Shown here: in pieces, positions 1-64,000 of the stretch
How positions within the stretch are numbered: position 1 is the stretch's first letter
Layout: every line of letters begins with the position of its first letter
From: Psychrobacter frigidicola
GTDB taxonomy: Bacteria; Pseudomonadota; Gammaproteobacteria; Pseudomonadales; Moraxellaceae
Direction of reading: 5' to 3'
DNA: 64,000 nucleotides
NCBI RefSeq assembly: GCF_007997305.1
Contig: NZ_VORZ01000002.1
Coordinates: 496,001 to 560,000 of the forward strand
Program-made: the position numbers and the translations under genes
The notes under the pieces: model-generated
The model's database searches: none
Seen by the model: only the letters and a program-made list of their open reading frames with translations
Told to the model about the DNA's origin: nothing

Positions 1-175
1 GATTTACTTTAGGGCAAGCGATTAAATTTATCGCATACAGCGACACATCGCGCTTGAAGATGTTAAAATATAGCTCAGATATGCATCAGCAGTTTGGGCT
101 ATTTTTATACCTGTATTACTGCTCATAAGTTTATTCATATGTTTTTATTCACAATTATTGGAAGTCTGCTAAACC

Positions 176-967
176 ATGCCTGATATTGCCAAAAATTCGA
201 CTCGTCCTATTGCTTTAGATCTCCAAGATATCCATAAAAGCTTCGGCTCCTTGGCGGTATTAAAAGGGGTATCACTCACTGCCTATGATGGTGATGTGAT
301 TTCTATTTTGGGCTCATCTGGCTCTGGGAAATCCACCTTGCTGCGCTGTATCAATATGCTTGAAAAGCCAAATCAAGGGCGTATTTTTATTGGTAATGAA
401 GAGCTGATACTCAAACCGACGAAATCGGGTGAAATGCAAGCGGCTAATATCAAGCAACTGGAAAGCTTGCGCGCGCGCGTGGGTTTTGTGTTCCAAAACT
501 TTAACTTGTGGCCCCATAAAACAATTTTGCAAAATATCATCGAAGGCCCAACGCAAGTCTTAAAGATAAAAAAAGATCAGGCGATTAGTGATGCCGAAAA
601 GTTATTAGATAAAGTCGGTCTGCTCGATAAAAAAGACGCTTATCCCGCCAATTTATCTGGTGGACAGCGTCAGCGCGTAGCTATTGCCCGTGCGCTTGCG
701 ATGCAGCCACGGGTTTTATTATTTGATGAGCCGACGTCTGCCCTTGACCCTGAATTGGTCAATGAAGTGCTCGCGGTGATGCGTGAGCTGGCAGAAGAGG
801 GTCGTACTATGCTGATTGTGACACATGAGATGCGCTTTGCCCGCGAAGTATCTAGCCAAGTGGTGTTTTTGCATCAAGGTGTCATTGAAGAAATGGGGAC
901 ACCAGAACAAGTCTTTGATAACCCAAAATCAGAGCGCGTGCGAAATTTTATGGCATCGCATCGCTAA
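176..967 (+). CDS. Polar amino acid ABC transporter, ATP-binding protein
   Basis: Cytoplasmic ATPase of a polar amino acid importer of the HisP/ArtP/GlnQ family, 263 aa, which is normal length. The Walker A motif GSSGSGKST lies at about residues 46-54, the ABC signature LSGGQRQR near residue 160, and the Walker B motif with D-loop ([13 protein letters not shown]) follows; the H-loop is in IVTHEMRFA. The ATG is preceded by a GGAAG-like ribosome site. It is followed on the same strand by three substrate-binding lipoproteins and two permeases, so it probably energises that importer. The substrate (arginine, lysine, histidine or cystine are typical) cannot be read from this gene. A 32-base palindrome separates it from the binding-protein genes. 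Confidence 0.93.
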
Positions 968-1022
968 GCATGTTTTTAACTGTCTATTAATATAGTAGCA
1001 CCTTAGCCTAATTAGATATCCA

Positions 1023-1054
1023 TAATAAACGGTCTATATATAGATCGTTTATTA
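1023..1054. repeat. 32-base near-perfect palindrome between ATPase and binding-protein genes
   Basis: The two halves of 1023-1054 are reverse complements except for one G/T position, and there is essentially no loop (centre TATA|TATA). No T-run follows, so a simple terminator is unlikely. The symmetry fits a dimeric regulator site or a cruciform-forming element upstream of the three binding-protein genes. Confidence 0.6.
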
Positions 1055-1155
1055 CCGCTTAATGACAGTCAATATCTAAAACGTTTGTTTTTGATTTTTG
1101 AGTGAGGTATTATCGACGAGTTTATAACCTGTCAATACTGTTACTGTTTTTGTTG

Positions 1156-1173
1156 TCTGGCACGGACGCCAGA
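1156..1173 (+). promoter_or_regulatory. Small hairpin in the leader of the first binding-protein gene
   Basis: TCTGGC and GCCAGA form a perfect 6-bp stem with a 6-base loop, about 45 bases upstream of the start codon. Role unknown; a leader-RNA structure is possible. Confidence 0.3.
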
Positions 1174-1215
1174 GGGTAAAAACATCAGCAACACCTATCA
1201 GAAACTAAGGAATGT

Positions 1216-2013
1216 ATGATGTCGACTTCTCGTCTATTGTGGTCATCGATGACCCTCACCGCCGCCCTAGCGCTTAGTGCCTGTAGCCCTTCTCAAGATA
1301 GTAACGTTACCAGTGACACGGCACAGGCTGACGGCAGTGCTGGTAAAACTTTGCGTATTGCTACAGAAGGTGCGTATCCTCCTTTTAACTATACCAATGC
1401 CGATGGTAGCCTTGCAGGTTATGATATTGATGTCGCTAATGCCCTGTGTGAGCAGATGCAAGCCAAGTGTGACATTGTTGCTCAAGAGTGGGATGGTATT
1501 ATTCCCGGTTTATTAGCGCAGAAATACGACGCAGTGGTCGCAGGGATGTCTATCACGCCTGAGCGCCAAGAAAAAGTCGATTTTACCGAACCTTATTTTG
1601 CCAATACGATGGTATGGCTGACCGATACTAAAGGTGGTTTTGATTCTAAAGTAATCAAAAATTTAACCCTTGGTGGTCAGCGCTCAACGACACCTGGCGC
1701 TTACTTGCAAGACAATTATGATGGCAAAGACGGCAACACCGTACAGCTGTATGACAATTATGACAACGCTTATTTAGATTTAAAGTCGGGTCGTAGCGAT
1801 GCCGTATTGGCCGAAAAAGTCTCTGCCAAATCATGGTTAAAAGACAACTCTACTGGTTTCAGCATTGTTGGTGATGAGATTGACAATAAAGACAACATTG
1901 CCATTGCTGTGCGTAAAGGAGATCCACTACGCGATGACTTTAATAAAGCACTCAGCGAGATTCGTACCAACGGTAAATTAGCGCTCCTTGAGCAGGCGAA
2001 TTTTGGACAATAA
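1216..2013 (+). CDS. Amino acid ABC transporter substrate-binding lipoprotein (first of three)
   Basis: Periplasmic solute-binding protein of the polar amino acid family (SBP_bac_3 fold), 265 aa. The N-terminus is a lipoprotein signal with lipobox LSAC, Cys at residue 23, so it should be tethered to a membrane rather than freely soluble. Family hallmarks include the ligand-pocket stretches EGAYPPFNYTNADG and GMSITPERQEKVDFTEPYF. Two ATGs lie in tandem (1216 and 1219); the AAGG at 1207-1210 is better spaced for the second. It is about as close to the next two genes as paralogues usually are, and all three should deliver ligand to the permeases at 4351-5863. Substrate not assignable by eye. Confidence 0.9.
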   Translation: MMSTSRLLWSSMTLTAALALSACSPSQDSNVTSDTAQADGSAGKTLRIATEGAYPPFNYTNADGSLAGYDIDVANALCEQMQAKCDIVAQEWDGIIPGLLAQKYDAVVAGMSITPERQEKVDFTEPYFANTMVWLTDTKGGFDSKVIKNLTLGGQRSTTPGAYLQDNYDGKDGNTVQLYDNYDNAYLDLKSGRSDAVLAEKVSAKSWLKDNSTGFSIVGDEIDNKDNIAIAVRKGDPLRDDFNKALSEIRTNGKLALLEQANFGQ

Positions 2014-2034
2014 ACGGTAATTCAGCAGATGATA

Positions 2035-2070
2035 GGTCAATAAGCTGCGGATCAATAGACTGCGGGTCAA
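2035..2070 (+). repeat. Short imperfect tandem repeat between the first two binding-protein genes
   Basis: A unit of about 14-15 bases, GGTCAATAAGCTGC then GGATCAATAGACTGC then a partial GGGTCAA, sits just upstream of the ribosome site of the second binding-protein gene. It looks like replication slippage. Confidence 0.45.
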
Positions 2071-2089
2071 CTCATAAAGGAATAATAAA

Positions 2090-3007
2090 ATGTCAATTTC
2101 AATCACTCATAAAGCCTTGTGGCTGGCCCCGCTTAGCGCCGCTATGCTGATGCTGGCAAGCTGTAGTAATAGTTCAACGCCAGAAGATGGCGCGGCCATC
2201 GATGCCGCTGCTGATGGTGCTCCAATGACGATAAAAATAGCGACAGAATCCAGTTATAAACCTTTTAGTTATACCGATGCTGATGGCAAGCTTATTGGCT
2301 ATGAGATTGAGCTGGTTGAAGCCCTTTGCGCGCAAATGAAAGCGGATTGCGATATCATCTCGCAAGACTGGGATGGCTTGATTCCGGGCTTAAATGCCCA
2401 AAAATTTGATGCGATTATGGCGGGTATCTCAATCACGCCTGAGCGTCAAGAAGTAATCGAATTCTCGGATCCCTACTTTCATACCAGTATCATTTTAATT
2501 GGTAAAAAAGGTGACGATGTCAGTATTGATGCCCTCAAAGGTCAGCCTGTTGGCTCACAGCGTGCAACGGTTGCCTCGCAGTATTTGCAAGATAAGCATG
2601 CCGAAGCGGATATCAAACTTTATGACACTCAAGACAATGCTTATTTAGATCTGACCTCAGGTCGCGTTCGCGCGATGATGTCAGACAAAGTTACGGGTAT
2701 CGATTGGTTAAAAACGCCCGCTGGCAAAGATTATGAAGTTAAAGGACAAGAAATCAGCACTGACGAAGATGCAATGGGCATTGGCTTTCGTAAAGGCGAT
2801 CCTTTAGTGGCTAAATTCAATAAAGCGTTGGCTGAGATAAAAGCCAATGGCACTTACGATCAAATCTCTGGCAGCTACTTTGGTACTAGCTCTACGGCTG
2901 CCGCGCAAAAAGCAGTCGCGAGCAGCGATGTCAAAGACGTATTGGTGATCGAGGAAGATAATGCTGACCTTAATGATATAAACGTTGACACTGTTACTGC
3001 TAAATAA
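2090..3007 (+). CDS. Amino acid ABC transporter substrate-binding lipoprotein (second of three)
   Basis: Paralogue of the preceding gene, 305 aa, with a lipoprotein signal (lipobox LASC, Cys25) and the same periplasmic amino-acid-binding fold: ESSYKPFSYTDADGK, then IPGLNAQKFDAIMAGISITP, and the GQPVGSQRATVASQ hinge-side stretch. A C-terminal tail of roughly 35 residues after the conserved GSYFG end is Ala/Asp/Val-rich and absent from the first paralogue. An AAAGGAATAAT ribosome site precedes the ATG. Separated by only 76 bases from the first gene, so co-transcription is likely. Probably widens the ligand range of the shared transporter. Confidence 0.9.
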   Translation: MSISITHKALWLAPLSAAMLMLASCSNSSTPEDGAAIDAAADGAPMTIKIATESSYKPFSYTDADGKLIGYEIELVEALCAQMKADCDIISQDWDGLIPGLNAQKFDAIMAGISITPERQEVIEFSDPYFHTSIILIGKKGDDVSIDALKGQPVGSQRATVASQYLQDKHAEADIKLYDTQDNAYLDLTSGRVRAMMSDKVTGIDWLKTPAGKDYEVKGQEISTDEDAMGIGFRKGDPLVAKFNKALAEIKANGTYDQISGSYFGTSSTAAAQKAVASSDVKDVLVIEEDNADLNDINVDTVTAK

Positions 3008-3080
3008 CGTTATGCAAAAGTGGTAATTAACGGATTATCGTAAACCGTCTTTTTATTGAGTAAGCAAGTCAAGGATGACT

Positions 3081-3959
3081 ATGAGCAAAGTTTTAACCCC
3101 AATTTTAGCAAGCGTGGCTGCTGTAAGTTTAACACTAGCAGGCTGTAGTAATAATCAGGACAGTGTTGATAAAGGCGCTACAGATGCTACAAACACTACC
3201 GCCGCTACGACGGGTGACGTGCTACGCATTGGTACAGAAGGGGCGTATGCGCCTTTTAACTATACCAATGCTGATGGTACGCTTGGCGGCTTTGATGTTG
3301 ATATTGCCAATGCGCTATGCGCGGACATGAACGTCACTTGTGAGATCACCGCGCAAGACTGGGATGGTATTATCCCAGGGCTAAAAGCAGGTAAGTATGA
3401 TGCGATTGTGGCGGCAATGTCAGTGACACCTGAGCGCGCGCAACAAGTCAGCTTTACCGAGCCGTACTTTAGTAATACGTTGGTGTTTTTGGCCAAAAAA
3501 GACAGCCCCTTTGACCCAAGTAATGACAGCGATATCAATGCGCATTCGATTGCGGCTCAGCGTGCTACCATCTCCTCTCAGTGGTTTGAAAAAGCGTATC
3601 CAAAAGCGAATATGAAGTTGTATGATACTTTAAGCAATGCATTTTTGGACTTAGGGTCAGGTCGTGTTGATGCGATGATATCTGATAAACTGCCGGCGTT
3701 GCAGTGGCTTGGTTCGCCATCTGGTAGCAATTATAGGCTTAAAGGTGATGAGATTGATATCAATGATAACTTTGCGATTGCCGTGCGTCCAGGTGACGAT
3801 CTGCAAGCAAAGATTAATCAATCGCTCGCCAATATCAAAGCCAATGGTACTTACGATAAAATCAATCAACAATACTTTGCGGTGCCAGTAGCCGCTAATA
3901 CTACGACAGTAGTTACTGAATCTTCTGAGCCTACAAAAGAAAATAGTACTGGAAAATAA
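3081..3959 (+). CDS. Amino acid ABC transporter substrate-binding lipoprotein (third of three)
   Basis: Third paralogue of the series. An ATG at 3075 overlaps the AAGGA motif at 3071-3075, so the in-frame ATG at 3081 is the better start (292 aa). Lipobox LAGC is followed by a Ser/Asn/Thr-rich linker and the solute-binding fold (EGAYAPFNYTNADG, MSVTPERAQQVSFTEPYF). A low-complexity Thr/Ser tail ends the protein, again beyond the fold. Like its siblings it should be a lipid-anchored periplasmic receptor for a polar amino acid. The gene is followed by a strong terminator at 4009-4047, so it ends the binding-protein transcription unit. Confidence 0.9.
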   Translation: MSKVLTPILASVAAVSLTLAGCSNNQDSVDKGATDATNTTAATTGDVLRIGTEGAYAPFNYTNADGTLGGFDVDIANALCADMNVTCEITAQDWDGIIPGLKAGKYDAIVAAMSVTPERAQQVSFTEPYFSNTLVFLAKKDSPFDPSNDSDINAHSIAAQRATISSQWFEKAYPKANMKLYDTLSNAFLDLGSGRVDAMISDKLPALQWLGSPSGSNYRLKGDEIDINDNFAIAVRPGDDLQAKINQSLANIKANGTYDKINQQYFAVPVAANTTTVVTESSEPTKENSTGK

Positions 3960-4008
3960 TTGCCAAATATAAAGCAGCTATTAAGTACAAAGTAGATATT
4001 GAGAAGCT

Positions 4009-4047
4009 GATAAAAGGATATTGCCGCTCGGTGGTATCCTTTTTATC
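4009..4047 (+). terminator. Rho-independent terminator after the binding-protein genes
   Basis: GATAAAAGGATA pairs with TATCCTTTTTATC around a G+C-containing loop, with T-run inside the right arm. It separates the three binding-protein genes from the permease genes, allowing receptor and permease levels to differ. Confidence 0.75.
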
Positions 4048-4350
4048 TTTGTAATAAAGAATGGTCGTCTTTGGTAAAGCTTACCTATAATAAAAAATTG
4101 ACTGTGCAGTATTGTTAAATATGCCTTATTTATAGTGTTTTTAAACTAATAAGTGTCTATTTGAGCACCGCTTTCGCGTGCAAGCAGTAACATGGCACGC
4201 CGTGAATATGATAGAATAACGGGTCGTTTTTACCGCGTCAATCGGCCATACCTTGATATCTGCCTAATGAGTGCTAACAATTTGCTGCGTTATGCGGACA
4301 GAAAAAGGCTGTATTTACCAATTTAAGTATCGCTTCTTTTCATTGCTATT
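4048..4350. other. Gene-free stretch upstream of the permease operon
   Basis: About 300 bases with no convincing ORF. TTGACT at 4098-4103 with TATGCC 16 bases further is a weak promoter candidate for the permeases. Nothing else is recognised. Confidence 0.4.
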
Positions 4351-5124
4351 TTGCTAGCTGACTACTATAAAGAGACTGAGTGGACATTTGTGTTTGATTT
4401 ACAAGGATTTGGCGCGCTATTACTGAGCGGCGCAACTGTCACCATTAAACTTGCCGCGACTAGTGTCGTCATAGGCATGATTTTGGGGCTCCTCGGTGCC
4501 ACAGCCAAGCTATCTAATGTCTGGCTGCTGCGCAAAATTGCGACTGTGTACACGGCAACGATGCGCGGTATCCCTGAGCTGCTATTAGTACTGTTCATTT
4601 ACTACGGTGGCTCTATGCTGCTGATGAGTATCCTCAAAAAGTTCGGCTACAATGAGTATGTTGAGATCAGTGCGTTTTGGGGCGGGGTAATGGCACTATC
4701 TATCGCTTTTGGGGCTTACGCGACCGAAATATTTCGGATGTCCATTCAAGAGATTCCGATAGGTCAAAGTGAAGCGGCACAAGCGATTGGCATGCGTCCA
4801 CTGCAAACTTTTTATCGTATTACGTTACCGCAAATATGGCAAATCGCGCTACCGGGCTTAGGTAATTTATTTTTGGTACTGCTCAAAGATACGGCGTTGG
4901 TTTCAGTAGTTGGTCTAAAAGACATCATGTATCAGTCATCGCGTGCGGCTCAGTCAACGCAGCAGCCATTTACTTTTTATATGGCAGCCGCGATTATTTA
5001 TTTGGGGCTGACCATGCTGATTACTGGCTTTATGATATGGCTTGAATGGCGTGCCAATCCCGCAGCGCGTTATACCAAAAAGCTGAATCGTCAATCAACC
5101 AACCGTCAATCGACCATAGGGTAG
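4351..5124 (+). CDS. Polar amino acid ABC transporter permease (HisQ-like)
   Basis: Inner-membrane permease of the HisM family, 257 aa when read from the TTG at 4351. Several hydrophobic segments and the EAA loop (GQSEAAQAIGMRP, coupling helix for the ATPase) are visible, followed by LPQIWQIALPGLGN. The start is uncertain: there is no ATG in the region and no strong ribosome site at the TTG; the in-frame GTG at 4390 would give a start (VFDLQGFGALLLSGA) matching the usual HisQ length and has GGA shortly upstream. The second permease follows after 13 bases. The pair should form a heterodimer with the ATPase at 176-967. Confidence 0.88.
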   Translation: MLADYYKETEWTFVFDLQGFGALLLSGATVTIKLAATSVVIGMILGLLGATAKLSNVWLLRKIATVYTATMRGIPELLLVLFIYYGGSMLLMSILKKFGYNEYVEISAFWGGVMALSIAFGAYATEIFRMSIQEIPIGQSEAAQAIGMRPLQTFYRITLPQIWQIALPGLGNLFLVLLKDTALVSVVGLKDIMYQSSRAAQSTQQPFTFYMAAAIIYLGLTMLITGFMIWLEWRANPAARYTKKLNRQSTNRQSTIG

Positions 5125-5137
5125 AGGAGAGACACTT

Positions 5138-5863
5138 ATGGATTGGAATTGGCAGGTTATTTTTGATCATATCCCAGACTTGTTAGGCGGTGCGGTCTTG
5201 ACCGTGCAGTTGGTCGTTATCTCCGGTATTATTGGGCTATTTTTTGGCTTAATTTTAGCGCAACTGCGCTTGTCTAAAAGCTGGGCGGTGCAGATATTAC
5301 CCTTCTCTTATATTTTCTTTTTCCGTGGCACGCCGCTGTTGGTGCAAATCTTCTTAATTTATTACGGTCTTGGGCAATTCGAAGCCGTTCGTAATTCTTT
5401 TTTATGGGAGCCAGTACTGAGCCAAGCGTACTGGTGTGCCATCATTGCGTTTACCTTGAATACTAGCGCCTATTTAGCAGAGATTATTCGCGGCGCCATT
5501 CAGACTATTCCTGTTGGTGAGCTTGAAGCAGCGGATGCGATTGGCATGTCAAAATGGCAGAAGCTAACACGCATCACCTTGCCGCGTGCTTTTGGTATTG
5601 TGATTCCTGCCTACAGTAACGAAGTGATTTTTATGCTTAAAGGCAGCGCCTTAGCATCGACCATTGCCTTGATGGATATCACCGGCGTTGCCCGTACTAT
5701 CAGTGCACGTACTTATACTTTGATGGAGCTGTTCTTTGCAGCAGGTATCGTTTACCTGTTGTTATCTTGGGTGATTTTATTCAGTTTTAGATTGTTTGAA
5801 AAACGAATGAATCGTTACATGACCTATGTGCCGCCAGATGTGGTCACACATACCATTCCTTAA
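5138..5863 (+). CDS. Polar amino acid ABC transporter permease (HisM-like)
   Basis: Second permease subunit, 241 aa, with four to five predicted membrane helices, the FRGTPLLVQ motif typical of amino acid permeases and an EAA loop at GELEAADAIGMSKWQK followed by LPRAFGIVIPAYSNE. A good ribosome site (AGGAGAGA) precedes the ATG. It lies 13 bases downstream of its partner permease, so the two are certainly co-translated. Expected to form the translocation pore with the preceding gene. Its last transcript part contains a 9-bp hairpin at 5906-5939 without a T-run. Confidence 0.92.
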   Translation: MDWNWQVIFDHIPDLLGGAVLTVQLVVISGIIGLFFGLILAQLRLSKSWAVQILPFSYIFFFRGTPLLVQIFLIYYGLGQFEAVRNSFLWEPVLSQAYWCAIIAFTLNTSAYLAEIIRGAIQTIPVGELEAADAIGMSKWQKLTRITLPRAFGIVIPAYSNEVIFMLKGSALASTIALMDITGVARTISARTYTLMELFFAAGIVYLLLSWVILFSFRLFEKRMNRYMTYVPPDVVTHTIP

Positions 5864-5905
5864 TTATAATATTAGCTTTTGAGAAACGATATTGTGAGTA
5901 ACCCA

Positions 5906-5939
5906 ATAGATTAACACCTTATTAATGTTATTAATCTAT
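5906..5939. repeat. Inverted repeat downstream of the permease operon
   Basis: ATAGATTAA and TTAATCTAT form a perfect 9-bp stem with a 16-base loop. No T-run follows, so it is a weak terminator candidate or an RNA-stabilising hairpin. Confidence 0.4.
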
Positions 5940-6048
5940 CGGCGAGAGGACATCAACCTATTCAGATGAGGTGGCGAATTTTAAGTCATATCTCATCCTA
6001 ATCAGGTTGCTCATTTGAACTGTTCCATTATTAAAAAGTAGGTGAATT

Positions 6049-7920
6049 TTGAACAAAGAGCTGAGTAAAGATTCGAGTAATAATTTAAGTGAAAGTTTAA
6101 GTGAAAATCTGAATAACGAGTCGAGTGTGAGTTTAAACAAAGAGCCGAGTGAGAGTGTAAGTAAAGACTTAGACCAAGGTCTGAATAAAGATTTAGATGA
6201 AACCCTAATTGTGAAAAAAAAGAAGAAAAAGAAGAAAAAAGCGCAGTCAGAGATGACTGAAAAATCGTTTGAAGAGTTTCTTAAAAAGCTGATTAAAAAA
6301 ACGAATAAAGAATCGTCTAAAAAAACCAGCGGGAAAGAAAAAGCCGCTGATGTTGATCCCAATGTCCAAGCACCGCTAGGAACCTCAAAAGCGGTCGAAA
6401 CCATGTTTCGTAACGCCTTGCGCACCGAACTTGACTTGATTGCACTGGCTGCAACCAAAGCCAATATCATGATTTCGATGAACGGCATTATTATTTCCGC
6501 CCTCATGATTTCTGGGGCCTTTATCTTCGTGTCGTCAGCATCCTTTCTGATTCCGGCAGCCATGTTCATGTTTACCGCTGCTGCCTCGATTTTCTTTGCT
6601 ATTCTCGCAGCTTCTCCAGAAAAAGCGCATTACTTTACTGGGTTTTCCAATTGGTTTAAAGCATTCATTAAGCGTGATGCTAATTTTCGCGATTTTCGTG
6701 GATTTTTGGCACGTGCCAACCGCTCGTCAGATGGTAAAGTCAATCTGCTGATTAATAAAGATCGTATGCAATTGTCTCGTGAAGAGTATTGGGAACGCAT
6801 GCAAATTATGATGCGTGACCGTGATGAGACTTATCATTCCATGAGTGATCAGTTGTATTGGCTTGGTCAAATCGCTGCGCGCAATGGTAAAATGCTCAAT
6901 ATATCGTATTCTATCTTCCGCTGGGGCATGCTGGCCTCTGTATTGGCATCGATACTCTTAAAAGCAGTACTGTTCTTTTATCCAGCGGCAGCCTCAGATG
7001 TTCCGCCACAATTGGATGCCATGGGCATGGGCACGCTAGTAGGTGTTTATGAGCCTTCAGCCGTTCAGCAACTTCCTGACGGTCGCGTGTTAGTGGTTGA
7101 AGATGAAGAGCAGCGGGCGATGAACCTTATGACGGTCGCACCTGATGGCAGTTTGAGTGAAAACGCGGTGGCAAGCTTACAGCTAACACGTAGTTTTGGC
7201 CGCAAGCTGAATGACTTAGAAGGCTTAACTGCCGATGATAAAGGCTTTATCTACGCCATCACCTCACACTCGTCAGATACCAGCGGCAAACGTGAGACTA
7301 CTCGTGAACAACTGCTACGCTTCCGTATCAATGGCAATATAGCTGGGGACATCTCGGATGTGAATACGTTGCGTGATGAGCTTGTGAAGTCGCCGGTTCT
7401 TGATGCCGCGTTTAAAGCGCGCATGAATACTAGTGTGAACTTTGATGAGCTCGATATCGAAGGCTTGGCTTATGACAACAGCACCCACTCGCTGATGCTT
7501 GGCTTGCGTGCACCAATGGCAGGAAAATCGTCCATTATTGTGCCTATCATCAACTCAGATGAGATGTTCACTAATAAAGTGCCTCCTGTATTTGGTCAGC
7601 CTATCTTCCTTGATTTGAACGGTGGCGGTATTCGCTCATTGTATTTTGACCCTGTTTTAGGGCTGTTCGTCATTGCTAACGAAATTAATGATCCCGCTGG
7701 CAATAAACAGGCGCAAATTTGGACGTGGACAGGTGATCCTAAAGACAAGCCGATGAAAATAGACACACCTGAATTAGCAGCGCTAAAAAATATCGAAGCC
7801 ATTGATACTATTACCGCCAACGGCACTATTAAAATGATATTTATGGCAGATGAGGGCGATGCCAAAAAAGGCGTTCATGCCAGATATGTGATGTTGGATT
7901 ATAAGAAATTTACGCAGTAG
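6049..7920 (+). CDS. PycTM (DUF5706)-like membrane domain fused to a DUF3616-like beta-propeller
   Basis: 623 aa, TTG start with AGGTG four bases upstream. Residues 1-55 are a low-complexity Ser/Asn/Leu/Glu/Lys repeat ending in nine consecutive Lys. Residues about 120-310 resemble the Pycsar effector transmembrane domain (PycTM, formerly DUF5706): ETMFRNALRTELDLIA, KANIMISMNGIIIS, two membrane helices, a basic cytoplasmic stretch with LSREEYWERMQIMMRDRD, and a third helix (MLASVLASILLKAVLFF). Residues about 325-620 resemble DUF3616: YEPSAVQQLPDGRVLVVEDE, LNDLEGLTADDKGFIYAI, LDIEGLAYD, LMLGLRAPM, FMADEGD. Positive-inside topology predicts a periplasmic propeller. No nucleotide cyclase is adjacent, so a classical Pycsar role is not supported. 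Family names are assigned from motif memory; function is unknown. Confidence 0.75.
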   Translation: MNKELSKDSSNNLSESLSENLNNESSVSLNKEPSESVSKDLDQGLNKDLDETLIVKKKKKKKKKAQSEMTEKSFEEFLKKLIKKTNKESSKKTSGKEKAADVDPNVQAPLGTSKAVETMFRNALRTELDLIALAATKANIMISMNGIIISALMISGAFIFVSSASFLIPAAMFMFTAAASIFFAILAASPEKAHYFTGFSNWFKAFIKRDANFRDFRGFLARANRSSDGKVNLLINKDRMQLSREEYWERMQIMMRDRDETYHSMSDQLYWLGQIAARNGKMLNISYSIFRWGMLASVLASILLKAVLFFYPAAASDVPPQLDAMGMGTLVGVYEPSAVQQLPDGRVLVVEDEEQRAMNLMTVAPDGSLSENAVASLQLTRSFGRKLNDLEGLTADDKGFIYAITSHSSDTSGKRETTREQLLRFRINGNIAGDISDVNTLRDELVKSPVLDAAFKARMNTSVNFDELDIEGLAYDNSTHSLMLGLRAPMAGKSSIIVPIINSDEMFTNKVPPVFGQPIFLDLNGGGIRSLYFDPVLGLFVIANEINDPAGNKQAQIWTWTGDPKDKPMKIDTPELAALKNIEAIDTITANGTIKMIFMADEGDAKKGVHARYVMLDYKKFTQ

Positions 7921-7980
7921 GTAGTATCAATCGGTTGTAAGTTTCGAATGTTACCAAATAATTACCAATAACGTTCATTA

Positions 7981-8035
7981 TGTCAATTAAATAGATTGTG
8001 TGGTTACGTTAAACCACATAATTTATTTAATGACA
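7981..8035. repeat. 55-base imperfect palindrome between the two propeller genes
   Basis: Arms 7981-8005 and 8012-8035 are reverse complements apart from one extra base and two mismatches, around the loop ACGTTA. It is A+T-rich and no T-run follows the stem. It may limit read-through between the two genes, stabilise mRNA, or be a small mobile repeat. Confidence 0.65.
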
Positions 8036-8092
8036 CACATCATCTCGTTTTATAATAAGTCTTATCAATAATGTTTAGCATGAGACGCTATT

Positions 8093-9139
8093 ATGAGCCA
8101 AATGCAGTCACCAATTATTTCTTCTTCAGTTCTTCGGTTAGCAATAATTGCCTCAATTTTGTCCGTTGTGATTATCAGTCTATTTTTATTTTTCTATCCA
8201 AGTAGCTCGGTAAATGCAGCAGAAGCGTCGCCAAGTCTGAATGATGGCTTAGGAACTTTTAGCAATATTTATGAGCCGTCAGCCGTATTGCAGCTTCCTG
8301 ATGGTCGAGTGCTGGTCGTTGAAGATGAAGAGCATCGGGCGCTAAATATTTTAACAATTTCGGACAAGGGTAGCTTTGTTGAAAATGCGGATGCTAATCT
8401 TAAGCTTAGCCAAGGATTTGAGCACAAGCTTGATGATCTAGAAGGATTAACTGCCGATCATAATGGCTTTATTTATGTTACTACCTCACATTCTTCACTG
8501 AAAAATGGTAAGCGCAGACACAACCGTGAACAGCTGATACGTTTTCGCGTAAACGGTGATACGGTTCAGGATGTCAGCACGGTCAAAACATTGCGTGATG
8601 AATTGACCCAATCAAAACCGATCATAGCGGCGATTAAAGCAAAAACGGGTAAGGCGCCTGATTTTGATACGCTGAATATAGAAGGCCTAACGTATGCCCA
8701 TAAAACCGATGATTTACTGCTTGGCTTGCGGGCCCCAATGGCAGGAGAATCGGCCATTATTATTGCTATTGAAAACCCAGCTGAAGTATTCGAAACTAAC
8801 GCCGCGCCCATATTTGGCAAGCCTATTTTTCTGAACTTAGAGGGTGGTGGTATTCGCTCACTGCATTTTAGTACCATTTTAAATAAATACGTTATTGCCA
8901 ACGAAGTTCCAGATGCCAAAGGTAAAAACTATTCAAAAATATGGACGTGGAGTGGTAATCCTAAAGACGCGCCGGTATTTATTGACCTACCTGAACTCTC
9001 AGATCTAAAGAACATCGAAGGTATTGATTCAGTGAAAGTAAATGGGGTTGCCAAACTATTATTTACCGCAGATGAAGGTGATGAGAAAAAGGAAATCCCT
9101 GCTAAGTATCGCTTTGTAGATGAAGCTAAGTTTAAATAG
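8093..9139 (+). CDS. Exported DUF3616-like beta-propeller protein, paralogue of the preceding C-terminal domain
   Basis: 348 aa. The N-terminal hydrophobic stretch (LRLAIIASILSVVIISLFLF) is followed by a signal-peptidase-like VNAAEA, so the protein is either secreted to the periplasm or anchored by one helix. The remainder aligns almost end to end with the propeller half of the upstream protein: YEPSAVLQLPDGRVLVVEDE, LDDLEGLTADHNGFIYV, LNIEGLTYA, LLLGLRAPMAGES, IRSLHFS, FTADEGDEKK. The similarity begins at the third membrane helix of the upstream protein, so this looks like a duplication that dropped the PycTM part. The two probably act in the same compartment, perhaps as partners or as ligand competitor and sensor. 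Function unknown. Confidence 0.8.
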   Translation: MSQMQSPIISSSVLRLAIIASILSVVIISLFLFFYPSSSVNAAEASPSLNDGLGTFSNIYEPSAVLQLPDGRVLVVEDEEHRALNILTISDKGSFVENADANLKLSQGFEHKLDDLEGLTADHNGFIYVTTSHSSLKNGKRRHNREQLIRFRVNGDTVQDVSTVKTLRDELTQSKPIIAAIKAKTGKAPDFDTLNIEGLTYAHKTDDLLLGLRAPMAGESAIIIAIENPAEVFETNAAPIFGKPIFLNLEGGGIRSLHFSTILNKYVIANEVPDAKGKNYSKIWTWSGNPKDAPVFIDLPELSDLKNIEGIDSVKVNGVAKLLFTADEGDEKKEIPAKYRFVDEAKFK

Positions 9140-9254
9140 CCGTTATTTACCAAGTCTCTTATTCACAATAAAAAATGCTATTTATAAGGGATAATTATTA
9201 TAAATAGCACGTCATAAATAGTAGTAAAACAAAGTTTTCTAGTGAGAGTCCATT

Positions 9255-9980
9255 ATGAATCAATCCCCACACACGTCCATGGCTGAGTTGATAGTAGATA
9301 GCGTTAGTGCTATTGACGAAAAGGCGGTTAATGCTGATGCCAATCGTAACTCGCAGAGTACTATCGGTAAGGTCGTTTGTGTTGGGCGTAATTACGCGGC
9401 TCATGCTCATGAATTGGGTAATGAGGTTCCAACCTCACCATTGTTATTTATGAAGCCTGCATCGTCTGTGGTTACTGTGCGAGATAATATTGTGCGTCCA
9501 AATCCCGGCATTTTTGGTGAGATGCATTATGAGGCGGAGCTATGTATTCAATTGTCGGCAAACTTGAGTGCGGCAACTGTTGAGCAAGTACAGCAAGCGA
9601 TTGGTGGTGTGACTTTGGGGCTGGACTTAACCTTACGTGATTTGCAAAGTAAGCTGAAAGACAAAGGTCAGCCATGGGAGCGTGCCAAGTGTTTTGATGG
9701 CGCTTGTGTGCTTGCTGATTGGGTCGAACCGCAAGCGTTTGGCGATTTTAGCCAAGTGCACTATCAACTTTATATTAATGATACGCTAAAGCAAGATGGC
9801 GATAGTGCGTTGATGCTGTTTCCCGTATACGAGTTGCTCGCTGAAATTAGTCATGCGTTTAGTCTGCAAGCAGGTGATGTGATTATGACCGGCACGCCAA
9901 GTGGTGTTGGCATATTGCAAGCGGGTGATGAGCTCAAATTAGTACTGGGCGCGCACGAATGGCAAACACGCGTGGACTAA
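9255..9980 (+). CDS. Fumarylacetoacetate hydrolase family protein (YcgM-like)
   Basis: FAH-superfamily enzyme, 241 aa, cytoplasmic. The C-terminal about 205 residues form the FAH domain: VCVGRNYAAHAHE, SPLLFMKPASS, the metal-binding acidic residues in HYEAELCIQL, LGLDLTLRDLQ with GQPWERAK, and GDVIMTGTPSGVG. These fit acylpyruvate hydrolase or oxaloacetate tautomerase-type members such as E. coli YcgM. The first 35 residues are not conserved-looking; an alternative start inside them is possible. No catabolic partner genes are adjacent, and a strong terminator at 10007-10041 shows it is monocistronic. Exact substrate uncertain. Confidence 0.85.
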   Translation: MNQSPHTSMAELIVDSVSAIDEKAVNADANRNSQSTIGKVVCVGRNYAAHAHELGNEVPTSPLLFMKPASSVVTVRDNIVRPNPGIFGEMHYEAELCIQLSANLSAATVEQVQQAIGGVTLGLDLTLRDLQSKLKDKGQPWERAKCFDGACVLADWVEPQAFGDFSQVHYQLYINDTLKQDGDSALMLFPVYELLAEISHAFSLQAGDVIMTGTPSGVGILQAGDELKLVLGAHEWQTRVD

Positions 9981-10006
9981 GACTTTGCATGATATTTGCC
10001 GCTAAT

Positions 10007-10041
10007 AAAAAATCCCAAGTCGACGCTTGGGATTTTTTATT
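10007..10041 (+). terminator. Rho-independent terminator after the FAH-family gene
   Basis: AAAAAATCCCAAG, a TCGACG loop, then CTTGGGATTTTTT: a perfect stem with T-run, 27 bases after the stop codon. Confidence 0.9.
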
Positions 10042-10226
10042 GTGAATTAGGAAAAGTAGAGGAGAGCTAAAGCGTAGGCTGTGGCTTTTAAATAATACCA
10101 GCCTCTTAATTATTGTAGTAACACATCTCACAACAAGCCTACCTATAAGCCGAATCATTCTCTTCTTTTTAACCCATTTACAGGCTAGTATGTATCGCAA
10201 CCCTTACCTTTAAAAATGTCAAAATT

Positions 10227-11702
10227 ATGCCCAACCAAAAGCCAATCGATACCATCCATGATCTATTCGCTCACACTCAGGACGAACCGGATGCTAAATC
10301 CAGCAAAGATTTTCAGGATAATGTTTATGAGCAACTGGCTGAGCTTGATTACATTTATGTGGATAAGCAAGCAGCATTAAGTGTGGATGACAGCGACGCA
10401 TGGTCTAAGGCCGCATCTGATGTGCCGATCTCTTTAGCTGATGTCTTTGAAGGGGTAGCTCAGCTTGCCACTATGGGTGTGGTTGAAATCACTGATATTG
10501 TAGAAGCCATCCACCGCGAGATTATTTTACGGCCGTTAGGTCGATTTAACGAAGGCAGTCTAACGAAGTGGCAGCGTGGTATTACTGGCCGAATCTACGG
10601 TACGGTACGCAAGGCGATGTTCTTAGTAGGTAATAATCTAGTATCAGGGCTGCGCCTGTATAACAATATGTCAACGCCAAAAGACGAGCAAACATTACCT
10701 AGAAATCTAAGACGACTTATCAATATCTTAAATGGGGTCATGGGTGACCACCTGGTTACTCATAATAATCCTCTTGCGGTCTCGATGGTTCTATACAATA
10801 GACAGTGTCAGCTACAACATCAAAAATTGTCAGGGCGTATTATTATCTTATGTCATGGTCTCTGTATGAGCCATTTAAGCTGGCATGTCTCCAAAAATAA
10901 TAATCTAGGTGAATGCATTCTGCGCAGTCAGCCGACATCTACTGTTTTGTACCTTAATTACAATACGGGACGGCGCATCTCAATTAACGGCCGCAATTTT
11001 TCTAGAGTATTACAGGACTTAGTAGATAATAATCCAGACGTCAGCCAGATTGATTTAGTGGGTCATAGTATGGGTGGTTTGGTTGCTCGTAGTGCGCTGT
11101 TTTATGGTAAACAACAAGGCTTTAACTGGGTGCAACGGGTTGGTAATCTCATCACCCTTGGCTCACCGCATCATGGCGCAAGCTTAGAGCGTATTGGCAA
11201 TTACGTGCAAGATAGGATTGCTAAGCTTCCTTTTGCAGGCTCATTGGCAAAACTGGGCGACTTACGTAGTGCAGGTATTATCGACTTACGGCATGGCAGT
11301 ATTCGTGACGCTGACTGGCAGTCTGTAGAAGGGCGTAGTGTCCTTCCACGAGAATTTCGCCATCCCACGCGTCTACCTTTGCATGTTCGTACCTACTTTA
11401 TTGCCGCCACCTTGGTTGAGGGTCATTATGATTCGAAGGCAACAAGCTTACTGGGTGATGGTTTGGTTATGATAGAGTCGGCGCTCGGTGAAGATACGGG
11501 TGAGCATACTTTGTCTGTACCGGAGGGGCATAAAGCTATTTTTTATGGGGTCAGCCATTACAACTTAATCTATAACGATAGGGTACATGAGCAAGTCGTT
11601 GCATGGTTATTGGATAATGGGCAGAGTGACACCAATCAGATGTATCAGGCGCTTAGCTCTTGTATACATTCTTATCCCAATGATTTGGCTGTGGTGGTTT
11701 AG
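10227..11702 (+). CDS. Alpha/beta-hydrolase, lipase/PGAP1-like
   Basis: 491 aa. The C-terminal two thirds carry an alpha/beta-hydrolase core: an oxyanion-type HG motif in IILCHGLCMSHLSWH, nucleophile elbow GHSMGG at residues 279-284 (Ser281), and LGSPHHGASLERIGNYV, a combination typical of PGAP1/LipB-like esterases and lipases. Candidate acid and His residues are in LLGDGLVMIESALG and GVSHYNLIYNDRVHEQV. The first 190 residues are alpha-helical looking and not recognised; they may be a substrate-gating or membrane-association domain. No signal peptide is evident, so a cytoplasmic or inner-face role is suggested. Substrate unknown; ester or lipid hydrolysis is the family expectation. Confidence 0.8.
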   Translation: MPNQKPIDTIHDLFAHTQDEPDAKSSKDFQDNVYEQLAELDYIYVDKQAALSVDDSDAWSKAASDVPISLADVFEGVAQLATMGVVEITDIVEAIHREIILRPLGRFNEGSLTKWQRGITGRIYGTVRKAMFLVGNNLVSGLRLYNNMSTPKDEQTLPRNLRRLINILNGVMGDHLVTHNNPLAVSMVLYNRQCQLQHQKLSGRIIILCHGLCMSHLSWHVSKNNNLGECILRSQPTSTVLYLNYNTGRRISINGRNFSRVLQDLVDNNPDVSQIDLVGHSMGGLVARSALFYGKQQGFNWVQRVGNLITLGSPHHGASLERIGNYVQDRIAKLPFAGSLAKLGDLRSAGIIDLRHGSIRDADWQSVEGRSVLPREFRHPTRLPLHVRTYFIAATLVEGHYDSKATSLLGDGLVMIESALGEDTGEHTLSVPEGHKAIFYGVSHYNLIYNDRVHEQVVAWLLDNGQSDTNQMYQALSSCIHSYPNDLAVVV

Positions 11703-11874
11703 AGGGTTCAGCAGTACTTTATATTTGAGTGAAAGTAGAGTGGGTTAGCGTTGAAGTCTGAGGTTTCAGTTCCAGAATAACAACTACAATTAATAGAGTA
11801 GAGTTATACATTACCTAACCGAATCTATGATGCTTGAAAATCTTGTTTGTTGGAGTTTTATATTATTGTATGCA

Positions 11875-12531
11875 CTAAAGATTATATTTTTTACGCAAGC
11901 TTAGTATATCACTATCGATATTATTAAGTAGTTTGTCCCAATTCTCAGTATTTTCCTCCATAAATCTTAATATGTCATCGTATAATTCATTATCTGCTAG
12001 AAGTTGTGCAGATTCTTCCATCTCTCGTGCCAAAGCGCTAAAATGGCTCCATCTTTGTCTTCTGTCGTATTCACCACTGCTTTTTTCTAGAGTAAATTTT
12101 TTATTCCATTCATCAAAGTTGACTAGAAGATCATCAGACCAATAAATACGATTTTTTTGAATATGATTACGTATCTTCAAAACTATTTTAGCTTGGAATT
12201 TATTTACCCTTTCAGTTACATCAAATGGATCAGGGACAAAATTATCGATAGCTGAAACGTAGTCATATCTAAGATTAGCTAACTTAATATATGCATCCAT
12301 TTTAGCTGTAAAAAAATTTGTGTAAGCCTTTTGAGAAATTTGATGAAAGTGTTCACCTCTAGATAACAGTTTTTCATGGTCTTGTTCAAGACTCCTTAAA
12401 CGCCCATCAATAGCTGCTTGTTCATTGCGCCCAATTCTTTCAAGGTAAATTTTACCAAGATAAATAATGAGTCCACCTAAAACAGCATTACCACCCAAAT
12501 TGATAATTAATTCTTGCCAAAACTCACTCAT
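11875..12531 (-). CDS. Membrane-anchored hypothetical protein
   Basis: 218 aa, not recognised. One N-terminal membrane helix (LGGNAVLGGLIIYLGKIYL) is followed by a charged, mainly helical cytoplasmic domain with coiled-coil character (RLRSLEQDHEKLLSRGEHFH) and many aromatic and acidic residues. The gene is markedly more A+T-rich than its neighbours and uses AT-ending codons, suggesting recent acquisition. It lies between the lipase-like gene and hslO, on the hslO strand but after a terminator. Short single-helix anchored helical proteins of this kind occur among defence effectors and phage-derived genes, but nothing here proves that. Confidence 0.6.
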   Translation of the reverse strand: MSEFWQELIINLGGNAVLGGLIIYLGKIYLERIGRNEQAAIDGRLRSLEQDHEKLLSRGEHFHQISQKAYTNFFTAKMDAYIKLANLRYDYVSAIDNFVPDPFDVTERVNKFQAKIVLKIRNHIQKNRIYWSDDLLVNFDEWNKKFTLEKSSGEYDRRQRWSHFSALAREMEESAQLLADNELYDDILRFMEENTENWDKLLNNIDSDILSLRKKYNL

Positions 12532-12566
12532 AATTTATACCAATATTTTAAAAGTTAAGTATAAAA

Positions 12567-12607
12567 CTAAAGAAACCCTCAAGCATCACACTCAAGGGTT
12601 TTCTTTA
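12567..12607 (-). terminator. Terminator downstream of hslO
   Basis: AAAGAAACCCT pairs with AGGGTTTTCTTT (one extra T) around an internal loop. Read on the minus strand it ends the hslO transcript before the membrane-anchored orphan gene. Confidence 0.6.
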
Positions 12608-12630
12608 ATTACTCAGGTTTAAGCAGTTAA

Positions 12631-13572
12631 CTAAGCAAATATCTCGGCAACGTTGTCTTTATCAAAACGATAAATCTCACCGCAGAACCCGCAGTCCATC
12701 TCAAGTTTACCGCCTTGCTCATCGCAAATCTCTAATGCCTCGCTTTCACCAATCTGTTCTATCGCTTGCTCACATTTCTCTTTTGAACAAGTACAACCAA
12801 ACTCTAGCGCTACAGGTTCTGGCAATACCACATCTTCTTCATTGTATAAGCGATATAACAGCTCGTTAGCGGGCAAGGACGTTAGCTCTTCAGACTTAAT
12901 CGTACGCGTCAATACGGATAGACGCGGCCATAAATCATTGTCGACGTGCTCTTGCTCTTCATCGTCACGACGTGGCAATAATTGAACCAAGATGCCGCCT
13001 GCTTGCAAGCCGTCTGAGGCCAGATTAATCAGGGTTGGAATCTGCGCTGATTGTTTTTGATAATGGGCTAAGCAGTCCGCTAAGTTGTCATGACTGCGCT
13101 CGACGATACTTTGATAAGGGTCGCCGCCTTCAGGCTGAATATTAATAAATAATACGCCTTGATTCGGCGTACCAAGTTCAGCAAATGCCTCATTGGCGCT
13201 GGTCATTTTGTCCCACGCTTGGACTTGCTCATCCGTATCGGCTTTCCAGCTGGCAAGCGCGCGGATAACACCAGATTGGTCACATTCGGCCATGGCCCAA
13301 TTGAGTAGGCTGTCGCTATCTGAGGATTGCAATTGCAAAGATAGGCGACCTTCAACTTTGACCGTGCCGATAAGTAAGCTCGCGGCAGTCAACATCTCAC
13401 CCAATAAGCGTTTGATGGCTTCTGGATAAGGTTTTTGGGCAATAGTATTGGCGTAACTGCGTGACAGACGCACCACATCACCACGTACTGGCGATTCTTG
13501 GATAAAAAAGCGTTGACGCACATCGTTGTCGATAGGGTTCGCGGTTTGGTTTTCTACATTAGCTTGAGTCAT
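12631..13572 (-). CDS. hslO: Redox-regulated molecular chaperone Hsp33
   Basis: Cytoplasmic holdase that is activated by oxidation to protect unfolded proteins during oxidative and heat stress. 313 aa, close to the family's 290-300. The C-terminal zinc switch is intact: Cys260-x-Cys262 and Cys294-x-x-Cys297 in the FGCTCSKEKC and MDCGFCGE motifs, with extra cysteines at 267 and 283. The N-terminal chaperone domain carries RGDVVRLSRSYANTI and the GxxQxGGILVQLLP stretch. Transcribed alone on the minus strand, terminator at 12567-12607. Confidence 0.95.
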   Translation of the reverse strand: MTQANVENQTANPIDNDVRQRFFIQESPVRGDVVRLSRSYANTIAQKPYPEAIKRLLGEMLTAASLLIGTVKVEGRLSLQLQSSDSDSLLNWAMAECDQSGVIRALASWKADTDEQVQAWDKMTSANEAFAELGTPNQGVLFINIQPEGGDPYQSIVERSHDNLADCLAHYQKQSAQIPTLINLASDGLQAGGILVQLLPRRDDEEQEHVDNDLWPRLSVLTRTIKSEELTSLPANELLYRLYNEEDVVLPEPVALEFGCTCSKEKCEQAIEQIGESEALEICDEQGGKLEMDCGFCGEIYRFDKDNVAEIFA

Positions 13573-13921
13573 AAGTCAGGTATATGTTTAAGAAGTTGTT
13601 AACTTTATGGGGATTATTCACGATTTATCAATAATAGTAAGGTCTATATTTTTTGATAAGTCGCGCAGTTTATTGCTCAATAGGCGCAGCTAATTAAGCC
13701 ACCCGCTAAAAAACATTGCTACTGTCGACAAAATTGTTGTACAGTAACATTAAGTTGCATGACAATAACTCATAGTAACAGCACGGATGCACGGCAGTGA
13801 TATTAATTCAATGATGTTAATCGCTAGATGCAATTAGCAGCATCTATGCGTCTATTAATGGTTATCTTAATTTTTAATACTTCTCTCAATTTTGTAACGA
13901 TGTGATAAAAGGATATATCTC
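13573..13921. other. Divergent intergenic region hslO / gltI
   Basis: About 350 A+T-rich bases holding the promoters of hslO and of the gltIJKL operon. It includes the inverted repeat at 13720-13746 and a ribosome site (AAAGGATAT) for gltI. No ORF or RNA gene recognised. Confidence 0.5.
13720..13746. promoter_or_regulatory. Candidate operator upstream of gltI
   Basis: TACTGT and ACAGTA are perfect inverted half-sites; inner ACAA and TTGT extend the symmetry. It lies about 175 bases before the gltI start. The dyad could bind a dimeric regulator; the regulator is unknown. Confidence 0.4.
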
Positions 13922-14899
13922 ATGAATTACGCGATCACCAAACCAGTAACCTTAGCAGTCTTTATGGCATTGGGCTTAGCCGGTTGTAATAATAGCAGCC
14001 AAACCGCCAATGATGACATGCCAGCAGATGGCGCGACCACCGAGGCAGCTGCAAATGCTAATGGTACGCTACAAAAAATTAAAGACTCTGGCACTATCGT
14101 CGTCGGATATCGTGACTCCTCAATTCCGTTTTCTTACATCGCTGATGATCCCAATCAGCCGATGGGTTATGCGCATGATTTAGAGATGAAAGTGGTCGAA
14201 GCGGTAAAAGACAAGCTGAATATGCCAGACCTAAAGATTCGTTATAACCTAATTACCTCCCAAACGCGTATTCCGTTGGTACAAAACGGCACGGTAGATT
14301 TTGAGTGTGGCTCAACTACTAATAATATTGAGCGCCAAAAACAAGTGGCTTTCTCAAACGGCTTTTTTGAGATTGGCACACGCCTATTGACCAAAACCAA
14401 CTCTGGTATTAAAGATTTTACCGACTTAAAAGGTAAAACTTTGGTCACCACTGCCGGTACGACCTCAGAGCGTTATATTCGCCAATATAATGATGAGAAA
14501 AAGATGGGTACTAGTATCATCTCAGCCAAAGACCATGGCGAAGGCTTCTTAATGCTAGAGAGTGGTCGCGCTGATGCCTTTATGATGGATGATGTGTTGC
14601 TCGCAGGCGAGAAAGCCAAAGCGAAAAATCCTGATGAGTGGGTGATTGTTGGTGAGCCACAGTCGTTTGAAATCTATGGCTGTATGATGCGTAAAGACGA
14701 TCCTGAATTCAAGGCAGTCGTTGACGACGCGTTGACCAGTGTCTTTAGCTCAGGTGAGATTAATAGCATCTATGACAAATGGTTCTTAAATCCAATTCCA
14801 CCTAAGAACGTCAATCTAAAATTTGAGATGTCAGATAACTTAAAAGCCTTGATTGCCAGTCCGCATGATAGTGATCAGCCAAAAGCCGTTGCGCAGTAA
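13922..14899 (+). CDS. gltI: Glutamate/aspartate ABC transporter substrate-binding lipoprotein
   Basis: Periplasmic receptor for glutamate and aspartate, 325 aa. Similar along its length to E. coli GltI as remembered: LQKIKDSGTIVVGYRDSSIP, NGTVDFECGSTTNNIERQK, GTTSERYIR, IISAKDHGEGF, SGRADAFMMDD and NPIPPKNVNLKFEMSDN. Unlike E. coli GltI it has a lipobox (LAGC, Cys22), so it should be membrane-tethered. A ribosome site AAGGATAT precedes the ATG. It heads an operon with both permeases and the ATPase; a 14-bp hairpin directly after the gene (14927-14970) probably lifts its mRNA level above that of the permeases. Confidence 0.93.
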   Translation: MNYAITKPVTLAVFMALGLAGCNNSSQTANDDMPADGATTEAAANANGTLQKIKDSGTIVVGYRDSSIPFSYIADDPNQPMGYAHDLEMKVVEAVKDKLNMPDLKIRYNLITSQTRIPLVQNGTVDFECGSTTNNIERQKQVAFSNGFFEIGTRLLTKTNSGIKDFTDLKGKTLVTTAGTTSERYIRQYNDEKKMGTSIISAKDHGEGFLMLESGRADAFMMDDVLLAGEKAKAKNPDEWVIVGEPQSFEIYGCMMRKDDPEFKAVVDDALTSVFSSGEINSIYDKWFLNPIPPKNVNLKFEMSDNLKALIASPHDSDQPKAVAQ

Positions 14900-14926
14900 C
14901 GCAGCTTTGTCGCTCAACAACATGTG

Positions 14927-14970
14927 CTTACGCGCTCAGACTCAGGTTGTTAACTGGTCTGAGGCGTAAG
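14927..14970 (+). promoter_or_regulatory. Strong intercistronic hairpin between gltI and gltJ
   Basis: CTTACGC-G-CTCAGAC pairs with GTCTGAG-GCGTAAG: 14 base pairs with one bulged G and a 15-base loop. No T-run follows. Position between a binding-protein gene and its permease gene is classic for 3'-end-stabilising or partial-termination structures that favour receptor over permease synthesis. Confidence 0.7.
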
Positions 14971-14999
14971 TCTATCTTCGGTTACTTGGAGAGACAAAG

Positions 15000-15746
15000 A
15001 TGAATTATAGTTGGAACTGGGGTGTGCTCTTTGAGCAGACTGGCATTGGCAACGAGCTCTATATCCACTGGATGATTACCGGCCTTGGCTGGTTGTTATT
15101 GATTGGAAGTATTGCTTGGGCAATTGCGATGGTCATCGGTACTATCTTCGGTATCATGCGTACCTTACCCAATAAAACGGCGCGCAGTATCGGCACCGCT
15201 TATGTCACTTTTTTCCGTAATATTCCTTTGCTTGTTCAGCTGTTTTTTTGGTTTTATATTGCCCCCGGTTGGCTAACCCCTGCTTTACAAGAGTGGTGGT
15301 ATAAGGACTTATCTCCTAATACCTCAGCCATGCTGTCAGCGAGTATTGGACTGGGGCTATTTACAGCAGCACGTATTGTTGAGCAGGTGCGTACCGGTAT
15401 AAATTCGCTACCCAAAGGACAAATAGATGCGGCTTATGCGCTAGGTCTGACTATTCCGCAAGCCTATAAAGAAGTACTGCTGCCACAAGCCTTTCGCGTT
15501 ATCCTACCACCGCTTAGCTCTGAGCTGACCAACTGCTTTAAAAATGCGTCGGTCGCGTCTTTAGTGGGGGTAATGGAGCTGATTAGCCAAACCAAAACCA
15601 TCAGTGAATATACGCAAAACAGCCTTGAGATTTATACTTACGCGACCGTCATCTATTTGGTGTTTAACCTATCATTGATTGCCATCATGGGATTAATTGA
15701 GCGCAAACTGCGCGTACCGGGGCTTATCGCAGGAGGTCGGACATGA
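15000..15746 (+). CDS. gltJ: Glutamate/aspartate ABC transporter permease
   Basis: Inner-membrane subunit, 248 aa. Starts MNYSWNWGVLFEQ as in E. coli GltJ. Membrane helices surround the FFRNIPLLVQLFFW motif and the EAA loop near GQIDAAYALGLTIPQ, followed by LPQAFRVILPPLSSE. A TTGGAGAGA ribosome site precedes the ATG. Its stop codon overlaps the gltK start (ATGA), implying translational coupling and equal stoichiometry of the two permeases. Confidence 0.94.
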   Translation: MNYSWNWGVLFEQTGIGNELYIHWMITGLGWLLLIGSIAWAIAMVIGTIFGIMRTLPNKTARSIGTAYVTFFRNIPLLVQLFFWFYIAPGWLTPALQEWWYKDLSPNTSAMLSASIGLGLFTAARIVEQVRTGINSLPKGQIDAAYALGLTIPQAYKEVLLPQAFRVILPPLSSELTNCFKNASVASLVGVMELISQTKTISEYTQNSLEIYTYATVIYLVFNLSLIAIMGLIERKLRVPGLIAGGRT

Positions 15747-16414
15747 ACATGATGACCGAACTTACCACAGCCTATCCAGGCTTGCTGGGCGGTATGCTGA
15801 CCACTATGAAGGTGCTGTTTTTAGCGATTGTTGGTGGTATTAGTTTAGGGACTGTATTAGCCCTGATGCGCTTGTCTGGCAACAAGTTTTTAGAAATTCC
15901 TGCCAAGTTATACGTCAATTATTTTCGCTCTGTGCCGCTGTTATTAGTGCTGCTATGGTTTTATTTTGCCGTACCAATGCTTTATTTTTGGATAGCGGGT
16001 AAGTATCTACAGCTAGATACCGCATTTACCTCCTGTGTGGTCGCCTTTATGATGTTTGAGGCCGCTTACTTCTCGGAAGTGGTGCGCGCTGGTATTCAGT
16101 CGATTGGCAGCGGGCAGGTCAATGCTGCTAAAGCCATGGGCATGAATTATAATCAGACAATGCGCTTGATTATTTTGCCGCAAGCTTTTCGTAAGATGCT
16201 GCCGCTAATTTTGCAACAATGTATTATTTTATTCCAAGATACGACGTTAGTATTTGCCATTGGCTTAACGGATTTTTTCCGTGCCGCCTACGTTCGCGGT
16301 GAGTTGATGGGTTTATTAACACCTTATATTTTGGGGGCTGGTGCAGTGTATTTTATTATCAGCTTAAGTGCTTCTATTGGCGTACAACAAGTACAGAAAC
16401 GCCTGAGATTTTAA
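15743..16414 (+). CDS. gltK: Glutamate/aspartate ABC transporter permease
   Basis: Second permease, 223 aa, with FRSVPLLLVLLWFYFAVPM, the EAA loop (GQVNAAKAMGMNYNQ) and LPQAFRKMLPLILQQ as in E. coli GltK. Start overlaps the gltJ stop by four bases (ATGA). Two Met codons, at residues 1 and 3-4, could each serve as start; AGGAGG lies at a suitable distance upstream of the first. Forms a heterodimer with GltJ. Confidence 0.94.
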   Translation: MNMMTELTTAYPGLLGGMLTTMKVLFLAIVGGISLGTVLALMRLSGNKFLEIPAKLYVNYFRSVPLLLVLLWFYFAVPMLYFWIAGKYLQLDTAFTSCVVAFMMFEAAYFSEVVRAGIQSIGSGQVNAAKAMGMNYNQTMRLIILPQAFRKMLPLILQQCIILFQDTTLVFAIGLTDFFRAAYVRGELMGLLTPYILGAGAVYFIISLSASIGVQQVQKRLRF

Positions 16415-16514
16415 TAACCAGTTTTTATATAAAAATTTACGGATATGTTTTTAAGATTAATGTAGCTATTGGTTAATGATTGTTATCCAAAAAAGCTATG
16501 GCTAGGAGCCAGCG

Positions 16515-17318
16515 ATGAGTAATCCTGATACGTACATGAATGATTTTGGCGGACTGGTTACGGATAACGGTCACGCCAGTGATGAGATTGTCATCAAAAT
16601 GACCGACGTCAGTAAATGGTATGGAGATTTCCAAGTGCTGACTGACTGCACTGCCCATGTTCATAAAGGTGATGTGGTAGTGGTTTGCGGTCCATCTGGC
16701 AGTGGTAAATCTACCTTAATTAAAACCGTTAATGGACTCGAGCCTTTTCAAAAAGGTGAGATCATGGTCAATGGGATCTCAGTCGGTGCGCCAAAGACTA
16801 ATCTTCCTCAGCTGCGTAGTAAAGTCGGTATGGTGTTTCAACATTTTGAGCTGTTTCCACATCTCACTATTATTGATAATCTGACCGTCGCACAGATTAA
16901 AGTACTAGGCCGTAAGGAAGACGATGCTAAGAAAAAGGCAATGGCTTATTTGGATCGGGTAGGGCTGACAGTGCAAGCAGCGAAATATCCAGCTGAGCTG
17001 TCCGGTGGTCAGCAGCAGCGGGTTGCTATCGCAAGGGCGTTGGCGATGGACCCAGTAGCGATGTTGTTTGATGAGCCAACGTCAGCGTTAGATCCTGAGA
17101 TGATTCAAGAAGTATTAGACGTAATGGTAGAGCTGACTCGTGAAGGGATGACCATGATGTGTGTGACTCATGAGATGGGCTTTGCCAGCCAAGTTGCTAA
17201 CCGTGTTATCTTTATGGATGAAGGCTATATTGTCGAAAACTGTAGCAAAGATGAGTTCTTTGAAGGGGCGCGAAGTGAGCGCGCGCAGAAGTTTTTATCA
17301 AAGATTTTGAATAAGTAG
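16515..17318 (+). CDS. gltL: Glutamate/aspartate ABC transporter ATP-binding protein
   Basis: ATPase of the GltIJKL importer, 267 aa. Walker A GPSGSGKST, Q-loop in GMVFQHFELFPHL, signature [15 protein letters not shown], Walker [15 protein letters not shown] and switch His in CVTHEMGFA are all present. About 25 extra N-terminal residues precede the conserved IVIKMTDVSKWYG compared with E. coli GltL; AGGAG lies just upstream of the chosen ATG. It is 100 bases downstream of gltK and is the last gene of the operon, followed by a clear terminator. Confidence 0.94.
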   Translation: MSNPDTYMNDFGGLVTDNGHASDEIVIKMTDVSKWYGDFQVLTDCTAHVHKGDVVVVCGPSGSGKSTLIKTVNGLEPFQKGEIMVNGISVGAPKTNLPQLRSKVGMVFQHFELFPHLTIIDNLTVAQIKVLGRKEDDAKKKAMAYLDRVGLTVQAAKYPAELSGGQQQRVAIARALAMDPVAMLFDEPTSALDPEMIQEVLDVMVELTREGMTMMCVTHEMGFASQVANRVIFMDEGYIVENCSKDEFFEGARSERAQKFLSKILNK

Positions 17319-17344
17319 AGTATCAATTATCTATATTGAATTAT

Positions 17345-17376
17345 AAAAAAAGCGCCTTTTATATAGGCGCTTTTTT
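17345..17376 (+). terminator. Terminator of the gltIJKL operon
   Basis: AAAAAAAGCGCCT, short loop, AGGCGCTTTTTT: strong stem plus T-run 27 bases after gltL. Confidence 0.92.
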
Positions 17377-17537
17377 ATGAAAGTAGACAGTTGGCTTCAG
17401 CTGACACCGTTGATGCACTGTTAAGATGAGCCCATATCTATTTACTGTTATACTCTCTGACACTAGGATTAATTACCCTTTATAAAACATAACTGACAGT
17501 AAATAAGCGACTTTATCTTAATAAACTTGGAGCCAAT

Positions 17538-18758
17538 ATGAGTGCAGAAAATTCTTCTAAACAGGCAGGCGTTGTTATCATTGGTGCAGGTCTAGCGGGC
17601 TGGCACGTTATTGATGCGATTCGTGGTAAAGATAAAGACATTCCCATTACTTTAATCACTGCCGACAATGGCGATCGCTATCATAAGCCTATGCTCACGA
17701 TGGCAATCAGTCAAAAGAAAAGCGCGGCAGATTTGGTGCGTGCCAAGGGAATTGATGCCGCAACAGCAGCAGGGGTCACTTTGCTGGCAAATACCAATGT
17801 CAGTGATATTGACGCTGCTACTCGACAGCTACAGCTTATCTCCGCGCTTCGATCAGATCCGGTCTATACCAATTACGCGACTATCAACTATGACAAGCTA
17901 GTGTTAGCAATGGGTGCACATCCTATTTTTCCAAAAAGCTTACCGCAAGATTTGGTCTGGCACGTCAACCATATTGAACGCTTTGGGCAGTTGCAAGAAC
18001 AATTGGCAACTGGTAGTCAGCGTATCGCTATTATTGGTGCTGGTATGGTCGGTACTGAAATCGCTGAAGATTTGCTCAAGGCTGGTCATAAAATAACGTT
18101 GATTGATTTAAATAACGCGCCGCTATCACAAATGCTACCAGCACAAGCGACTGCGCGTATTACCAAGGCGATTCAGTCGCAAGGTATTGATTTTTTAGGC
18201 GGTTGTCAGGTGTCAGGTGTGACGCGTAATGACGATGGTACCTTGCTGGTCAGCTATGATTTGCTAGCTTCAGTCTCAGATAATGATAACGAAGAGCAAC
18301 AACATGAACCTTTGATTGTTGATCATGTGATTGCTAGTACGGGGCTTGTTGTTGATGACAAACTACCGGCTGCTGCGGGTATTGAGTTCAATCCACGTAC
18401 TGGTATCGTCGTTGATGCGCCAACTCTACGTACCAATACCGCGAACATTTATGCCATTGGTGATTGTATGTCTATTGATGGGGTAGCTTGTCGTTATGTC
18501 GCGCCGTTACGTGCGCAGGCAGCCACCATTGCTGATGATATTTTAGGTCATGAGCATGGCGGTTATGAGCATAAGCCGCCGATGATTCGCCTAAAAAATA
18601 AAGCCATCTCAGTGATGGTAACAGGCGTACCGCGTGCTGAAGGTAATTGGCAGGTGAAAACCGATAGTGCTGACGAGTTGATTATGGACTTGCTCAATGA
18701 TAATAATGAGGTTAGTGCAACGGTGACTATTAAAGCGCCAGTCATGCCTAAATCATAA
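17538..18758 (+). CDS. rubB: Rubredoxin-NAD(+) reductase
   Basis: FAD-dependent pyridine nucleotide-disulfide-type oxidoreductase, 406 aa, expected to move electrons from NADH to rubredoxin, as in alkane hydroxylation or oxidative-stress pathways. FAD-binding Rossmann motif GAGLAGW near residue 17, second (NAD) motif IIGAGMVGTEIAEDL near residue 167, and FAD-binding IYAIGDCMSIDG near residue 310 are visible; the early DRYHKPMLTMAIS stretch is typical of rubredoxin reductases. No rubredoxin gene is adjacent. Related NAD(P)/FAD reductases such as nitric oxide reductase-type NorW cannot be fully excluded. A perfect bidirectional terminator follows. Confidence 0.82.
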   Translation: MSAENSSKQAGVVIIGAGLAGWHVIDAIRGKDKDIPITLITADNGDRYHKPMLTMAISQKKSAADLVRAKGIDAATAAGVTLLANTNVSDIDAATRQLQLISALRSDPVYTNYATINYDKLVLAMGAHPIFPKSLPQDLVWHVNHIERFGQLQEQLATGSQRIAIIGAGMVGTEIAEDLLKAGHKITLIDLNNAPLSQMLPAQATARITKAIQSQGIDFLGGCQVSGVTRNDDGTLLVSYDLLASVSDNDNEEQQHEPLIVDHVIASTGLVVDDKLPAAAGIEFNPRTGIVVDAPTLRTNTANIYAIGDCMSIDGVACRYVAPLRAQAATIADDILGHEHGGYEHKPPMIRLKNKAISVMVTGVPRAEGNWQVKTDSADELIMDLLNDNNEVSATVTIKAPVMPKS

Positions 18759-18778
18759 ATTAAGAGCCGGTAAGCCAT

Positions 18779-18813
18779 AAAAAAACAGTAAGTCTCAGAC
18801 TTACTGTTTTTTT
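18779..18813. terminator. Bidirectional terminator between rubB and coaX
   Basis: AAAAAAACAGTAAGTC-TCA-GACTTACTGTTTTTTT, a perfect 16-bp stem with A/T tails on both sides, placed between convergent genes. Confidence 0.93.
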
Positions 18814-18881
18814 CAAGTCTGTTTCTATAAGCTGTGCTTACAAGCCACAGTTATAAGCGGTTTTCCACTTATTAGTTTGAG

Positions 18882-19613
18882 TTATATTTTAGGTTTAGAC
18901 TCATCAAAATACCGCGCCAAACCATTTAACAGTAAGTCATTACGGATACGCACCGGACGGTTGACATGTTGGGCAATCATGTTGGCATCACCACCCGTCA
19001 TAATCAGCTCAAAGTTTGGATGACGGTTGCTGATTTCATTTACTGCACCGACGATAGATAATAGAATCCCGCGATGTACAGCATCTTGCGTGTTTACGCC
19101 TTGGGTGATGCTATCAAAAGTGCCGTTGGAGATAGTGATTTGCTTAGTACCCGAAAATAACGACTCGCGTTGCAGATAGATATTAGGAAAAATATAACCA
19201 CCCAAATGTGTTGCGTGGTCAATCAAGTCAATAGTCACTGCCGTCCCGCAACCAATGATACATTGGCGCTTCTTTTTATCCACCGCGCCCAGCATCTGCA
19301 ACCAGCGGTCACAGCCCAATTGCGTAGCATCATAAGCGCTACTCATCAACGGATGCGCGGCATCAACATCAACAAAGGCAAATGGAATATTCAACCGGCT
19401 TAAAGTATCTGAAACTTGCGCATTGAGCTTATCGCCCAGTACGGAGGAGATACCAATAAAATCAGGCGCATAACGCTCAAAACGGTCGGTTAGTCCCATA
19501 AGTAATTCAGTGGGTGCCTGCAAATGCTGCTTGGCATCATGCGAGACTATCTGCCCGATATCATCAGTAAGCCAGTATTTAAGACGGGTATTTCCAAGAT
19601 CGAGCCAAAGCAT
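18882..19613 (-). CDS. coaX: Type III pantothenate kinase
   Basis: First step of coenzyme A synthesis, phosphorylating pantothenate. The phosphate-binding LDLGNTRLKYW lies at the very N-terminus; other family signs are LGCDRWLQMLGA, IIGCGTAVTIDLID and MTGGDA near the end. A GTG at 19625 could extend the protein by four residues, but the ATG at 19613 has AGGA five bases upstream, so it is chosen (243 aa). It sits 35 bases downstream of birA on the same strand, a common cofactor-gene pairing. Confidence 0.92.
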   Translation of the reverse strand: MLWLDLGNTRLKYWLTDDIGQIVSHDAKQHLQAPTELLMGLTDRFERYAPDFIGISSVLGDKLNAQVSDTLSRLNIPFAFVDVDAAHPLMSSAYDATQLGCDRWLQMLGAVDKKKRQCIIGCGTAVTIDLIDHATHLGGYIFPNIYLQRESLFSGTKQITISNGTFDSITQGVNTQDAVHRGILLSIVGAVNEISNRHPNFELIMTGGDANMIAQHVNRPVRIRNDLLLNGLARYFDESKPKI

Positions 19614-19648
19614 AGCTATCCTCACATGATTGCCTAGTTTTTGTCGTT

Positions 19649-20593
19649 CTAAGTATCACTAATAACGTCAATACGACCGGTAAAAAGCGCGGCAAGCTTA
19701 CCGTTATCTTGGCGTAATTGCAAACAGCCATGTGTATCAATTCCGCAAGCATAGCCCGTCGTGATATGCGGCTCACCATTATGGTTCTGAGTTACGCGCA
19801 GACGTAATCCGCTCAGTGCATCCATCGAATCAAACTGCTGCATAAAGTCGTCGGTATTTTGGGTTTGTATCGATTTTTTTTCTTTAGCCAAGTGCTCAAA
19901 GCAGCTTATTGCATCAATTAAAGCATGACTAGTTTGTTGATACAGCTGCTGTAAACTCGGCAGACTGATTTGCGTGTCAGCATCCGTTTTTTCTTTAAGA
20001 GTCTCAGCGATATTTTGCAAGCTTAACGCCTGATAGCTCATACCTTCGCAAGTTTGGCTGGTTAGGGTCGGTGTGGTTTTTACATTAAGTCCCACGCCCA
20101 TGACCACGCCGACCAATTTACTGGCATGCCAGACAGGTTCAATTAGGATGCCTGCAAGCTTGCTAAAATAAATGATGTTTGCATCGCTATCTTCTGTTCC
20201 AACATTATCTTTAAATTGCGATGGTGGCGCATAAAAGCCCAAATCATTGGCCCATTTTACCCCGATAGGCGGCAGCCCTTGCGCGCGCAGTTGCTCATTG
20301 AGGGTTTGAATAATGGGCATTTTAGCCAGCTCTACGCCAATAACGAGTGATAATAGACCGCTAACAGGCATCTGCACCGGATGGTATAACGACAGATAGA
20401 CGTTACCAGGTGGCGATTGCCATGAGCGCTCCCGTTGTCCGCGCCCTGCGGTCTGAGTCTCAGCGGTCAATAAATGCACTTTATCTGCGCTAAGCGAGCT
20501 GTCTTTTATAGCCTCAATCAGCTCGCTATTGGTCGACGCGCTGCTGATAACGTGGCGATGATTAAGAATGGGTAAACGAGCAGGTAGCGGCAT
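19649..20593 (-). CDS. birA: Biotin-[acetyl-CoA-carboxylase] ligase
   Basis: Attaches biotin to the carrier protein of acetyl-CoA carboxylase, 314 aa. The catalytic domain is clear: STNSELIE, the biotinyl-AMP loop GRGQRERSWQSPPGNVY, LPPIGVKWANDLGFY and GVVMGVGLNVK. The protein starts directly with the ligase domain, so the DNA-binding winged helix of E. coli BirA is missing and it should not repress biotin genes. The domain contains a longer insertion than usual around residues 105-125 and a 60-residue Gln/Thr-rich stretch before the C-terminal SH3-like part. Probably co-transcribed with coaX. Confidence 0.9.
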   Translation of the reverse strand: MPLPARLPILNHRHVISSASTNSELIEAIKDSSLSADKVHLLTAETQTAGRGQRERSWQSPPGNVYLSLYHPVQMPVSGLLSLVIGVELAKMPIIQTLNEQLRAQGLPPIGVKWANDLGFYAPPSQFKDNVGTEDSDANIIYFSKLAGILIEPVWHASKLVGVVMGVGLNVKTTPTLTSQTCEGMSYQALSLQNIAETLKEKTDADTQISLPSLQQLYQQTSHALIDAISCFEHLAKEKKSIQTQNTDDFMQQFDSMDALSGLRLRVTQNHNGEPHITTGYACGIDTHGCLQLRQDNGKLAALFTGRIDVISDT

Positions 20594-20632
20594 AAGTTTA
20601 GTCGATGTGGTTGATATAGCGTGAGTAATCTT

Positions 20633-20641
20633 TGTTATACT
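20633..20641 (+). promoter_or_regulatory. Extended -10 promoter candidate for the TauE/SafE gene
   Basis: TGTTATACT, an extended -10 element identical in form to those before rnpB and typA in this window. The transcript would have a leader of about 180 bases. A 13-base direct repeat AATAAAAGACAGA occurs in that leader at 20657 and 20777. Confidence 0.45.
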
Positions 20642-20825
20642 GAGGCCGTTATTGAGAATAAAAGACAGAAATTTGCTCTCAAATATTAAACAGTCAAGCC
20701 GCCCGCTATTATTATATAGAAGTAAGCTTAATAACAGTTAAGTGCGATAATATTAACTGCGCTAAAAAATTAGCATAATAAAAGACAGACATAATAAAAA
20801 CTAAGTATATCAAAAGGTAAAATGG

Positions 20826-21632
20826 ATGATGTTATATGTATGGTTTGTAATTGCAGGCGCGTTCGCCGGAGTTTGCGCAGGTCTGTTTGGTGTGGGCGGC
20901 GGGATGATTATCGTGCCAGCCTTGGTATGGATTTTTGCTGCCAATAACTTCCCTCCAGAGGTTGTCACTCATTTGGCGATTGGGACGTCTCTTGCAACCA
21001 TTGTTGTGACCTCAATCAGCTCAATGACCGCGCATAATAAACGTGGCGGCGTGCGCTGGGATGTGTGGCGCAAGATGGGGCTGGGCTTGATTATTGGTAG
21101 TCTAATAGGGGCAGGTGTTGCCGAATCGATTGATGGCAAGGCATTGCAAGCTATTATTGGGGTCGGTGCTTTGTTAGTCGCCATAAATATGCTGTTCTTT
21201 GCCAATAAAGAGCAATTGGGCAAGCCGTTACCCTCTACGGGCATGCAATTTGGTGCGGGAACCGGAATCGGTTTGGCATCCTCTATTTTTGGCATTGGTG
21301 GTGGTAGCTTGACGGTGCCGTTTTTGAACTGGGCAGGGCTGACAATGAAGCAGTCAGTGGGTACAGCTGCCGCTTGCGGTTTACCGATTGCCGTTGCAGG
21401 AGCGCTAGGTTTTGCATGGTTTGGCCAAAATGTTGAAAATTTACCAGAAGGCACGATAGGCTTTGTGCATATCTCTGGCTTCTTATGTATTTCAGTGGTC
21501 AGCTTTATTATGGCAAAAGTCGGCGCCAAGCTGGCGTATAAATTACCAGCTGCAACGTTGAAACGTGCTTTTGGGGTATTGCTATTGTTCGCTGGCGGGC
21601 AGTTGTTATTGAGTGGTCTTGGAGTGTTGTAA
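20826..21632 (+). CDS. TauE/SafE-family sulfite exporter-like permease
   Basis: Integral inner-membrane protein, 268 aa, of the TauE/SafE (COG0730) family of anion transporters linked to sulfonate and sulfur-compound export. About eight hydrophobic segments; two pseudo-repeat signatures GVGGGMIIVPAL near residue 24 and GIGGGSLTVPFL near residue 157. ATG at 20826 and 20829 are equivalent starts. Monocistronic in appearance, with no sulfur metabolism genes adjacent, so the substrate is unknown. Confidence 0.88.
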   Translation: MMLYVWFVIAGAFAGVCAGLFGVGGGMIIVPALVWIFAANNFPPEVVTHLAIGTSLATIVVTSISSMTAHNKRGGVRWDVWRKMGLGLIIGSLIGAGVAESIDGKALQAIIGVGALLVAINMLFFANKEQLGKPLPSTGMQFGAGTGIGLASSIFGIGGGSLTVPFLNWAGLTMKQSVGTAAACGLPIAVAGALGFAWFGQNVENLPEGTIGFVHISGFLCISVVSFIMAKVGAKLAYKLPAATLKRAFGVLLLFAGGQLLLSGLGVL

Positions 21633-21678
21633 AGTTTGGCTTAATGAAGTATTTCTTAATAAGAATTGAGGGTTTAAT

Positions 21679-22626
21679 GTGGCTATAGTTGATTTATTTC
21701 ATAAAAGGCAGAAAAGACTTCGAGGCGAGTATCCTGATATTTATCAGTATGAAGAATTACCACGTAAGCTTAAAGTTCAAATAGTTCATCTTTGGAATGA
21801 AACCATAGACAGAGACAAACGTAAAAGTCAGTTCCAATCTGCATCATTGAATAGACCCTATCTTGAAAAGTGTTATAGAGTTTTATGTAAAGAACTAGGC
21901 GTTTTTGAATTGAATAAGACAGATAACGAGAACAGGCATTTATCTTCAGATAATTACTTTGACAAAATCGCTCAATATTTTATAAATGAGTCAGACACTG
22001 AAAAATCTTTAAGTATTATTGAGGTGATGGCACAGATAACTGAAGGTTTTTCTCATAATCATCTTAATGAGGTAGGAATAGATATTGCCGATATGTTATC
22101 TGAGCTTAATCAAAGGTTCCGTGAACATGGCGTAGGTTACCAGTACGAAAATAGTCAAATTGTTAGAGTGGATTCTGAATTTATTCATGCTGAAGCGGTC
22201 AAGCCTGCGTTACAACTACTTAGTAATCCAATGTATAAGGGCGCTCAAGAAGAGTTTTTAAAGGCGCATGAGCATTATCGTCATGGTCGTTATAGTGAAG
22301 CATTAATAGAGTGTCTAAAAGCTTATGAGAGTACTTTAAAAATTATTCTAAGTAAGAATAATTGGGATTATAGCTCTAACGCAACTGCTGATGAGCTTAC
22401 AGGACGAATAATGCAATCAGGATTAGTAGACGATTTCTGGCAACAGCATTTTAAGTCTTTAAAAAATACGTTAACCGCAGGTGTGCCTACTGCTCGTAAT
22501 AAGCTAGCAGGTCATGGCGCTGCGAATGAAGTTAGAGAAATACCTGAGTATTTAGTAAGTTATATTCTCCACATGACGGCATCTACTATTGTGTTCTTAG
22601 TTAAAGCAGATGAAGCTTTAGTTTAG
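21679..22626 (+). CDS. AbiJ-like abortive-infection family protein
   Basis: 315 aa, GTG start preceded by GAGGG; the overlapping ATG at 21677 runs into a stop. The N-terminal stretch DLFHKRQKRLRGEYPDIYQY and KVQIVHLWNETI resembles the AbiJ N-terminal domain type found in STM4504/CBY_0614-family proteins. The C-terminal part (EFLKAHEHYRHGRYSEALIE, CLKAYESTLKII, LTAGVPTARNKLAGHG) resembles the abortive infection C-terminal domain. Such proteins are candidates for phage defence by growth arrest, but activity is not shown for this one. More A+T-rich than its neighbours tauE and smc, it looks like a single inserted gene. Family assignment is by motif memory. Confidence 0.72.
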   Translation: MAIVDLFHKRQKRLRGEYPDIYQYEELPRKLKVQIVHLWNETIDRDKRKSQFQSASLNRPYLEKCYRVLCKELGVFELNKTDNENRHLSSDNYFDKIAQYFINESDTEKSLSIIEVMAQITEGFSHNHLNEVGIDIADMLSELNQRFREHGVGYQYENSQIVRVDSEFIHAEAVKPALQLLSNPMYKGAQEEFLKAHEHYRHGRYSEALIECLKAYESTLKIILSKNNWDYSSNATADELTGRIMQSGLVDDFWQQHFKSLKNTLTAGVPTARNKLAGHGAANEVREIPEYLVSYILHMTASTIVFLVKADEALV

Positions 22627-22724
22627 ATGTTTATGACTACAAGACTAACTTCTATAAACCCCAAAAAAACCACCCAATTTCAGGTAGAATAGCCGCCTGT
22701 TTTTGCTGATATCACTGATCATTC

Positions 22725-25700
22725 ATGCGTTTAAAATCTCTAAAATTGGCAGGCTTTAAATCCTTTGCTAACGCAACCACTTTTACCTTTCCCCGCGGCA
22801 TTACTGCTATTGTTGGGCCAAATGGCTGCGGCAAATCAAATGTGATTGATGCCATTCGCTGGGTATTAGGGGAAACGTCTGCCAAGCAGCTGCGGGGCGG
22901 GGCGATGAGTGATGTCATTTTTGCAGGGACCCAAGAAAAGTCAGCCAAAAGTGTGGCCAGTGTCGAGTTAACTTTTGAGCACACCCATGATGAGCAAAAT
23001 GGCATTCGTCACGAGCTGAATTTATATCAGGAGCTGTCCGTGCGCCGGCAAGTAAATTTGGATGGGCGTTCAGATTACTTTATTAATGGCACGCGTTGCC
23101 GTCGCCGTGATGTGGTCGATATATTTTTGGGTACTGGTTTGGGTGCGCGCAGTTATGCGGTTATCGAACAGGGCATGATTGGGCGCATTGTTGACTCTAA
23201 TCCGCAGCAGCTACGCGAATTTATCGAAGAGGCGGCAGGGGTGTCGCGCTATCAAGCCCGCCGCGCAGAGACTCAACAGAAACTTGAGAAGACCCAAGAT
23301 AATTTAGCGCGTCTGCACGATATGCAAAGCGAGATGGAACGCCAACAAAAGACGCTGTCCAAACAAGCGGCTAGTGCGCAGCGTTATAAAGAAATTACCG
23401 CCAATCTAGCTGATATCAGGCAACAATTGGCTATTCAGCAATTATATCAAGCTAAGCATACCCAGCAGCAGCATAAAGCTGAGCATGAACGCAGCGCCAT
23501 TGCCGTCACTGAACTACAGACTAATTATGAAGACTTGAAAGTTAAGCAAGATAAGCTTAGTGCCCATATTAATCAGCAGCAGTGGCTCAAAGACGACACC
23601 CAAAGTGCCTATTATCAACAGCAGCTTAGCTACCAGCAAGCAGAGCATCAACTGGGTGATGGGCAGGTGCAGCTTAGCCAAATTGAGGAGCAGCTTGCCA
23701 GTTTATTACAGCAGCGTGAGCAGGCTATTGCAGAGATAGAAAAGCTCCAAGTGCAAGAGATTGAGCAGCAACAAGAACTGTCTAAATTACAGCCAAAACT
23801 TGCAGACCTCACAATCAAACGCGATGCTCATAAACAAAATGAGCAGCCGTTACAGCGAGCTTGGCAGGAGGCGCAAAACCAGTTATCACGCCTACAAGAG
23901 AATGCTCGCACGCTCGAGCAGCAGCAAGCACTTAATAACCAATCCCAAAATCGCTGGCAGCTCAGTCAAGATAAATGGACACAGCGTCAACAGAATTGGC
24001 AAGGGTTATGGGAGACGTTACACGAAAATTCTACGACGGGTACTACGGGTGATAATGATGCGCAAACATTAAGTAAAACTTCTAGCACGCAAATAGCTGA
24101 GCTTAATAATCAGCTACAACAGCTTGCCCGCCAACAAGATAGCGTGGCAGAGCGCTTAGATACGATACAACCGCAAGAGCGTATTTTGCAGCAGCAATTA
24201 ATTGCCCAGCAACGTGAGCTCGCTGACCATGAAAAACGTCATGCATTATTGGCTGGTGAGTACGATACTCTATATCATATATTGCATCCAAAACCGCCTA
24301 ACCAATCACATAATAACCCGCCACAGCAAACGCCCAATTTAGCCGGGCAGACAGAAAATAGGGTTGAAAAACTGCCGACTACTACCTTGCGTGAGCAAAT
24401 CGAGTTAAGTGTGCAAGGTCAGCAGTATGCAGAGCAACTGGATAGCTTATTGGCATTATGGCTAGATAGTCATGTGTTGCTAGCGAGCGAGTTTACTGTT
24501 GATGACGCTGATGATAAGGCTGTTGGTAATAAAAAACCTGCCGATAGTTTATGGCAATCTCTGCAGTCTTATCTACCGGATTTGCTCACTTATCAAAATC
24601 AAGCCAGCCGTGCAAAAAATGAATTAAGCCATAGTTTATGGTTACCAGCTTTGAAAAAGCATAGTCAAGTAAATGATTCTACAAACACTTTGCCAAAAGA
24701 GCTTATCGATAAGGTTTTACGGTTATCTCAGCTGATTGCAAAACCTGAATTGGCCTTATGGCAGCAGTGTTATTTATATCTTGCACAAGTTAATGCTGAG
24801 TATGAACACACCATTGAAGAGTTGACTGCTGTTTTACAAGTGCTACCGCCCGCCGCCCTATTATTGACTACCAATGGCTGGTTAATTAGCGGTAGTGGCA
24901 CAATAAATCTGAGTAAGCTTGCTGGTCCAAACAACGGTCAAAATGAGGGCCAGACTAACAGTCAGTTTTTAAGCCAACGTTTAACTCAGCGAACCCGTCT
25001 GCAAACTTTAGAGAGTTTGCTTGAAGATAATGAGGCGCAAATACAAACGCAGCAGCAGACTATTAAACAGAATCAGCGCGAGTATGAGGCAGTAACGATA
25101 AGTTTAGAGGAGACGCGTGCGCAAGCGCAGCAATTGACCCATGATAAATATTGCTATCAGCAGCAATTAGCCACCCAGCAGGCAACGTATGACCGTTTGC
25201 AAGCGGATGAGCAACGCTTAACTTCTGATAAAATTGTGCTTGAACAAGAGCAGCAAGAACTGGTACAAGAACAACAAGCCTTAGACAGTGCGCAACAGCA
25301 AATTCAAGCTGGCATACAGTCGCTAACGCCTAAATTAGCGGCAGCACAGGATAATTGGCAGCAGCTACAAGTCGCACGCAATGAGCTCAGTAGCGCGCGC
25401 CTTGCAGATGATGCAGCATGGCAAACTTTGCAGCTTAATATCCAGCAAAGTGAAATACGTTTAGAACATAGTGTAAGTAGTTTGGCGCGGGTAACGGAGC
25501 AGCATGATAAATCCGTGCATAGCGAGCAACAGCTACGAATAAGTTATGAGCGTTACCAAGCGCAATTGCCAGCTTTAACCACGGCATTGCAACAGGCGCA
25601 AACTGCCCGTGATGAGCAGCAAACCCTACTAACAGAACGCGAAGCCGCCCTTACGTCATTGAAGCAAGAATATAGTCAGCAACAAGCTGCCCTTAATGGG

Positions 25701-26651
25701 TTGCAAACTGAACTGCAAACTCAGAAAAATAAGCTAGCCAGCCAAGCGACTGAGTTGGCGCTAAGTGCCCAGCGTCTACAAGATGCCATTGACTATGCAC
25801 AGGATGCTTTAGCTGACTACTATAAATTGAGTAATGATAATAAAGACAGCGAACAAGCATCGAAGCAACCTATCAGTATTTCAAGCTTATTGACCGATTT
25901 TATTACCCATGAGCGCCGTGTACGTCCGGATAAAATAGCAGAGTTGCAACTCGAGTACAGCAAAATTCAACAGCAGCTTAGTAAGATTGGCGCGGTTAAT
26001 TTAGCGGCGGTTGCTGAGCTCGATGCAGTTAACGAGCGTTTAAAGCCGCTAGTGCAACAGACTGAAGATATTGCGAAGAGCATGGCTACTTTACAAGCCG
26101 CGATTGCCTCTATTGATGAGACTACTAAGACGCTATTTATGCAGACGCTTGATGCGGTTAATATTGAGCTGGCTAATTTATTTAGCAAAGTTTTCGGTGG
26201 TGGTCATGCCAGCTTAACCTTAAACGTAGATGATGTACCAATGAATACCTCCGTTGATAAAACCAAGTCAGAACAACGTTCAGAGCAATGGCGGGCAGGG
26301 TTAACCTTGATGGCGCAACCAAAGGGTAAGCGTAATAGTCGCCTTGCGGTATTGTCAGGCGGCGAGAAAACTTTAACGGCACTAAGCTTAATTTTTGCTA
26401 TCTTTAAACAACATCCGGCACCATTTTGTGTGCTGGATGAAGTAGATGCACCCCTTGATGATGCCAACGTTGCACGCTTTACCAGCCTTATTCATGAGCT
26501 TGCAGACGATCTACAGTTTATTTTTATCAGTCATAATAAATTGGCAATGCAAATAGCGGACGAGCTAAAAGGCATTACTATGCCAACTGCGGGTATTTCT
26601 TCCTTGGTGAGCGTCTCCTTAGAGGAGGCAGTGCGCTATATTGATAGCTAA
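22725..26651 (+). CDS. smc: Chromosome segregation protein SMC
   Basis: Condensin ATPase that organises and segregates the chromosome. 1308 aa, longer than the usual 1150-1200. N-terminal head MRLKSLKLAGFKSFAN with Walker A GPNGCGKSN at residues 31-39 and the Q-loop region GETSAKQLRGGAMSDVIFAG; two long Gln-rich coiled coils; a central hinge-like region at about residues 550-760; then C-terminal signature LSGGEKT near 1210 and Walker B FCVLDEVDAPLDDANV near 1234. The hinge region includes Asn/Gln/Pro-rich inserts not seen in classical SMC. A weak ribosome site precedes the ATG. No scpA or scpB is adjacent. zipA and ligA follow on the same strand. Confidence 0.95.
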   Translation: MRLKSLKLAGFKSFANATTFTFPRGITAIVGPNGCGKSNVIDAIRWVLGETSAKQLRGGAMSDVIFAGTQEKSAKSVASVELTFEHTHDEQNGIRHELNLYQELSVRRQVNLDGRSDYFINGTRCRRRDVVDIFLGTGLGARSYAVIEQGMIGRIVDSNPQQLREFIEEAAGVSRYQARRAETQQKLEKTQDNLARLHDMQSEMERQQKTLSKQAASAQRYKEITANLADIRQQLAIQQLYQAKHTQQQHKAEHERSAIAVTELQTNYEDLKVKQDKLSAHINQQQWLKDDTQSAYYQQQLSYQQAEHQLGDGQVQLSQIEEQLASLLQQREQAIAEIEKLQVQEIEQQQELSKLQPKLADLTIKRDAHKQNEQPLQRAWQEAQNQLSRLQENARTLEQQQALNNQSQNRWQLSQDKWTQRQQNWQGLWETLHENSTTGTTGDNDAQTLSKTSSTQIAELNNQLQQLARQQDSVAERLDTIQPQERILQQQLIAQQRELADHEKRHALLAGEYDTLYHILHPKPPNQSHNNPPQQTPNLAGQTENRVEKLPTTTLREQIELSVQGQQYAEQLDSLLALWLDSHVLLASEFTVDDADDKAVGNKKPADSLWQSLQSYLPDLLTYQNQASRAKNELSHSLWLPALKKHSQVNDSTNTLPKELIDKVLRLSQLIAKPELALWQQCYLYLAQVNAEYEHTIEELTAVLQVLPPAALLLTTNGWLISGSGTINLSKLAGPNNGQNEGQTNSQFLSQRLTQRTRLQTLESLLEDNEAQIQTQQQTIKQNQREYEAVTISLEETRAQAQQLTHDKYCYQQQLATQQATYDRLQADEQRLTSDKIVLEQEQQELVQEQQALDSAQQQIQAGIQSLTPKLAAAQDNWQQLQVARNELSSARLADDAAWQTLQLNIQQSEIRLEHSVSSLARVTEQHDKSVHSEQQLRISYERYQAQLPALTTALQQAQTARDEQQTLLTEREAALTSLKQEYSQQQAALNGLQTELQTQKNKLASQATELALSAQRLQDAIDYAQDALADYYKLSNDNKDSEQASKQPISISSLLTDFITHERRVRPDKIAELQLEYSKIQQQLSKIGAVNLAAVAELDAVNERLKPLVQQTEDIAKSMATLQAAIASIDETTKTLFMQTLDAVNIELANLFSKVFGGGHASLTLNVDDVPMNTSVDKTKSEQRSEQWRAGLTLMAQPKGKRNSRLAVLSGGEKTLTALSLIFAIFKQHPAPFCVLDEVDAPLDDANVARFTSLIHELADDLQFIFISHNKLAMQIADELKGITMPTAGISSLVSVSLEEAVRYIDS

Positions 26652-26699
26652 TTGGCAACCTGTTTAATGATTAGAAAAGGTTGTTAGAAAGAAATGTTC

Positions 26700-26739
26700 A
26701 CATTGACCCTTATAGCCATTGACAAAAGGGTCACAATGT
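26700..26739. repeat. Inverted repeat between smc and zipA
   Basis: ACATTGACCCTT and AAGGGTCACAATGT pair with a two-base bulge and a 14-base loop. No T-run follows; possibly a weak terminator, RNA hairpin or operator ahead of zipA. Confidence 0.4.
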
Positions 26740-26760
26740 AATGACGCTAGGGGTCAGCCA

Positions 26761-26769
26761 TGCTAGACT
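26761..26769 (+). promoter_or_regulatory. Possible extended -10 promoter for zipA
   Basis: TGCTAGACT differs by one base from the TGCTATACT found before rnpB and typA; about 60 bases upstream of the zipA start. No good -35 seen. Confidence 0.3.
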
Positions 26770-26827
26770 ATTGCCAATTATTCCCTTTTTTATCTCCCTT
26801 TTTATCATTTATTAGGATATCTCTCTC

Positions 26828-27838
26828 ATGACCGCCATTCAGTTTATATTGCTTGTCATTGCTGTATTTATTGTGTTTGCAGGGCTGTTTATGGTCATGC
26901 GTAGCTCAAAACGTCGCCAAAATGCTGACGGGGTAGCCATTAATTATGATAAAAACGGTATCCCAATTATTCCACGCCACGAGCGTAATATCGTTGACCA
27001 GCTAGACTTTGACGATACGGTTGCCGGTGAAACGACTATTGGTCCTAATCGTGATTATCTAAATGCGGTCATCGAGGACGTTCCTTCGCAAGGCCAACGT
27101 GTTAACAACCAAGGTTATAACGAAGAACACAACGCTGAGTTTGCACGCTGGCAAGCTGAGCAGCAGCGTGAAGATGATACTGAGTTTGGACATTTAACCA
27201 AAGAGCTGCGCGGTGATAACCAGCAGCAATATGGACAAACCTCTGGCAACCAAGAGCATGATGCTTTTTCTAGCTTAATGTCCGCCACCGATAATATAAT
27301 GCCCGCAATCGATACGGCAGAAGAGCCTATTTTTACCGATAACAGTCCGATACTTGATCAGCATATGCTAGAACCAGTTGATGAGGCACAAAACGGTCCG
27401 CTCATTCATGCCAAAGACAATATTAATATCACTATTTTGCCGCACCAATATCGTGACCGTCCTCCCGCGATTATTCGTGGACAAGATTTATTAGGCTTGA
27501 TTGATAAGTACGGCTTACGCTTTGGCGCGATGAATATGTTCCACCGTTATGAGCAAAAAGACGGTACTGGTATCCTTTGGTTTAGCATGATGGGTATTAC
27601 AGACAAAGGTATTGCGCCCTTTGACCCGCATAGTGTGGCGACCAATACTTATAACGGCGTGGTGGTGTTTTTATCGCTACCGCATCCGCGTGCGCTAACG
27701 AGCTTCGATGGCATGATGAGCATCGCTTACATGATGGCTAATGATTTAGACGCGATGATGCTTGATGAAGATAACGATCCGATTACCTCTGAATATAGAC
27801 AGCAACTGCGCAATCAAGTTCGTGATTATCAAGGTTAG
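26828..27838 (+). CDS. zipA: Cell division protein ZipA
   Basis: Divisome component that anchors FtsZ polymers to the inner membrane. 336 aa: an N-terminal membrane helix (FILLVIAVFIVFAGLFMVM), a charged linker rich in Asn, Gln, Asp and Glu, and a C-terminal FtsZ-binding domain of about 130 residues (LLGLIDKYGLRFGAMNMFHRY, LWFSMMGITDKGIAPFD, GVVVFLSLPHPRALTSFDG). Topology is N-out with a cytoplasmic FtsZ domain. The smc-zipA-ligA order is common in gamma-proteobacteria. Ends with a clear terminator. Confidence 0.92.
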   Translation: MTAIQFILLVIAVFIVFAGLFMVMRSSKRRQNADGVAINYDKNGIPIIPRHERNIVDQLDFDDTVAGETTIGPNRDYLNAVIEDVPSQGQRVNNQGYNEEHNAEFARWQAEQQREDDTEFGHLTKELRGDNQQQYGQTSGNQEHDAFSSLMSATDNIMPAIDTAEEPIFTDNSPILDQHMLEPVDEAQNGPLIHAKDNINITILPHQYRDRPPAIIRGQDLLGLIDKYGLRFGAMNMFHRYEQKDGTGILWFSMMGITDKGIAPFDPHSVATNTYNGVVVFLSLPHPRALTSFDGMMSIAYMMANDLDAMMLDEDNDPITSEYRQQLRNQVRDYQG

Positions 27839-27893
27839 TATTCATAAAGTTTAATAACTATAAAAGATTATAGCGATAATAATTAACTATTTT

Positions 27894-27936
27894 AAAAGGC
27901 AAATAACGTGACTCATTTCATGTTATTTGCCTTTTT
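27894..27936 (+). terminator. Terminator after zipA
   Basis: AAAAGGCAAATAAC pairs perfectly with GTTATTTGCCTTTT, followed by T; 14-base loop, 55 bases after the stop codon. Confidence 0.9.
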
Positions 27937-27983
27937 CATTGAGTACAATAACCCACAAACTTGTTATGATATCGGCATATTAA

Positions 27984-30140
<2,157 letters not shown>

Positions 30141-30146
30141 GGAGTA

Positions 30147-32198
30147 ATGAATATTGATTATTTGAAAGACTTGGATGACGATACTCGGAAAGAGATTGAA
30201 GCGTTGCAGAAGATTACGCGTGAGGAGAATGGGGATGAGATATTTGCTCAAAGGAATTATAATTTAGGAATTACATTGATGAGGTTAAATCATAATGATT
30301 TAGCTCTTAGTTATTTTGATAAGATAAAAATTATAGACGATAAGTTGATTCTTTCTAAATCTTTCCTGCACACAGGATTCATATATGAAACTATAGGTGA
30401 ACTAGATAAAGCTATAAAATATTGGGGGATGATCAAAAAAGAGTATGGAGTTGTTATATATTCAGTAGCACAACTATATGTTGGTTACTACTACTCTATA
30501 AGTGATAAAGTTGAGCTGGCTATAAACGCGTGGAATACAATAAAAAAAGACTATAATCTCGATTTGTATAATCAAGCGCAATTTAATCTTGGTGTAGCTT
30601 ATGGGAATAAAGGTGACCATAAGTCATCAAAAAATTTTTGGATTAATATTGAGCGTGGAGAAAGTATTGATCTATATATATCAGCCCAATTCAACCTTGG
30701 ATATGATTATGATATAGAAGGTAACTATGAGAAAGCATTAGAGATATGGGATAGTATTCTTTCAGCTGATAGTCCAAAGTTTTATGCGAGAGCACAATAC
30801 AATATCGGTAAGACATATGAAAACATCAAAGACTATGAAAGTGCAATGAAGGCCTTTGAGAATGTTAAGCTTACCGATGATCCGGAAATATATGCAGTCG
30901 CTCAATACCAAATTGGTTTATTCCTAATTCATAGCGATATATCGGAAAACTTTAATGAAGCCAAGCAAGTGTTTACTAATGCTCAGTCAGCATACCCATA
31001 TGAAGTATACTGCTATGACAAAATATGTGAATTACTGTTGAAGCCGGAAACTAAAAATGTAGGAAAACAAGCCTTACTACTGTTAGAAGGTACCCTAAAG
31101 ACTGTTAGTATTTTGAAACTAGACTTTGGGCAGGCATCTAACGAAATAAAGCCAGCTGAAAGAAAGCTCGCTCACTATACCAGTACATATATTACCAATT
31201 TGCTTCTAGAAACTGATAAAGATAATAGTCTACCAAGTTTTTTTCGCCTCAATACTATCAACAATGTTAATGACCCAAGTGAAGGAAGGTTGCTTGTAAA
31301 CTATCTAAAAGATATCCAGGTAAAGTACTTTTATGCCCCAGATTTTGATAAAAACCTACACGCTTTTATTAGCTGTTTCACATTCAACCATGATAGCCTC
31401 AATCAGTTTCGCTTGTATGGTAAAGAAAGTGATAAAGAGGCCTCGGGTGTTAGTCTCGTATTTAAAAAAGAGTTTTTTCAATCAAATAACTCTATAGGAG
31501 GATTGTCTTTTCTGTCACTCGATAACAGTATTCAAAAGTCATATAAGGAATTTCCTGTTCAAAGCATTAATAAACAGTCTAATATAAATCAAAAACATGA
31601 TAGTAAAATAATAGTTAAAAATCAACCAGTGATGAGATGCGTGTACATTGACCCTACCTCTAATTATATTCAACTTGCCCAGCGTAATCGATTAACATTT
31701 TTTCGAGAGTTCATTAATGAGGTTGTAGAAGTAGAAGGCGAAAAAACAAGTAAAGCTGAACACGAATGGAATCGGTATAAAAAATATATCGATGAAAAGA
31801 CAGAAATTTTCAATGATGCATTTATAAGTCTTAAAGGTACTTATAAATTAATAATAGAAGAAAAGATAAAAATCAAAAAGGATAGTACAGAAGTTTTGGA
31901 AAATATAGCAGTATTGTTAGACGAGATTCTTCTACCTTTAAAATATCTAATCAAGCACTCTGCGTTTCAGGAAGAGCAAGAGTGTCGTATGGTATATGTG
32001 ACCTCGCTTAATGCACCTGAAGTTAAAATGGAGCATAAAAGATTTCTATTCGTTGAGTATGAGGCAGGTGTAAAGCAAAACCTCAATAAAATATATATAG
32101 CTCCTGCCGCTACCGAATATCAACTTTATTTAGCTTGGTTACTTCGTAATAGTGATGCCAAAATCGAGCTATCAAACAATCCCTATCGTCAGACTTAG
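30147..32198 (+). CDS. TPR-repeat protein with C-terminal DUF2971-like domain
   Basis: 683 aa, no signal peptide, so cytoplasmic. Residues about 35-290 form at least seven degenerate 35-40-residue helical repeats of TPR/Sel1 type (YNLGITLMRLNHNDLALSYF, AQFNLGVAYGNKGDHKSS, AQYNIGKTYENIKDYESAM). The second half resembles DUF2971: HYTS near residue 347, FFRLNTINNVNDPSEGRLL, HAFISCFTFNHDSLNQFRLY, ASGVSLVFKK, and FQEEQECRMVYV. The catalytic nature of DUF2971 is unknown to me. The gene is strongly A+T-rich and starts six bases after the ligA stop with a GGGAG ribosome site, so it has been placed directly behind a housekeeping gene. Candidate accessory or defence gene; function unknown. Confidence 0.68.
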   Translation: MNIDYLKDLDDDTRKEIEALQKITREENGDEIFAQRNYNLGITLMRLNHNDLALSYFDKIKIIDDKLILSKSFLHTGFIYETIGELDKAIKYWGMIKKEYGVVIYSVAQLYVGYYYSISDKVELAINAWNTIKKDYNLDLYNQAQFNLGVAYGNKGDHKSSKNFWINIERGESIDLYISAQFNLGYDYDIEGNYEKALEIWDSILSADSPKFYARAQYNIGKTYENIKDYESAMKAFENVKLTDDPEIYAVAQYQIGLFLIHSDISENFNEAKQVFTNAQSAYPYEVYCYDKICELLLKPETKNVGKQALLLLEGTLKTVSILKLDFGQASNEIKPAERKLAHYTSTYITNLLLETDKDNSLPSFFRLNTINNVNDPSEGRLLVNYLKDIQVKYFYAPDFDKNLHAFISCFTFNHDSLNQFRLYGKESDKEASGVSLVFKKEFFQSNNSIGGLSFLSLDNSIQKSYKEFPVQSINKQSNINQKHDSKIIVKNQPVMRCVYIDPTSNYIQLAQRNRLTFFREFINEVVEVEGEKTSKAEHEWNRYKKYIDEKTEIFNDAFISLKGTYKLIIEEKIKIKKDSTEVLENIAVLLDEILLPLKYLIKHSAFQEEQECRMVYVTSLNAPEVKMEHKRFLFVEYEAGVKQNLNKIYIAPAATEYQLYLAWLLRNSDAKIELSNNPYRQT

Positions 32199-32241
32199 AG
32201 TTTCTTACCAGCGTATACGTAAAAACATACGCTATTAACCT

Positions 32242-32781
32242 CTACTCCTGCACCTCTCCATGCCCCTGCACATCACTTTTCTTACCATTTGGTTGAATGT
32301 TAATCGGCAATACCAACCCTTTAGCGAAGTCCTCAGCAAACACATAATCATAGCGACTGGTAGCAATGTCAGGAAGAGTATGGATAATCAAGGTCATGTT
32401 GTCGTCATCAGTCAGCTCATGCGACGTATAGCTATTCCCAAGCTGATCGAGTACTTTCGATAGCGCTTCATTACTTGCCATGCTCACGGTTAGATTGTGT
32501 TGGGCGGTGGCGTTATCGACTTTGAAGTAGTCCGCATAGTCGCGTACATTTTGGCTATCGAGCGCAAACGGATATTGATAGTCAGCACGGGCAGCTGCCT
32601 TTTCATCACTGGCGATGAGTGACCAGTCTATAACAGTGGCTGATTCTGTTGATGGTGCGGCAGTGGTTTGTTCGGCTCCGGCAGCAGTTTTGTCTGCCTT
32701 ATCGCCGCCGCTATCGCAGCCAGTTAGTATCCACATACTAGCTGCGCTCATGATTAGCATACTGATTAGGCGCTTCGCCAT
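32242..32781 (-). CDS. Hypothetical lipoprotein
   Basis: 179 aa with a lipoprotein signal (LTGC, Cys22) and a Gly/Asp/Ala/Thr-rich linker, followed by about 130 residues with no recognised domain (DYADYFKVDNATAQHNLTVS, SRYDYVFAEDFAKGLVLP). A GGGAGAG ribosome site precedes the ATG. Sits alone on the minus strand. Likely surface or periplasm-facing; role unknown. Confidence 0.75.
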   Translation of the reverse strand: MAKRLISMLIMSAASMWILTGCDSGGDKADKTAAGAEQTTAAPSTESATVIDWSLIASDEKAAARADYQYPFALDSQNVRDYADYFKVDNATAQHNLTVSMASNEALSKVLDQLGNSYTSHELTDDDNMTLIIHTLPDIATSRYDYVFAEDFAKGLVLPINIQPNGKKSDVQGHGEVQE

Positions 32782-32942
32782 CGATATCTCTCCCTTACGA
32801 TTAATAATAGTGCCTAGTAAAATAGAACTAAAACCTTCATTAAGTCTGGTTCATTATGCTTAGCCACGTTCAGCGATATTTTGACAGTTTTTGCCTTACT
32901 TCACCAGCTAAACTGTAGCTTCTAAATTTTCGAATTTAACAT

Positions 32943-32992
32943 CTAGTCTCTAAATATTAAAGTTAACTTTTTAAGGGACTAGCTTCAATGGA
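32943..32992. repeat. Imperfect 50-base inverted repeat
   Basis: CTAGTCTCT pairs with AGGGACTAG (one G/T), and inner AAAGTT with AACTTT around GTTAAC. It lies upstream of the lipoprotein gene at 32242-32781. No T-run on either side; possible regulatory hairpin or relic of a mobile repeat. Confidence 0.45.
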
Positions 32993-33004
32993 ATTAGCAG
33001 ACAT

Positions 33005-33037
33005 AAAAAAACAGCCACCGCTTGATGACTGTTTTTA
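33005..33037 (-). terminator. Terminator after the MliC-like lipoprotein gene
   Basis: AAAAACAG and CTGTTTTT flank a 14-base loop; A-run on the plus strand gives the U-run when read on the minus strand. Confidence 0.7.
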
Positions 33038-33138
33038 TGACTACTTTTTTTATAATATAGTAGCTATCGTTACTGTTTAAGTGGCTTAATTTTTCTAATT
33101 ATTATAGTTTCAATCAAGGCTACTATTACAGTTACGGA

Positions 33139-33543
33139 TTAACGTTTTTCGCAGTTAACCTGATATTCAGTACCGTCTGTCCATTTCATGGCAAGGATAC
33201 CTTTATCGCCTTTCATGTGCCATGCATAGGCAACTTCTGGATTAGAGTCATTGGCATAGCTTGCGGTGTCACCTTGTACGCCACCATTTAAAATCACTTG
33301 CTGCTGTGACCATCTGATTTTAGGTACAGTCGCCGTAACCATCGCTTGTTGTTTATTGATAGACTGTTTTGCCATGATTTGCGCATCGTCAGTACAAGTG
33401 TAACGCTCTGGCATCATGCGATCGTATGCAGCATCGGTCACGCTTTCTGAAGGACTGGTCGGTACAGTAGGTGCCGTCGTCGCACAAGCACTAAGTAGAG
33501 CAAGGGCTGGTAGGGCAGTAGCAAGTTTTAGCATGTGAGTCAT
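33139..33543 (-). CDS. MliC-like lipoprotein (candidate lysozyme inhibitor)
   Basis: 134 aa. A TTG 12 bases upstream is open, but the ATG at 33543 has GGAG seven bases before it and is preferred. Lipobox LSAC with Cys20. The C-terminal 90 residues resemble MliC/PliC C-type lysozyme inhibitors: RYTCTDDAQIMAKQ at the start of the domain and MKWTDGTEYQVNCEKR at the end, with two cysteines that would form the single disulfide. The family protects the peptidoglycan from host lysozyme. The resemblance is modest, so the function is tentative. Monocistronic with its own terminator. Confidence 0.62.
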   Translation of the reverse strand: MTHMLKLATALPALALLSACATTAPTVPTSPSESVTDAAYDRMMPERYTCTDDAQIMAKQSINKQQAMVTATVPKIRWSQQQVILNGGVQGDTASYANDSNPEVAYAWHMKGDKGILAMKWTDGTEYQVNCEKR

Positions 33544-33726
33544 AATAATCTCCAAAAGTATAGCCTATATATCATGTTATTAATGCGCTAAGCGCATGAC
33601 GCACATGGTAACGAAAAAGGCAGCCTAATAATGTTAGAAATTGTTCCGTAGTGGTGCCGTAATTGTCAGCTTAGTTACTTAATGAATGACTAATGTAAGT
33701 ATTTATCACTGCTAATCAACGGTCAA

Positions 33727-33770
33727 TAAAAAGCGCACATCGGCTTGAGAGCTGATGTGCGCTTCTTTTT
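33727..33770 (-). terminator. Terminator of the YgiQ-type gene
   Basis: AAGCGCACATCGGCT, TGAG loop, AGCTGATGTGCGCTT: 15 bp with one G/T pair. A-run on the plus strand gives a U-run in the minus-strand transcript. Confidence 0.85.
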
Positions 33771-33790
33771 ACAAGTTAATTTATTCTAGC

Positions 33791-36232
33791 TTACTTAGTT
33801 TTTCGTGGTGGCAGTCCAGTATGTTGAGTCTGGAAGTTGCCTTTGCTAACTTTTTTGCTATTTTTACTCGAAGTGTTTTTTGTAGAAGTAGACGCTGAGT
33901 TGTTATTTTGACGCTTTGCAGAGTCATTACCCACACGGCTGTTCTTTTTGCGTGCCGACTGATAGCTGTCCTGATTAGCATCGCGCCCCTCTAAACTGGC
34001 GTTAAATGGCGGAATGAGGCAGCCACGATTTTTGCCAATCAGATCGCCACGACCCATGGCTTTTAGGGCTTCACGTAAGAGTGCCCAGTTCTTTGGATCA
34101 TGATAGCGCAAAAAGGCTTTGTGTAATTTACGCTGCTTACCAGATTTGACGATATCCATGTCGCCGCCCTCACGGCTGACCTTATGCAATGGGTCTTTAT
34201 GCGTGTGATACATCGTCGTCGCGGTCGCCATTGGGCTGGGATAAAAGGCTTGCACTTGGTCAGCGCGGTAGCCATAACCTTTCAGCCACAGTGCCAGATT
34301 CATCATATCTTCATCTTTCGTGCCCGGATGGGCAGCGATAAAATAGGGGATAAGGTATTGCTCTTTGCCCGCTTCTTGGCTGAATTGTTCGAACATCGCT
34401 TTAAACTTATCGTATGAGCCCATGCCCGGCTTCATCATTTTTGATAAGACGTTTTCTTCTGAATGCTCAGGCGCGATTTTGAGATAGCCACCGACATGAT
34501 GGGTGACCAATTCTTTAACGTATTCAGGGTCTTTGACGGCTAAGTCATACCTTAGACCAGAGGCGATAAGAATCTTTTTCACGCCTTTAATATCACGGGC
34601 TTTACGGTATAACTTGGTCAAATTGCTATGGTCGGTGATTAAGTTTTCACAGACATCAGGATATACACAAGACGGCTTGCGGCAATTCTTTTCAATAGTT
34701 TCGTCTTTACAGCTCAGACGATACATATTCGCGGTTGGCCCGCCAAGGTCGGAAATGACACCAGTGAAGCTTGGCGCGGTATCACGAATGGCTTCCACTT
34801 CACGCAGGATAGACTCTTCTGAGCGGTTTTGAATAATACGACCTTCGTGCTCGGTAATTGAGCAGAATGTACAACCACCAAAGCAGCCACGCATGATATT
34901 GACGGAGAATTTGATCATGTCATAAGCAGGAATGCGGTCATCGCCGTAGCTTGGATGCGGCAGACGCGCATAAGGCAAGTCAAACAAGTAATCCATCTCT
35001 TCCGTTGATAATGGAATCGGTGGCGGATTGAGCCACACATCAATCGAGGTAAAGGAGTTACCCGCACCGCTACTATGACGTTGAACTAAAGCGCGTGCGT
35101 TACCGGGGTTGGTTTCTAAATGCAGGATACGGCTGGCATGGGCATATAAGACTGGATCAGATTTGACATGCTCATAATCGGGCAGACGAATGACTGTCTT
35201 TTCACGTGGTGGTAGTTTTAATTTATGCTTAAGCGCAGTTTTTGGACTTTCCGCTTTAGCGTTAGAACCACGCAGTTGCACCACTTGGACATCGTCATCC
35301 ACTTGTTCGCTGTTGACGACTTTATTGGCAACAGGTTCAGAGACGAAGCCCGGATACTGAGAAGACATGGAGTTTTGTAATGGCGATACCGTGGTTTTAT
35401 CTTGTTCAATTGAGCAGCCATCAACGTCTTCGGTCATCACATACGGGTTAATAATCGGGTCAACACGGCCGACAGTATCGACATCGTTACTGGCTACTTC
35501 AACCATGCCTGCTTGCCAATGACGGCGGCTTGGGGTGAGTAAATAACACGTACCGCGCAAGCTGCTCATTTGCTCAAGGGTATAGCCTTTTGAGAGTCCA
35601 TGCACCACATCGACGATGGCGCGTTCGGCATTACCATACAATAAAACGTCGGCACGGGCATCGAGCAAAATACTACGGCGCACTTTATCTGACCAATAAT
35701 CATAATGGGCGATACGGCGCAGACTACCCTCGATACCGCCTAAAATAATCGGCACATCGGGATAGGCTTCACGGCAGCGTTGGCTATAAACAATAGCAGC
35801 GCGGTCAGGGCGTTTGTCGGCGACATTGCCCGGCGAGTACGCATCATCGCTACGAATTTTACGGTCGGCGGTATAGCGGTTAATCATGCTATCCATGTTG
35901 CCAGCGGTTACGCCATAGGCATAAACTGGCTTGCCGAGTTCCATAAACGCATCTTTACTTTTCCAATCGGGCTGAGCAATGATACCGACGCGAAAGCCTT
36001 GTGCCTCTAATAAGCGCCCAATGATTGCCATACCAAAGCTAGGATGGTCAACATAAGCGTCGCCCGATATGATAATTACATCACAGGCATCCCAACCCAG
36101 CGCGTCCATTTCCGCACGGCTCATCGGCAAATAGGGCGCAGGCTCATAGCAGCTGGCCCAATGTTTATCGTAATCGTAGAGCGGTTTTGTGCCTTGCTTG
36201 AAGGCGGTGCGGGCGATGGTATCGGCAGACAT
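33791..36232 (-). CDS. YgiQ-family radical SAM protein
   Basis: 813 aa, cytoplasmic. The radical SAM cluster motif is C450-x3-C454-x2-C457 in [19 protein letters not shown], followed by EESILREVE and [12 protein letters not shown]. The N-terminal B12-independent-type half begins with [40 protein letters not shown] and [18 protein letters not shown], all typical of UPF0313/YgiQ. An insertion at about residues 275-345 (Asp/Val/Ser-rich) is longer than in E. coli YgiQ. The tail is a basic Lys/Ser/Asn-rich region. The reaction is not established in detail for the family; the SAM-radical chemistry is the safe part. Confidence 0.9.
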
Positions 36233-36541
36233 GGGACAACCTTTGGCTAAGAGTTTGGCTAAAAATGCAGCTATATGATAATAGGACTCTTAAAGGGCGG
36301 GATAGTAAATTACCCATCACTTTAAAAGGCGCTCATCTTAACATGAATAACCTTCACTATGCGATAAACGATTAGTGATAAGTGTTTGATAGTGCGAGGT
36401 AAACTACTGCACGATTATAATAGGGCTTATCTACTGAATGTGGGTTTATTTAAACGTATAACCATCAAATTAAATCGATATAATTAGATGTTTTAAACAT
36501 AAACATTAGCGAATACTCTAAACATGATTGGAGTTAATAAC
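36233..36541. other. Gene-free stretch upstream of the YgiQ-type gene
   Basis: About 300 bases holding the promoters of the divergent ygiQ-type and small membrane protein genes. Nothing specific recognised. Confidence 0.4.
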
Positions 36542-36844
36542 ATGCTTGCTATGCTGATTCTAGCATTCTTTATGCCGGTACTTGCACTCATTCATTTGAT
36601 AGCGACGGTCTGTTTTTATAAAAAGGGCTACTATCGCAGTCAATCTTTTACTATCAAGCATCTGGCAGTAGCGCTTTTCTTTCCGATAGCGGGTATGGCT
36701 TTGATAACTTTTGAGTATTGGGACAATATGCCGCTTGCAAGTATCCATGTTGGCAGCTTTTTATCTATTCTCTTCGTTTATGCATTTTTAGCTATACTCT
36801 TCGCTATTCCTTACTTATTACATGTGATGGCTGCCGAAAAATAG
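36542..36844 (+). CDS. Small integral membrane protein
   Basis: 100 aa. An ATG at 36524 is open but the in-frame ATG at 36542 has GGAG eight bases upstream. Three hydrophobic helices (MLILAFFMPVLALIHLIATV, KHLAVALFFPIAGMALITF, SFLSILFVYAFLAILFAIPY) separated by short basic and aromatic loops. Family not recognised. Located between the divergent YgiQ-type gene and a convergent regulator gene. Confidence 0.65.
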   Translation: MLAMLILAFFMPVLALIHLIATVCFYKKGYYRSQSFTIKHLAVALFFPIAGMALITFEYWDNMPLASIHVGSFLSILFVYAFLAILFAIPYLLHVMAAEK

Positions 36845-36893
36845 AGCCATTATTGACGCGGTAAAACGGTCAGTCACTGTAAATTAATCGCTA

Positions 36894-37361
36894 TTAATCC
36901 AAAAAAATCTTCGTACCACTCTTCGTAAAGTTCATCACAAACTGACTGCGAAAATTACGCACATTATTCTCATAAGTGAGCGTACTGCGAGTGAACTGAT
37001 GATACTCAGTCATATTTTTAGCACTGACCATTATCATAAAATCAACGTCGCCCGACACTTCATAGCAGCTCATTACTTGCGGCTGCGCATTCATGAGACG
37101 CTCAAATCGATGCTGCATTGACGTATTAGAGCGTTCCATTTCTATCATCACCACAGCGGTAAGTCCGTAGCCAACTTTATCTGGATTAACGATTGCCACT
37201 TGCTTGGTAATCACGCCATTGTCTACTAGCGCTTGAATTCTGCGCTGGGCGGTAGCGATAGAGACATGCACGTGTTCTGCAACAGCTTTTAGCGGTAGCG
37301 TCGCATCGTCTTGTAGCAAATTCAAAATGGCTTTGTCAGTCTCATCTAAAATCTGGTTCAT
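36894..37361 (-). CDS. Lrp/AsnC-family transcriptional regulator
   Basis: 155 aa, standard length. N-terminal helix-turn-helix (DKAILNLLQDDATLPLKAVA, HVSIATAQRRIQALVDNGVI) and C-terminal ligand-binding RAM domain (MSCYEVSGDVDFMIMVSAKN). AGGA lies nine bases before the ATG. It is divergent from the EamA exporter gene at 37621, the usual arrangement for an Lrp-type activator of an amino acid or metabolite exporter. Two inverted repeats lie in the shared 259-base gap. Confidence 0.92.
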   Translation of the reverse strand: MNQILDETDKAILNLLQDDATLPLKAVAEHVHVSIATAQRRIQALVDNGVITKQVAIVNPDKVGYGLTAVVMIEMERSNTSMQHRFERLMNAQPQVMSCYEVSGDVDFMIMVSAKNMTEYHQFTRSTLTYENNVRNFRSQFVMNFTKSGTKIFLD

Positions 37362-37413
37362 AAGTCATTATCCTTCTAAGCAGTGGCGCTAATAAAAGCT
37401 ATCCTATAAATAA

Positions 37414-37439
37414 TAAATCTAATTTTTTGATAAGATTTA
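37414..37439. promoter_or_regulatory. Candidate Lrp-type operator 1
   Basis: TAAATCT and AGATTTA are perfect 7-base inverted half-sites separated by 12 A+T-rich bases, near the lrp-type gene start. Size and composition fit Lrp/AsnC sites. Confidence 0.45.
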
Positions 37440-37491
37440 CTAGTAATTACCACTATAAACAATAAAGTGATAACCAGCTTATAAATAACTA

Positions 37492-37512
37492 GATTTTATG
37501 GTAAATAAAATC
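37492..37512. promoter_or_regulatory. Candidate Lrp-type operator 2
   Basis: GATTTTAT and ATAAAATC form a perfect 8-base dyad with a 5-base centre, midway between the regulator and exporter genes. Confidence 0.45.
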
Positions 37513-37620
37513 ATTTATACATAAATATAGAGATTTTTTATCATCTTAGTTCTATAAGCTTAACGTTACCAAGAAGATTTGCATTTTCTTCAACCACTAT
37601 CTAACTTTACGGGGCTTTAA

Positions 37621-38622
37621 ATGTTGACTTCACCCTTATCCAATACGCTTGCATCTACCTTGTCACGGATACCTTTGCCAGCGATTTGGACTTCGGGTAG
37701 CGCACAGCAACGCACCTTAATGTTAGGAGTAGTGTTTGCCATATTGTCGAATGTATTGTTTGGCGTTCTTTATGCCTATAGTAGTTTTTTAGCCCCTTTA
37801 TCAGGTACGCAAGTATTTATCTGGCGCATGCTTGCGATGTGGGTAGCGCTGTTCGGATATTTGTTAATCAGTGGTCAACTGGGCTTTCATATTGACAAGT
37901 TGCGCACGCTGGGTTCAGTCAAGCAATGGGCATGGTTGTTATTACCAACACCGATATTTCTCAGTCAGTTTTGGTTGTTTATGTGGGCACCCGTCAATGG
38001 TCAAGGCGTGCAAACGGCGATGGGTTATTTCTTATTCCCATTGATGATGGTGGTATTTGGTTGCGTTTTATTCGGTGAAAAGTTAAGCCGACTGCAATGG
38101 TTAGCCGTTGCCTTTGCCGCGTTAGGTGTGGGCAGTGAAATTGTGCGTACCCAAAGCGTATCGTGGGCAACTTTATGGGTATGCGGTACTTATCCCCTAT
38201 ATTATATTTTACGGCGCTTGCAAGGGATTGGCGCAGTAACTGGACTGCTCGTTGATTTAACTATTTTTGCGCCATTCGCATTGGCTTATCTATTCTTTTT
38301 AGCACCCAGTAGCTTAAGTTTAGTATCTGGGTCTGGATTCTTTATCGCTATGCTGGCAGGCTTAGGGGTTCTTAGCGTGCTGGCGATGAAAACCAACGTG
38401 GATGCCAGTCAAATGCTACCAGTTAACGTTTATGGAATGATGAGTTATTTAGAGCCGGCGCTATTGTTTATCTTGGCAGTGACTGTCCTTGGTAATCCGT
38501 TTGAATCGGCAATGATATACAGCTATGGTTTAATTTGGATCGGCATTGTCTTTTTAATAGCTCATGGCGTTCGCCAATTACGCCGCGCTCGTAGCGAAAC
38601 GCGAGTTATGATAAATGACTAA
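37621..38622 (+). CDS. EamA-family transporter (RarD-like)
   Basis: 333 aa, about ten membrane helices arranged as two EamA repeats. Signs of the RarD subgroup: LSNVLFGVLYAYSSFLAPLS near the N-terminus, PVNGQGVQTAMGYFLFPLMM and GMMSYLEPALLFILAVTVLG. A 30-residue hydrophilic N-terminus precedes the first helix. RarD-type proteins are inner-membrane drug or metabolite exporters. The adjacent divergent Lrp-type regulator suggests an amino acid or related metabolite as substrate and inducer. Ends with a strong terminator shared with smpB. Confidence 0.87.
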   Translation: MLTSPLSNTLASTLSRIPLPAIWTSGSAQQRTLMLGVVFAILSNVLFGVLYAYSSFLAPLSGTQVFIWRMLAMWVALFGYLLISGQLGFHIDKLRTLGSVKQWAWLLLPTPIFLSQFWLFMWAPVNGQGVQTAMGYFLFPLMMVVFGCVLFGEKLSRLQWLAVAFAALGVGSEIVRTQSVSWATLWVCGTYPLYYILRRLQGIGAVTGLLVDLTIFAPFALAYLFFLAPSSLSLVSGSGFFIAMLAGLGVLSVLAMKTNVDASQMLPVNVYGMMSYLEPALLFILAVTVLGNPFESAMIYSYGLIWIGIVFLIAHGVRQLRRARSETRVMIND

Positions 38623-38680
38623 ATTGCTTAACCACTAAATATCTTTATCTGAACAAAGATATTTTGCTAAATTTACAATA

Positions 38681-38718
38681 AAAAAGGACGGCTCAGTAAT
38701 CATTGAGTCGTCCTTTTT
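38681..38718. terminator. Bidirectional terminator between the EamA gene and smpB
   Basis: AAAAAGGACGGCTCA, 8-base loop, TGAGTCGTCCTTTTT: 15 bp with one G/T pair, between convergent genes. Confidence 0.9.
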
Positions 38719-38766
38719 ATTTCATATTAGAACTTTCATATTAGAACTAAGGTTTTACTAATCTAT

Positions 38767-39243
38767 TTAATCTAAATGCTGTTTAAAGCCACGCTGCTTA
38801 TCACGTTCCCAATCACGATCTTTCAAGGTTTTGCGTTTATCATGTTGCTTTTTACCAAGTGCTAAGCCAATTTGGCATTTTACCAGTGAGTTTTTCCAGT
38901 AGCAAGATAACGGTACACAGGAATAGCCCTTTTGATTGACCGAGCCAAATAACTTTTCAATTTCGCGGCGATTAAGTAATAGCTTGCGAGTACGAATACT
39001 ATCAGGGTCAACATGCGTTGAGCTACTGAGTAGTGGCTGAATATGCGAGCCAAAAAGAAAAGCTTCTCCATTACGGAAGATGACATAAGCTTCAGTAATC
39101 GTCATTTTACCGGAACGAATGGCTTTGACTTCCCAACCTTGTAGCACTAATCCGGCCTCAAACGTTTCTTCAATAAAGTATTCGTGTCGCGCCTTTTTAT
39201 TGGCACAAATCTGGTTGGAAGGCTTTTTTGATTTTTTTGACAT
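38767..39243 (-). CDS. smpB: SsrA-binding protein SmpB
   Basis: Partner of tmRNA in trans-translation rescue of stalled ribosomes. 158 aa, normal length. Conserved stretches: [50 protein letters not shown], and the basic tail [20 protein letters not shown] that enters the decoding site. AGGGGA precedes the ATG. The ssrA gene itself is not in the window. Confidence 0.96.
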
Positions 39244-39322
39244 AGTTTCCCCTTAAGGACTCCCAAGGACAACCGCTAATATTATCAGCGTGTCCTCGTC
39301 TATAATTCCTCATCCTAACTAT

Positions 39323-39360
39323 CTAGATTTTATTGCACTAGCTAGATTTTATGGCGCTAG
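39323..39360. repeat. Tandem 19-base repeat between smpB and coaD
   Basis: Two adjacent copies of CTAGATTTTATNGCNCTAG differ at two positions; a partial third (GGTTTTATTCTGG) follows. Each copy ends and begins with CTAG. Likely slippage, possibly affecting divergent smpB/coaD promoters. Confidence 0.6.
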
Positions 39361-39480
39361 GTTTTATTCTGGATGAGTCGAACCGACTATTGTAACAAAG
39401 CAAGCCGTGCAAATGTAGGTAGGCTGTGATAACAAATGTAGCAGATGAGTATTAAATTTAGGTAAAATTTGCTAGCATAG

Positions 39481-40023
<543 letters not shown>

Positions 40024-40119
40024 CCTGCATATTAATTCACTTAAATAGCAAATAATAATGACTAATAGCAACTGCTATGTACTCAATTTTTGCAGCTGAG
40101 AAAAATCAGCTGCACATAG

Positions 40120-40386
<267 letters not shown>

Positions 40387-40389
40387 TAA

Positions 40390-41712
40390 ATGACAACATC
40401 ATCAGCAAATGTCGTTCATAGCGATTTTGACCAGCAACATCTCTGGCATCCTTATGCTAGCCTGCCGCCCAGTTATCCCAATATAGTGATTGACCATGCC
40501 GATGGTATTTATATTGTCACTCAAGATGGCACGCGCCTTATTGACGGTATGTCATCATGGTGGGCAAGCGTGCATGGCTATAATCATCCAAAACTGAATG
40601 CTGCTGTTATTGAACAACTGGGCAAAATGGCGCATGTGATGTTTGGCGGATTGACTCATCAGCCAGCAATAGACTTGGGCAAAAAATTACTGTCAATCGT
40701 GCCTGTCGGACTTGATGCGATCTTTTATGCTGATAGCGGCAGTATCGCCGTAGAAGTGGCGCTAAAAATGGCGTTGCAGTATCAAATTGCCGCTAAGTGT
40801 CCAACTAAGCAGCAATTTGCCTCCACGCATTCCGGCTACTATGGCGATACGTGGCATGCGATGAGTATTTGCGACCCAGTGGCAGGTATGCATAGTCTCT
40901 ATGGCGATCAGTTGCCCATGCAGCATTTTGTACCTGCGCCACCAATGGGGTTTGAGCGTGAGCTAACTCAAAGTGAACGCGATGCCTTAACAAAATTCTT
41001 CGTTGCTAATACCGATAAGCTTGCCGGCTTTATCGTCGAGCCAATTATTCAAGGCGCAGGCGGCATGCGCTTTTATAGTCCGCAGTATTTGCAACTATTG
41101 CGTCAATTATGTGATGAACATAACGTAGTATTAATTGCTGATGAAATCGCAACGGGCTTTGGGCGTAGTGGCAAGTTATTTGCTTGCGAGCATGCCAATA
41201 TTTCCCCTGATATTATGACTATTGGTAAAGCGCTTACTGGCGGCTATATGACCTTCGCGGCGACATTATGTACGCGCTCCATTGCTGATACTATTAGCCA
41301 AAGTGACTATCCGGCATTAATGCATGGCCCTACTTTTATGGGCAATCCATTAGCGTGTGCGGTCGCTTGTGCCTCGATTGACTTGATACTGTCCTATGAT
41401 ATTGAAGCGTGTACTGCAAATATGCAAACCATAATGGAACAGCAGCTTGCACCTGCAGCGTTATTAGAGGGCGTTGCCGAGGTACGTTGTTTGGGTGCAG
41501 TCGCGGTCATTGAGCTAGATGATGCCGTTGATATGCCCACCTTTCAGACTCTGCTGATTGAAAATGGTATTTGGGTGCGACCTTTTGGTAAGTTGGTGTA
41601 TATCATGCCGCCATATGTCATTACCGATGACGAATTAATTACCCTTTGCCAAGCCTTGTTAAAAGTGGTTAGCATTTATTTGACGCAAATTTCTTCAACG
41701 GTGAAAGGTTAG
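40390..41712 (+). CDS. bioA: Adenosylmethionine-8-amino-7-oxononanoate aminotransferase
   Basis: PLP enzyme of biotin synthesis (KAPA to DAPA with SAM as amino donor). 440 aa. Conserved: DGMSSWWASVHGYNHP, GLTHQPAIDLGKKL, YADSGSIAVEVALKMALQY, IVEPIIQGAGGMRFY, LIADEIATGFGRSGK and PLP Lys280 in TIGKALTGGYM. Starts three bases after yfhL and ends two bases before bioD, so the three form a tight unit. bioB, bioF and bioC are not in the window. Confidence 0.96.
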   Translation: MTTSSANVVHSDFDQQHLWHPYASLPPSYPNIVIDHADGIYIVTQDGTRLIDGMSSWWASVHGYNHPKLNAAVIEQLGKMAHVMFGGLTHQPAIDLGKKLLSIVPVGLDAIFYADSGSIAVEVALKMALQYQIAAKCPTKQQFASTHSGYYGDTWHAMSICDPVAGMHSLYGDQLPMQHFVPAPPMGFERELTQSERDALTKFFVANTDKLAGFIVEPIIQGAGGMRFYSPQYLQLLRQLCDEHNVVLIADEIATGFGRSGKLFACEHANISPDIMTIGKALTGGYMTFAATLCTRSIADTISQSDYPALMHGPTFMGNPLACAVACASIDLILSYDIEACTANMQTIMEQQLAPAALLEGVAEVRCLGAVAVIELDDAVDMPTFQTLLIENGIWVRPFGKLVYIMPPYVITDDELITLCQALLKVVSIYLTQISSTVKG

Positions 41713-41714
41713 CT

Positions 41715-42446
41715 ATGAGTGTGCTCTTTATCTCAGGTATTGATACTGATATTGGCAAAACCTATGCCACTGGTATGCTTGCCAAAGAGCTAATGAAGCA
41801 AAGCATTAATGTCATTACGCAAAAGCTCGTGCAAACTGGGGTGGCAATAAATCCAGATAACGGTGAAATGAATATTGCCGATGATATTATTATCCACCGT
41901 CAGTTGATGGGAATAGCGCTGCAACCGTATGACCTCGATTTTACGACTTGTCCGTATCGTTATCAGAAACCCGCGTCACCGCATCTATCCGCGCAGCTTG
42001 CAGGGCACACTCTTGACCCTGAAGTGATTACCAATGCTACGCAAAGTTTGCAAGTAGACTATGAAGTGGTGTTATTAGAAGGAGCAGGCGGGTTACTGGT
42101 GCCGATAACTGAGGCTTTATTAACCTTAGATTATATTGCCACCCAAGGTTATCCCGTTATTTTAGTCACCTCCGGTCGTTTGGGTAGTATCAATCATACT
42201 TTACTTAGTTTGGAAGCAATAACTTCTCGTGGTTTAGACGTTCATAGTGTTATTTATAATCATATTCACGACAGCGCTGCTCAGACAGATGAACAAATAG
42301 CCACTAGTACGATTGATTTTTTGCAAAATTATTTAGCACAAAATTATCCAGATACGCATTGGCTGCAATTGCCTATGCAAGATGATTTGTATGAAACTGT
42401 GTTTGATTTGCCAACCACTTTTATAAAGTCACTAAAAATAAGATAA
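41715..42446 (+). CDS. bioD: Dethiobiotin synthetase
   Basis: ATP-dependent ring closure of DAPA to dethiobiotin. 243 aa. P-loop GIDTDIGKTYATG at the N-terminus, KLVQTGVA substrate loop, PASPHLSAQLAG, EGAGGLLVPIT and VTSGRLGSINHTLLSLEA. Directly follows bioA with a two-base gap, hence translational coupling is likely. rnpB with its own promoter follows. Confidence 0.95.
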   Translation: MSVLFISGIDTDIGKTYATGMLAKELMKQSINVITQKLVQTGVAINPDNGEMNIADDIIIHRQLMGIALQPYDLDFTTCPYRYQKPASPHLSAQLAGHTLDPEVITNATQSLQVDYEVVLLEGAGGLLVPITEALLTLDYIATQGYPVILVTSGRLGSINHTLLSLEAITSRGLDVHSVIYNHIHDSAAQTDEQIATSTIDFLQNYLAQNYPDTHWLQLPMQDDLYETVFDLPTTFIKSLKIR

Positions 42447-42452
42447 AAAACT

Positions 42453-42482
42453 TTCCGAAGTCATGATTAATTTTGCTATACT
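42453..42482 (+). promoter_or_regulatory. rnpB promoter
   Basis: Extended -10 TGCTATACT (42474-42482) with a weak -35 TTCCGA 18 bases upstream. The -10 ends seven bases before the inferred 5' end of the RNase P RNA. Confidence 0.7.
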
Positions 42483-42489
42483 ATCGCGC

Positions 42490-42842
<353 letters not shown>

Positions 42843-42955
42843 CATTTTTTAGTACTTTGTTTTTAAAAGTACATTGTAGTACAGGCTTGGTGTTTTAAGA
42901 TTGCATCTATTTTGAATTTAATTCAATGTTTTTTGCAAAAAATGTTGCGTAGGGG

Positions 42956-42984
42956 TTGACGCAAGTCATCTGTATCGGCATAAT
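42956..42984 (+). promoter_or_regulatory. tRNA-Met promoter
   Basis: TTGACG, 17-base spacer, CATAAT: near-consensus sigma-70 promoter ending about 15 bases before the tRNA. Confidence 0.8.
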
Positions 42985-42998
42985 ACCGAGCCTTAAAT

Positions 42999-43075
42999 GG
43001 CGATGTAGCTCAGCTGGTTAGAGCGCATGACTCATAATCGTGAGGTCAAGAGTTCAAGTCTCTTCATCGCCACCA
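42999..43075 (+). tRNA. tRNA-Met (CAT anticodon), elongator-like
   Basis: 77 nt with encoded CCA. Acceptor GGCGATG pairs with CATCGCC; D-arm GCTCAGCTGGTTAGAGC; anticodon arm CATGA-CTCATAA-TCGTG with anticodon CAT; T-arm AAGAG-TTCAAGT-CTCTT. The body resembles elongator tRNA-Met rather than initiator; tRNA-Ile2 with a modified C34 is the alternative. Preceded by a strong promoter and followed by a terminator. Confidence 0.93.
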
Positions 43076-43081
43076 TATTTT

Positions 43082-43115
43082 AAAAAAACCAATCCTTTGT
43101 GATTGGTTTTTTTTT
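43082..43115 (+). terminator. Terminator after tRNA-Met
   Basis: AAAAAACCAATC, CTTTGT loop, GATTGGTTTTTTTTT, seven bases after the tRNA CCA. Confidence 0.93.
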
Positions 43116-43392
43116 GCCTGTTATATTGTCGTTTGAGCACGTTTCGGTTTTTAACTTATCGATTGGGTTTTGATGCAAAAGCCAGTTGCAAAAGACGCTG
43201 ACGAAATCGCCTTACTTTATAGCTGAAAACTGCTAGAATACCTGCACATGCCTGCGCGCGTTGCTGAGCGTCATCCACGCTTCTTGTGTCAATTTGCTGA
43301 TAGGCAACGCTAATTATTGTTTTGAAAGTTATATTATTAAAAGACTGTTTTAAAACCTCATTATCCCATTCCTCTTATTTAGTAGGCGCTTT

Positions 43393-45189
43393 GTGACTGC
43401 ATTAGCCAATATTCGTAACTTTTCTATTATTGCCCACATTGATCATGGCAAGTCGACGCTTGCTGATCGTTTTATTCAGATGTGCGGCGCGCTGCAAGAT
43501 CGTGAGATGCAAGCGCAAGTCCTTGACTCGATGGATATTGAGCGTGAGCGCGGTATCACGATTAAAGCACAGTCGGTGACGCTATATTATGACCATCCAA
43601 ATGGCGAGCGTTATCAGCTTAATTTTATTGATACCCCCGGTCACGTGGATTTTTCTTATGAAGTGTCGCGCTCATTAGCTGCTTGCGAAGGCGCGCTATT
43701 GGTCGTTGATGCGGCGCAAGGCGTTGAAGCGCAGTCGGTTGCTAACTGTTATACCGCTGTAGACCAAGGCTTAGAGGTCATGGCAGTTTTGAATAAAATT
43801 GACTTACCACAAGTTGAGCCTGAGCGCGTTATTCAAGAGATTGAAGATATTATTGGTATTGATGCCGTTGATGCGCCACGTGTGTCGGCAAAATCTGGTT
43901 TGGGCGTTGATAAGTTACTTGAGGCATTGGTTGAATTTATCCCTGCGCCAACAGGTGATAGGGATGCACCGCTGCAAGCGTTAATTATCGACTCATGGTT
44001 TGATAATTACTTAGGCGTGGTGTCGCTCGTACGTGTCCGCCAAGGTACAATAAAAAAAGGCGATAAACTTTATATTAAGTCTACTAAAGATGCGCATTTA
44101 GTCGGATCAATTGGGGTCTTTACGCCCAAGCCTTTAGAAACTGGCATGTTACAAGCTGGCGAGGTGGGTTATATCATTGCGGGCATTAAGGATATTGCAG
44201 GTGCGCCGGTTGGTGACACGATTACGCACGCCAGTACGCCTGATGTCGAACGCATACCCGGATTTAAACAGATTACCCCGCAAGTTTATGCCGGTATGTT
44301 CCCTGTCGAATCTACGGACTTTGAGAAGTTCCGTGAAGCGCTACAAAAATTACAAATTAATGATGCCTCGTTATTCTTTGAGCCTGACACTTCAGATGCG
44401 CTTGGTTTTGGTTTCCGCTGCGGATTCTTGGGTATGCTGCACATGGAGATTATCCAAGAGCGCCTAGAACGCGAATATGACTTAGATTTAATTACTACTG
44501 CCCCGTCGGTTATTTATGAGATTGTAAAAAAAGACGGCAGTATCATCTACGTTGATAACCCCTCAAGATTGCCGGAACCTAATAATATTGAAGAATTCCG
44601 TGAGCCAATTGCGCGCTGTCAGATTTTAGTGCCGCAAGAGCACCTAGGTAATGTCATGACCCTATGTATCGAACGCCGCGGTGTGCAAGTCGATATGCGT
44701 TTTATGGGTCGTCAAGTGCAGCTTATATTTGATATTCCGATGGGCGAGGTGGTCATGGACTTCTTTGATCGTCTAAAGTCAGTCTCACGCGGTTTCGCCT
44801 CCCTTGATTATAATTTTGAGCGTTATCAAGTGGATAAATTGGTTAAAGTTGATGTGCTCATTAATGGTGAAAAGGTTGATGCTCTAGCCATGATTGTGCA
44901 CGAAGATCAATCTCGTTACCGTGGTCTCGCACTGGTTAGTAAGATGAAAGAACTGATTCCACGTCAGATGTTCGATGTGGCAATTCAGGCAGCAATTGGT
45001 AGCCAAATTATCGGCCGTAGTACGGTCAAAGCCATGCGTAAAGACGTCTTAGCCAAGTGTTATGGTGGCGATATTTCTCGTAAGAAAAAGCTATTGTCTA
45101 AGCAAAAAGCAGGTAAGAAACGCATGAAGCAAGTGGGTAATGTGGAGATTCCACAAGAAGCCTTCTTAGCGGTATTGCAGGTAGATTAA
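43393..45189 (+). CDS. lepA: Elongation factor 4
   Basis: Ribosome-associated GTPase, 598 aa (family about 600). GTG start. P-loop [10 protein letters not shown], switch [19 protein letters not shown]; the LepA-specific C-terminal domain ends [21 protein letters not shown]. Heads the lepA-lepB-DUF4845-rnc-era-recO-pdxJ series on the plus strand. Confidence 0.97.
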
Positions 45190-45269
45190 GTCATTAATGA
45201 ATAAGTGACTATTGCTTGTTTTATAAATGATGACAGTCAGATAAGCCGTTCGCTAATAGGCCATTGAGT

Positions 45270-46172
45270 ATGGATTTCGATTTTAATTTAGTATTGGTAC
45301 CATTAACTTTAGGCCTAGGTATTATTTGGCTTTTAGATAAGTTTTCCTTAAAACAGCGCAAAACGCGTGGCCGTGGTAAAGAGAGCCTATTGATACGCTG
45401 GGCGTACGACTTTTTCCCAGTGTTAGCCGTGGTGCTTATTGTGCGCTCATTTTTAATTGAGCCCTTTAATATTCCGTCATCCTCTATGGTACCGACTTTA
45501 TATACAGGCGACTTTATTGCCGTTAATAAGTACGCGTATGGTGTGCGCTTGCCACTGACTTATAATAAAGTTTTAGACACTGGTAAGCCTGAGCACGGCG
45601 ATGTGATGGTGTTCCGCTATCCTGAGAATCCTAGCATTTATTATATTAAACGTGTGATTGGCTTGCCTGGTGATACTGTCAGCTACGACCAAGGTCAGAT
45701 AGCGATTAATAACGTGCCAGTAGAGACTAAAGCTATAAATTTTGATGCCAATGCTGAGCTGACGTCTCAATTGTACGGGGCAGGACCAGTGGCACCAGGC
45801 CAAGTGTTTACTGAGCAAGAAGCCATACAAATGGGACAAGAGGAAGAAGACCATTCGCAGTATTTTCAAGAAAATCAAGGCAAACATGACCATCTCGTTC
45901 GTTATTTGAACGGTATGAACAGCTCGCAATATGCGCCGTTTTTGCAGCAAGAGTCGCCAGAAGTAGTCAGCTCAGCAGGGACACAGTGGCGTATTACGGT
46001 TCCTGAAGGTCAGTATTTTGTGATGGGTGATAACCGGGATCGCAGCGCTGATGGCAGGTTTTGGGGCTTTGTACCTGATGATAATTTAGCCGGTAAAGCC
46101 GTCTATATTTGGATGCATAAGCCGCCAGGTCTCAAGCTGCCGTCCTTTGCACGTAACGGTTCTATTGATTAG
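45270..46172 (+). CDS. lepB: Signal peptidase I
   Basis: Inner-membrane protease that removes signal peptides of exported proteins. A TTG at 45264 precedes by two codons, but the ATG at 45270 fits better (300 aa). Two N-terminal hydrophobic segments, catalytic Ser72 in IPSSSMVPTL, general base Lys127 in YYIKRVIGLPGD, and MGDNRDRSADGRFWGFVP. A periplasmic insertion of about 60 residues (Glu/Gln/His-rich) sits between the two catalytic blocks, as in other Moraxellaceae/gamma-proteobacterial LepB. Confidence 0.96.
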   Translation: MDFDFNLVLVPLTLGLGIIWLLDKFSLKQRKTRGRGKESLLIRWAYDFFPVLAVVLIVRSFLIEPFNIPSSSMVPTLYTGDFIAVNKYAYGVRLPLTYNKVLDTGKPEHGDVMVFRYPENPSIYYIKRVIGLPGDTVSYDQGQIAINNVPVETKAINFDANAELTSQLYGAGPVAPGQVFTEQEAIQMGQEEEDHSQYFQENQGKHDHLVRYLNGMNSSQYAPFLQQESPEVVSSAGTQWRITVPEGQYFVMGDNRDRSADGRFWGFVPDDNLAGKAVYIWMHKPPGLKLPSFARNGSID

Positions 46173-46345
46173 TAAGCATTCTATGGTCTAGTGCTCTATG
46201 GCTTAGACAGCATGCTAATATCGGTGGTAAAGTGGTAGTTAAGATGAGTTAAAGCGCTAACATATCTTATGAAAATTGAGTTATAACATAATACTAATAA
46301 CTGTCCTATAATAGCGATTATTACATTGAATGACTAGGAGACGTT

Positions 46346-46741
46346 ATGGCTCATCAATTAACAGGCCTGACCTCGCAGCGCGGTGCTAGTGTGACCAGCA
46401 TCGTCTTACTGCTAATTGTTATCGTCGTTGCAGGTAAGCTACTAATCGCAATTGTGCCAGCACAAATTGGCGACTACCAATTGACTAAAGCATTAGGTAA
46501 TCAGCTTCAAGAAGCCAATAGCAGCAATGAGACAGCAAAGCAATTCGTTGAGCGAGTTAACAAGCAGATGTCAATCAATGCCAATTATGACACCAGCGCC
46601 GAAGACGTCTTTACATTTACCAATAACAAAACAGGGCAGCTGGCTATCTATAAGAAATACGAGAAAACCAGTAATTTTTTTAGTAATGTCGATATTGTCA
46701 GTCGTTTTGAAGGAGATATAAAAGCGACTACAGCAAAATAA
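46346..46741 (+). CDS. DUF4845-domain protein
   Basis: 131 aa with an N-terminal membrane helix (SIVLLLIVIVVAGKLLIAIV) and a short extracytoplasmic domain. The protein lies between lepB and rnc, exactly where DUF4845 proteins are found in many gamma-proteobacteria. The TAGGAGACG ribosome site is good. Function unknown; proximity to signal peptidase suggests envelope work. Confidence 0.82.
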   Translation: MAHQLTGLTSQRGASVTSIVLLLIVIVVAGKLLIAIVPAQIGDYQLTKALGNQLQEANSSNETAKQFVERVNKQMSINANYDTSAEDVFTFTNNKTGQLAIYKKYEKTSNFFSNVDIVSRFEGDIKATTAK

Positions 46742-46902
46742 ATAGCTAAAGTAGTCAACCTCTATTGAAAGGTGGTAATATTTTTGAGCGAATACGATTT
46801 TTTTATAAATATTTTCCATTGAAAATTTATATACTTGAGTCCCATTATCTTTTTATTTCACTTATTAGTTAGTCACATTCACAGGATAGCCAAAAGCTGC
46901 GC

Positions 46903-47700
46903 ATGAAATCAAATTTACAAAGAACCCAGGCGATACCTGAAGTCAAGAAACACAGCACACCTAGCGATACTGTATTGATATCCGCTGACTTTATTCAACG
47001 ATTGGCTATATTGACGCGTAAGTTGGGCTATGAGTTTAATGATTTGAGTTTGCCGAAACTGGCGCTAACCCATCGCTCCTTTGATAGTAAAAAAAATTAT
47101 GAGCGCTTAGAGTTTTTAGGCGATGCTTTGCTTGGCATGATTGTCGGTGAGGCGTTATACAACCGTTATCCTACTCAAGATGAAGGGCGTTTAACGCGTA
47201 TGCGTGCAACACTTGTGCGTCAAGAGTCTTTGGTGATAATCGCCCAAAATTTAGAGCTGTCGAATCATCTGATTTTAGGCATTGGTGAGCGTAAAGGTGG
47301 TGGACGCAATCGCGCTTCTATACTGGCGGATGCGGTTGAATCCTTGCTGGGTGCTATCTATTTAGATTGTAAAGATATGGATGTGACTCGCGACTGTGTG
47401 TTGGCATGGTATGGTGATTCAATTGACAATATAAGTGAGCAAAAAGCTCTTAAAGATTCCAAAAGTCGTCTGCAAGAATGGCTACAATCTAAGCAATTTG
47501 ATTTGCCGCATTACGAGCTGGTGGAGACGCGTGGAAATGCGCCTCATCAGATTTTCGTAGTGCGCTGTGAGGTTAATATTATGAATTGCCCTAATATTAC
47601 TGAATCGGGTGAAAGCCGCCGTATTGCTGAGCAAAAAGCAGCTGAGCTGATGATTAATCAGTTGCACAAGTTGCCAAATGCCCTTAAAAAACGCTCATAG
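46903..47700 (+). CDS. rnc: Ribonuclease III
   Basis: Double-stranded RNA endonuclease for rRNA and mRNA maturation. 265 aa. Catalytic signature ERLEFLGDALLGMIV at about residues 67-81, second acidic pair in DAVESLLGAIYLD, and a C-terminal dsRNA-binding domain (DSKSRLQEWLQSKQFDLPHY to SRRIAEQKAAELMI). About 40 residues precede the first RNase III helix, longer than E. coli. Followed by era as in most gamma-proteobacteria. Confidence 0.96.
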   Translation: MKSNLQRTQAIPEVKKHSTPSDTVLISADFIQRLAILTRKLGYEFNDLSLPKLALTHRSFDSKKNYERLEFLGDALLGMIVGEALYNRYPTQDEGRLTRMRATLVRQESLVIIAQNLELSNHLILGIGERKGGGRNRASILADAVESLLGAIYLDCKDMDVTRDCVLAWYGDSIDNISEQKALKDSKSRLQEWLQSKQFDLPHYELVETRGNAPHQIFVVRCEVNIMNCPNITESGESRRIAEQKAAELMINQLHKLPNALKKRS

Positions 47701-47816
47701 CTTTTTAAAAAAATCATAGTTATCATGCTAAAACAGACAGTTTTTTCAATAAATAAATATCTAGATGTTCTCTTTAAAAGACAGCTAGAATTTTTAAAAA
47801 TCCATAGGATTACCTT

Positions 47817-48971
47817 ATGAGCAATCGTACTGACTTGCCATCTAACCAAGACGTTACCACTAACAATATGACTGAAAATACAAACGAAAATCTTATTAAG
47901 AGCCCTGTTAGACACATCGATGATACTCTAAAAGCTGTGCAAAATAATAACAGTGCTGAGCTCAATGATACCAGTAGCACCGACAAAAGTACTGCTGAAA
48001 ATGACAGTGCTATTGAAGACTTTTTTGCACCGAGTGCTGGCGTTAGTATGGCGGATGGGTTTAAAACCGGTCATGTCGCGATTGTTGGGCGTCCAAATGT
48101 CGGCAAGTCTACCTTAATGAACCATTTGCTGGGTCAGAAGTTGTCAATTACTTCGCGCAAGCCACAAACCACGCGCCATCGTATTCATGGTATTTTATCT
48201 AACGATGAGATGCAGGCAGTGTTTGTTGATACGCCCGGTATTCATCGTAATGAAGTTCGTGCTATTAATGAGCGCATGAATAAAGCCGCAGTGTCTGCAC
48301 TAGTCGATGTTGATTTAGTTCTATTTGTAGTCGATTCAGATCAGTGGCGCGATGATGATTTACTGGTGCTGCAAAAGCTAGGGGATACTAATCTGACTGT
48401 AGTTCTAGTCATTAATAAAGCGGATACCCTAAAAGATAAAGGTACGCTATTGCCACTAATCGAAACTTTTAGTGATAGCTTTGATTTTGCTGATATCGTA
48501 CCGGTTTCAGCGTTAAAAAATCAAAATCTTGATCGATTGCAGGAAGTAATCGCCTCACATTTGCCTATTGCTGCACCTATTTATGATACCGAACAAATCA
48601 CCGATCGCTCCGAGCGCTTTCTAGCCAGTGAAATTATCCGCGAAAAAATCATGCGTAGTGCCGGCGATGAAGTGCCTTACGATTTGACGGTGCAGATTGA
48701 CGGCTTCAAAGATGAGGCTGCACACACGGACCCTAAAACGGGTCGTCCCCGTAAAGCTTGTACTTTTATTGATGCAACAATCTATGTTGAGCGTAGCGGA
48801 CAAAAAGCGATTGTTATTGGTGATAAAGGTCAGCGTATTAAGCAAGTTGGCGTGGATGCGCGTAAAGATATGGAGCTGCTGTTCGACAAAAAAATTATGC
48901 TTACACTGTGGGTAAAGGTCAAGCGTGGTTGGTCTGATGATGAACGTGCCTTGACTAGTTTGGGCTATTAA
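47817..48971 (+). CDS. era: GTPase Era
   Basis: Ribosome biogenesis GTPase binding 16S rRNA. 384 aa versus about 300 usual: the P-loop GRPNVGKST lies at residues 91-99 instead of about 15-23. The added N-terminal 75 residues are Asn/Thr/Ser/Asp-rich and low complexity. Other motifs: DTPGIHR, NKADTLKDKG, and the KH domain (VIGDKGQRIKQVGVDARKD). An alternative start near residue 70 (MADGFKTGHVAIVG) is possible, but a good AGGATT site supports the long form. Confidence 0.95.
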   Translation: MSNRTDLPSNQDVTTNNMTENTNENLIKSPVRHIDDTLKAVQNNNSAELNDTSSTDKSTAENDSAIEDFFAPSAGVSMADGFKTGHVAIVGRPNVGKSTLMNHLLGQKLSITSRKPQTTRHRIHGILSNDEMQAVFVDTPGIHRNEVRAINERMNKAAVSALVDVDLVLFVVDSDQWRDDDLLVLQKLGDTNLTVVLVINKADTLKDKGTLLPLIETFSDSFDFADIVPVSALKNQNLDRLQEVIASHLPIAAPIYDTEQITDRSERFLASEIIREKIMRSAGDEVPYDLTVQIDGFKDEAAHTDPKTGRPRKACTFIDATIYVERSGQKAIVIGDKGQRIKQVGVDARKDMELLFDKKIMLTLWVKVKRGWSDDERALTSLGY

Positions 48972-49010
48972 AAAGTGCGTGCTGCTGTATAAGTGCTGAG
49001 GACATAAGTC

Positions 49011-49748
49011 ATGCGTAATGAAGCGTTAACTGGTTACTTATTACATCAGCGCTCTTATCAAGAAAAACGTGCGCTGTACTATCTATTTTCTGAGCAGCAC
49101 GGTGTCATTCATGGCATCGGTAAAAAAGGCGCACCCCTATTTGAGCCATTGCAGCTGTTTGCAACTGGCAAACGCGACTTAAAAACCTTTAGCCAAATCA
49201 ATATAGCACCATTAGATCGTGATTCTTTGAGCTCGGAGCCGTTACGCTACGAGCAGATTATTGGTCAGCAGCAATATGCTGCGCTCTATCTTAATGAGAT
49301 ATTGTGGAAACTACTGCCTACCGAAGATCCAATGCCAGTACTTTGGCAGCATTATCAAGACAGCTTGCTTCAGCTTAAACAGACCTTAACTGCGCTAGAG
49401 TTACGACTATGTTTACGTCAGTTTGAGCAGCATCTATTTGAGCAGTTAGGCTTTGCCATCTCTTTAGTTCAAGATAGTAGTCTAAACGATATTGATGCTG
49501 ACAGTACGTATCGATTTTTACCTGATGTCGGCCTAGTGCCAATTATACCAGCTGATGGTATAGTTAATGCTCAGGCTCAAGCGGTAATTAGTGGCAGTGA
49601 GATAGTAGCAATGGCGGAGCTGGGTATCACTGAAGCAACGCTCAACGCTTGGTCACGTTTATATCGACACTTAATCGATCATTTGCTCGACTATCAACCG
49701 CTACAAAGTCGCCTACTCTGGCAACAGCAACAGCGTTATCAATCATAA
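49011..49748 (+). CDS. recO: DNA repair protein RecO
   Basis: RecFOR recombination mediator, 245 aa. N-terminal OB fold with LTGYLLHQRSYQEKRALYYL, GVIHGIGKKG, and middle helices LRQFEQHLFEQLGF typical of gamma-proteobacterial RecO; no zinc-binding cysteine cluster, as in enteric RecO. GAGGA precedes the ATG. Gap of 39 bases after era. Confidence 0.93.
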   Translation: MRNEALTGYLLHQRSYQEKRALYYLFSEQHGVIHGIGKKGAPLFEPLQLFATGKRDLKTFSQINIAPLDRDSLSSEPLRYEQIIGQQQYAALYLNEILWKLLPTEDPMPVLWQHYQDSLLQLKQTLTALELRLCLRQFEQHLFEQLGFAISLVQDSSLNDIDADSTYRFLPDVGLVPIIPADGIVNAQAQAVISGSEIVAMAELGITEATLNAWSRLYRHLIDHLLDYQPLQSRLLWQQQQRYQS

Positions 49749-49902
49749 AATTTTTATTTGGCTGCCGCTATTTAATACATATTATCTAGCTCATTTTGAG
49801 CTTGCTTGAGTTCAAGAGTTTCTATAGTTTAAATCTAAAAGCTTCAAATTGTATGTCGATAACTGGCATACTAAACAAGCATCATTATTAAAAGGATTTT
49901 TT

Positions 49903-50658
49903 ATGACTACCGCATCTTCTTCCAAAAAACCTTTATTAGGTGTCAACGTCGACCACGTAGCAACCCTACGTCAAGCGCGCGGCGTTGATTATCCCAGTCC
50001 TTTAGCAGCAGCATTGTTATGTGAGCAAGCTGGGGCAGATGGTATAACTATTCACCTACGTGAAGACCGTCGTCACATTCAAGATTCTGATGTGTATGAG
50101 ATAGCTGAACAGCTAACCACTCGTTTAAATTTAGAGATGGGTGCGACGACTGAGATGTTAGCGATTGCGTGCAAAGTGAAGCCATTCTGGGTGTGTTTGG
50201 TTCCTGAAAAGCGTGCTGAGCTAACGACTGAAGGTGGACTTGATGTTGCTGGGCAGGAGAAATGGCTGACTGAGTACATCAGTGATTTGCATGACGCAGG
50301 CATTAAAGTGTCTTTATTTATTGATCCTGATGAAACCCAAATCAAAGCTGCGGTTACCTGCCGAGCTGATGCGATTGAATTGCATACGGGCGCTTATGCA
50401 GAAATGGGTTTAGCAGGTAATACTGATGGACAAACTGCCGAGCTGCAGCGTATCAAACATGCTGTCATAACTGCGCAACAAGCGGATGCCAATCTTTTGA
50501 TTAATGCGGGTCATGGTTTAACCCGTGATAATGTCAATGACATTGCTCAAATTGCTGGTATCTACGAGCTTAATATTGGTCATGCACTAATTGCAGATGC
50601 GGTATTTGTTGGTCTTGAGCAAGCAGTCACCATGATGAAAGCAGCCATGTATCAATAA
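49903..50658 (+). CDS. pdxJ: Pyridoxine 5'-phosphate synthase
   Basis: Last ring-forming step of vitamin B6 synthesis. A TTG at 49849 is open, but the ATG at 49903 has AAAGGA at good spacing and starts just before the conserved [17 protein letters not shown] (252 aa). Also [27 protein letters not shown] and [10 protein letters not shown]. acpS, which often follows pdxJ, is missing; a convergent pilin-like gene follows instead. Confidence 0.96.
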
Positions 50659-50662
50659 GATA

Positions 50663-51211
50663 TCAAGATGGGCAGTCAGTAGGATGCTCACTGTTGGGTT
50701 TGTATTTAACAATACCCGACTGATTGAACGATATCTGGTACATAGCTTTACTGTATATAGAGTTTGGACAATATTTAATATGTCCAAAAAATCCACGCGG
50801 CCTGCCACTATCGCCAGCGAATCTAACATAATGACGCTGGCCTGCACGCAGATGCAGAGTACCGTATTTAGGATTTAACTGTTGCTCTTCTAATAGCTCA
50901 TCGATGCTCGCATCGAAGTGCTGATTGTCATTCTTATCCATAAATAATAATAAAGTCTTATTACTGTCCTTGTTACAACGTCCATTGGCATCAGATAAGC
51001 AGACCAATACATTCTGGCGCTGAATGAAACTTTCAGCTTTGGCTAGTGCTAATGTATTGGTCATACTGTACCTGATACGTTTGGCTTCCATATTTGCTAA
51101 TAGCGTGAAAATATACGGCATAGCGATAGCTATAATTATGGACATAACCGTTATTGTTACGATTAACTCTATTAACGTAAAGCCGCGGTTATTAGATAAC
51201 TTTACTTTCAT
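50663..51211 (-). CDS. GspH/FimT-family pseudopilin
   Basis: 182 aa, prepilin-type: leader ending RG followed by FTLIELIVTI, the class III signal cleaved before Phe by PilD, then a long hydrophobic helix. C-terminal part with cysteines (VCLSDANGRCNKD, FGHIKYCPNS, TDCPS) is globular and resembles FimT/GspH minor pilins of type IV pili. It stands alone, convergent with pdxJ and with just four bases between stop codons. Possibly contributes to DNA uptake or pilus assembly. Confidence 0.87.
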   Translation of the reverse strand: MKVKLSNNRGFTLIELIVTITVMSIIIAIAMPYIFTLLANMEAKRIRYSMTNTLALAKAESFIQRQNVLVCLSDANGRCNKDSNKTLLLFMDKNDNQHFDASIDELLEEQQLNPKYGTLHLRAGQRHYVRFAGDSGRPRGFFGHIKYCPNSIYSKAMYQISFNQSGIVKYKPNSEHPTDCPS

Positions 51212-51882
51212 AGTGATAAGAATGGAGACCTTTTTAAAAATGTATGTTTTTATTGTGATTTTTTAATTATGGTCGGACTGGTCAATGCATGTGTGGCTTA
51301 CATGAGAGTTATAGGTAGTCTGAGGACCAAGATTATATGTTTACTAACAAGAGTTACTTATAACTGATGGCATCTAACTTATGATTGTAGTTATCGTTCT
51401 TTTATTATCTATCTAAAACAGTATTGGACAACAATTGTTCTGTATATAATATAACAATTAAGAAACAATATTTACTTTTTTATAGTAAATTAATTACTAA
51501 TGCATTGTCATAAAATGTTACAATTACTCAATGATTAGTTTTACTAATAGAGGAAATCTCCTATTTGTATTAAACTAAGAATAGTTAAAACCGATAATTG
51601 GTTGTATAATCTAATATCAAACGCCTTTAAAAGGCAACAAACGTAATATATGTTAGTTTTCGGTAACCCATACTGATTATTGTGTTTTAGTTATCACATT
51701 ATCGTGTAATAATGTGTAGCCGATTGACGAAAGAAGTTGTAAACTGAATTGATAGTCGCTAAGCTACTTCCTAATAGGTTTTGCTGTATTAATAATACGT
51801 CAGAAAAAGATGTATATTTTTAGGTTATCTAGGAAGCGGTCTTGCTTAACGCATCACTCATATTATCCTTTGGAGGAAGTCC
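51212..51882. other. Long A+T-rich intergenic region upstream of the OmpA-type gene
   Basis: About 670 bases with no supported ORF. It holds the promoters of the divergent pseudopilin gene and of the ompA-type gene. A short perfect inverted repeat GCCTTTAAAAGGC occurs near 51622. TATAAT-like boxes are frequent in the A+T-rich sequence but none has a clear -35. A strong GGAGGA ribosome site ends the region. Long leaders are common for abundant porin mRNAs; a small RNA here cannot be excluded. Confidence 0.5.
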
Positions 51883-53133
51883 ATGAAATTGAATAAAATT
51901 GCTCTAGCTTTATTTGCTATCACTGCTGCACCACTAGCAGCAAACGCTGGCGTTACTATTAGCCCATTATTATTGGGTTATCATTACAGCGAAGGTGCTG
52001 AAAACAAGCAGCAAGATATCATGACCGACTATAATGGTAGCGGTGTTGGTTACTCTAAAGATGATGGTTTGTACACTGGTGCTGCACTTGGTATCGAACT
52101 TACCCCATCAACTCAGTTCCAAGTAGAGTATGGCGTATCAAACACTGATGGCATGCGTCAAGATGGAAATGATTCTTTTGACGCAGAACAACAAATGCTC
52201 TCTGGTAACTTCTTAATCGGCACTGAAGAGTTTACTGGTTATACAGATAGTAAGCTTAAGCCATACGTTCTAGTCGGTGCTGGTCAATCTAAAATTAAAG
52301 TAGAAAGCCAAGATACCTATAACACTGTGATTGGTACTGGTACTGATGCAAAAACTGTTACAACTAGGGCTGGTAGTGAAGTAACAAGCTCTAAAGATAC
52401 TATTGGTAACTTAGGTCTAGGTGCTATGTATCGTATCAACGATGCACTAAGCCTACGTGGTGAAGCACGTGCAATTCATAACTTCGATAACAACTGGTGG
52501 GAAGGCATGGCCTTAGCCGGTTTAGAAGTTGTACTAGGTGGTCATCTATCACCAACAGTTGCAGTTCCGCCAATCAGAGAGCCTCTAGCACCAGTAGTTG
52601 GCGCTCCAATTGTTGTTGTTGACCAAGTTGATGTTGATTCTGACGGCGACGGCGTACCTGATAGCATCGATCAGTGCCCAGGCACTCCAATGAACGTGGT
52701 TGTTGACGAGCGCGGTTGCCCATTAGAAGTAGATATTACTGATGAGCTAAAAATGGAGCTACGTGTTTTCTTTGATAACGACAAATCAGCTATCAAAAAC
52801 CAATACAAACCTGAAATTGCTAAAGTAGCAGAGAAGATGCGTGAGTATCCTAACTCTATCGCTCGCGTTGAAGGTCATGCTTCTAAAACTGGTCCATCAG
52901 CACGTTATAACCAACGTCTGTCTGAAGCCCGTGCCGTTGCTGTAAAATCTATGTTGACTAATGAATTCGGTATTGCACCAAACCGTCTGTCAACAGTTGG
53001 TTACGGTTATGACAACCCAATTGCTGACAACAACACTGAAGAAGGTCGTGCTATGAACCGTCGTGTTTATGCCATCATCACTGGTGACAAAACCATGACT
53101 GTTGAACAAACTAAAGATATGATTGTTGAGTAA
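51883..53133 (+). CDS. OmpA-family outer membrane protein
   Basis: 416 aa. Signal peptide ending ANAG (cleavage after ANA), an N-terminal beta-barrel of about 200 residues with alternating aromatic strands, a Pro/Val-rich hinge, one thrombospondin type 3-like calcium motif (DVDSDGDGVPDSIDQCPGTP) with two cysteines, and a C-terminal OmpA domain (LRVFFDNDKSAIKNQYKPEI, VEGHASKTGPSARYNQRLSE, RAMNRRVYAII) that binds peptidoglycan. Same build as Acinetobacter OmpA and Pseudomonas OprF. Structural porin linking outer membrane and cell wall. Followed by a terminator. Confidence 0.93.
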   Translation: MKLNKIALALFAITAAPLAANAGVTISPLLLGYHYSEGAENKQQDIMTDYNGSGVGYSKDDGLYTGAALGIELTPSTQFQVEYGVSNTDGMRQDGNDSFDAEQQMLSGNFLIGTEEFTGYTDSKLKPYVLVGAGQSKIKVESQDTYNTVIGTGTDAKTVTTRAGSEVTSSKDTIGNLGLGAMYRINDALSLRGEARAIHNFDNNWWEGMALAGLEVVLGGHLSPTVAVPPIREPLAPVVGAPIVVVDQVDVDSDGDGVPDSIDQCPGTPMNVVVDERGCPLEVDITDELKMELRVFFDNDKSAIKNQYKPEIAKVAEKMREYPNSIARVEGHASKTGPSARYNQRLSEARAVAVKSMLTNEFGIAPNRLSTVGYGYDNPIADNNTEEGRAMNRRVYAIITGDKTMTVEQTKDMIVE

Positions 53134-53172
53134 GTAACAACTGATTATCAAATAGTAGTTCTGAAAAGTTAC

Positions 53173-53202
53173 AAAAAAAGCTGCCTTTGGGTGGCTTTTT
53201 TT
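53173..53202 (+). terminator. Terminator after the OmpA-type gene
   Basis: AAAAAAAGCTGCC and GGTGGCTTTTTTT form a stem with two G/T pairs and end in a T-run. Confidence 0.75.
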
Positions 53203-53252
53203 ATTTATGTGGCTAGATAGATAAGTTATTGCATAAATTTAGGTTGCAATAA

Positions 53253-53261
53253 TGCTATACT
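53253..53261 (+). promoter_or_regulatory. typA promoter, extended -10
   Basis: TGCTATACT, identical to the rnpB -10 region. No clear -35 at 17 bases; TTGCAT lies at 53229. Confidence 0.55.
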
Positions 53262-53486
53262 AGCCGCCCATACACTTTGTAAATTGACAAGGTGTAAACT
53301 AGCATAGCTAACGGTACGATGGATGTATCGGTATAGATTGTTGTTTCTACTGCGTTGACTTATTCCATTGCACCCATCGTGCAGACGTTTGAGAGCAAAG
53401 TAGAGTATCTGACTGATTGATAATGAAAGCTTATCCAGCGGCGCCTACTGCTACTACATTTTATTAAGACAAAACGAGCATTCCAT

Positions 53487-55334
53487 ATGGCGAACGACAT
53501 TAAACACTTGCGTAATATTGCAATTATTGCCCACGTTGACCACGGCAAAACGACTTTGGTTGATAAGCTGTTACATCAATCTGGCACTTTTGGTGACCGT
53601 GCAAACATTGCAGAACGCGCAATGGATTCGGGTGATATTGAGCAAGAACGTGGTATTACTATTTTGGCTAAAAACACAGCCATTCGTTGGACGGATGAAA
53701 CTACCGACACAGAATATCGTATTAACATTGTAGACACCCCAGGTCACGCCGATTTTGGCGGTGAAGTTGAGCGTGTCATGTCAATGGTTGACTGCGTACT
53801 CTTAGTTGTAGACGGTGTTGATGGCCCAATGCCACAAACACGCTTTGTGACCCAAAAAGCATTTGAGCAAGGCTTAAAACCAATTGTTGTTATCAATAAA
53901 ATTGACCGTCCTGGTTCACGCCCTGATTGGGTAATGGATCAAATCTTTGATCTTTTTGATAACCTTGGTGCTACCGATGAGCAGCTAGATTTTCCAGTTG
54001 TTTATGCCTCAGCATTAAACGGTATCGCAGGTTTAGAAGCTGATAATTTAGCTGATGACATGACCCCATTGTTTAAGACTATTGTTGATGTTGTACAGCC
54101 GCCACAAGTTGATGCAGATGCGCCATTCCGCATGCAAATATCAAGTATTGATTACAACAGTTTTGTAGGTGTTATTGGTATTGGCCGTATTCAGCGCGGT
54201 AGAGTTAAAACTAATACGCAAGTAACTGTGATTGATAAAGACGGTGAAACACGTAACGGCCGCATCTTAAAAATCATGGGTTATCATGGTCTTGATCGTA
54301 TTGAAGTAGACGATGCTCAAGCAGGTGATATTATCTGTATTACTGGTATTGATGCGCTCAACATCTCAGACACGATATGTGATCCCAATCATGTAGAAGC
54401 TTTGCCAGCGTTGACCGTTGATGAGCCAACAGTATCAATGAACTTTCAAGTAAATAACTCACCATTTGCTGGGCGTGAAGGTAAGTTTGTGACCTCACGT
54501 AATATTCGTGAACGTTTAGAGCGTGAACTGATTCATAACGTGGCATTGCGTGTAGAAGACACCGAATCTCCTGATAAATTTAAAGTATCAGGTCGTGGTG
54601 AGCTACATCTATCTGTGCTAATCGAAAACATGCGCCGCGAAGGCTATGAGCTTGGCGTATCAGGTCCAGAAGTTATCGTTAAAGAAGTGGATGGCAAGCT
54701 ACAAGAACCGTATGAGAATGTAGTTTTCGACATCGAAGAGCAGCATCAAGGTCCAATCATGGAGCAGGTCGGTTTACGTAAAGGTGAAATGACCAACATG
54801 ATTCTTGATGGTAAAGGTCGTATGCGTATTGAAGCGACAGTACCCGCTCGTGGTCTTATTGGCTTCCGCTCTGAGTTTCTAACATTGACTTCAGGAACGG
54901 GTATCTTAACGTCAAGCTTCTCGCATTATGGACCACAGAAGATTGGTGATGTTGGTGGTCGTGCGAATGGCGTATTGGTCTCTATGGCCAAAGGGGTTTG
55001 CTTAGGTTTCGCACTATTCAATCTACAAAAGCGCGGCAAAATGTTTGCTGAGCCGCAGCTTGAAGTATATGAGGGCATGATTGTTGGTCTGAACTCACGT
55101 AACGATGATATGGCTGTTAACCCAACAACTGCTAAGCAGTTAACCAACGTCCGTGCTAGTGGTACTGATGAAGCGTTAACGCTAACGCCAGCCATCAAGT
55201 TTACCCTTGAGCAAGCGCTTGAATTTATTCAAGATGATGAGCTGGTTGAAGTGACACCAAAAGCTATTCGTCTACGTAAGCGTTACTTGACTGAAAGTGA
55301 GCGTAAGCGCCATGGTCGTAAGAAAGGCGCTTAA
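53487..55334 (+). CDS. typA: Ribosome-associated GTPase TypA/BipA
   Basis: Translational GTPase for ribosome assembly and stress or cold growth, 615 aa. P-loop [12 protein letters not shown], switch [12 protein letters not shown], switch [27 protein letters not shown]-terminal domain with [20 protein letters not shown] (first 20 residues) and [15 protein letters not shown]. Ends in a basic KRHGRKKGA tail. Terminator at 55436-55487. Confidence 0.97.
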
Positions 55335-55435
55335 TCTTAGTTAATACGTTGATTTGATAGGACATACTAAAATTACATTAAAGGACTGACTCAAATTTAG
55401 CAAACCGGTATTGCTTCTGGGTCAATATATAAGGG

Positions 55436-55487
55436 TAGTAGCACGAAGTGAGCGAAATATAGCGCACTTTATGCTACTATTTTTTTA
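55436..55487 (+). terminator. Terminator after typA
   Basis: TAGTAGCA pairs with TGCTACTA, inner AAGTG with CACTT, followed by a seven-T run. Confidence 0.85.
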
Positions 55488-55573
55488 TGTCTGTTATAAG
55501 TCAATAGTGAGTCATAAATCGATAGGTTTTTTAATAAACCTCACTACAAAACTAAGTGTTAAGGAGGTGCTTA

Positions 55574-56011
55574 ATGAGCATTCTGTCCGAGTTTAAAGAA
55601 TTTGCTGTAAAGGGTAACGTGATGGATTTGGCAGTCGGTGTCATTATCGGTGGCGCTTTCGGTACGATCACTACATCGTTAGTTGAAGATATTATAATGC
55701 CGATCGTAACATTGATAGCAGGCGGTGAACTAAATTTTAAAAATATGTTTATTGTGTTAGGGGATATTCCTGAAGGTGTGGCGAGAAACTATGATGCGTT
55801 AAAAGCCGCCGGTATACCAGTTTTAGCCTATGGCAGCTTTTTTACTGTCCTTATTAACTTCATCATTCTAGCGTTTATTATTTTTATGATGGTGAAGTTT
55901 GTTAATCGCTTACGCCGACAGCAACCAGTTGTACCCGATGCAATAGCGGAAGAGATTGTGTTACTTCGTGAAATTAGTGCAAAACTTAGTAATAATAATA
56001 GTGTTAAATAA
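55574..56011 (+). CDS. mscL: Large-conductance mechanosensitive channel MscL
   Basis: Pressure-relief channel of the inner membrane, 145 aa. The ATG at 55574 has a perfect AAGGAGGT site, so the upstream in-frame GTG is dismissed. N-terminal [22 protein letters not shown]1 [19 protein letters not shown]2 [19 protein letters not shown] and a charged C-terminal helix. Protects against hypo-osmotic shock. Confidence 0.97.
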
Positions 56012-56042
56012 TCAGATATGATTTAACGAACTAATATAAAAT

Positions 56043-56078
56043 AAAAAAAGGCTAACTTAATACGTTAGCCTTTTTTTA
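56043..56078. terminator. Terminator between mscL and the convergent exported-protein gene
   Basis: AAAAAAAGGCTAAC, TTAATAC loop, GTTAGCCTTTTTTT: perfect 14-bp stem with A/T tails usable from both strands. Confidence 0.93.
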
Positions 56079-56109
56079 TTTCTCTCTTTAATATGAGTTA
56101 AATGATAGT

Positions 56110-56553
56110 CTATCGTGGATTAACAATAACACGGTCATTGGTGTTAATTAAAATCTCTGATGGGCGATCGACGACGATGCGTACTACGTTATCATTAACC
56201 ACCTGCGACTTATAGTAATTGTCCTCAGCAACCGTGCAACCTAAGCACCGTGCCATAGCATCCCAAGGCTCAACGAAGAGCTTTTGCTGCGCTTGCTCCG
56301 CATTGCCACCAATGAGTGAAAAGGGTAGGCTAACAACATAGGCGATCGTACCTGCAACCGCGTTAACCAATTGCAATGGCTTACCAACGACCGTATCTAC
56401 TACCATGGTGTTATAAGAAGGGCCAAAGTCTGTTTCGTTAATTTCTATTGCTGCTGAGGCTGGTTGCATCAATGCCACAACAAAGCTTATGCTTACAACA
56501 GTAGTGGAAATCTTATGCGTAAAGGTACGCTTTGGGTTGGCATTAACAGTCAT
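56110..56553 (-). CDS. Exported hypothetical protein
   Basis: 147 aa with a signal peptide (cleavage after PASA). Mature part has a hydrophobic middle (LVNAVAGTIAYVVSLPFSLI), a pair of cysteines (CLGC), and the C-terminal VDRPSEILINTNDRVIVN. Family not recognised. Convergent with mscL; upstream of it lies mutM on the same strand after about 190 bases. Confidence 0.7.
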   Translation of the reverse strand: MTVNANPKRTFTHKISTTVVSISFVVALMQPASAAIEINETDFGPSYNTMVVDTVVGKPLQLVNAVAGTIAYVVSLPFSLIGGNAEQAQQKLFVEPWDAMARCLGCTVAEDNYYKSQVVNDNVVRIVVDRPSEILINTNDRVIVNPR

Positions 56554-56740
56554 AACAGTATCCTAAGAACGTCCTAAAAATCATAAAGATTAAAGATAAT
56601 TACGCTTCAATCGTACGATAACAAAGTAACAACAATAGCGACTATTAAAGCAAGTTGCGCGTTGATAAGCAACACCATTACTAGCGTAATTTGCATGGTT
56701 TTTTTTAAATTATTAAAGCAATAGGTATAGAAAAATTACT

Positions 56741-57625
56741 TTATAAGTTTGATATTAATGGCTGGCAATAAGCACAGTAGACACTGGCTCGACCGTTGAG
56801 CTTAATGTTATCAAGTGGGGCGTCACAATTGGGGCAGTTTTCACCTTGTTTGCCATACACATTTAAAGTTTGCTGGAAGTAGCCGGTCTGACCACTGGCA
56901 ACCGTAAAATCGCGTAAGGTTGAGCCGCCAAGCGCAATTGCTTTTTGTAGAATAACTTTAATATGCTCAACCAATAGTACAATTTGCTCATATGATAGCT
57001 GATGCGCTGGAGTAGCGGGATGAATACCAGCTAGAAATAAGCTTTCGGTTGCGTATATATTGCCCACTCCAACGACCACTTGCTGTTCCATGATTACCGA
57101 TTTGATAGCGCGCACGATAGGACGCTTATTCGGTGAATGAGTACGCTGGATAAAATGATATAAATAATCAGCAGTGAAGTCTAAAGATAATGGCTCAGGG
57201 CCTAAATGGTCTAGCAGTTTGCTACCGTAATCTTCATGCCATAACACTGCCCCAAAACGTCTGGGATCATGATAGTGCAGCTGCGTAGTCATGCCATCAG
57301 CACTATCAGCATCACGAAATAGTATAATTAAGTGATCGTGTTTACGCTTGTCTGTACCAAAAGGGTGTTGCTGCAAACTACCTGACATGCCCAAATGCAT
57401 GATGAGTTGACGCGCAGGTTGTCCGCTTACTATTGGCATAAAGGTTATGATCAAATATTTTGCACGACGTTCCACTGAATCAAGGGTATAGCCTTCTAAG
57501 ATTTCCAAGTTATCAGGCATCGGCCAACGTAATTTTGGCTGAAATACTTGCACAGTATTAACCTGCTGGCCTAATAATGGCGCTAGACTGGTTTTTGTGG
57601 TTTCGACTTCGGGTAACTCAGGCAT
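56741..57625 (-). CDS. mutM: Formamidopyrimidine-DNA glycosylase
   Basis: Base-excision repair glycosylase/lyase for 8-oxoguanine, 294 aa. N-terminal catalytic PELPE immediately after Met, LIMHLGMSG, VVVGVGNIYATESLFLAGIHP helix-two-turn-helix (first 20 shown), and the C-terminal zinc finger CPNCDAPLDN to YCAYCQ. 100 bases downstream of relA on the same strand. Confidence 0.96.
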   Translation of the reverse strand: MPELPEVETTKTSLAPLLGQQVNTVQVFQPKLRWPMPDNLEILEGYTLDSVERRAKYLIITFMPIVSGQPARQLIMHLGMSGSLQQHPFGTDKRKHDHLIILFRDADSADGMTTQLHYHDPRRFGAVLWHEDYGSKLLDHLGPEPLSLDFTADYLYHFIQRTHSPNKRPIVRAIKSVIMEQQVVVGVGNIYATESLFLAGIHPATPAHQLSYEQIVLLVEHIKVILQKAIALGGSTLRDFTVASGQTGYFQQTLNVYGKQGENCPNCDAPLDNIKLNGRASVYCAYCQPLISNL

Positions 57626-57726
57626 AGTGGTTTTTTATGATGACCTTATCAATATGAAAGATGATTTTAACTGATTATTAAGTAGCCACTGATTAAGTAC
57701 CAATGTGACTTAAGCAAAACCATGAC

Positions 57727-60294
57727 CTAAGCAACAGCACGGCGCGCATGTAAAATGCCTGGCTGTTGCTCAAGCTTAGCTAATAATTTAGATAATTGCG
57801 CAAGCCCTGAGACTTCGATGTGAAACCTTAAAGTAGCAATATTATCGTCAGTACTTAAGGTTTCAACTTGGCGAATATTTACATTTTCTTTATCAATAAT
57901 TTGGGTTAAGTCGCGTAGCAGTCCCCGCCGATCATAGGCTTCGATATTAATATCAACAGGTTGCGAACGACCGGACTTTGACTTCCAAGAAGCACTAATT
58001 TCGCGCTCAGGGTCACGCTCAACCAAGCGGACATATTCAGCGCAGCCACGATTATGGATACTGACACCGCGTGACAAGGTAATGTAACCGGAGATTGGCT
58101 CGCCATGAACAGGGTGGCAGCATCCTGCTAGACTAATTTCGATATTATCTAGACCGTCGATACAGATTTTATAAGCATCGATTTTGCCAGTAGATTTTGG
58201 ATCAACGCTTGGTGTGTATTCTTCTTCTTCTTTTTCGGGCTCTAACTGTAGCTGTCGGGAAATATGTGCGGTTAATTGGTTGATACCAATTTCGCCAGTG
58301 ACCAACCCAACCCGAATATCGTCGGTATTTTTGACATTGAAAAGAGGAAGGTAATCATTTAAATCAATGCTATTAGGATGCAAAGATAAACGCTCAAGCT
58401 CTTTACTGAGCATGTGCCGGCCAATTTCTATATTCTTATCACGGTCTTGTTTATTAAACCATTGGCGCAGTTTTGAGCGCGCACGGTTGGTATGGATATA
58501 TCCTAATGAGGCGACGAGCCAATCACGGTTAGGTTCGCGTGAGGACTTAGTGATGATCTCAACTTGCTCACCGGTTTTGAGTTGATACGTCAACGGTACA
58601 TAGCGTTGATTGACGCGTGCGGCTTGCGCGCGATTGCCTACTTGCGTGTGCACGTAGTAAGCAAAATCAAGCACAGTCGCGCCTTTTGGCAGCTCAGTAA
58701 TATCACCGTCACGACTAAAGATATAGATACGTTCAAGCTCGTCAAAACCGGCGGTTTGCTCATAATCATCGATTAAATCACCATCATCAACTTCCTCACC
58801 ATCGGCACGCGCGGTTCGGGCTTGATTGCGGTTCTCGTTATTGATGGATAACAGCTGCCGCAATGAGCTGATGCGCTGATTTAGATAAGTGTCTTTTTTA
58901 TTCTTAAGCCCCTCTTTATAATTCACATGAGCACACATGCCAAGCTCTGCTTCAAAGTGCATGCTATTGGTGCGAATTTGAACTTCTAAAGACTTGTTTT
59001 CGGCAATGACCGCAGTATGCAAGGAGCGATAGCCATTGGATTTGGGATTGGTAATATAGTCATCAAATTGTTCAGGAATATAGCGCCATAACCCGTGTAC
59101 TAAGCCTAACACGTGATAGCAATCTGAGGGGTTTTCAACCAATACGCGCAGGGCACGAATATCATACAGTTGGTCAAACGATAAGCTTTTGAGCTTCATT
59201 TTACGATAAATGGAGTAGATGTGTTTGACACGACCGGATACTTCACCGGCAATACCTGCTTCTGCCAAGGCATCATTAAGCTGATTCTCTACCCGTTGAA
59301 TATAGGATTCGCGCTCACTACGTTTTTCAGCGAGTAACTTAGCAATCTCTTTATAACGTTCAGGGGCGAGATAGCGAAAGGCAAGGTCTTCAAGCTCCCA
59401 CTTTAGCTGTGCGATACCCAATCGGTGGGCAAGGGGGGCATAAATGGTCATGACTTCGCGGGCTACGCGATACTGGCGATCACTGTCAGAAAACGATAGC
59501 TCGCGCATGGCGAAAGTACGTTCGGACAGTTTAATAAGCACCACGCGCACGTCATTAGTAACTGAGATGAGCATGCTATAGATATTCGAGAGCTGCTCGC
59601 GCTGATTATTCACAAAGTGATCTTCTAAGCGCTTATTGCTCTCGATAATATCTGACAGCTTGCCCATCGCTAGAGTGTCTTTGACAAGGGTACTGATGTC
59701 TTTACCAAAGTTTTTTTCGATTTCTGCAATACCGATTAAAGATTTACGGGCACTGCGATATAGCATCGCTGCGACTAAGGCATCCTCGTCTTGATACAGG
59801 TAAGTCAAAATATCGGTCATACCGATACCAGTGACATAAGCACCAGAACGTTCAGACTCATTCGTATTCATTCGGCTGCGAATAAACTCGCACGCCATGG
59901 CTAGATTGGGTACCGACTCTTGGCCAATGCGCTTAGCGACATTATCCAGCCAAACTGGTACATCAATATTGGTATGGTCCAAATCAAGCGTTTCGATATC
60001 TAAAGAAATCATTTGCGCCTCTTCTAACATGGCATTGTCTAAATAATTGTTACTTAAATAAGCCGCTCTAAGATTTGGGTCATGGCTATGATATACATGA
60101 TGGGCTGAGCGATCAAAAGTAGTGTGCAGCTTATGGGTATTCAGCTGTTGTCTGATGTCTAGTGGAATCTGGGCATAACTATTAGCAGACTGCCGAGAGC
60201 GCTGGGTTGCTACCAGCTTCGCAGCTGATGTCGCACTATCGGTTTGTGTGGTTTGCCCATCTATTAGCGGCAGACCTTCACGTATCTTTACCAT
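57727..60294 (-). CDS. relA: GTP pyrophosphokinase RelA
   Basis: Stringent-response (p)ppGpp synthetase, 855 aa. The hydrolase region lacks the His-Asp pair (LVAAMLYRSARKSL where HD proteins have HDxxED), so it is RelA-like, synthesis only. Synthetase domain: YDIRALRVLVENPSDCYHVL, QFDDYITNPKSNGYRSLHTA with the acidic RelA-type DD, and ELGMCAHVNYKEG. TGS domain with FSRDGDITELPKGATVLDFA, conserved Cys region SLAGCCHPVHGEPISGYI, and a C-terminal ACT domain. About 100 residues longer than E. coli RelA, mostly at the N-terminus. Confidence 0.94.
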   Translation of the reverse strand: MVKIREGLPLIDGQTTQTDSATSAAKLVATQRSRQSANSYAQIPLDIRQQLNTHKLHTTFDRSAHHVYHSHDPNLRAAYLSNNYLDNAMLEEAQMISLDIETLDLDHTNIDVPVWLDNVAKRIGQESVPNLAMACEFIRSRMNTNESERSGAYVTGIGMTDILTYLYQDEDALVAAMLYRSARKSLIGIAEIEKNFGKDISTLVKDTLAMGKLSDIIESNKRLEDHFVNNQREQLSNIYSMLISVTNDVRVVLIKLSERTFAMRELSFSDSDRQYRVAREVMTIYAPLAHRLGIAQLKWELEDLAFRYLAPERYKEIAKLLAEKRSERESYIQRVENQLNDALAEAGIAGEVSGRVKHIYSIYRKMKLKSLSFDQLYDIRALRVLVENPSDCYHVLGLVHGLWRYIPEQFDDYITNPKSNGYRSLHTAVIAENKSLEVQIRTNSMHFEAELGMCAHVNYKEGLKNKKDTYLNQRISSLRQLLSINNENRNQARTARADGEEVDDGDLIDDYEQTAGFDELERIYIFSRDGDITELPKGATVLDFAYYVHTQVGNRAQAARVNQRYVPLTYQLKTGEQVEIITKSSREPNRDWLVASLGYIHTNRARSKLRQWFNKQDRDKNIEIGRHMLSKELERLSLHPNSIDLNDYLPLFNVKNTDDIRVGLVTGEIGINQLTAHISRQLQLEPEKEEEEYTPSVDPKSTGKIDAYKICIDGLDNIEISLAGCCHPVHGEPISGYITLSRGVSIHNRGCAEYVRLVERDPEREISASWKSKSGRSQPVDINIEAYDRRGLLRDLTQIIDKENVNIRQVETLSTDDNIATLRFHIEVSGLAQLSKLLAKLEQQPGILHARRAVA

Positions 60295-60627
60295 AGCCGA
60301 ATCCTCATATCTGCTTTGGAACGGGTTGACGTTTCGTTATTGTCTAATCTGCTGTTTATCGTTACGCCTGTAGTGTAAATCAACCGTTACTAATCAACTC
60401 ATTATGTCACTTTCGCACGACGACTCAAGCGAGGGTCTGTAATAATCGCGCTTATAAGAGTAACACAGTCATTAAATATTAATAAACTTTAATCGACATA
60501 AAGTAAGGAGGTAGTGACTTTATAAGTTGCTAACAACCAGCAGTTTTATAAAGTCACTGCTTTTAGAAAGTGATTAAAATGCAATTATGAGCGCCACCAT
60601 GAATGTATAGCAATGATGGTTCTATGA
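60295..60627. other. Intergenic region between rlmD and relA
   Basis: About 330 bases. Contains the 46-base inverted repeat at 60513-60558 and presumably the relA promoter. No ORF supported. Confidence 0.45.
60513..60558. repeat. 13-bp perfect inverted repeat downstream of rlmD
   Basis: AGTGACTTTATAA and TTATAAAGTCACT are perfect reverse complements with a 20-base loop that holds a smaller GTTG/CAAC stem. Minus-strand reading (end of rlmD) gives no T-run, so it is not a standard terminator. Confidence 0.6.
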
Positions 60628-62208
60628 TTAATATACTGGGATTTTCTCAAAACGTGCAATAGACTCTACATGCCCAGTATGACAGAACATGTCCATCACG
60701 CCTGCATGCGTGAGGCGGTAGCCTTGCTCTAACAAGGCTTTAGTATCTCGCGCAAGAGTTGCAGGATTGCATGAAACATAAACGATACGCTCAGCATTGA
60801 ATTTAGGCAGGTATTGCATAATTTCCCACGCGCCAGAACGCGGTGGATCAATGAGAAGCGCATCAAAACCTTGGTTTGCCCACGGTTTATCCGTACAGTC
60901 TTGGGTTAAGTCTTGAGTATAAAACTCGGTATTATGAATACCATTGCGACGAGCGTTGTCGGTTGCGCGGGCGGTCATAGCGTCACTACCTTCAACACCA
61001 ACGACCGAACCGGTTTCACCAACCAAACGGGCAAGCGGTAAAGTGAAGTTGCCTAGGCCACTGAATAAATCAAGCACACGTTCGCCCGCTTTTAAATCTA
61101 ATAAGTCGCACGCTAGTTTGGTCATTTGTCGATTAACAGACAGATTAACTTGGGTAAAATCAGTTGGAATAAACTCGTACGTTAAGTCGTATTCTGGTAG
61201 CTGATAATACAAGCGGCCGAACTGCTCACTCATATCATCATCGGCAGTTAGGACGATACGCTCGATACTATCAGCGCCTTTTGATTGTAAATATAGCTGC
61301 CAATTGCGGGCAGCAAAAAAGACTTTGAGCTTATCAATATCAGCATCTGATAATGGTTCTAGATTACGCACGATAAGGGCGACTGGTTGATTGCCATCAG
61401 GCAACTCCGGTAGATATTCACCCATAGCCAATTCAAGCTGAGCGATTTTGTTGCGACTCTCAAGTGAGCTAATAAGGGCTTTTAAGTTTTCAATCTCAAA
61501 GCCAATACGTGGATCTAAAATATGACACTCATTTAACTCGGCCAAAAAGTTACTTGAACGCTCGCGAAAGCCGACCAAGGCGGTCTCTTTTTTGGCCACA
61601 TAACGCACTCCAAGACGGGCTTTAGTACGATAGCCTAAACGGTCACCAACTACTGGCGCCAGCCACGTCTCTGGCTGTACGTCCGCTTGGTGTTGTAACA
61701 TCTCGGCAAGTACCGACTGCTTAAAATTAATCTGGCTATCCGGCTGCCAATGCTGCAAGTTACAGCCGCCACAAACCCCAAAGTGTGGGCAGGGCGCTAC
61801 CGCACGTTCAGGATTTGGATTGGCTGTAACGCTGATTGCATCGCCTTCTTCAAAGCTTGCGCGGCTATTGGTAAGCTTAACTAGGACACTTTCACCCGGT
61901 AATGCAAAGCTGACGAATATTTTTTTGCCATGTTTTTCTTCAGCATGACCGGCATCGATGCCCCAGCCATTGCCGTAGACTGCAACGCCGCGCCCATCAT
62001 GGGATACCCCATCAATGGTAAATGGTAGAGGCTCGGCATCTTTTAAACGGCGGCGCACCCTTGGTGAGGGTTTGTTCTTTTTCTTGTTGGGCGGGGTAGT
62101 AATGGTCTTTCTATCTTGCGCATGAGCATTAGGCGTAACAGTGGGTTGTTCATGGTTTTTTGTCATAGTATCAGGGGCTACAGAAGTTTTTGAGTCGGTG
62201 GGTTGCAT
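60628..62208 (-). CDS. rlmD: 23S rRNA (uracil(1939)-C(5))-methyltransferase
   Basis: Methylates U1939 of 23S rRNA using SAM. 526 aa; about 75 residues at the N-terminus (Thr/Pro/Lys-rich, then basic RVRRRLKD) precede the TRAM domain and are absent from E. coli RlmD. Iron-sulfur ligands in [13 protein letters not shown] motif [26 protein letters not shown]; catalytic nucleophile Cys in [12 protein letters not shown]. Lies upstream of relA, as in E. coli. Confidence 0.94.
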
Positions 62209-62271
62209 AAACCTGCCTTAACAATAAGTGATAAATAATAAAAAGAGCTGAATAATAAATACAGTATTGAT

Positions 62272-63093
62272 TTATAAAGCTGCTGCTGCCCAATCGGCGA
62301 TAAACTCTTGATGACGAACACCGTCATCTGAAGATTCAAACGCTGCCAAATAGTCACGGGTTTGCTGCTGCCAAGCGTTAAAGCCTTCCGAGGATAATTT
62401 GCCGGTCAAGCGTAACCAGCGTAAGTAAATGAGCCACGTATTGAGCACATCGCTTTCACAATAAACCGTTAGCGTTTGCCATTTATCAGCAGCAACCAAG
62501 TCGCCGACCATACTGCCATCAATATTAGTTTTACCCGGCAGTCCGTAGAGGCTGGCCACCACATTCATCGATTGGCGCTGGCTGGCACCAAATTGACTAA
62601 AACGATCCATTAAATCCAAATGGCGATCTTGATAACGATTGACATAGTTATTAAAGCGCATAGATTGAATATTATCGCCATCTTCAAACAGTAGCGGCAC
62701 GCTTAAATCATAAAGCATGGCGCGATAAATCAGCACCGGAATATCAAAGCCGGAGCCATTCCAGCTGACCAGTTGCGGCAAGTCTGGAAAATCGTTAAAG
62801 GCTTTAAAAAATTTGCGCAAAATCTCTTGTTCGGATAAATGCTCGGCGCTTAGTGAGAACAGGGTAGTCTTGTCACCTTGCACATAAAATGCTGAAATAC
62901 AGACAATACGTTGTAACGGTATGCGCATAAAGTCGCGCCCGGTTTCTTGAATACGTATTGCTTGTAGCGCAGTCAGGGCGTCAGCCTCATTCAAATCTAC
63001 CAGCTCTGGATAAATACGGCGGGCCGCATCAATGTCAGCAACGGTCTCTATATCAAAAACCAGTACAGGATTGTAAGGTAGCGCCTGAATCAT
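62272..63093 (-). CDS. 3'-5' exonuclease, PolB-like (DEDDy)
   Basis: Predicted nuclease related to the exonuclease domain of DNA polymerase B (PF10108-like). The Met at 63114 would abut the cysM stop codon, but the in-frame ATG at 63093 has AGGA at seven-base spacing and starts directly before VLVFDIETVADIDA, the first DxE exonuclease motif (273 aa). Further motifs: LVSWNGSGFDIPVLIYRAM (Exo II) and YCESDVLNTWLIYLRW (Exo III with Tyr). Role in DNA or RNA repair is inferred; substrate unknown. Overlapping or immediately adjacent to cysM. Confidence 0.87.
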   Translation of the reverse strand: MIQALPYNPVLVFDIETVADIDAARRIYPELVDLNEADALTALQAIRIQETGRDFMRIPLQRIVCISAFYVQGDKTTLFSLSAEHLSEQEILRKFFKAFNDFPDLPQLVSWNGSGFDIPVLIYRAMLYDLSVPLLFEDGDNIQSMRFNNYVNRYQDRHLDLMDRFSQFGASQRQSMNVVASLYGLPGKTNIDGSMVGDLVAADKWQTLTVYCESDVLNTWLIYLRWLRLTGKLSSEGFNAWQQQTRDYLAAFESSDDGVRHQEFIADWAAAAL

Positions 63094-63114
63094 AGAATTA
63101 TCCTGATTTATCAT

Positions 63115-64000
63115 TTATAAGGCTTGTTTGCTGTCGTTATTAGCAAGGTTTTCTATACTGTCATCGGTGCTAGTATCAATGGTGTCGTCAATATTATAAA
63201 GTCCTGTTGATAAATAGCGGTCGCCGCGGTCGCAGACAATAAAGGCGATAACCGCATTAGGATTGGCTTTGGCGACCTGTACGGCTGCCCAAGCGGCCGC
63301 ACCTGATGAGACTCCCGCAAAAATACCTTCAGTCTTAGCCAATTTACGCATATAAACCTCAGCAATATGCTGGTCAATATCCATGACTTCATCGACTAAG
63401 TCGGCCTCATAAATACCCGGCATATAAGCGGCCGGCCAGCGGCGGATACCCGCAATAGAGGCTTCTTCATCAGGTTGCAAGCCGATAATTTGTATCGCTG
63501 GGTTTTGCTCTTTTAAATATTGTGACACCCCGGTGATAGTGCCGGTCGTGCCCATAGAGCTGATAAAGTGGGTGATTTTACCATCCGTTTGCTGCCATAA
63601 TTCAGGGCCAGTAGTCAGATAATGCGCTTGCTTATTATCAGGATTATTAAACTGATCTAACACTATGCCTAAACCGTCCGTTTGCATCTGTAACGCGATA
63701 TCGCGCGCCGCTTCCATACCCTCATCGACTTCAATTAAGGTGGCACCATAAGCGATCATCGCGTCTTTACGTTCTTGGGTAGAATTAGTGGGCATCAATA
63801 AAGTGATAGGATAGCCGCGCATTGCAGCAACCATCGCCAGCGCAATGCCAGTATTGCCACTGGTCGCCTCAATCAAGGTATCACCGGGCTTAATCTCGCC
63901 GCGCTGCTCAGCTTGATAAATCATATTAAAAGCCGGACGGTCTTTAACCGACCCTGCTGGGTTATTACCTTCAAGTTTGGCCAGCAATTGCGCCCCATTG
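63115..64000 (-). CDS. cysM: Cysteine synthase B (partial, 5' end outside window)
   Basis: PLP enzyme making cysteine from O-acetylserine and sulfide or thiosulfate. The reading frame stays open to the window edge, and the residues before NNPAGSVKDRPA match the CysM core, so the true N-terminus lies beyond 64000. PLP Lys is in GSVKDRP; phosphate-binding loop TSGNTGIALAMVA; GTTGTITGVSQYL; the CysM-type GIRRWPAAYMPGIY distinguishes it from CysK. The stop codon directly precedes a possible start of the exonuclease gene, so the pair is co-transcribed. Confidence 0.93.
   Translation of the reverse strand, partial: NGAQLLAKLEGNNPAGSVKDRPAFNMIYQAEQRGEIKPGDTLIEATSGNTGIALAMVAAMRGYPITLLMPTNSTQERKDAMIAYGATLIEVDEGMEAARDIALQMQTDGLGIVLDQFNNPDNKQAHYLTTGPELWQQTDGKITHFISSMGTTGTITGVSQYLKEQNPAIQIIGLQPDEEASIAGIRRWPAAYMPGIYEADLVDEVMDIDQHIAEVYMRKLAKTEGIFAGVSSGAAAWAAVQVAKANPNAVIAFIVCDRGDRYLSTGLYNIDDTIDTSTDDSIENLANNDSKQAL

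Follow-up and report, generated by a model that had tools for sequence, protein, structure and literature searches.

A fused gene and its propeller-only duplicate

Two adjacent genes of Psychrobacter frigidicola, lying in a window of 64,000 nucleotides of contig NZ_VORZ01000002.1 (the whole stretch analysed here, positions 496,001 to 560,000), encode homologous propeller proteins, of which only the upstream one also carries a PycTM membrane part. Their homology, the order of events behind it, their co-inheritance, the selection acting on them and the intact core of the propeller are all supported by the data below. On this basis we tentatively favour, at a little under an even chance, the reading that a fused ancestral gene was duplicated and that the downstream copy may now be a propeller partner in trans, or a regulator, of the unit formed by the upstream one, and not a dead decoy.

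Both genes are on the + strand, one behind the other. Gene 1 (6049-7920) has a TTG start and a product of 623 aa, and gene 2 (8093-9139) an ATG start and a product of 348 aa. The pair is flanked upstream by an ArtM-like ABC permease gene (5138-5863) and downstream by a gene for an FAA hydrolase (9255-9980). Further upstream of the art permeases, three tandem genes for substrate-binding proteins (1216-2013, 2090-3007 and 3075-3959) look paralogous, with ca. 40-51% in cross-matches between the copies of relatives.

Gene 1 is a fusion of a PycTM part and a DUF3616 propeller, as indicated by its reading frame, domain matches and alignment. Its lysine-rich N-terminus (6049-6340) is of low complexity, rich in K, D, L and S with nine consecutive lysines, and strongly variable among orthologues; it draws profile matches elsewhere that were taken as false. 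It is followed by a membrane hairpin at ca. residues 141-163 and 167-189 (6469-6615, limits set by eye), which stands out as a highly conserved stretch in the alignment of eight orthologues and by dN/dS, and then by a region between helices 2 and 3 (residues 193-284; 6625-6900) that would be cytosolic and into which most of the best-matching PF18967 segment (residues 225-293) falls. A third membrane helix was placed by eye and by hydrophobicity at ca. residues 292-312 (6922-6984), and the propeller, recognised by domain match and conservation and presumably extracytoplasmic, occupies 7036-7917.

The sequence-only reading had described gene 2 as a propeller-only duplicate whose homology begins at the third membrane helix of gene 1, with the propellers aligning throughout, and this was borne out by BLASTP: residues 285-621 of gene 1 align with residues 9-347 of gene 2 (183/340 identical, 54%, 4 gap positions, E 1e-131), starting ca. 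7 residues before the third helix, while the remaining pieces reach E 1.0 or worse. The PycTM domain PF18967 is found in gene 1 only (2e-12, 47.9 bits versus a cut-off of 27.2), which PADLOC also calls PycTM (1.2e-9) with nothing called for gene 2. Both propellers match DUF3616 (PF12275) above the gathering cut-off of 20.6, gene 1 at 4.6e-6 (26.7 bits) and gene 2 at 1.8e-8 (34.6 bits). According to BLASTP and a structure model, the N-terminal helix of gene 2 (residues 11-33; 8123-8191) is the counterpart of helix 3 of gene 1.

The genes are separated by a spacer of 172 bp (7921-8092) in which no PycTM remnant was seen when its three frames were read by eye. A scan of this spacer gave no terminator-like site on the + strand and a single promoter-like one (7935-7962, + strand); since promoter-like sites in the region were near chance (11 versus 8.7 expected), this site was taken as evidence neither way on co-transcription.

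Occurrence in the genus

Matches to gene 2 were obtained in 10 of 105 congeneric genomes. Eight of the 10 have both genes intact and 2 only fragments, consisting of broken pieces in one (G103) and of a match of 36 residues in the other (G026). Not one of the 105 has either gene intact alone; the pairing, which the sequence-only reading had proposed to check, holds in all eight intact carriers. Sampling the family more widely (299 genomes) gave matches in 9, all belonging to the same genus.

The seven carriers other than the window's share the order art permeases, gene 1, gene 2 and FAA hydrolase, one with two ORFs on the opposite strand between gene 2 and the hydrolase (G016) and another with a short hydrolase ORF (G080). 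The remnants in G103 and G026 sit at the same site as the intact pairs. A search with the FAA hydrolase matched all 105 genomes, at only 37-38% identity in three (G031, G044 and G055) and as a fragment only in a fourth (G087). In 26 non-carriers, which were those closest to the window's hydrolase gene and not a random sample, no remnant of the pair was detected at E 1e-3, and the permease and hydrolase matches lie 73-280 bp apart. A tree of the hydrolase (36 rows, a single short gene) left 13 of 31 inner branches open, and no conclusion on loss versus transfer was drawn from it. In three relatives an additional ORF of ca. 740 aa follows the hydrolase gene (G102, L022 9936-12170; G064, L023 10087-12312; G016, L027 11259-13487), for which no counterpart was matched over the window's first 16.5 kb.

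Order of events

In a tree of 25 propellers, the eight gene 1 copies fall on one side of a branch (fork 85/78) and the eight gene 2 copies likewise (87/82), the node uniting these 16 propellers having a support of 95/96. The nearest outgroup, a single fused protein of 701 aa from a genome of another class (G1178) in which no solo propeller copy was found, joins the 16 at 100/100. With this protein as the sole outgroup the picture is the same (gene 2 group at 88/87) and the root between the gene 1 and gene 2 groups is open. Support for gene 2 as a single clade thus ranges from 87/82 to 88/87, below star level. A separate duplication in the divergent carrier G011 was rejected (p-AU 1.6e-5), and placing the gene 2 of this carrier on the gene 1 side was not (p-AU 0.084).

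Given that the closest outgroups are fused proteins, the most economical interpretation of these sequence comparisons is that a fused ancestor underwent one tandem duplication before the carriers diverged and that the downstream copy then lost its PycTM part. The alignment, the restriction of PF18967 to gene 1 and the common origin in the tree all agree with the tandem duplication proposed from the window alone; neither an independent origin of the two genes nor a gene 2 orthologue without gene 1 was encountered. Distant solo propellers of the DUF3616 family in genomes without a PycTM match do exist but are not orthologues of gene 2.

The fused relative in G1178 (L141 6764-8869) shares 58% with the PycTM part and 52% with the propeller, and it is present in one of 120 genomes of its family, a situation that looks like horizontal transfer.

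PycTM and propeller genes outside the genus

Profiles made from the eight gene 1 proteins were used to search for the PycTM segment outside the genus. It was found in 7 genomes of a class sample (369), in 3 of a phylum sample (329) and, when families with earlier hits were followed up, in 8 more genomes of family f191 (48 searched) and 5 more of family f135 (12 searched), giving 23 genomes in total; none was added by an order sample (390) or by 119 further genomes of the family of G1178. The PycTM segment is linked to a propeller in 22 of these 23 genomes, a proportion that does not sample PycTM proteins at large, as a profile built from propeller-linked proteins favours this subfamily and two of the searches (f191 and f135) were extensions into families in which the unit had been seen before. 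The single unlinked case is G999.

The linkage takes three forms. The two parts are fused in 11 genomes (G880, G980, G770, G792, G1027, G1178 and five further f135 genomes). They are encoded by adjacent genes on one strand, PycTM first, in 7 genomes that all belong to f191, with an overlap in five, by 28 bp in G1021, G1454 and G1478, by 4 bp in G1459 and by a length that depends on an unsure start in G1476, and with 44 and 51 bp between the genes in G1457 and G1458, respectively. In the last 4 they lie within 3 kb of each other (G1453, G1475, G1201 and G1275). In G1453 the PycTM match runs across two stop codons, the PycTM part itself being covered by a 210-aa ORF, and in both G1201 and G1275 one ORF, which in G1201 is a PAS gene, separates the PycTM gene from a DUF3616-type gene on the opposite strand. 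These 22 linked genomes, with the 7 adjacent pairs of one family among them, indicate that a PycTM protein can go with a separately encoded propeller.

In G1201 (L145 6393-9880), two different propellers surround one PycTM gene, namely a divergent SdiA-regulated propeller of the YjiK type and, past the PAS gene, the DUF3616 propeller.

Most propeller-only relatives have no PycTM match in their genome. Among genomes with propeller-range matches, the phylum sample had 14 of 20 without a PycTM match, the class sample 4 of 12 and the f191 search 2 of 11. Propeller matches in the order sample came from 2 genomes; 4 others there, and G105 and G1238 in the phylum sample, matched the low-complexity N-terminus only and were disregarded. 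A fused gene together with a solo copy in one genome was not seen outside the genus.

Export and membrane sidedness

The pattern recognised by signal peptidase I consists of an alanine at -1 and a small residue or valine at -3, following a hydrophobic stretch. Gene 2 has such a predicted site, VNA/A, at residues 40-43 (8210-8221). The signal-peptidase-like site (VNA/AE) noted in the sequence-only reading is present, and a site with the -3/-1 pattern occurs soon after the hydrophobic stretch, as sorted by eye, in all eight gene 2 orthologues; the pattern is not special to gene 2, being seen near the third helix in 4 of 8 gene 1 proteins and in 4 of 6 fused outgroups. Because similar sites follow the third helix in these outgroups, the alanine site of gene 2 is weak evidence for cleavage. 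The best 19-residue stretch on the Kyte-Doolittle scale reaches 2.93 in the window's gene 2 versus 2.00 for the third helix of gene 1, and ranges from 1.61 to 2.93 over the eight gene 2 orthologues. As the helix in the window is long and very hydrophobic, a single uncut anchor appears as possible as a soluble product.

The separate propellers found elsewhere were inspected by eye in the same way. The 11 in linkage with PycTM, nine of them from f191 and the others from G1201 and G1275, have a hydrophobic start and an alanine site, the unlinked propellers of G1451 and G1442 have a cysteine as in lipoproteins, and the distant unlinked solo relatives of G842 and G697 have no export signal. The starts of the separate propellers, taken together with the lysine-rich N-terminus of gene 1, suggest that the propeller would be outside and the stretch of gene 1 between helices 2 and 3 inside. 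A model of gene 1 from two sequences failed (mean pLDDT 33.8) and was not used, so the topology of gene 1 is inferred only.

Selection and conserved residues

For the propeller, dN/dS values of 0.072 and 0.078 were obtained for gene 1 and of 0.117 and 0.053 for gene 2, two of 28 pairs being measurable in each case; in the hairpin region of gene 1 (residues 109-192) they were 0.018 and 0 (two of 28 pairs with unsaturated dS). Values are reported only for pairs with pS under 0.6, the others being dropped as saturated, and those for the cytosolic region come from 8 pairs. Between the paralogues, dN is 0.34-0.43.

The gene 2 propeller (residues 49-348; 8237-9136) carries the motifs YEPS (E61, S63), DLEG (E117), NIEG (E197), GIRS (R255) and NIEG (E309), as seen in the alignment, the model and the structural match. 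These six residues are invariant in the 16 Psychrobacter propellers, and the nine outgroups of the tree, be they fused, split or solo, have all six as well; in the alignment, two proteins of G1201 deviate, the DUF3616 one, which is more distant, at E61 and E309 and the SdiA-regulated one at R255. The two paralogues can be told apart at seven positions, where 7 or more of the 8 sequences of each group agree, and all of these positions fall within residues 282-338, the last fifth of the gene 2 propeller.

The reading frame of gene 2 is intact in all eight carriers. With its conserved core kept and with purifying selection indicated by the codon comparisons, gene 2 is evidently not a dead copy, and the dead-decoy reading is disfavoured by the invariant core residues and dN/dS values of 0.05-0.12.

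Fold of the propeller

The model of gene 2, made from four sequences, has a mean pLDDT of 76.8 and a pTM of 0.77, and consists of the N-terminal helix and a strand-rich part. Foldseek alone gave scattered propellers with low TM-scores; a second look with VIA-align ranked YjiK of E. coli (3QQZ) first among 991 aligned PDB chains (Z 20.0 and rmsd 3.0 over 228 residues); next came two glutaminyl cyclases at Z 18. Since many further propellers score Z 14-16, the fold alone tells no function. Searches by sequence found no solved relative of gene 2, and only chance-level matches for the PycTM half and for a profile of the 16 propellers; a literature search on the calcium site of nucleotidase propellers returned nothing usable.

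Possible roles of gene 2

The mechanism that we propose starts from a single fused gene that would have joined a PycTM membrane domain to an extracytoplasmic propeller and of which a tandem copy would have arisen ahead of the divergence of the present carriers. Everything before helix 3 would then have gone from the downstream copy, this helix being kept as an export signal or as a single anchor, and both propellers would lie on the periplasmic side. The propeller may be the sensing or capping part and the PycTM part may act in the inner membrane, in which case gene 2 could provide the same assembly with a further propeller in trans and so alter the number or the kind of propellers on the membrane part. 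The split PycTM and propeller gene pairs found elsewhere favour this role, and a second propeller for the same membrane unit appears the most likely function of gene 2.

Alternatively, gene 2 might encode an independent periplasmic propeller, either a binding protein or an enzyme resembling YjiK or phytase, that is uncoupled from gene 1 and whose position is a mere trace of the duplication. The abundance of solo propellers without PycTM would agree with this, those of the phylum sample including G1073 and G1188 and those of f191 being G1451 and G1442, as would YjiK and the glutaminyl cyclases being the best structural neighbours and the extent of divergence between the paralogues. However, the two genes are paired in 8/8 intact carriers and are both gone or broken in the two remnant genomes, and trans pairs of PycTM and propeller genes do occur in f191. 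We consider this independence rather unlikely.

As a second alternative, gene 2 might act as an antagonist: by competing for the ligand that gene 1 binds, or by entering gene 1 oligomers while contributing no membrane part, it would quiet the PycTM part, as an antidote or a dominant negative would. Gene 2 indeed lacks exactly the part that would act on the membrane while keeping the propeller core, and no genome of the genus has an intact gene 1 minus gene 2. Against this, the fused gene is found alone in G1178 and in seven f135 genomes, which indicates that the fused protein needs no solo copy in general. We consider an antagonist quite improbable.

It is still less probable, to the point of being very doubtful, that gene 1 is an anti-phage effector of the Pycsar type with gene 2 as an accessory of the defence system. 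The PF18967 and PADLOC matches of gene 1 would fit such a role, as would one distant genome, G792, in which the fused gene (L079 9528-13118) faces an ORF for a class III cyclase (PF00211) on the opposite strand within 1 kb, with a short ORF in between. This is the only case here of a cyclase next to a PycTM-propeller unit; in G1027, two PF00211 matches are on the contig of the fused gene, ca. 24 and 29 kb away. PF00211 cyclases were detected in 14 of 15 genomes checked, each of the 15 having one PycTM match, and also in 5 of 14 control genomes, indicating that they are common. The sole PF00211 match of the window's genome is on contig C1, the window being on C4, and no match at all was obtained in the carrier G016; Pycsar membership was set aside on these grounds. 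The constant chromosomal site of the pair in its carriers is also at odds with a defence role, as is the scarcity of mobile relatives: no match was found in 50,697 phage records and no relative in viral contigs queried with the propellers only, and plasmids gave four records that match over the propeller range only at 28-30% identity. Two of these four were inspected, one having no annotation (H1) and the other a DUF3616 protein (H4). A mobile or phage origin was discarded on the same data.

That gene 2 is a functionless duplicate in decay, as the fragments of the pair in two genomes might hint, is hardly credible given the dN/dS values of 0.117 and 0.053 (2 of 28 gene 2 pairs), the frames intact in 8/8 carriers and the invariant core.

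Significance and comparison with known systems

PycTM domains take their name from anti-phage effectors and are sought as such. The subfamily described here is joined to a propeller, by fusion or as a gene pair; it keeps one chromosomal site in the genus, and in the window's genome its contig has no cyclase gene. Comparison with distant bacteria suggests that membrane part and propeller function jointly as one little-studied unit, and this PycTM-propeller unit is the broader point. At clearly less than an even chance, we put forward the possibility that PycTM parts and DUF3616-type propellers may make up a membrane module with two faces that has yet to be described, the PycTM part lying in the membrane and cytosol and the propeller being a periplasmic cap or sensor. 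Such a module would be maintained as a fusion or as a coupled pair of genes and would have no tie to a cyclase, and this genus would have added to it by duplication a PycTM-free propeller acting in trans to set the state of the membrane part. Should this reading be true, a PycTM membrane domain would be in use outside Pycsar, there would be a risk of taking proteins of this kind for defence effectors, and a handle would be gained on DUF3616, whose name assigns it no known function. Thanks to the duplicated copy, the question can be addressed within one organism. A literature search retrieved no paper combining Pycsar and a propeller and none on DUF5706.

When compared to the PycTM effectors of Pycsar, gene 1 has the domain match (PF18967 at 2e-12, above the cut-off), which is absent from gene 2, but it differs by its fusion to a propeller and by the one chromosomal site kept in the genus. 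Pycsar is described in PMC11224242 as being activated by cCMP or cUMP and as damaging the membrane on infection. The S-2TM-beta effectors of Panoptes, as presented in PMC12657218, belong to a family different from that of the PycTM protein found here.

Regarding the propeller, both gene products score above the cut-off for DUF3616 (PF12275), a family to which a gene from a biofilm screen also belongs, as listed in PMC3130047. In its model, gene 2 would have the same propeller fold as YjiK of the SdiA-regulated family (PF06977; Z 20.0 with 3QQZ), although its score for this family (15.6 bits) is under the cut-off of 21; the SdiA-regulated protein of G1201 has blade motifs of the same kind as the gene 2 propeller. 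The phytase-like family (PF13449) is matched at 1e-8 by the split propeller partner of G1021. Finally, the closest parallel in gene arrangement is provided by the split pairs of f191 (G1021 and its relatives), in which a PycTM protein and a separate propeller occur together as in the window; their PycTM protein has no propeller of its own, whereas gene 1 has one and gene 2 represents an extra copy.
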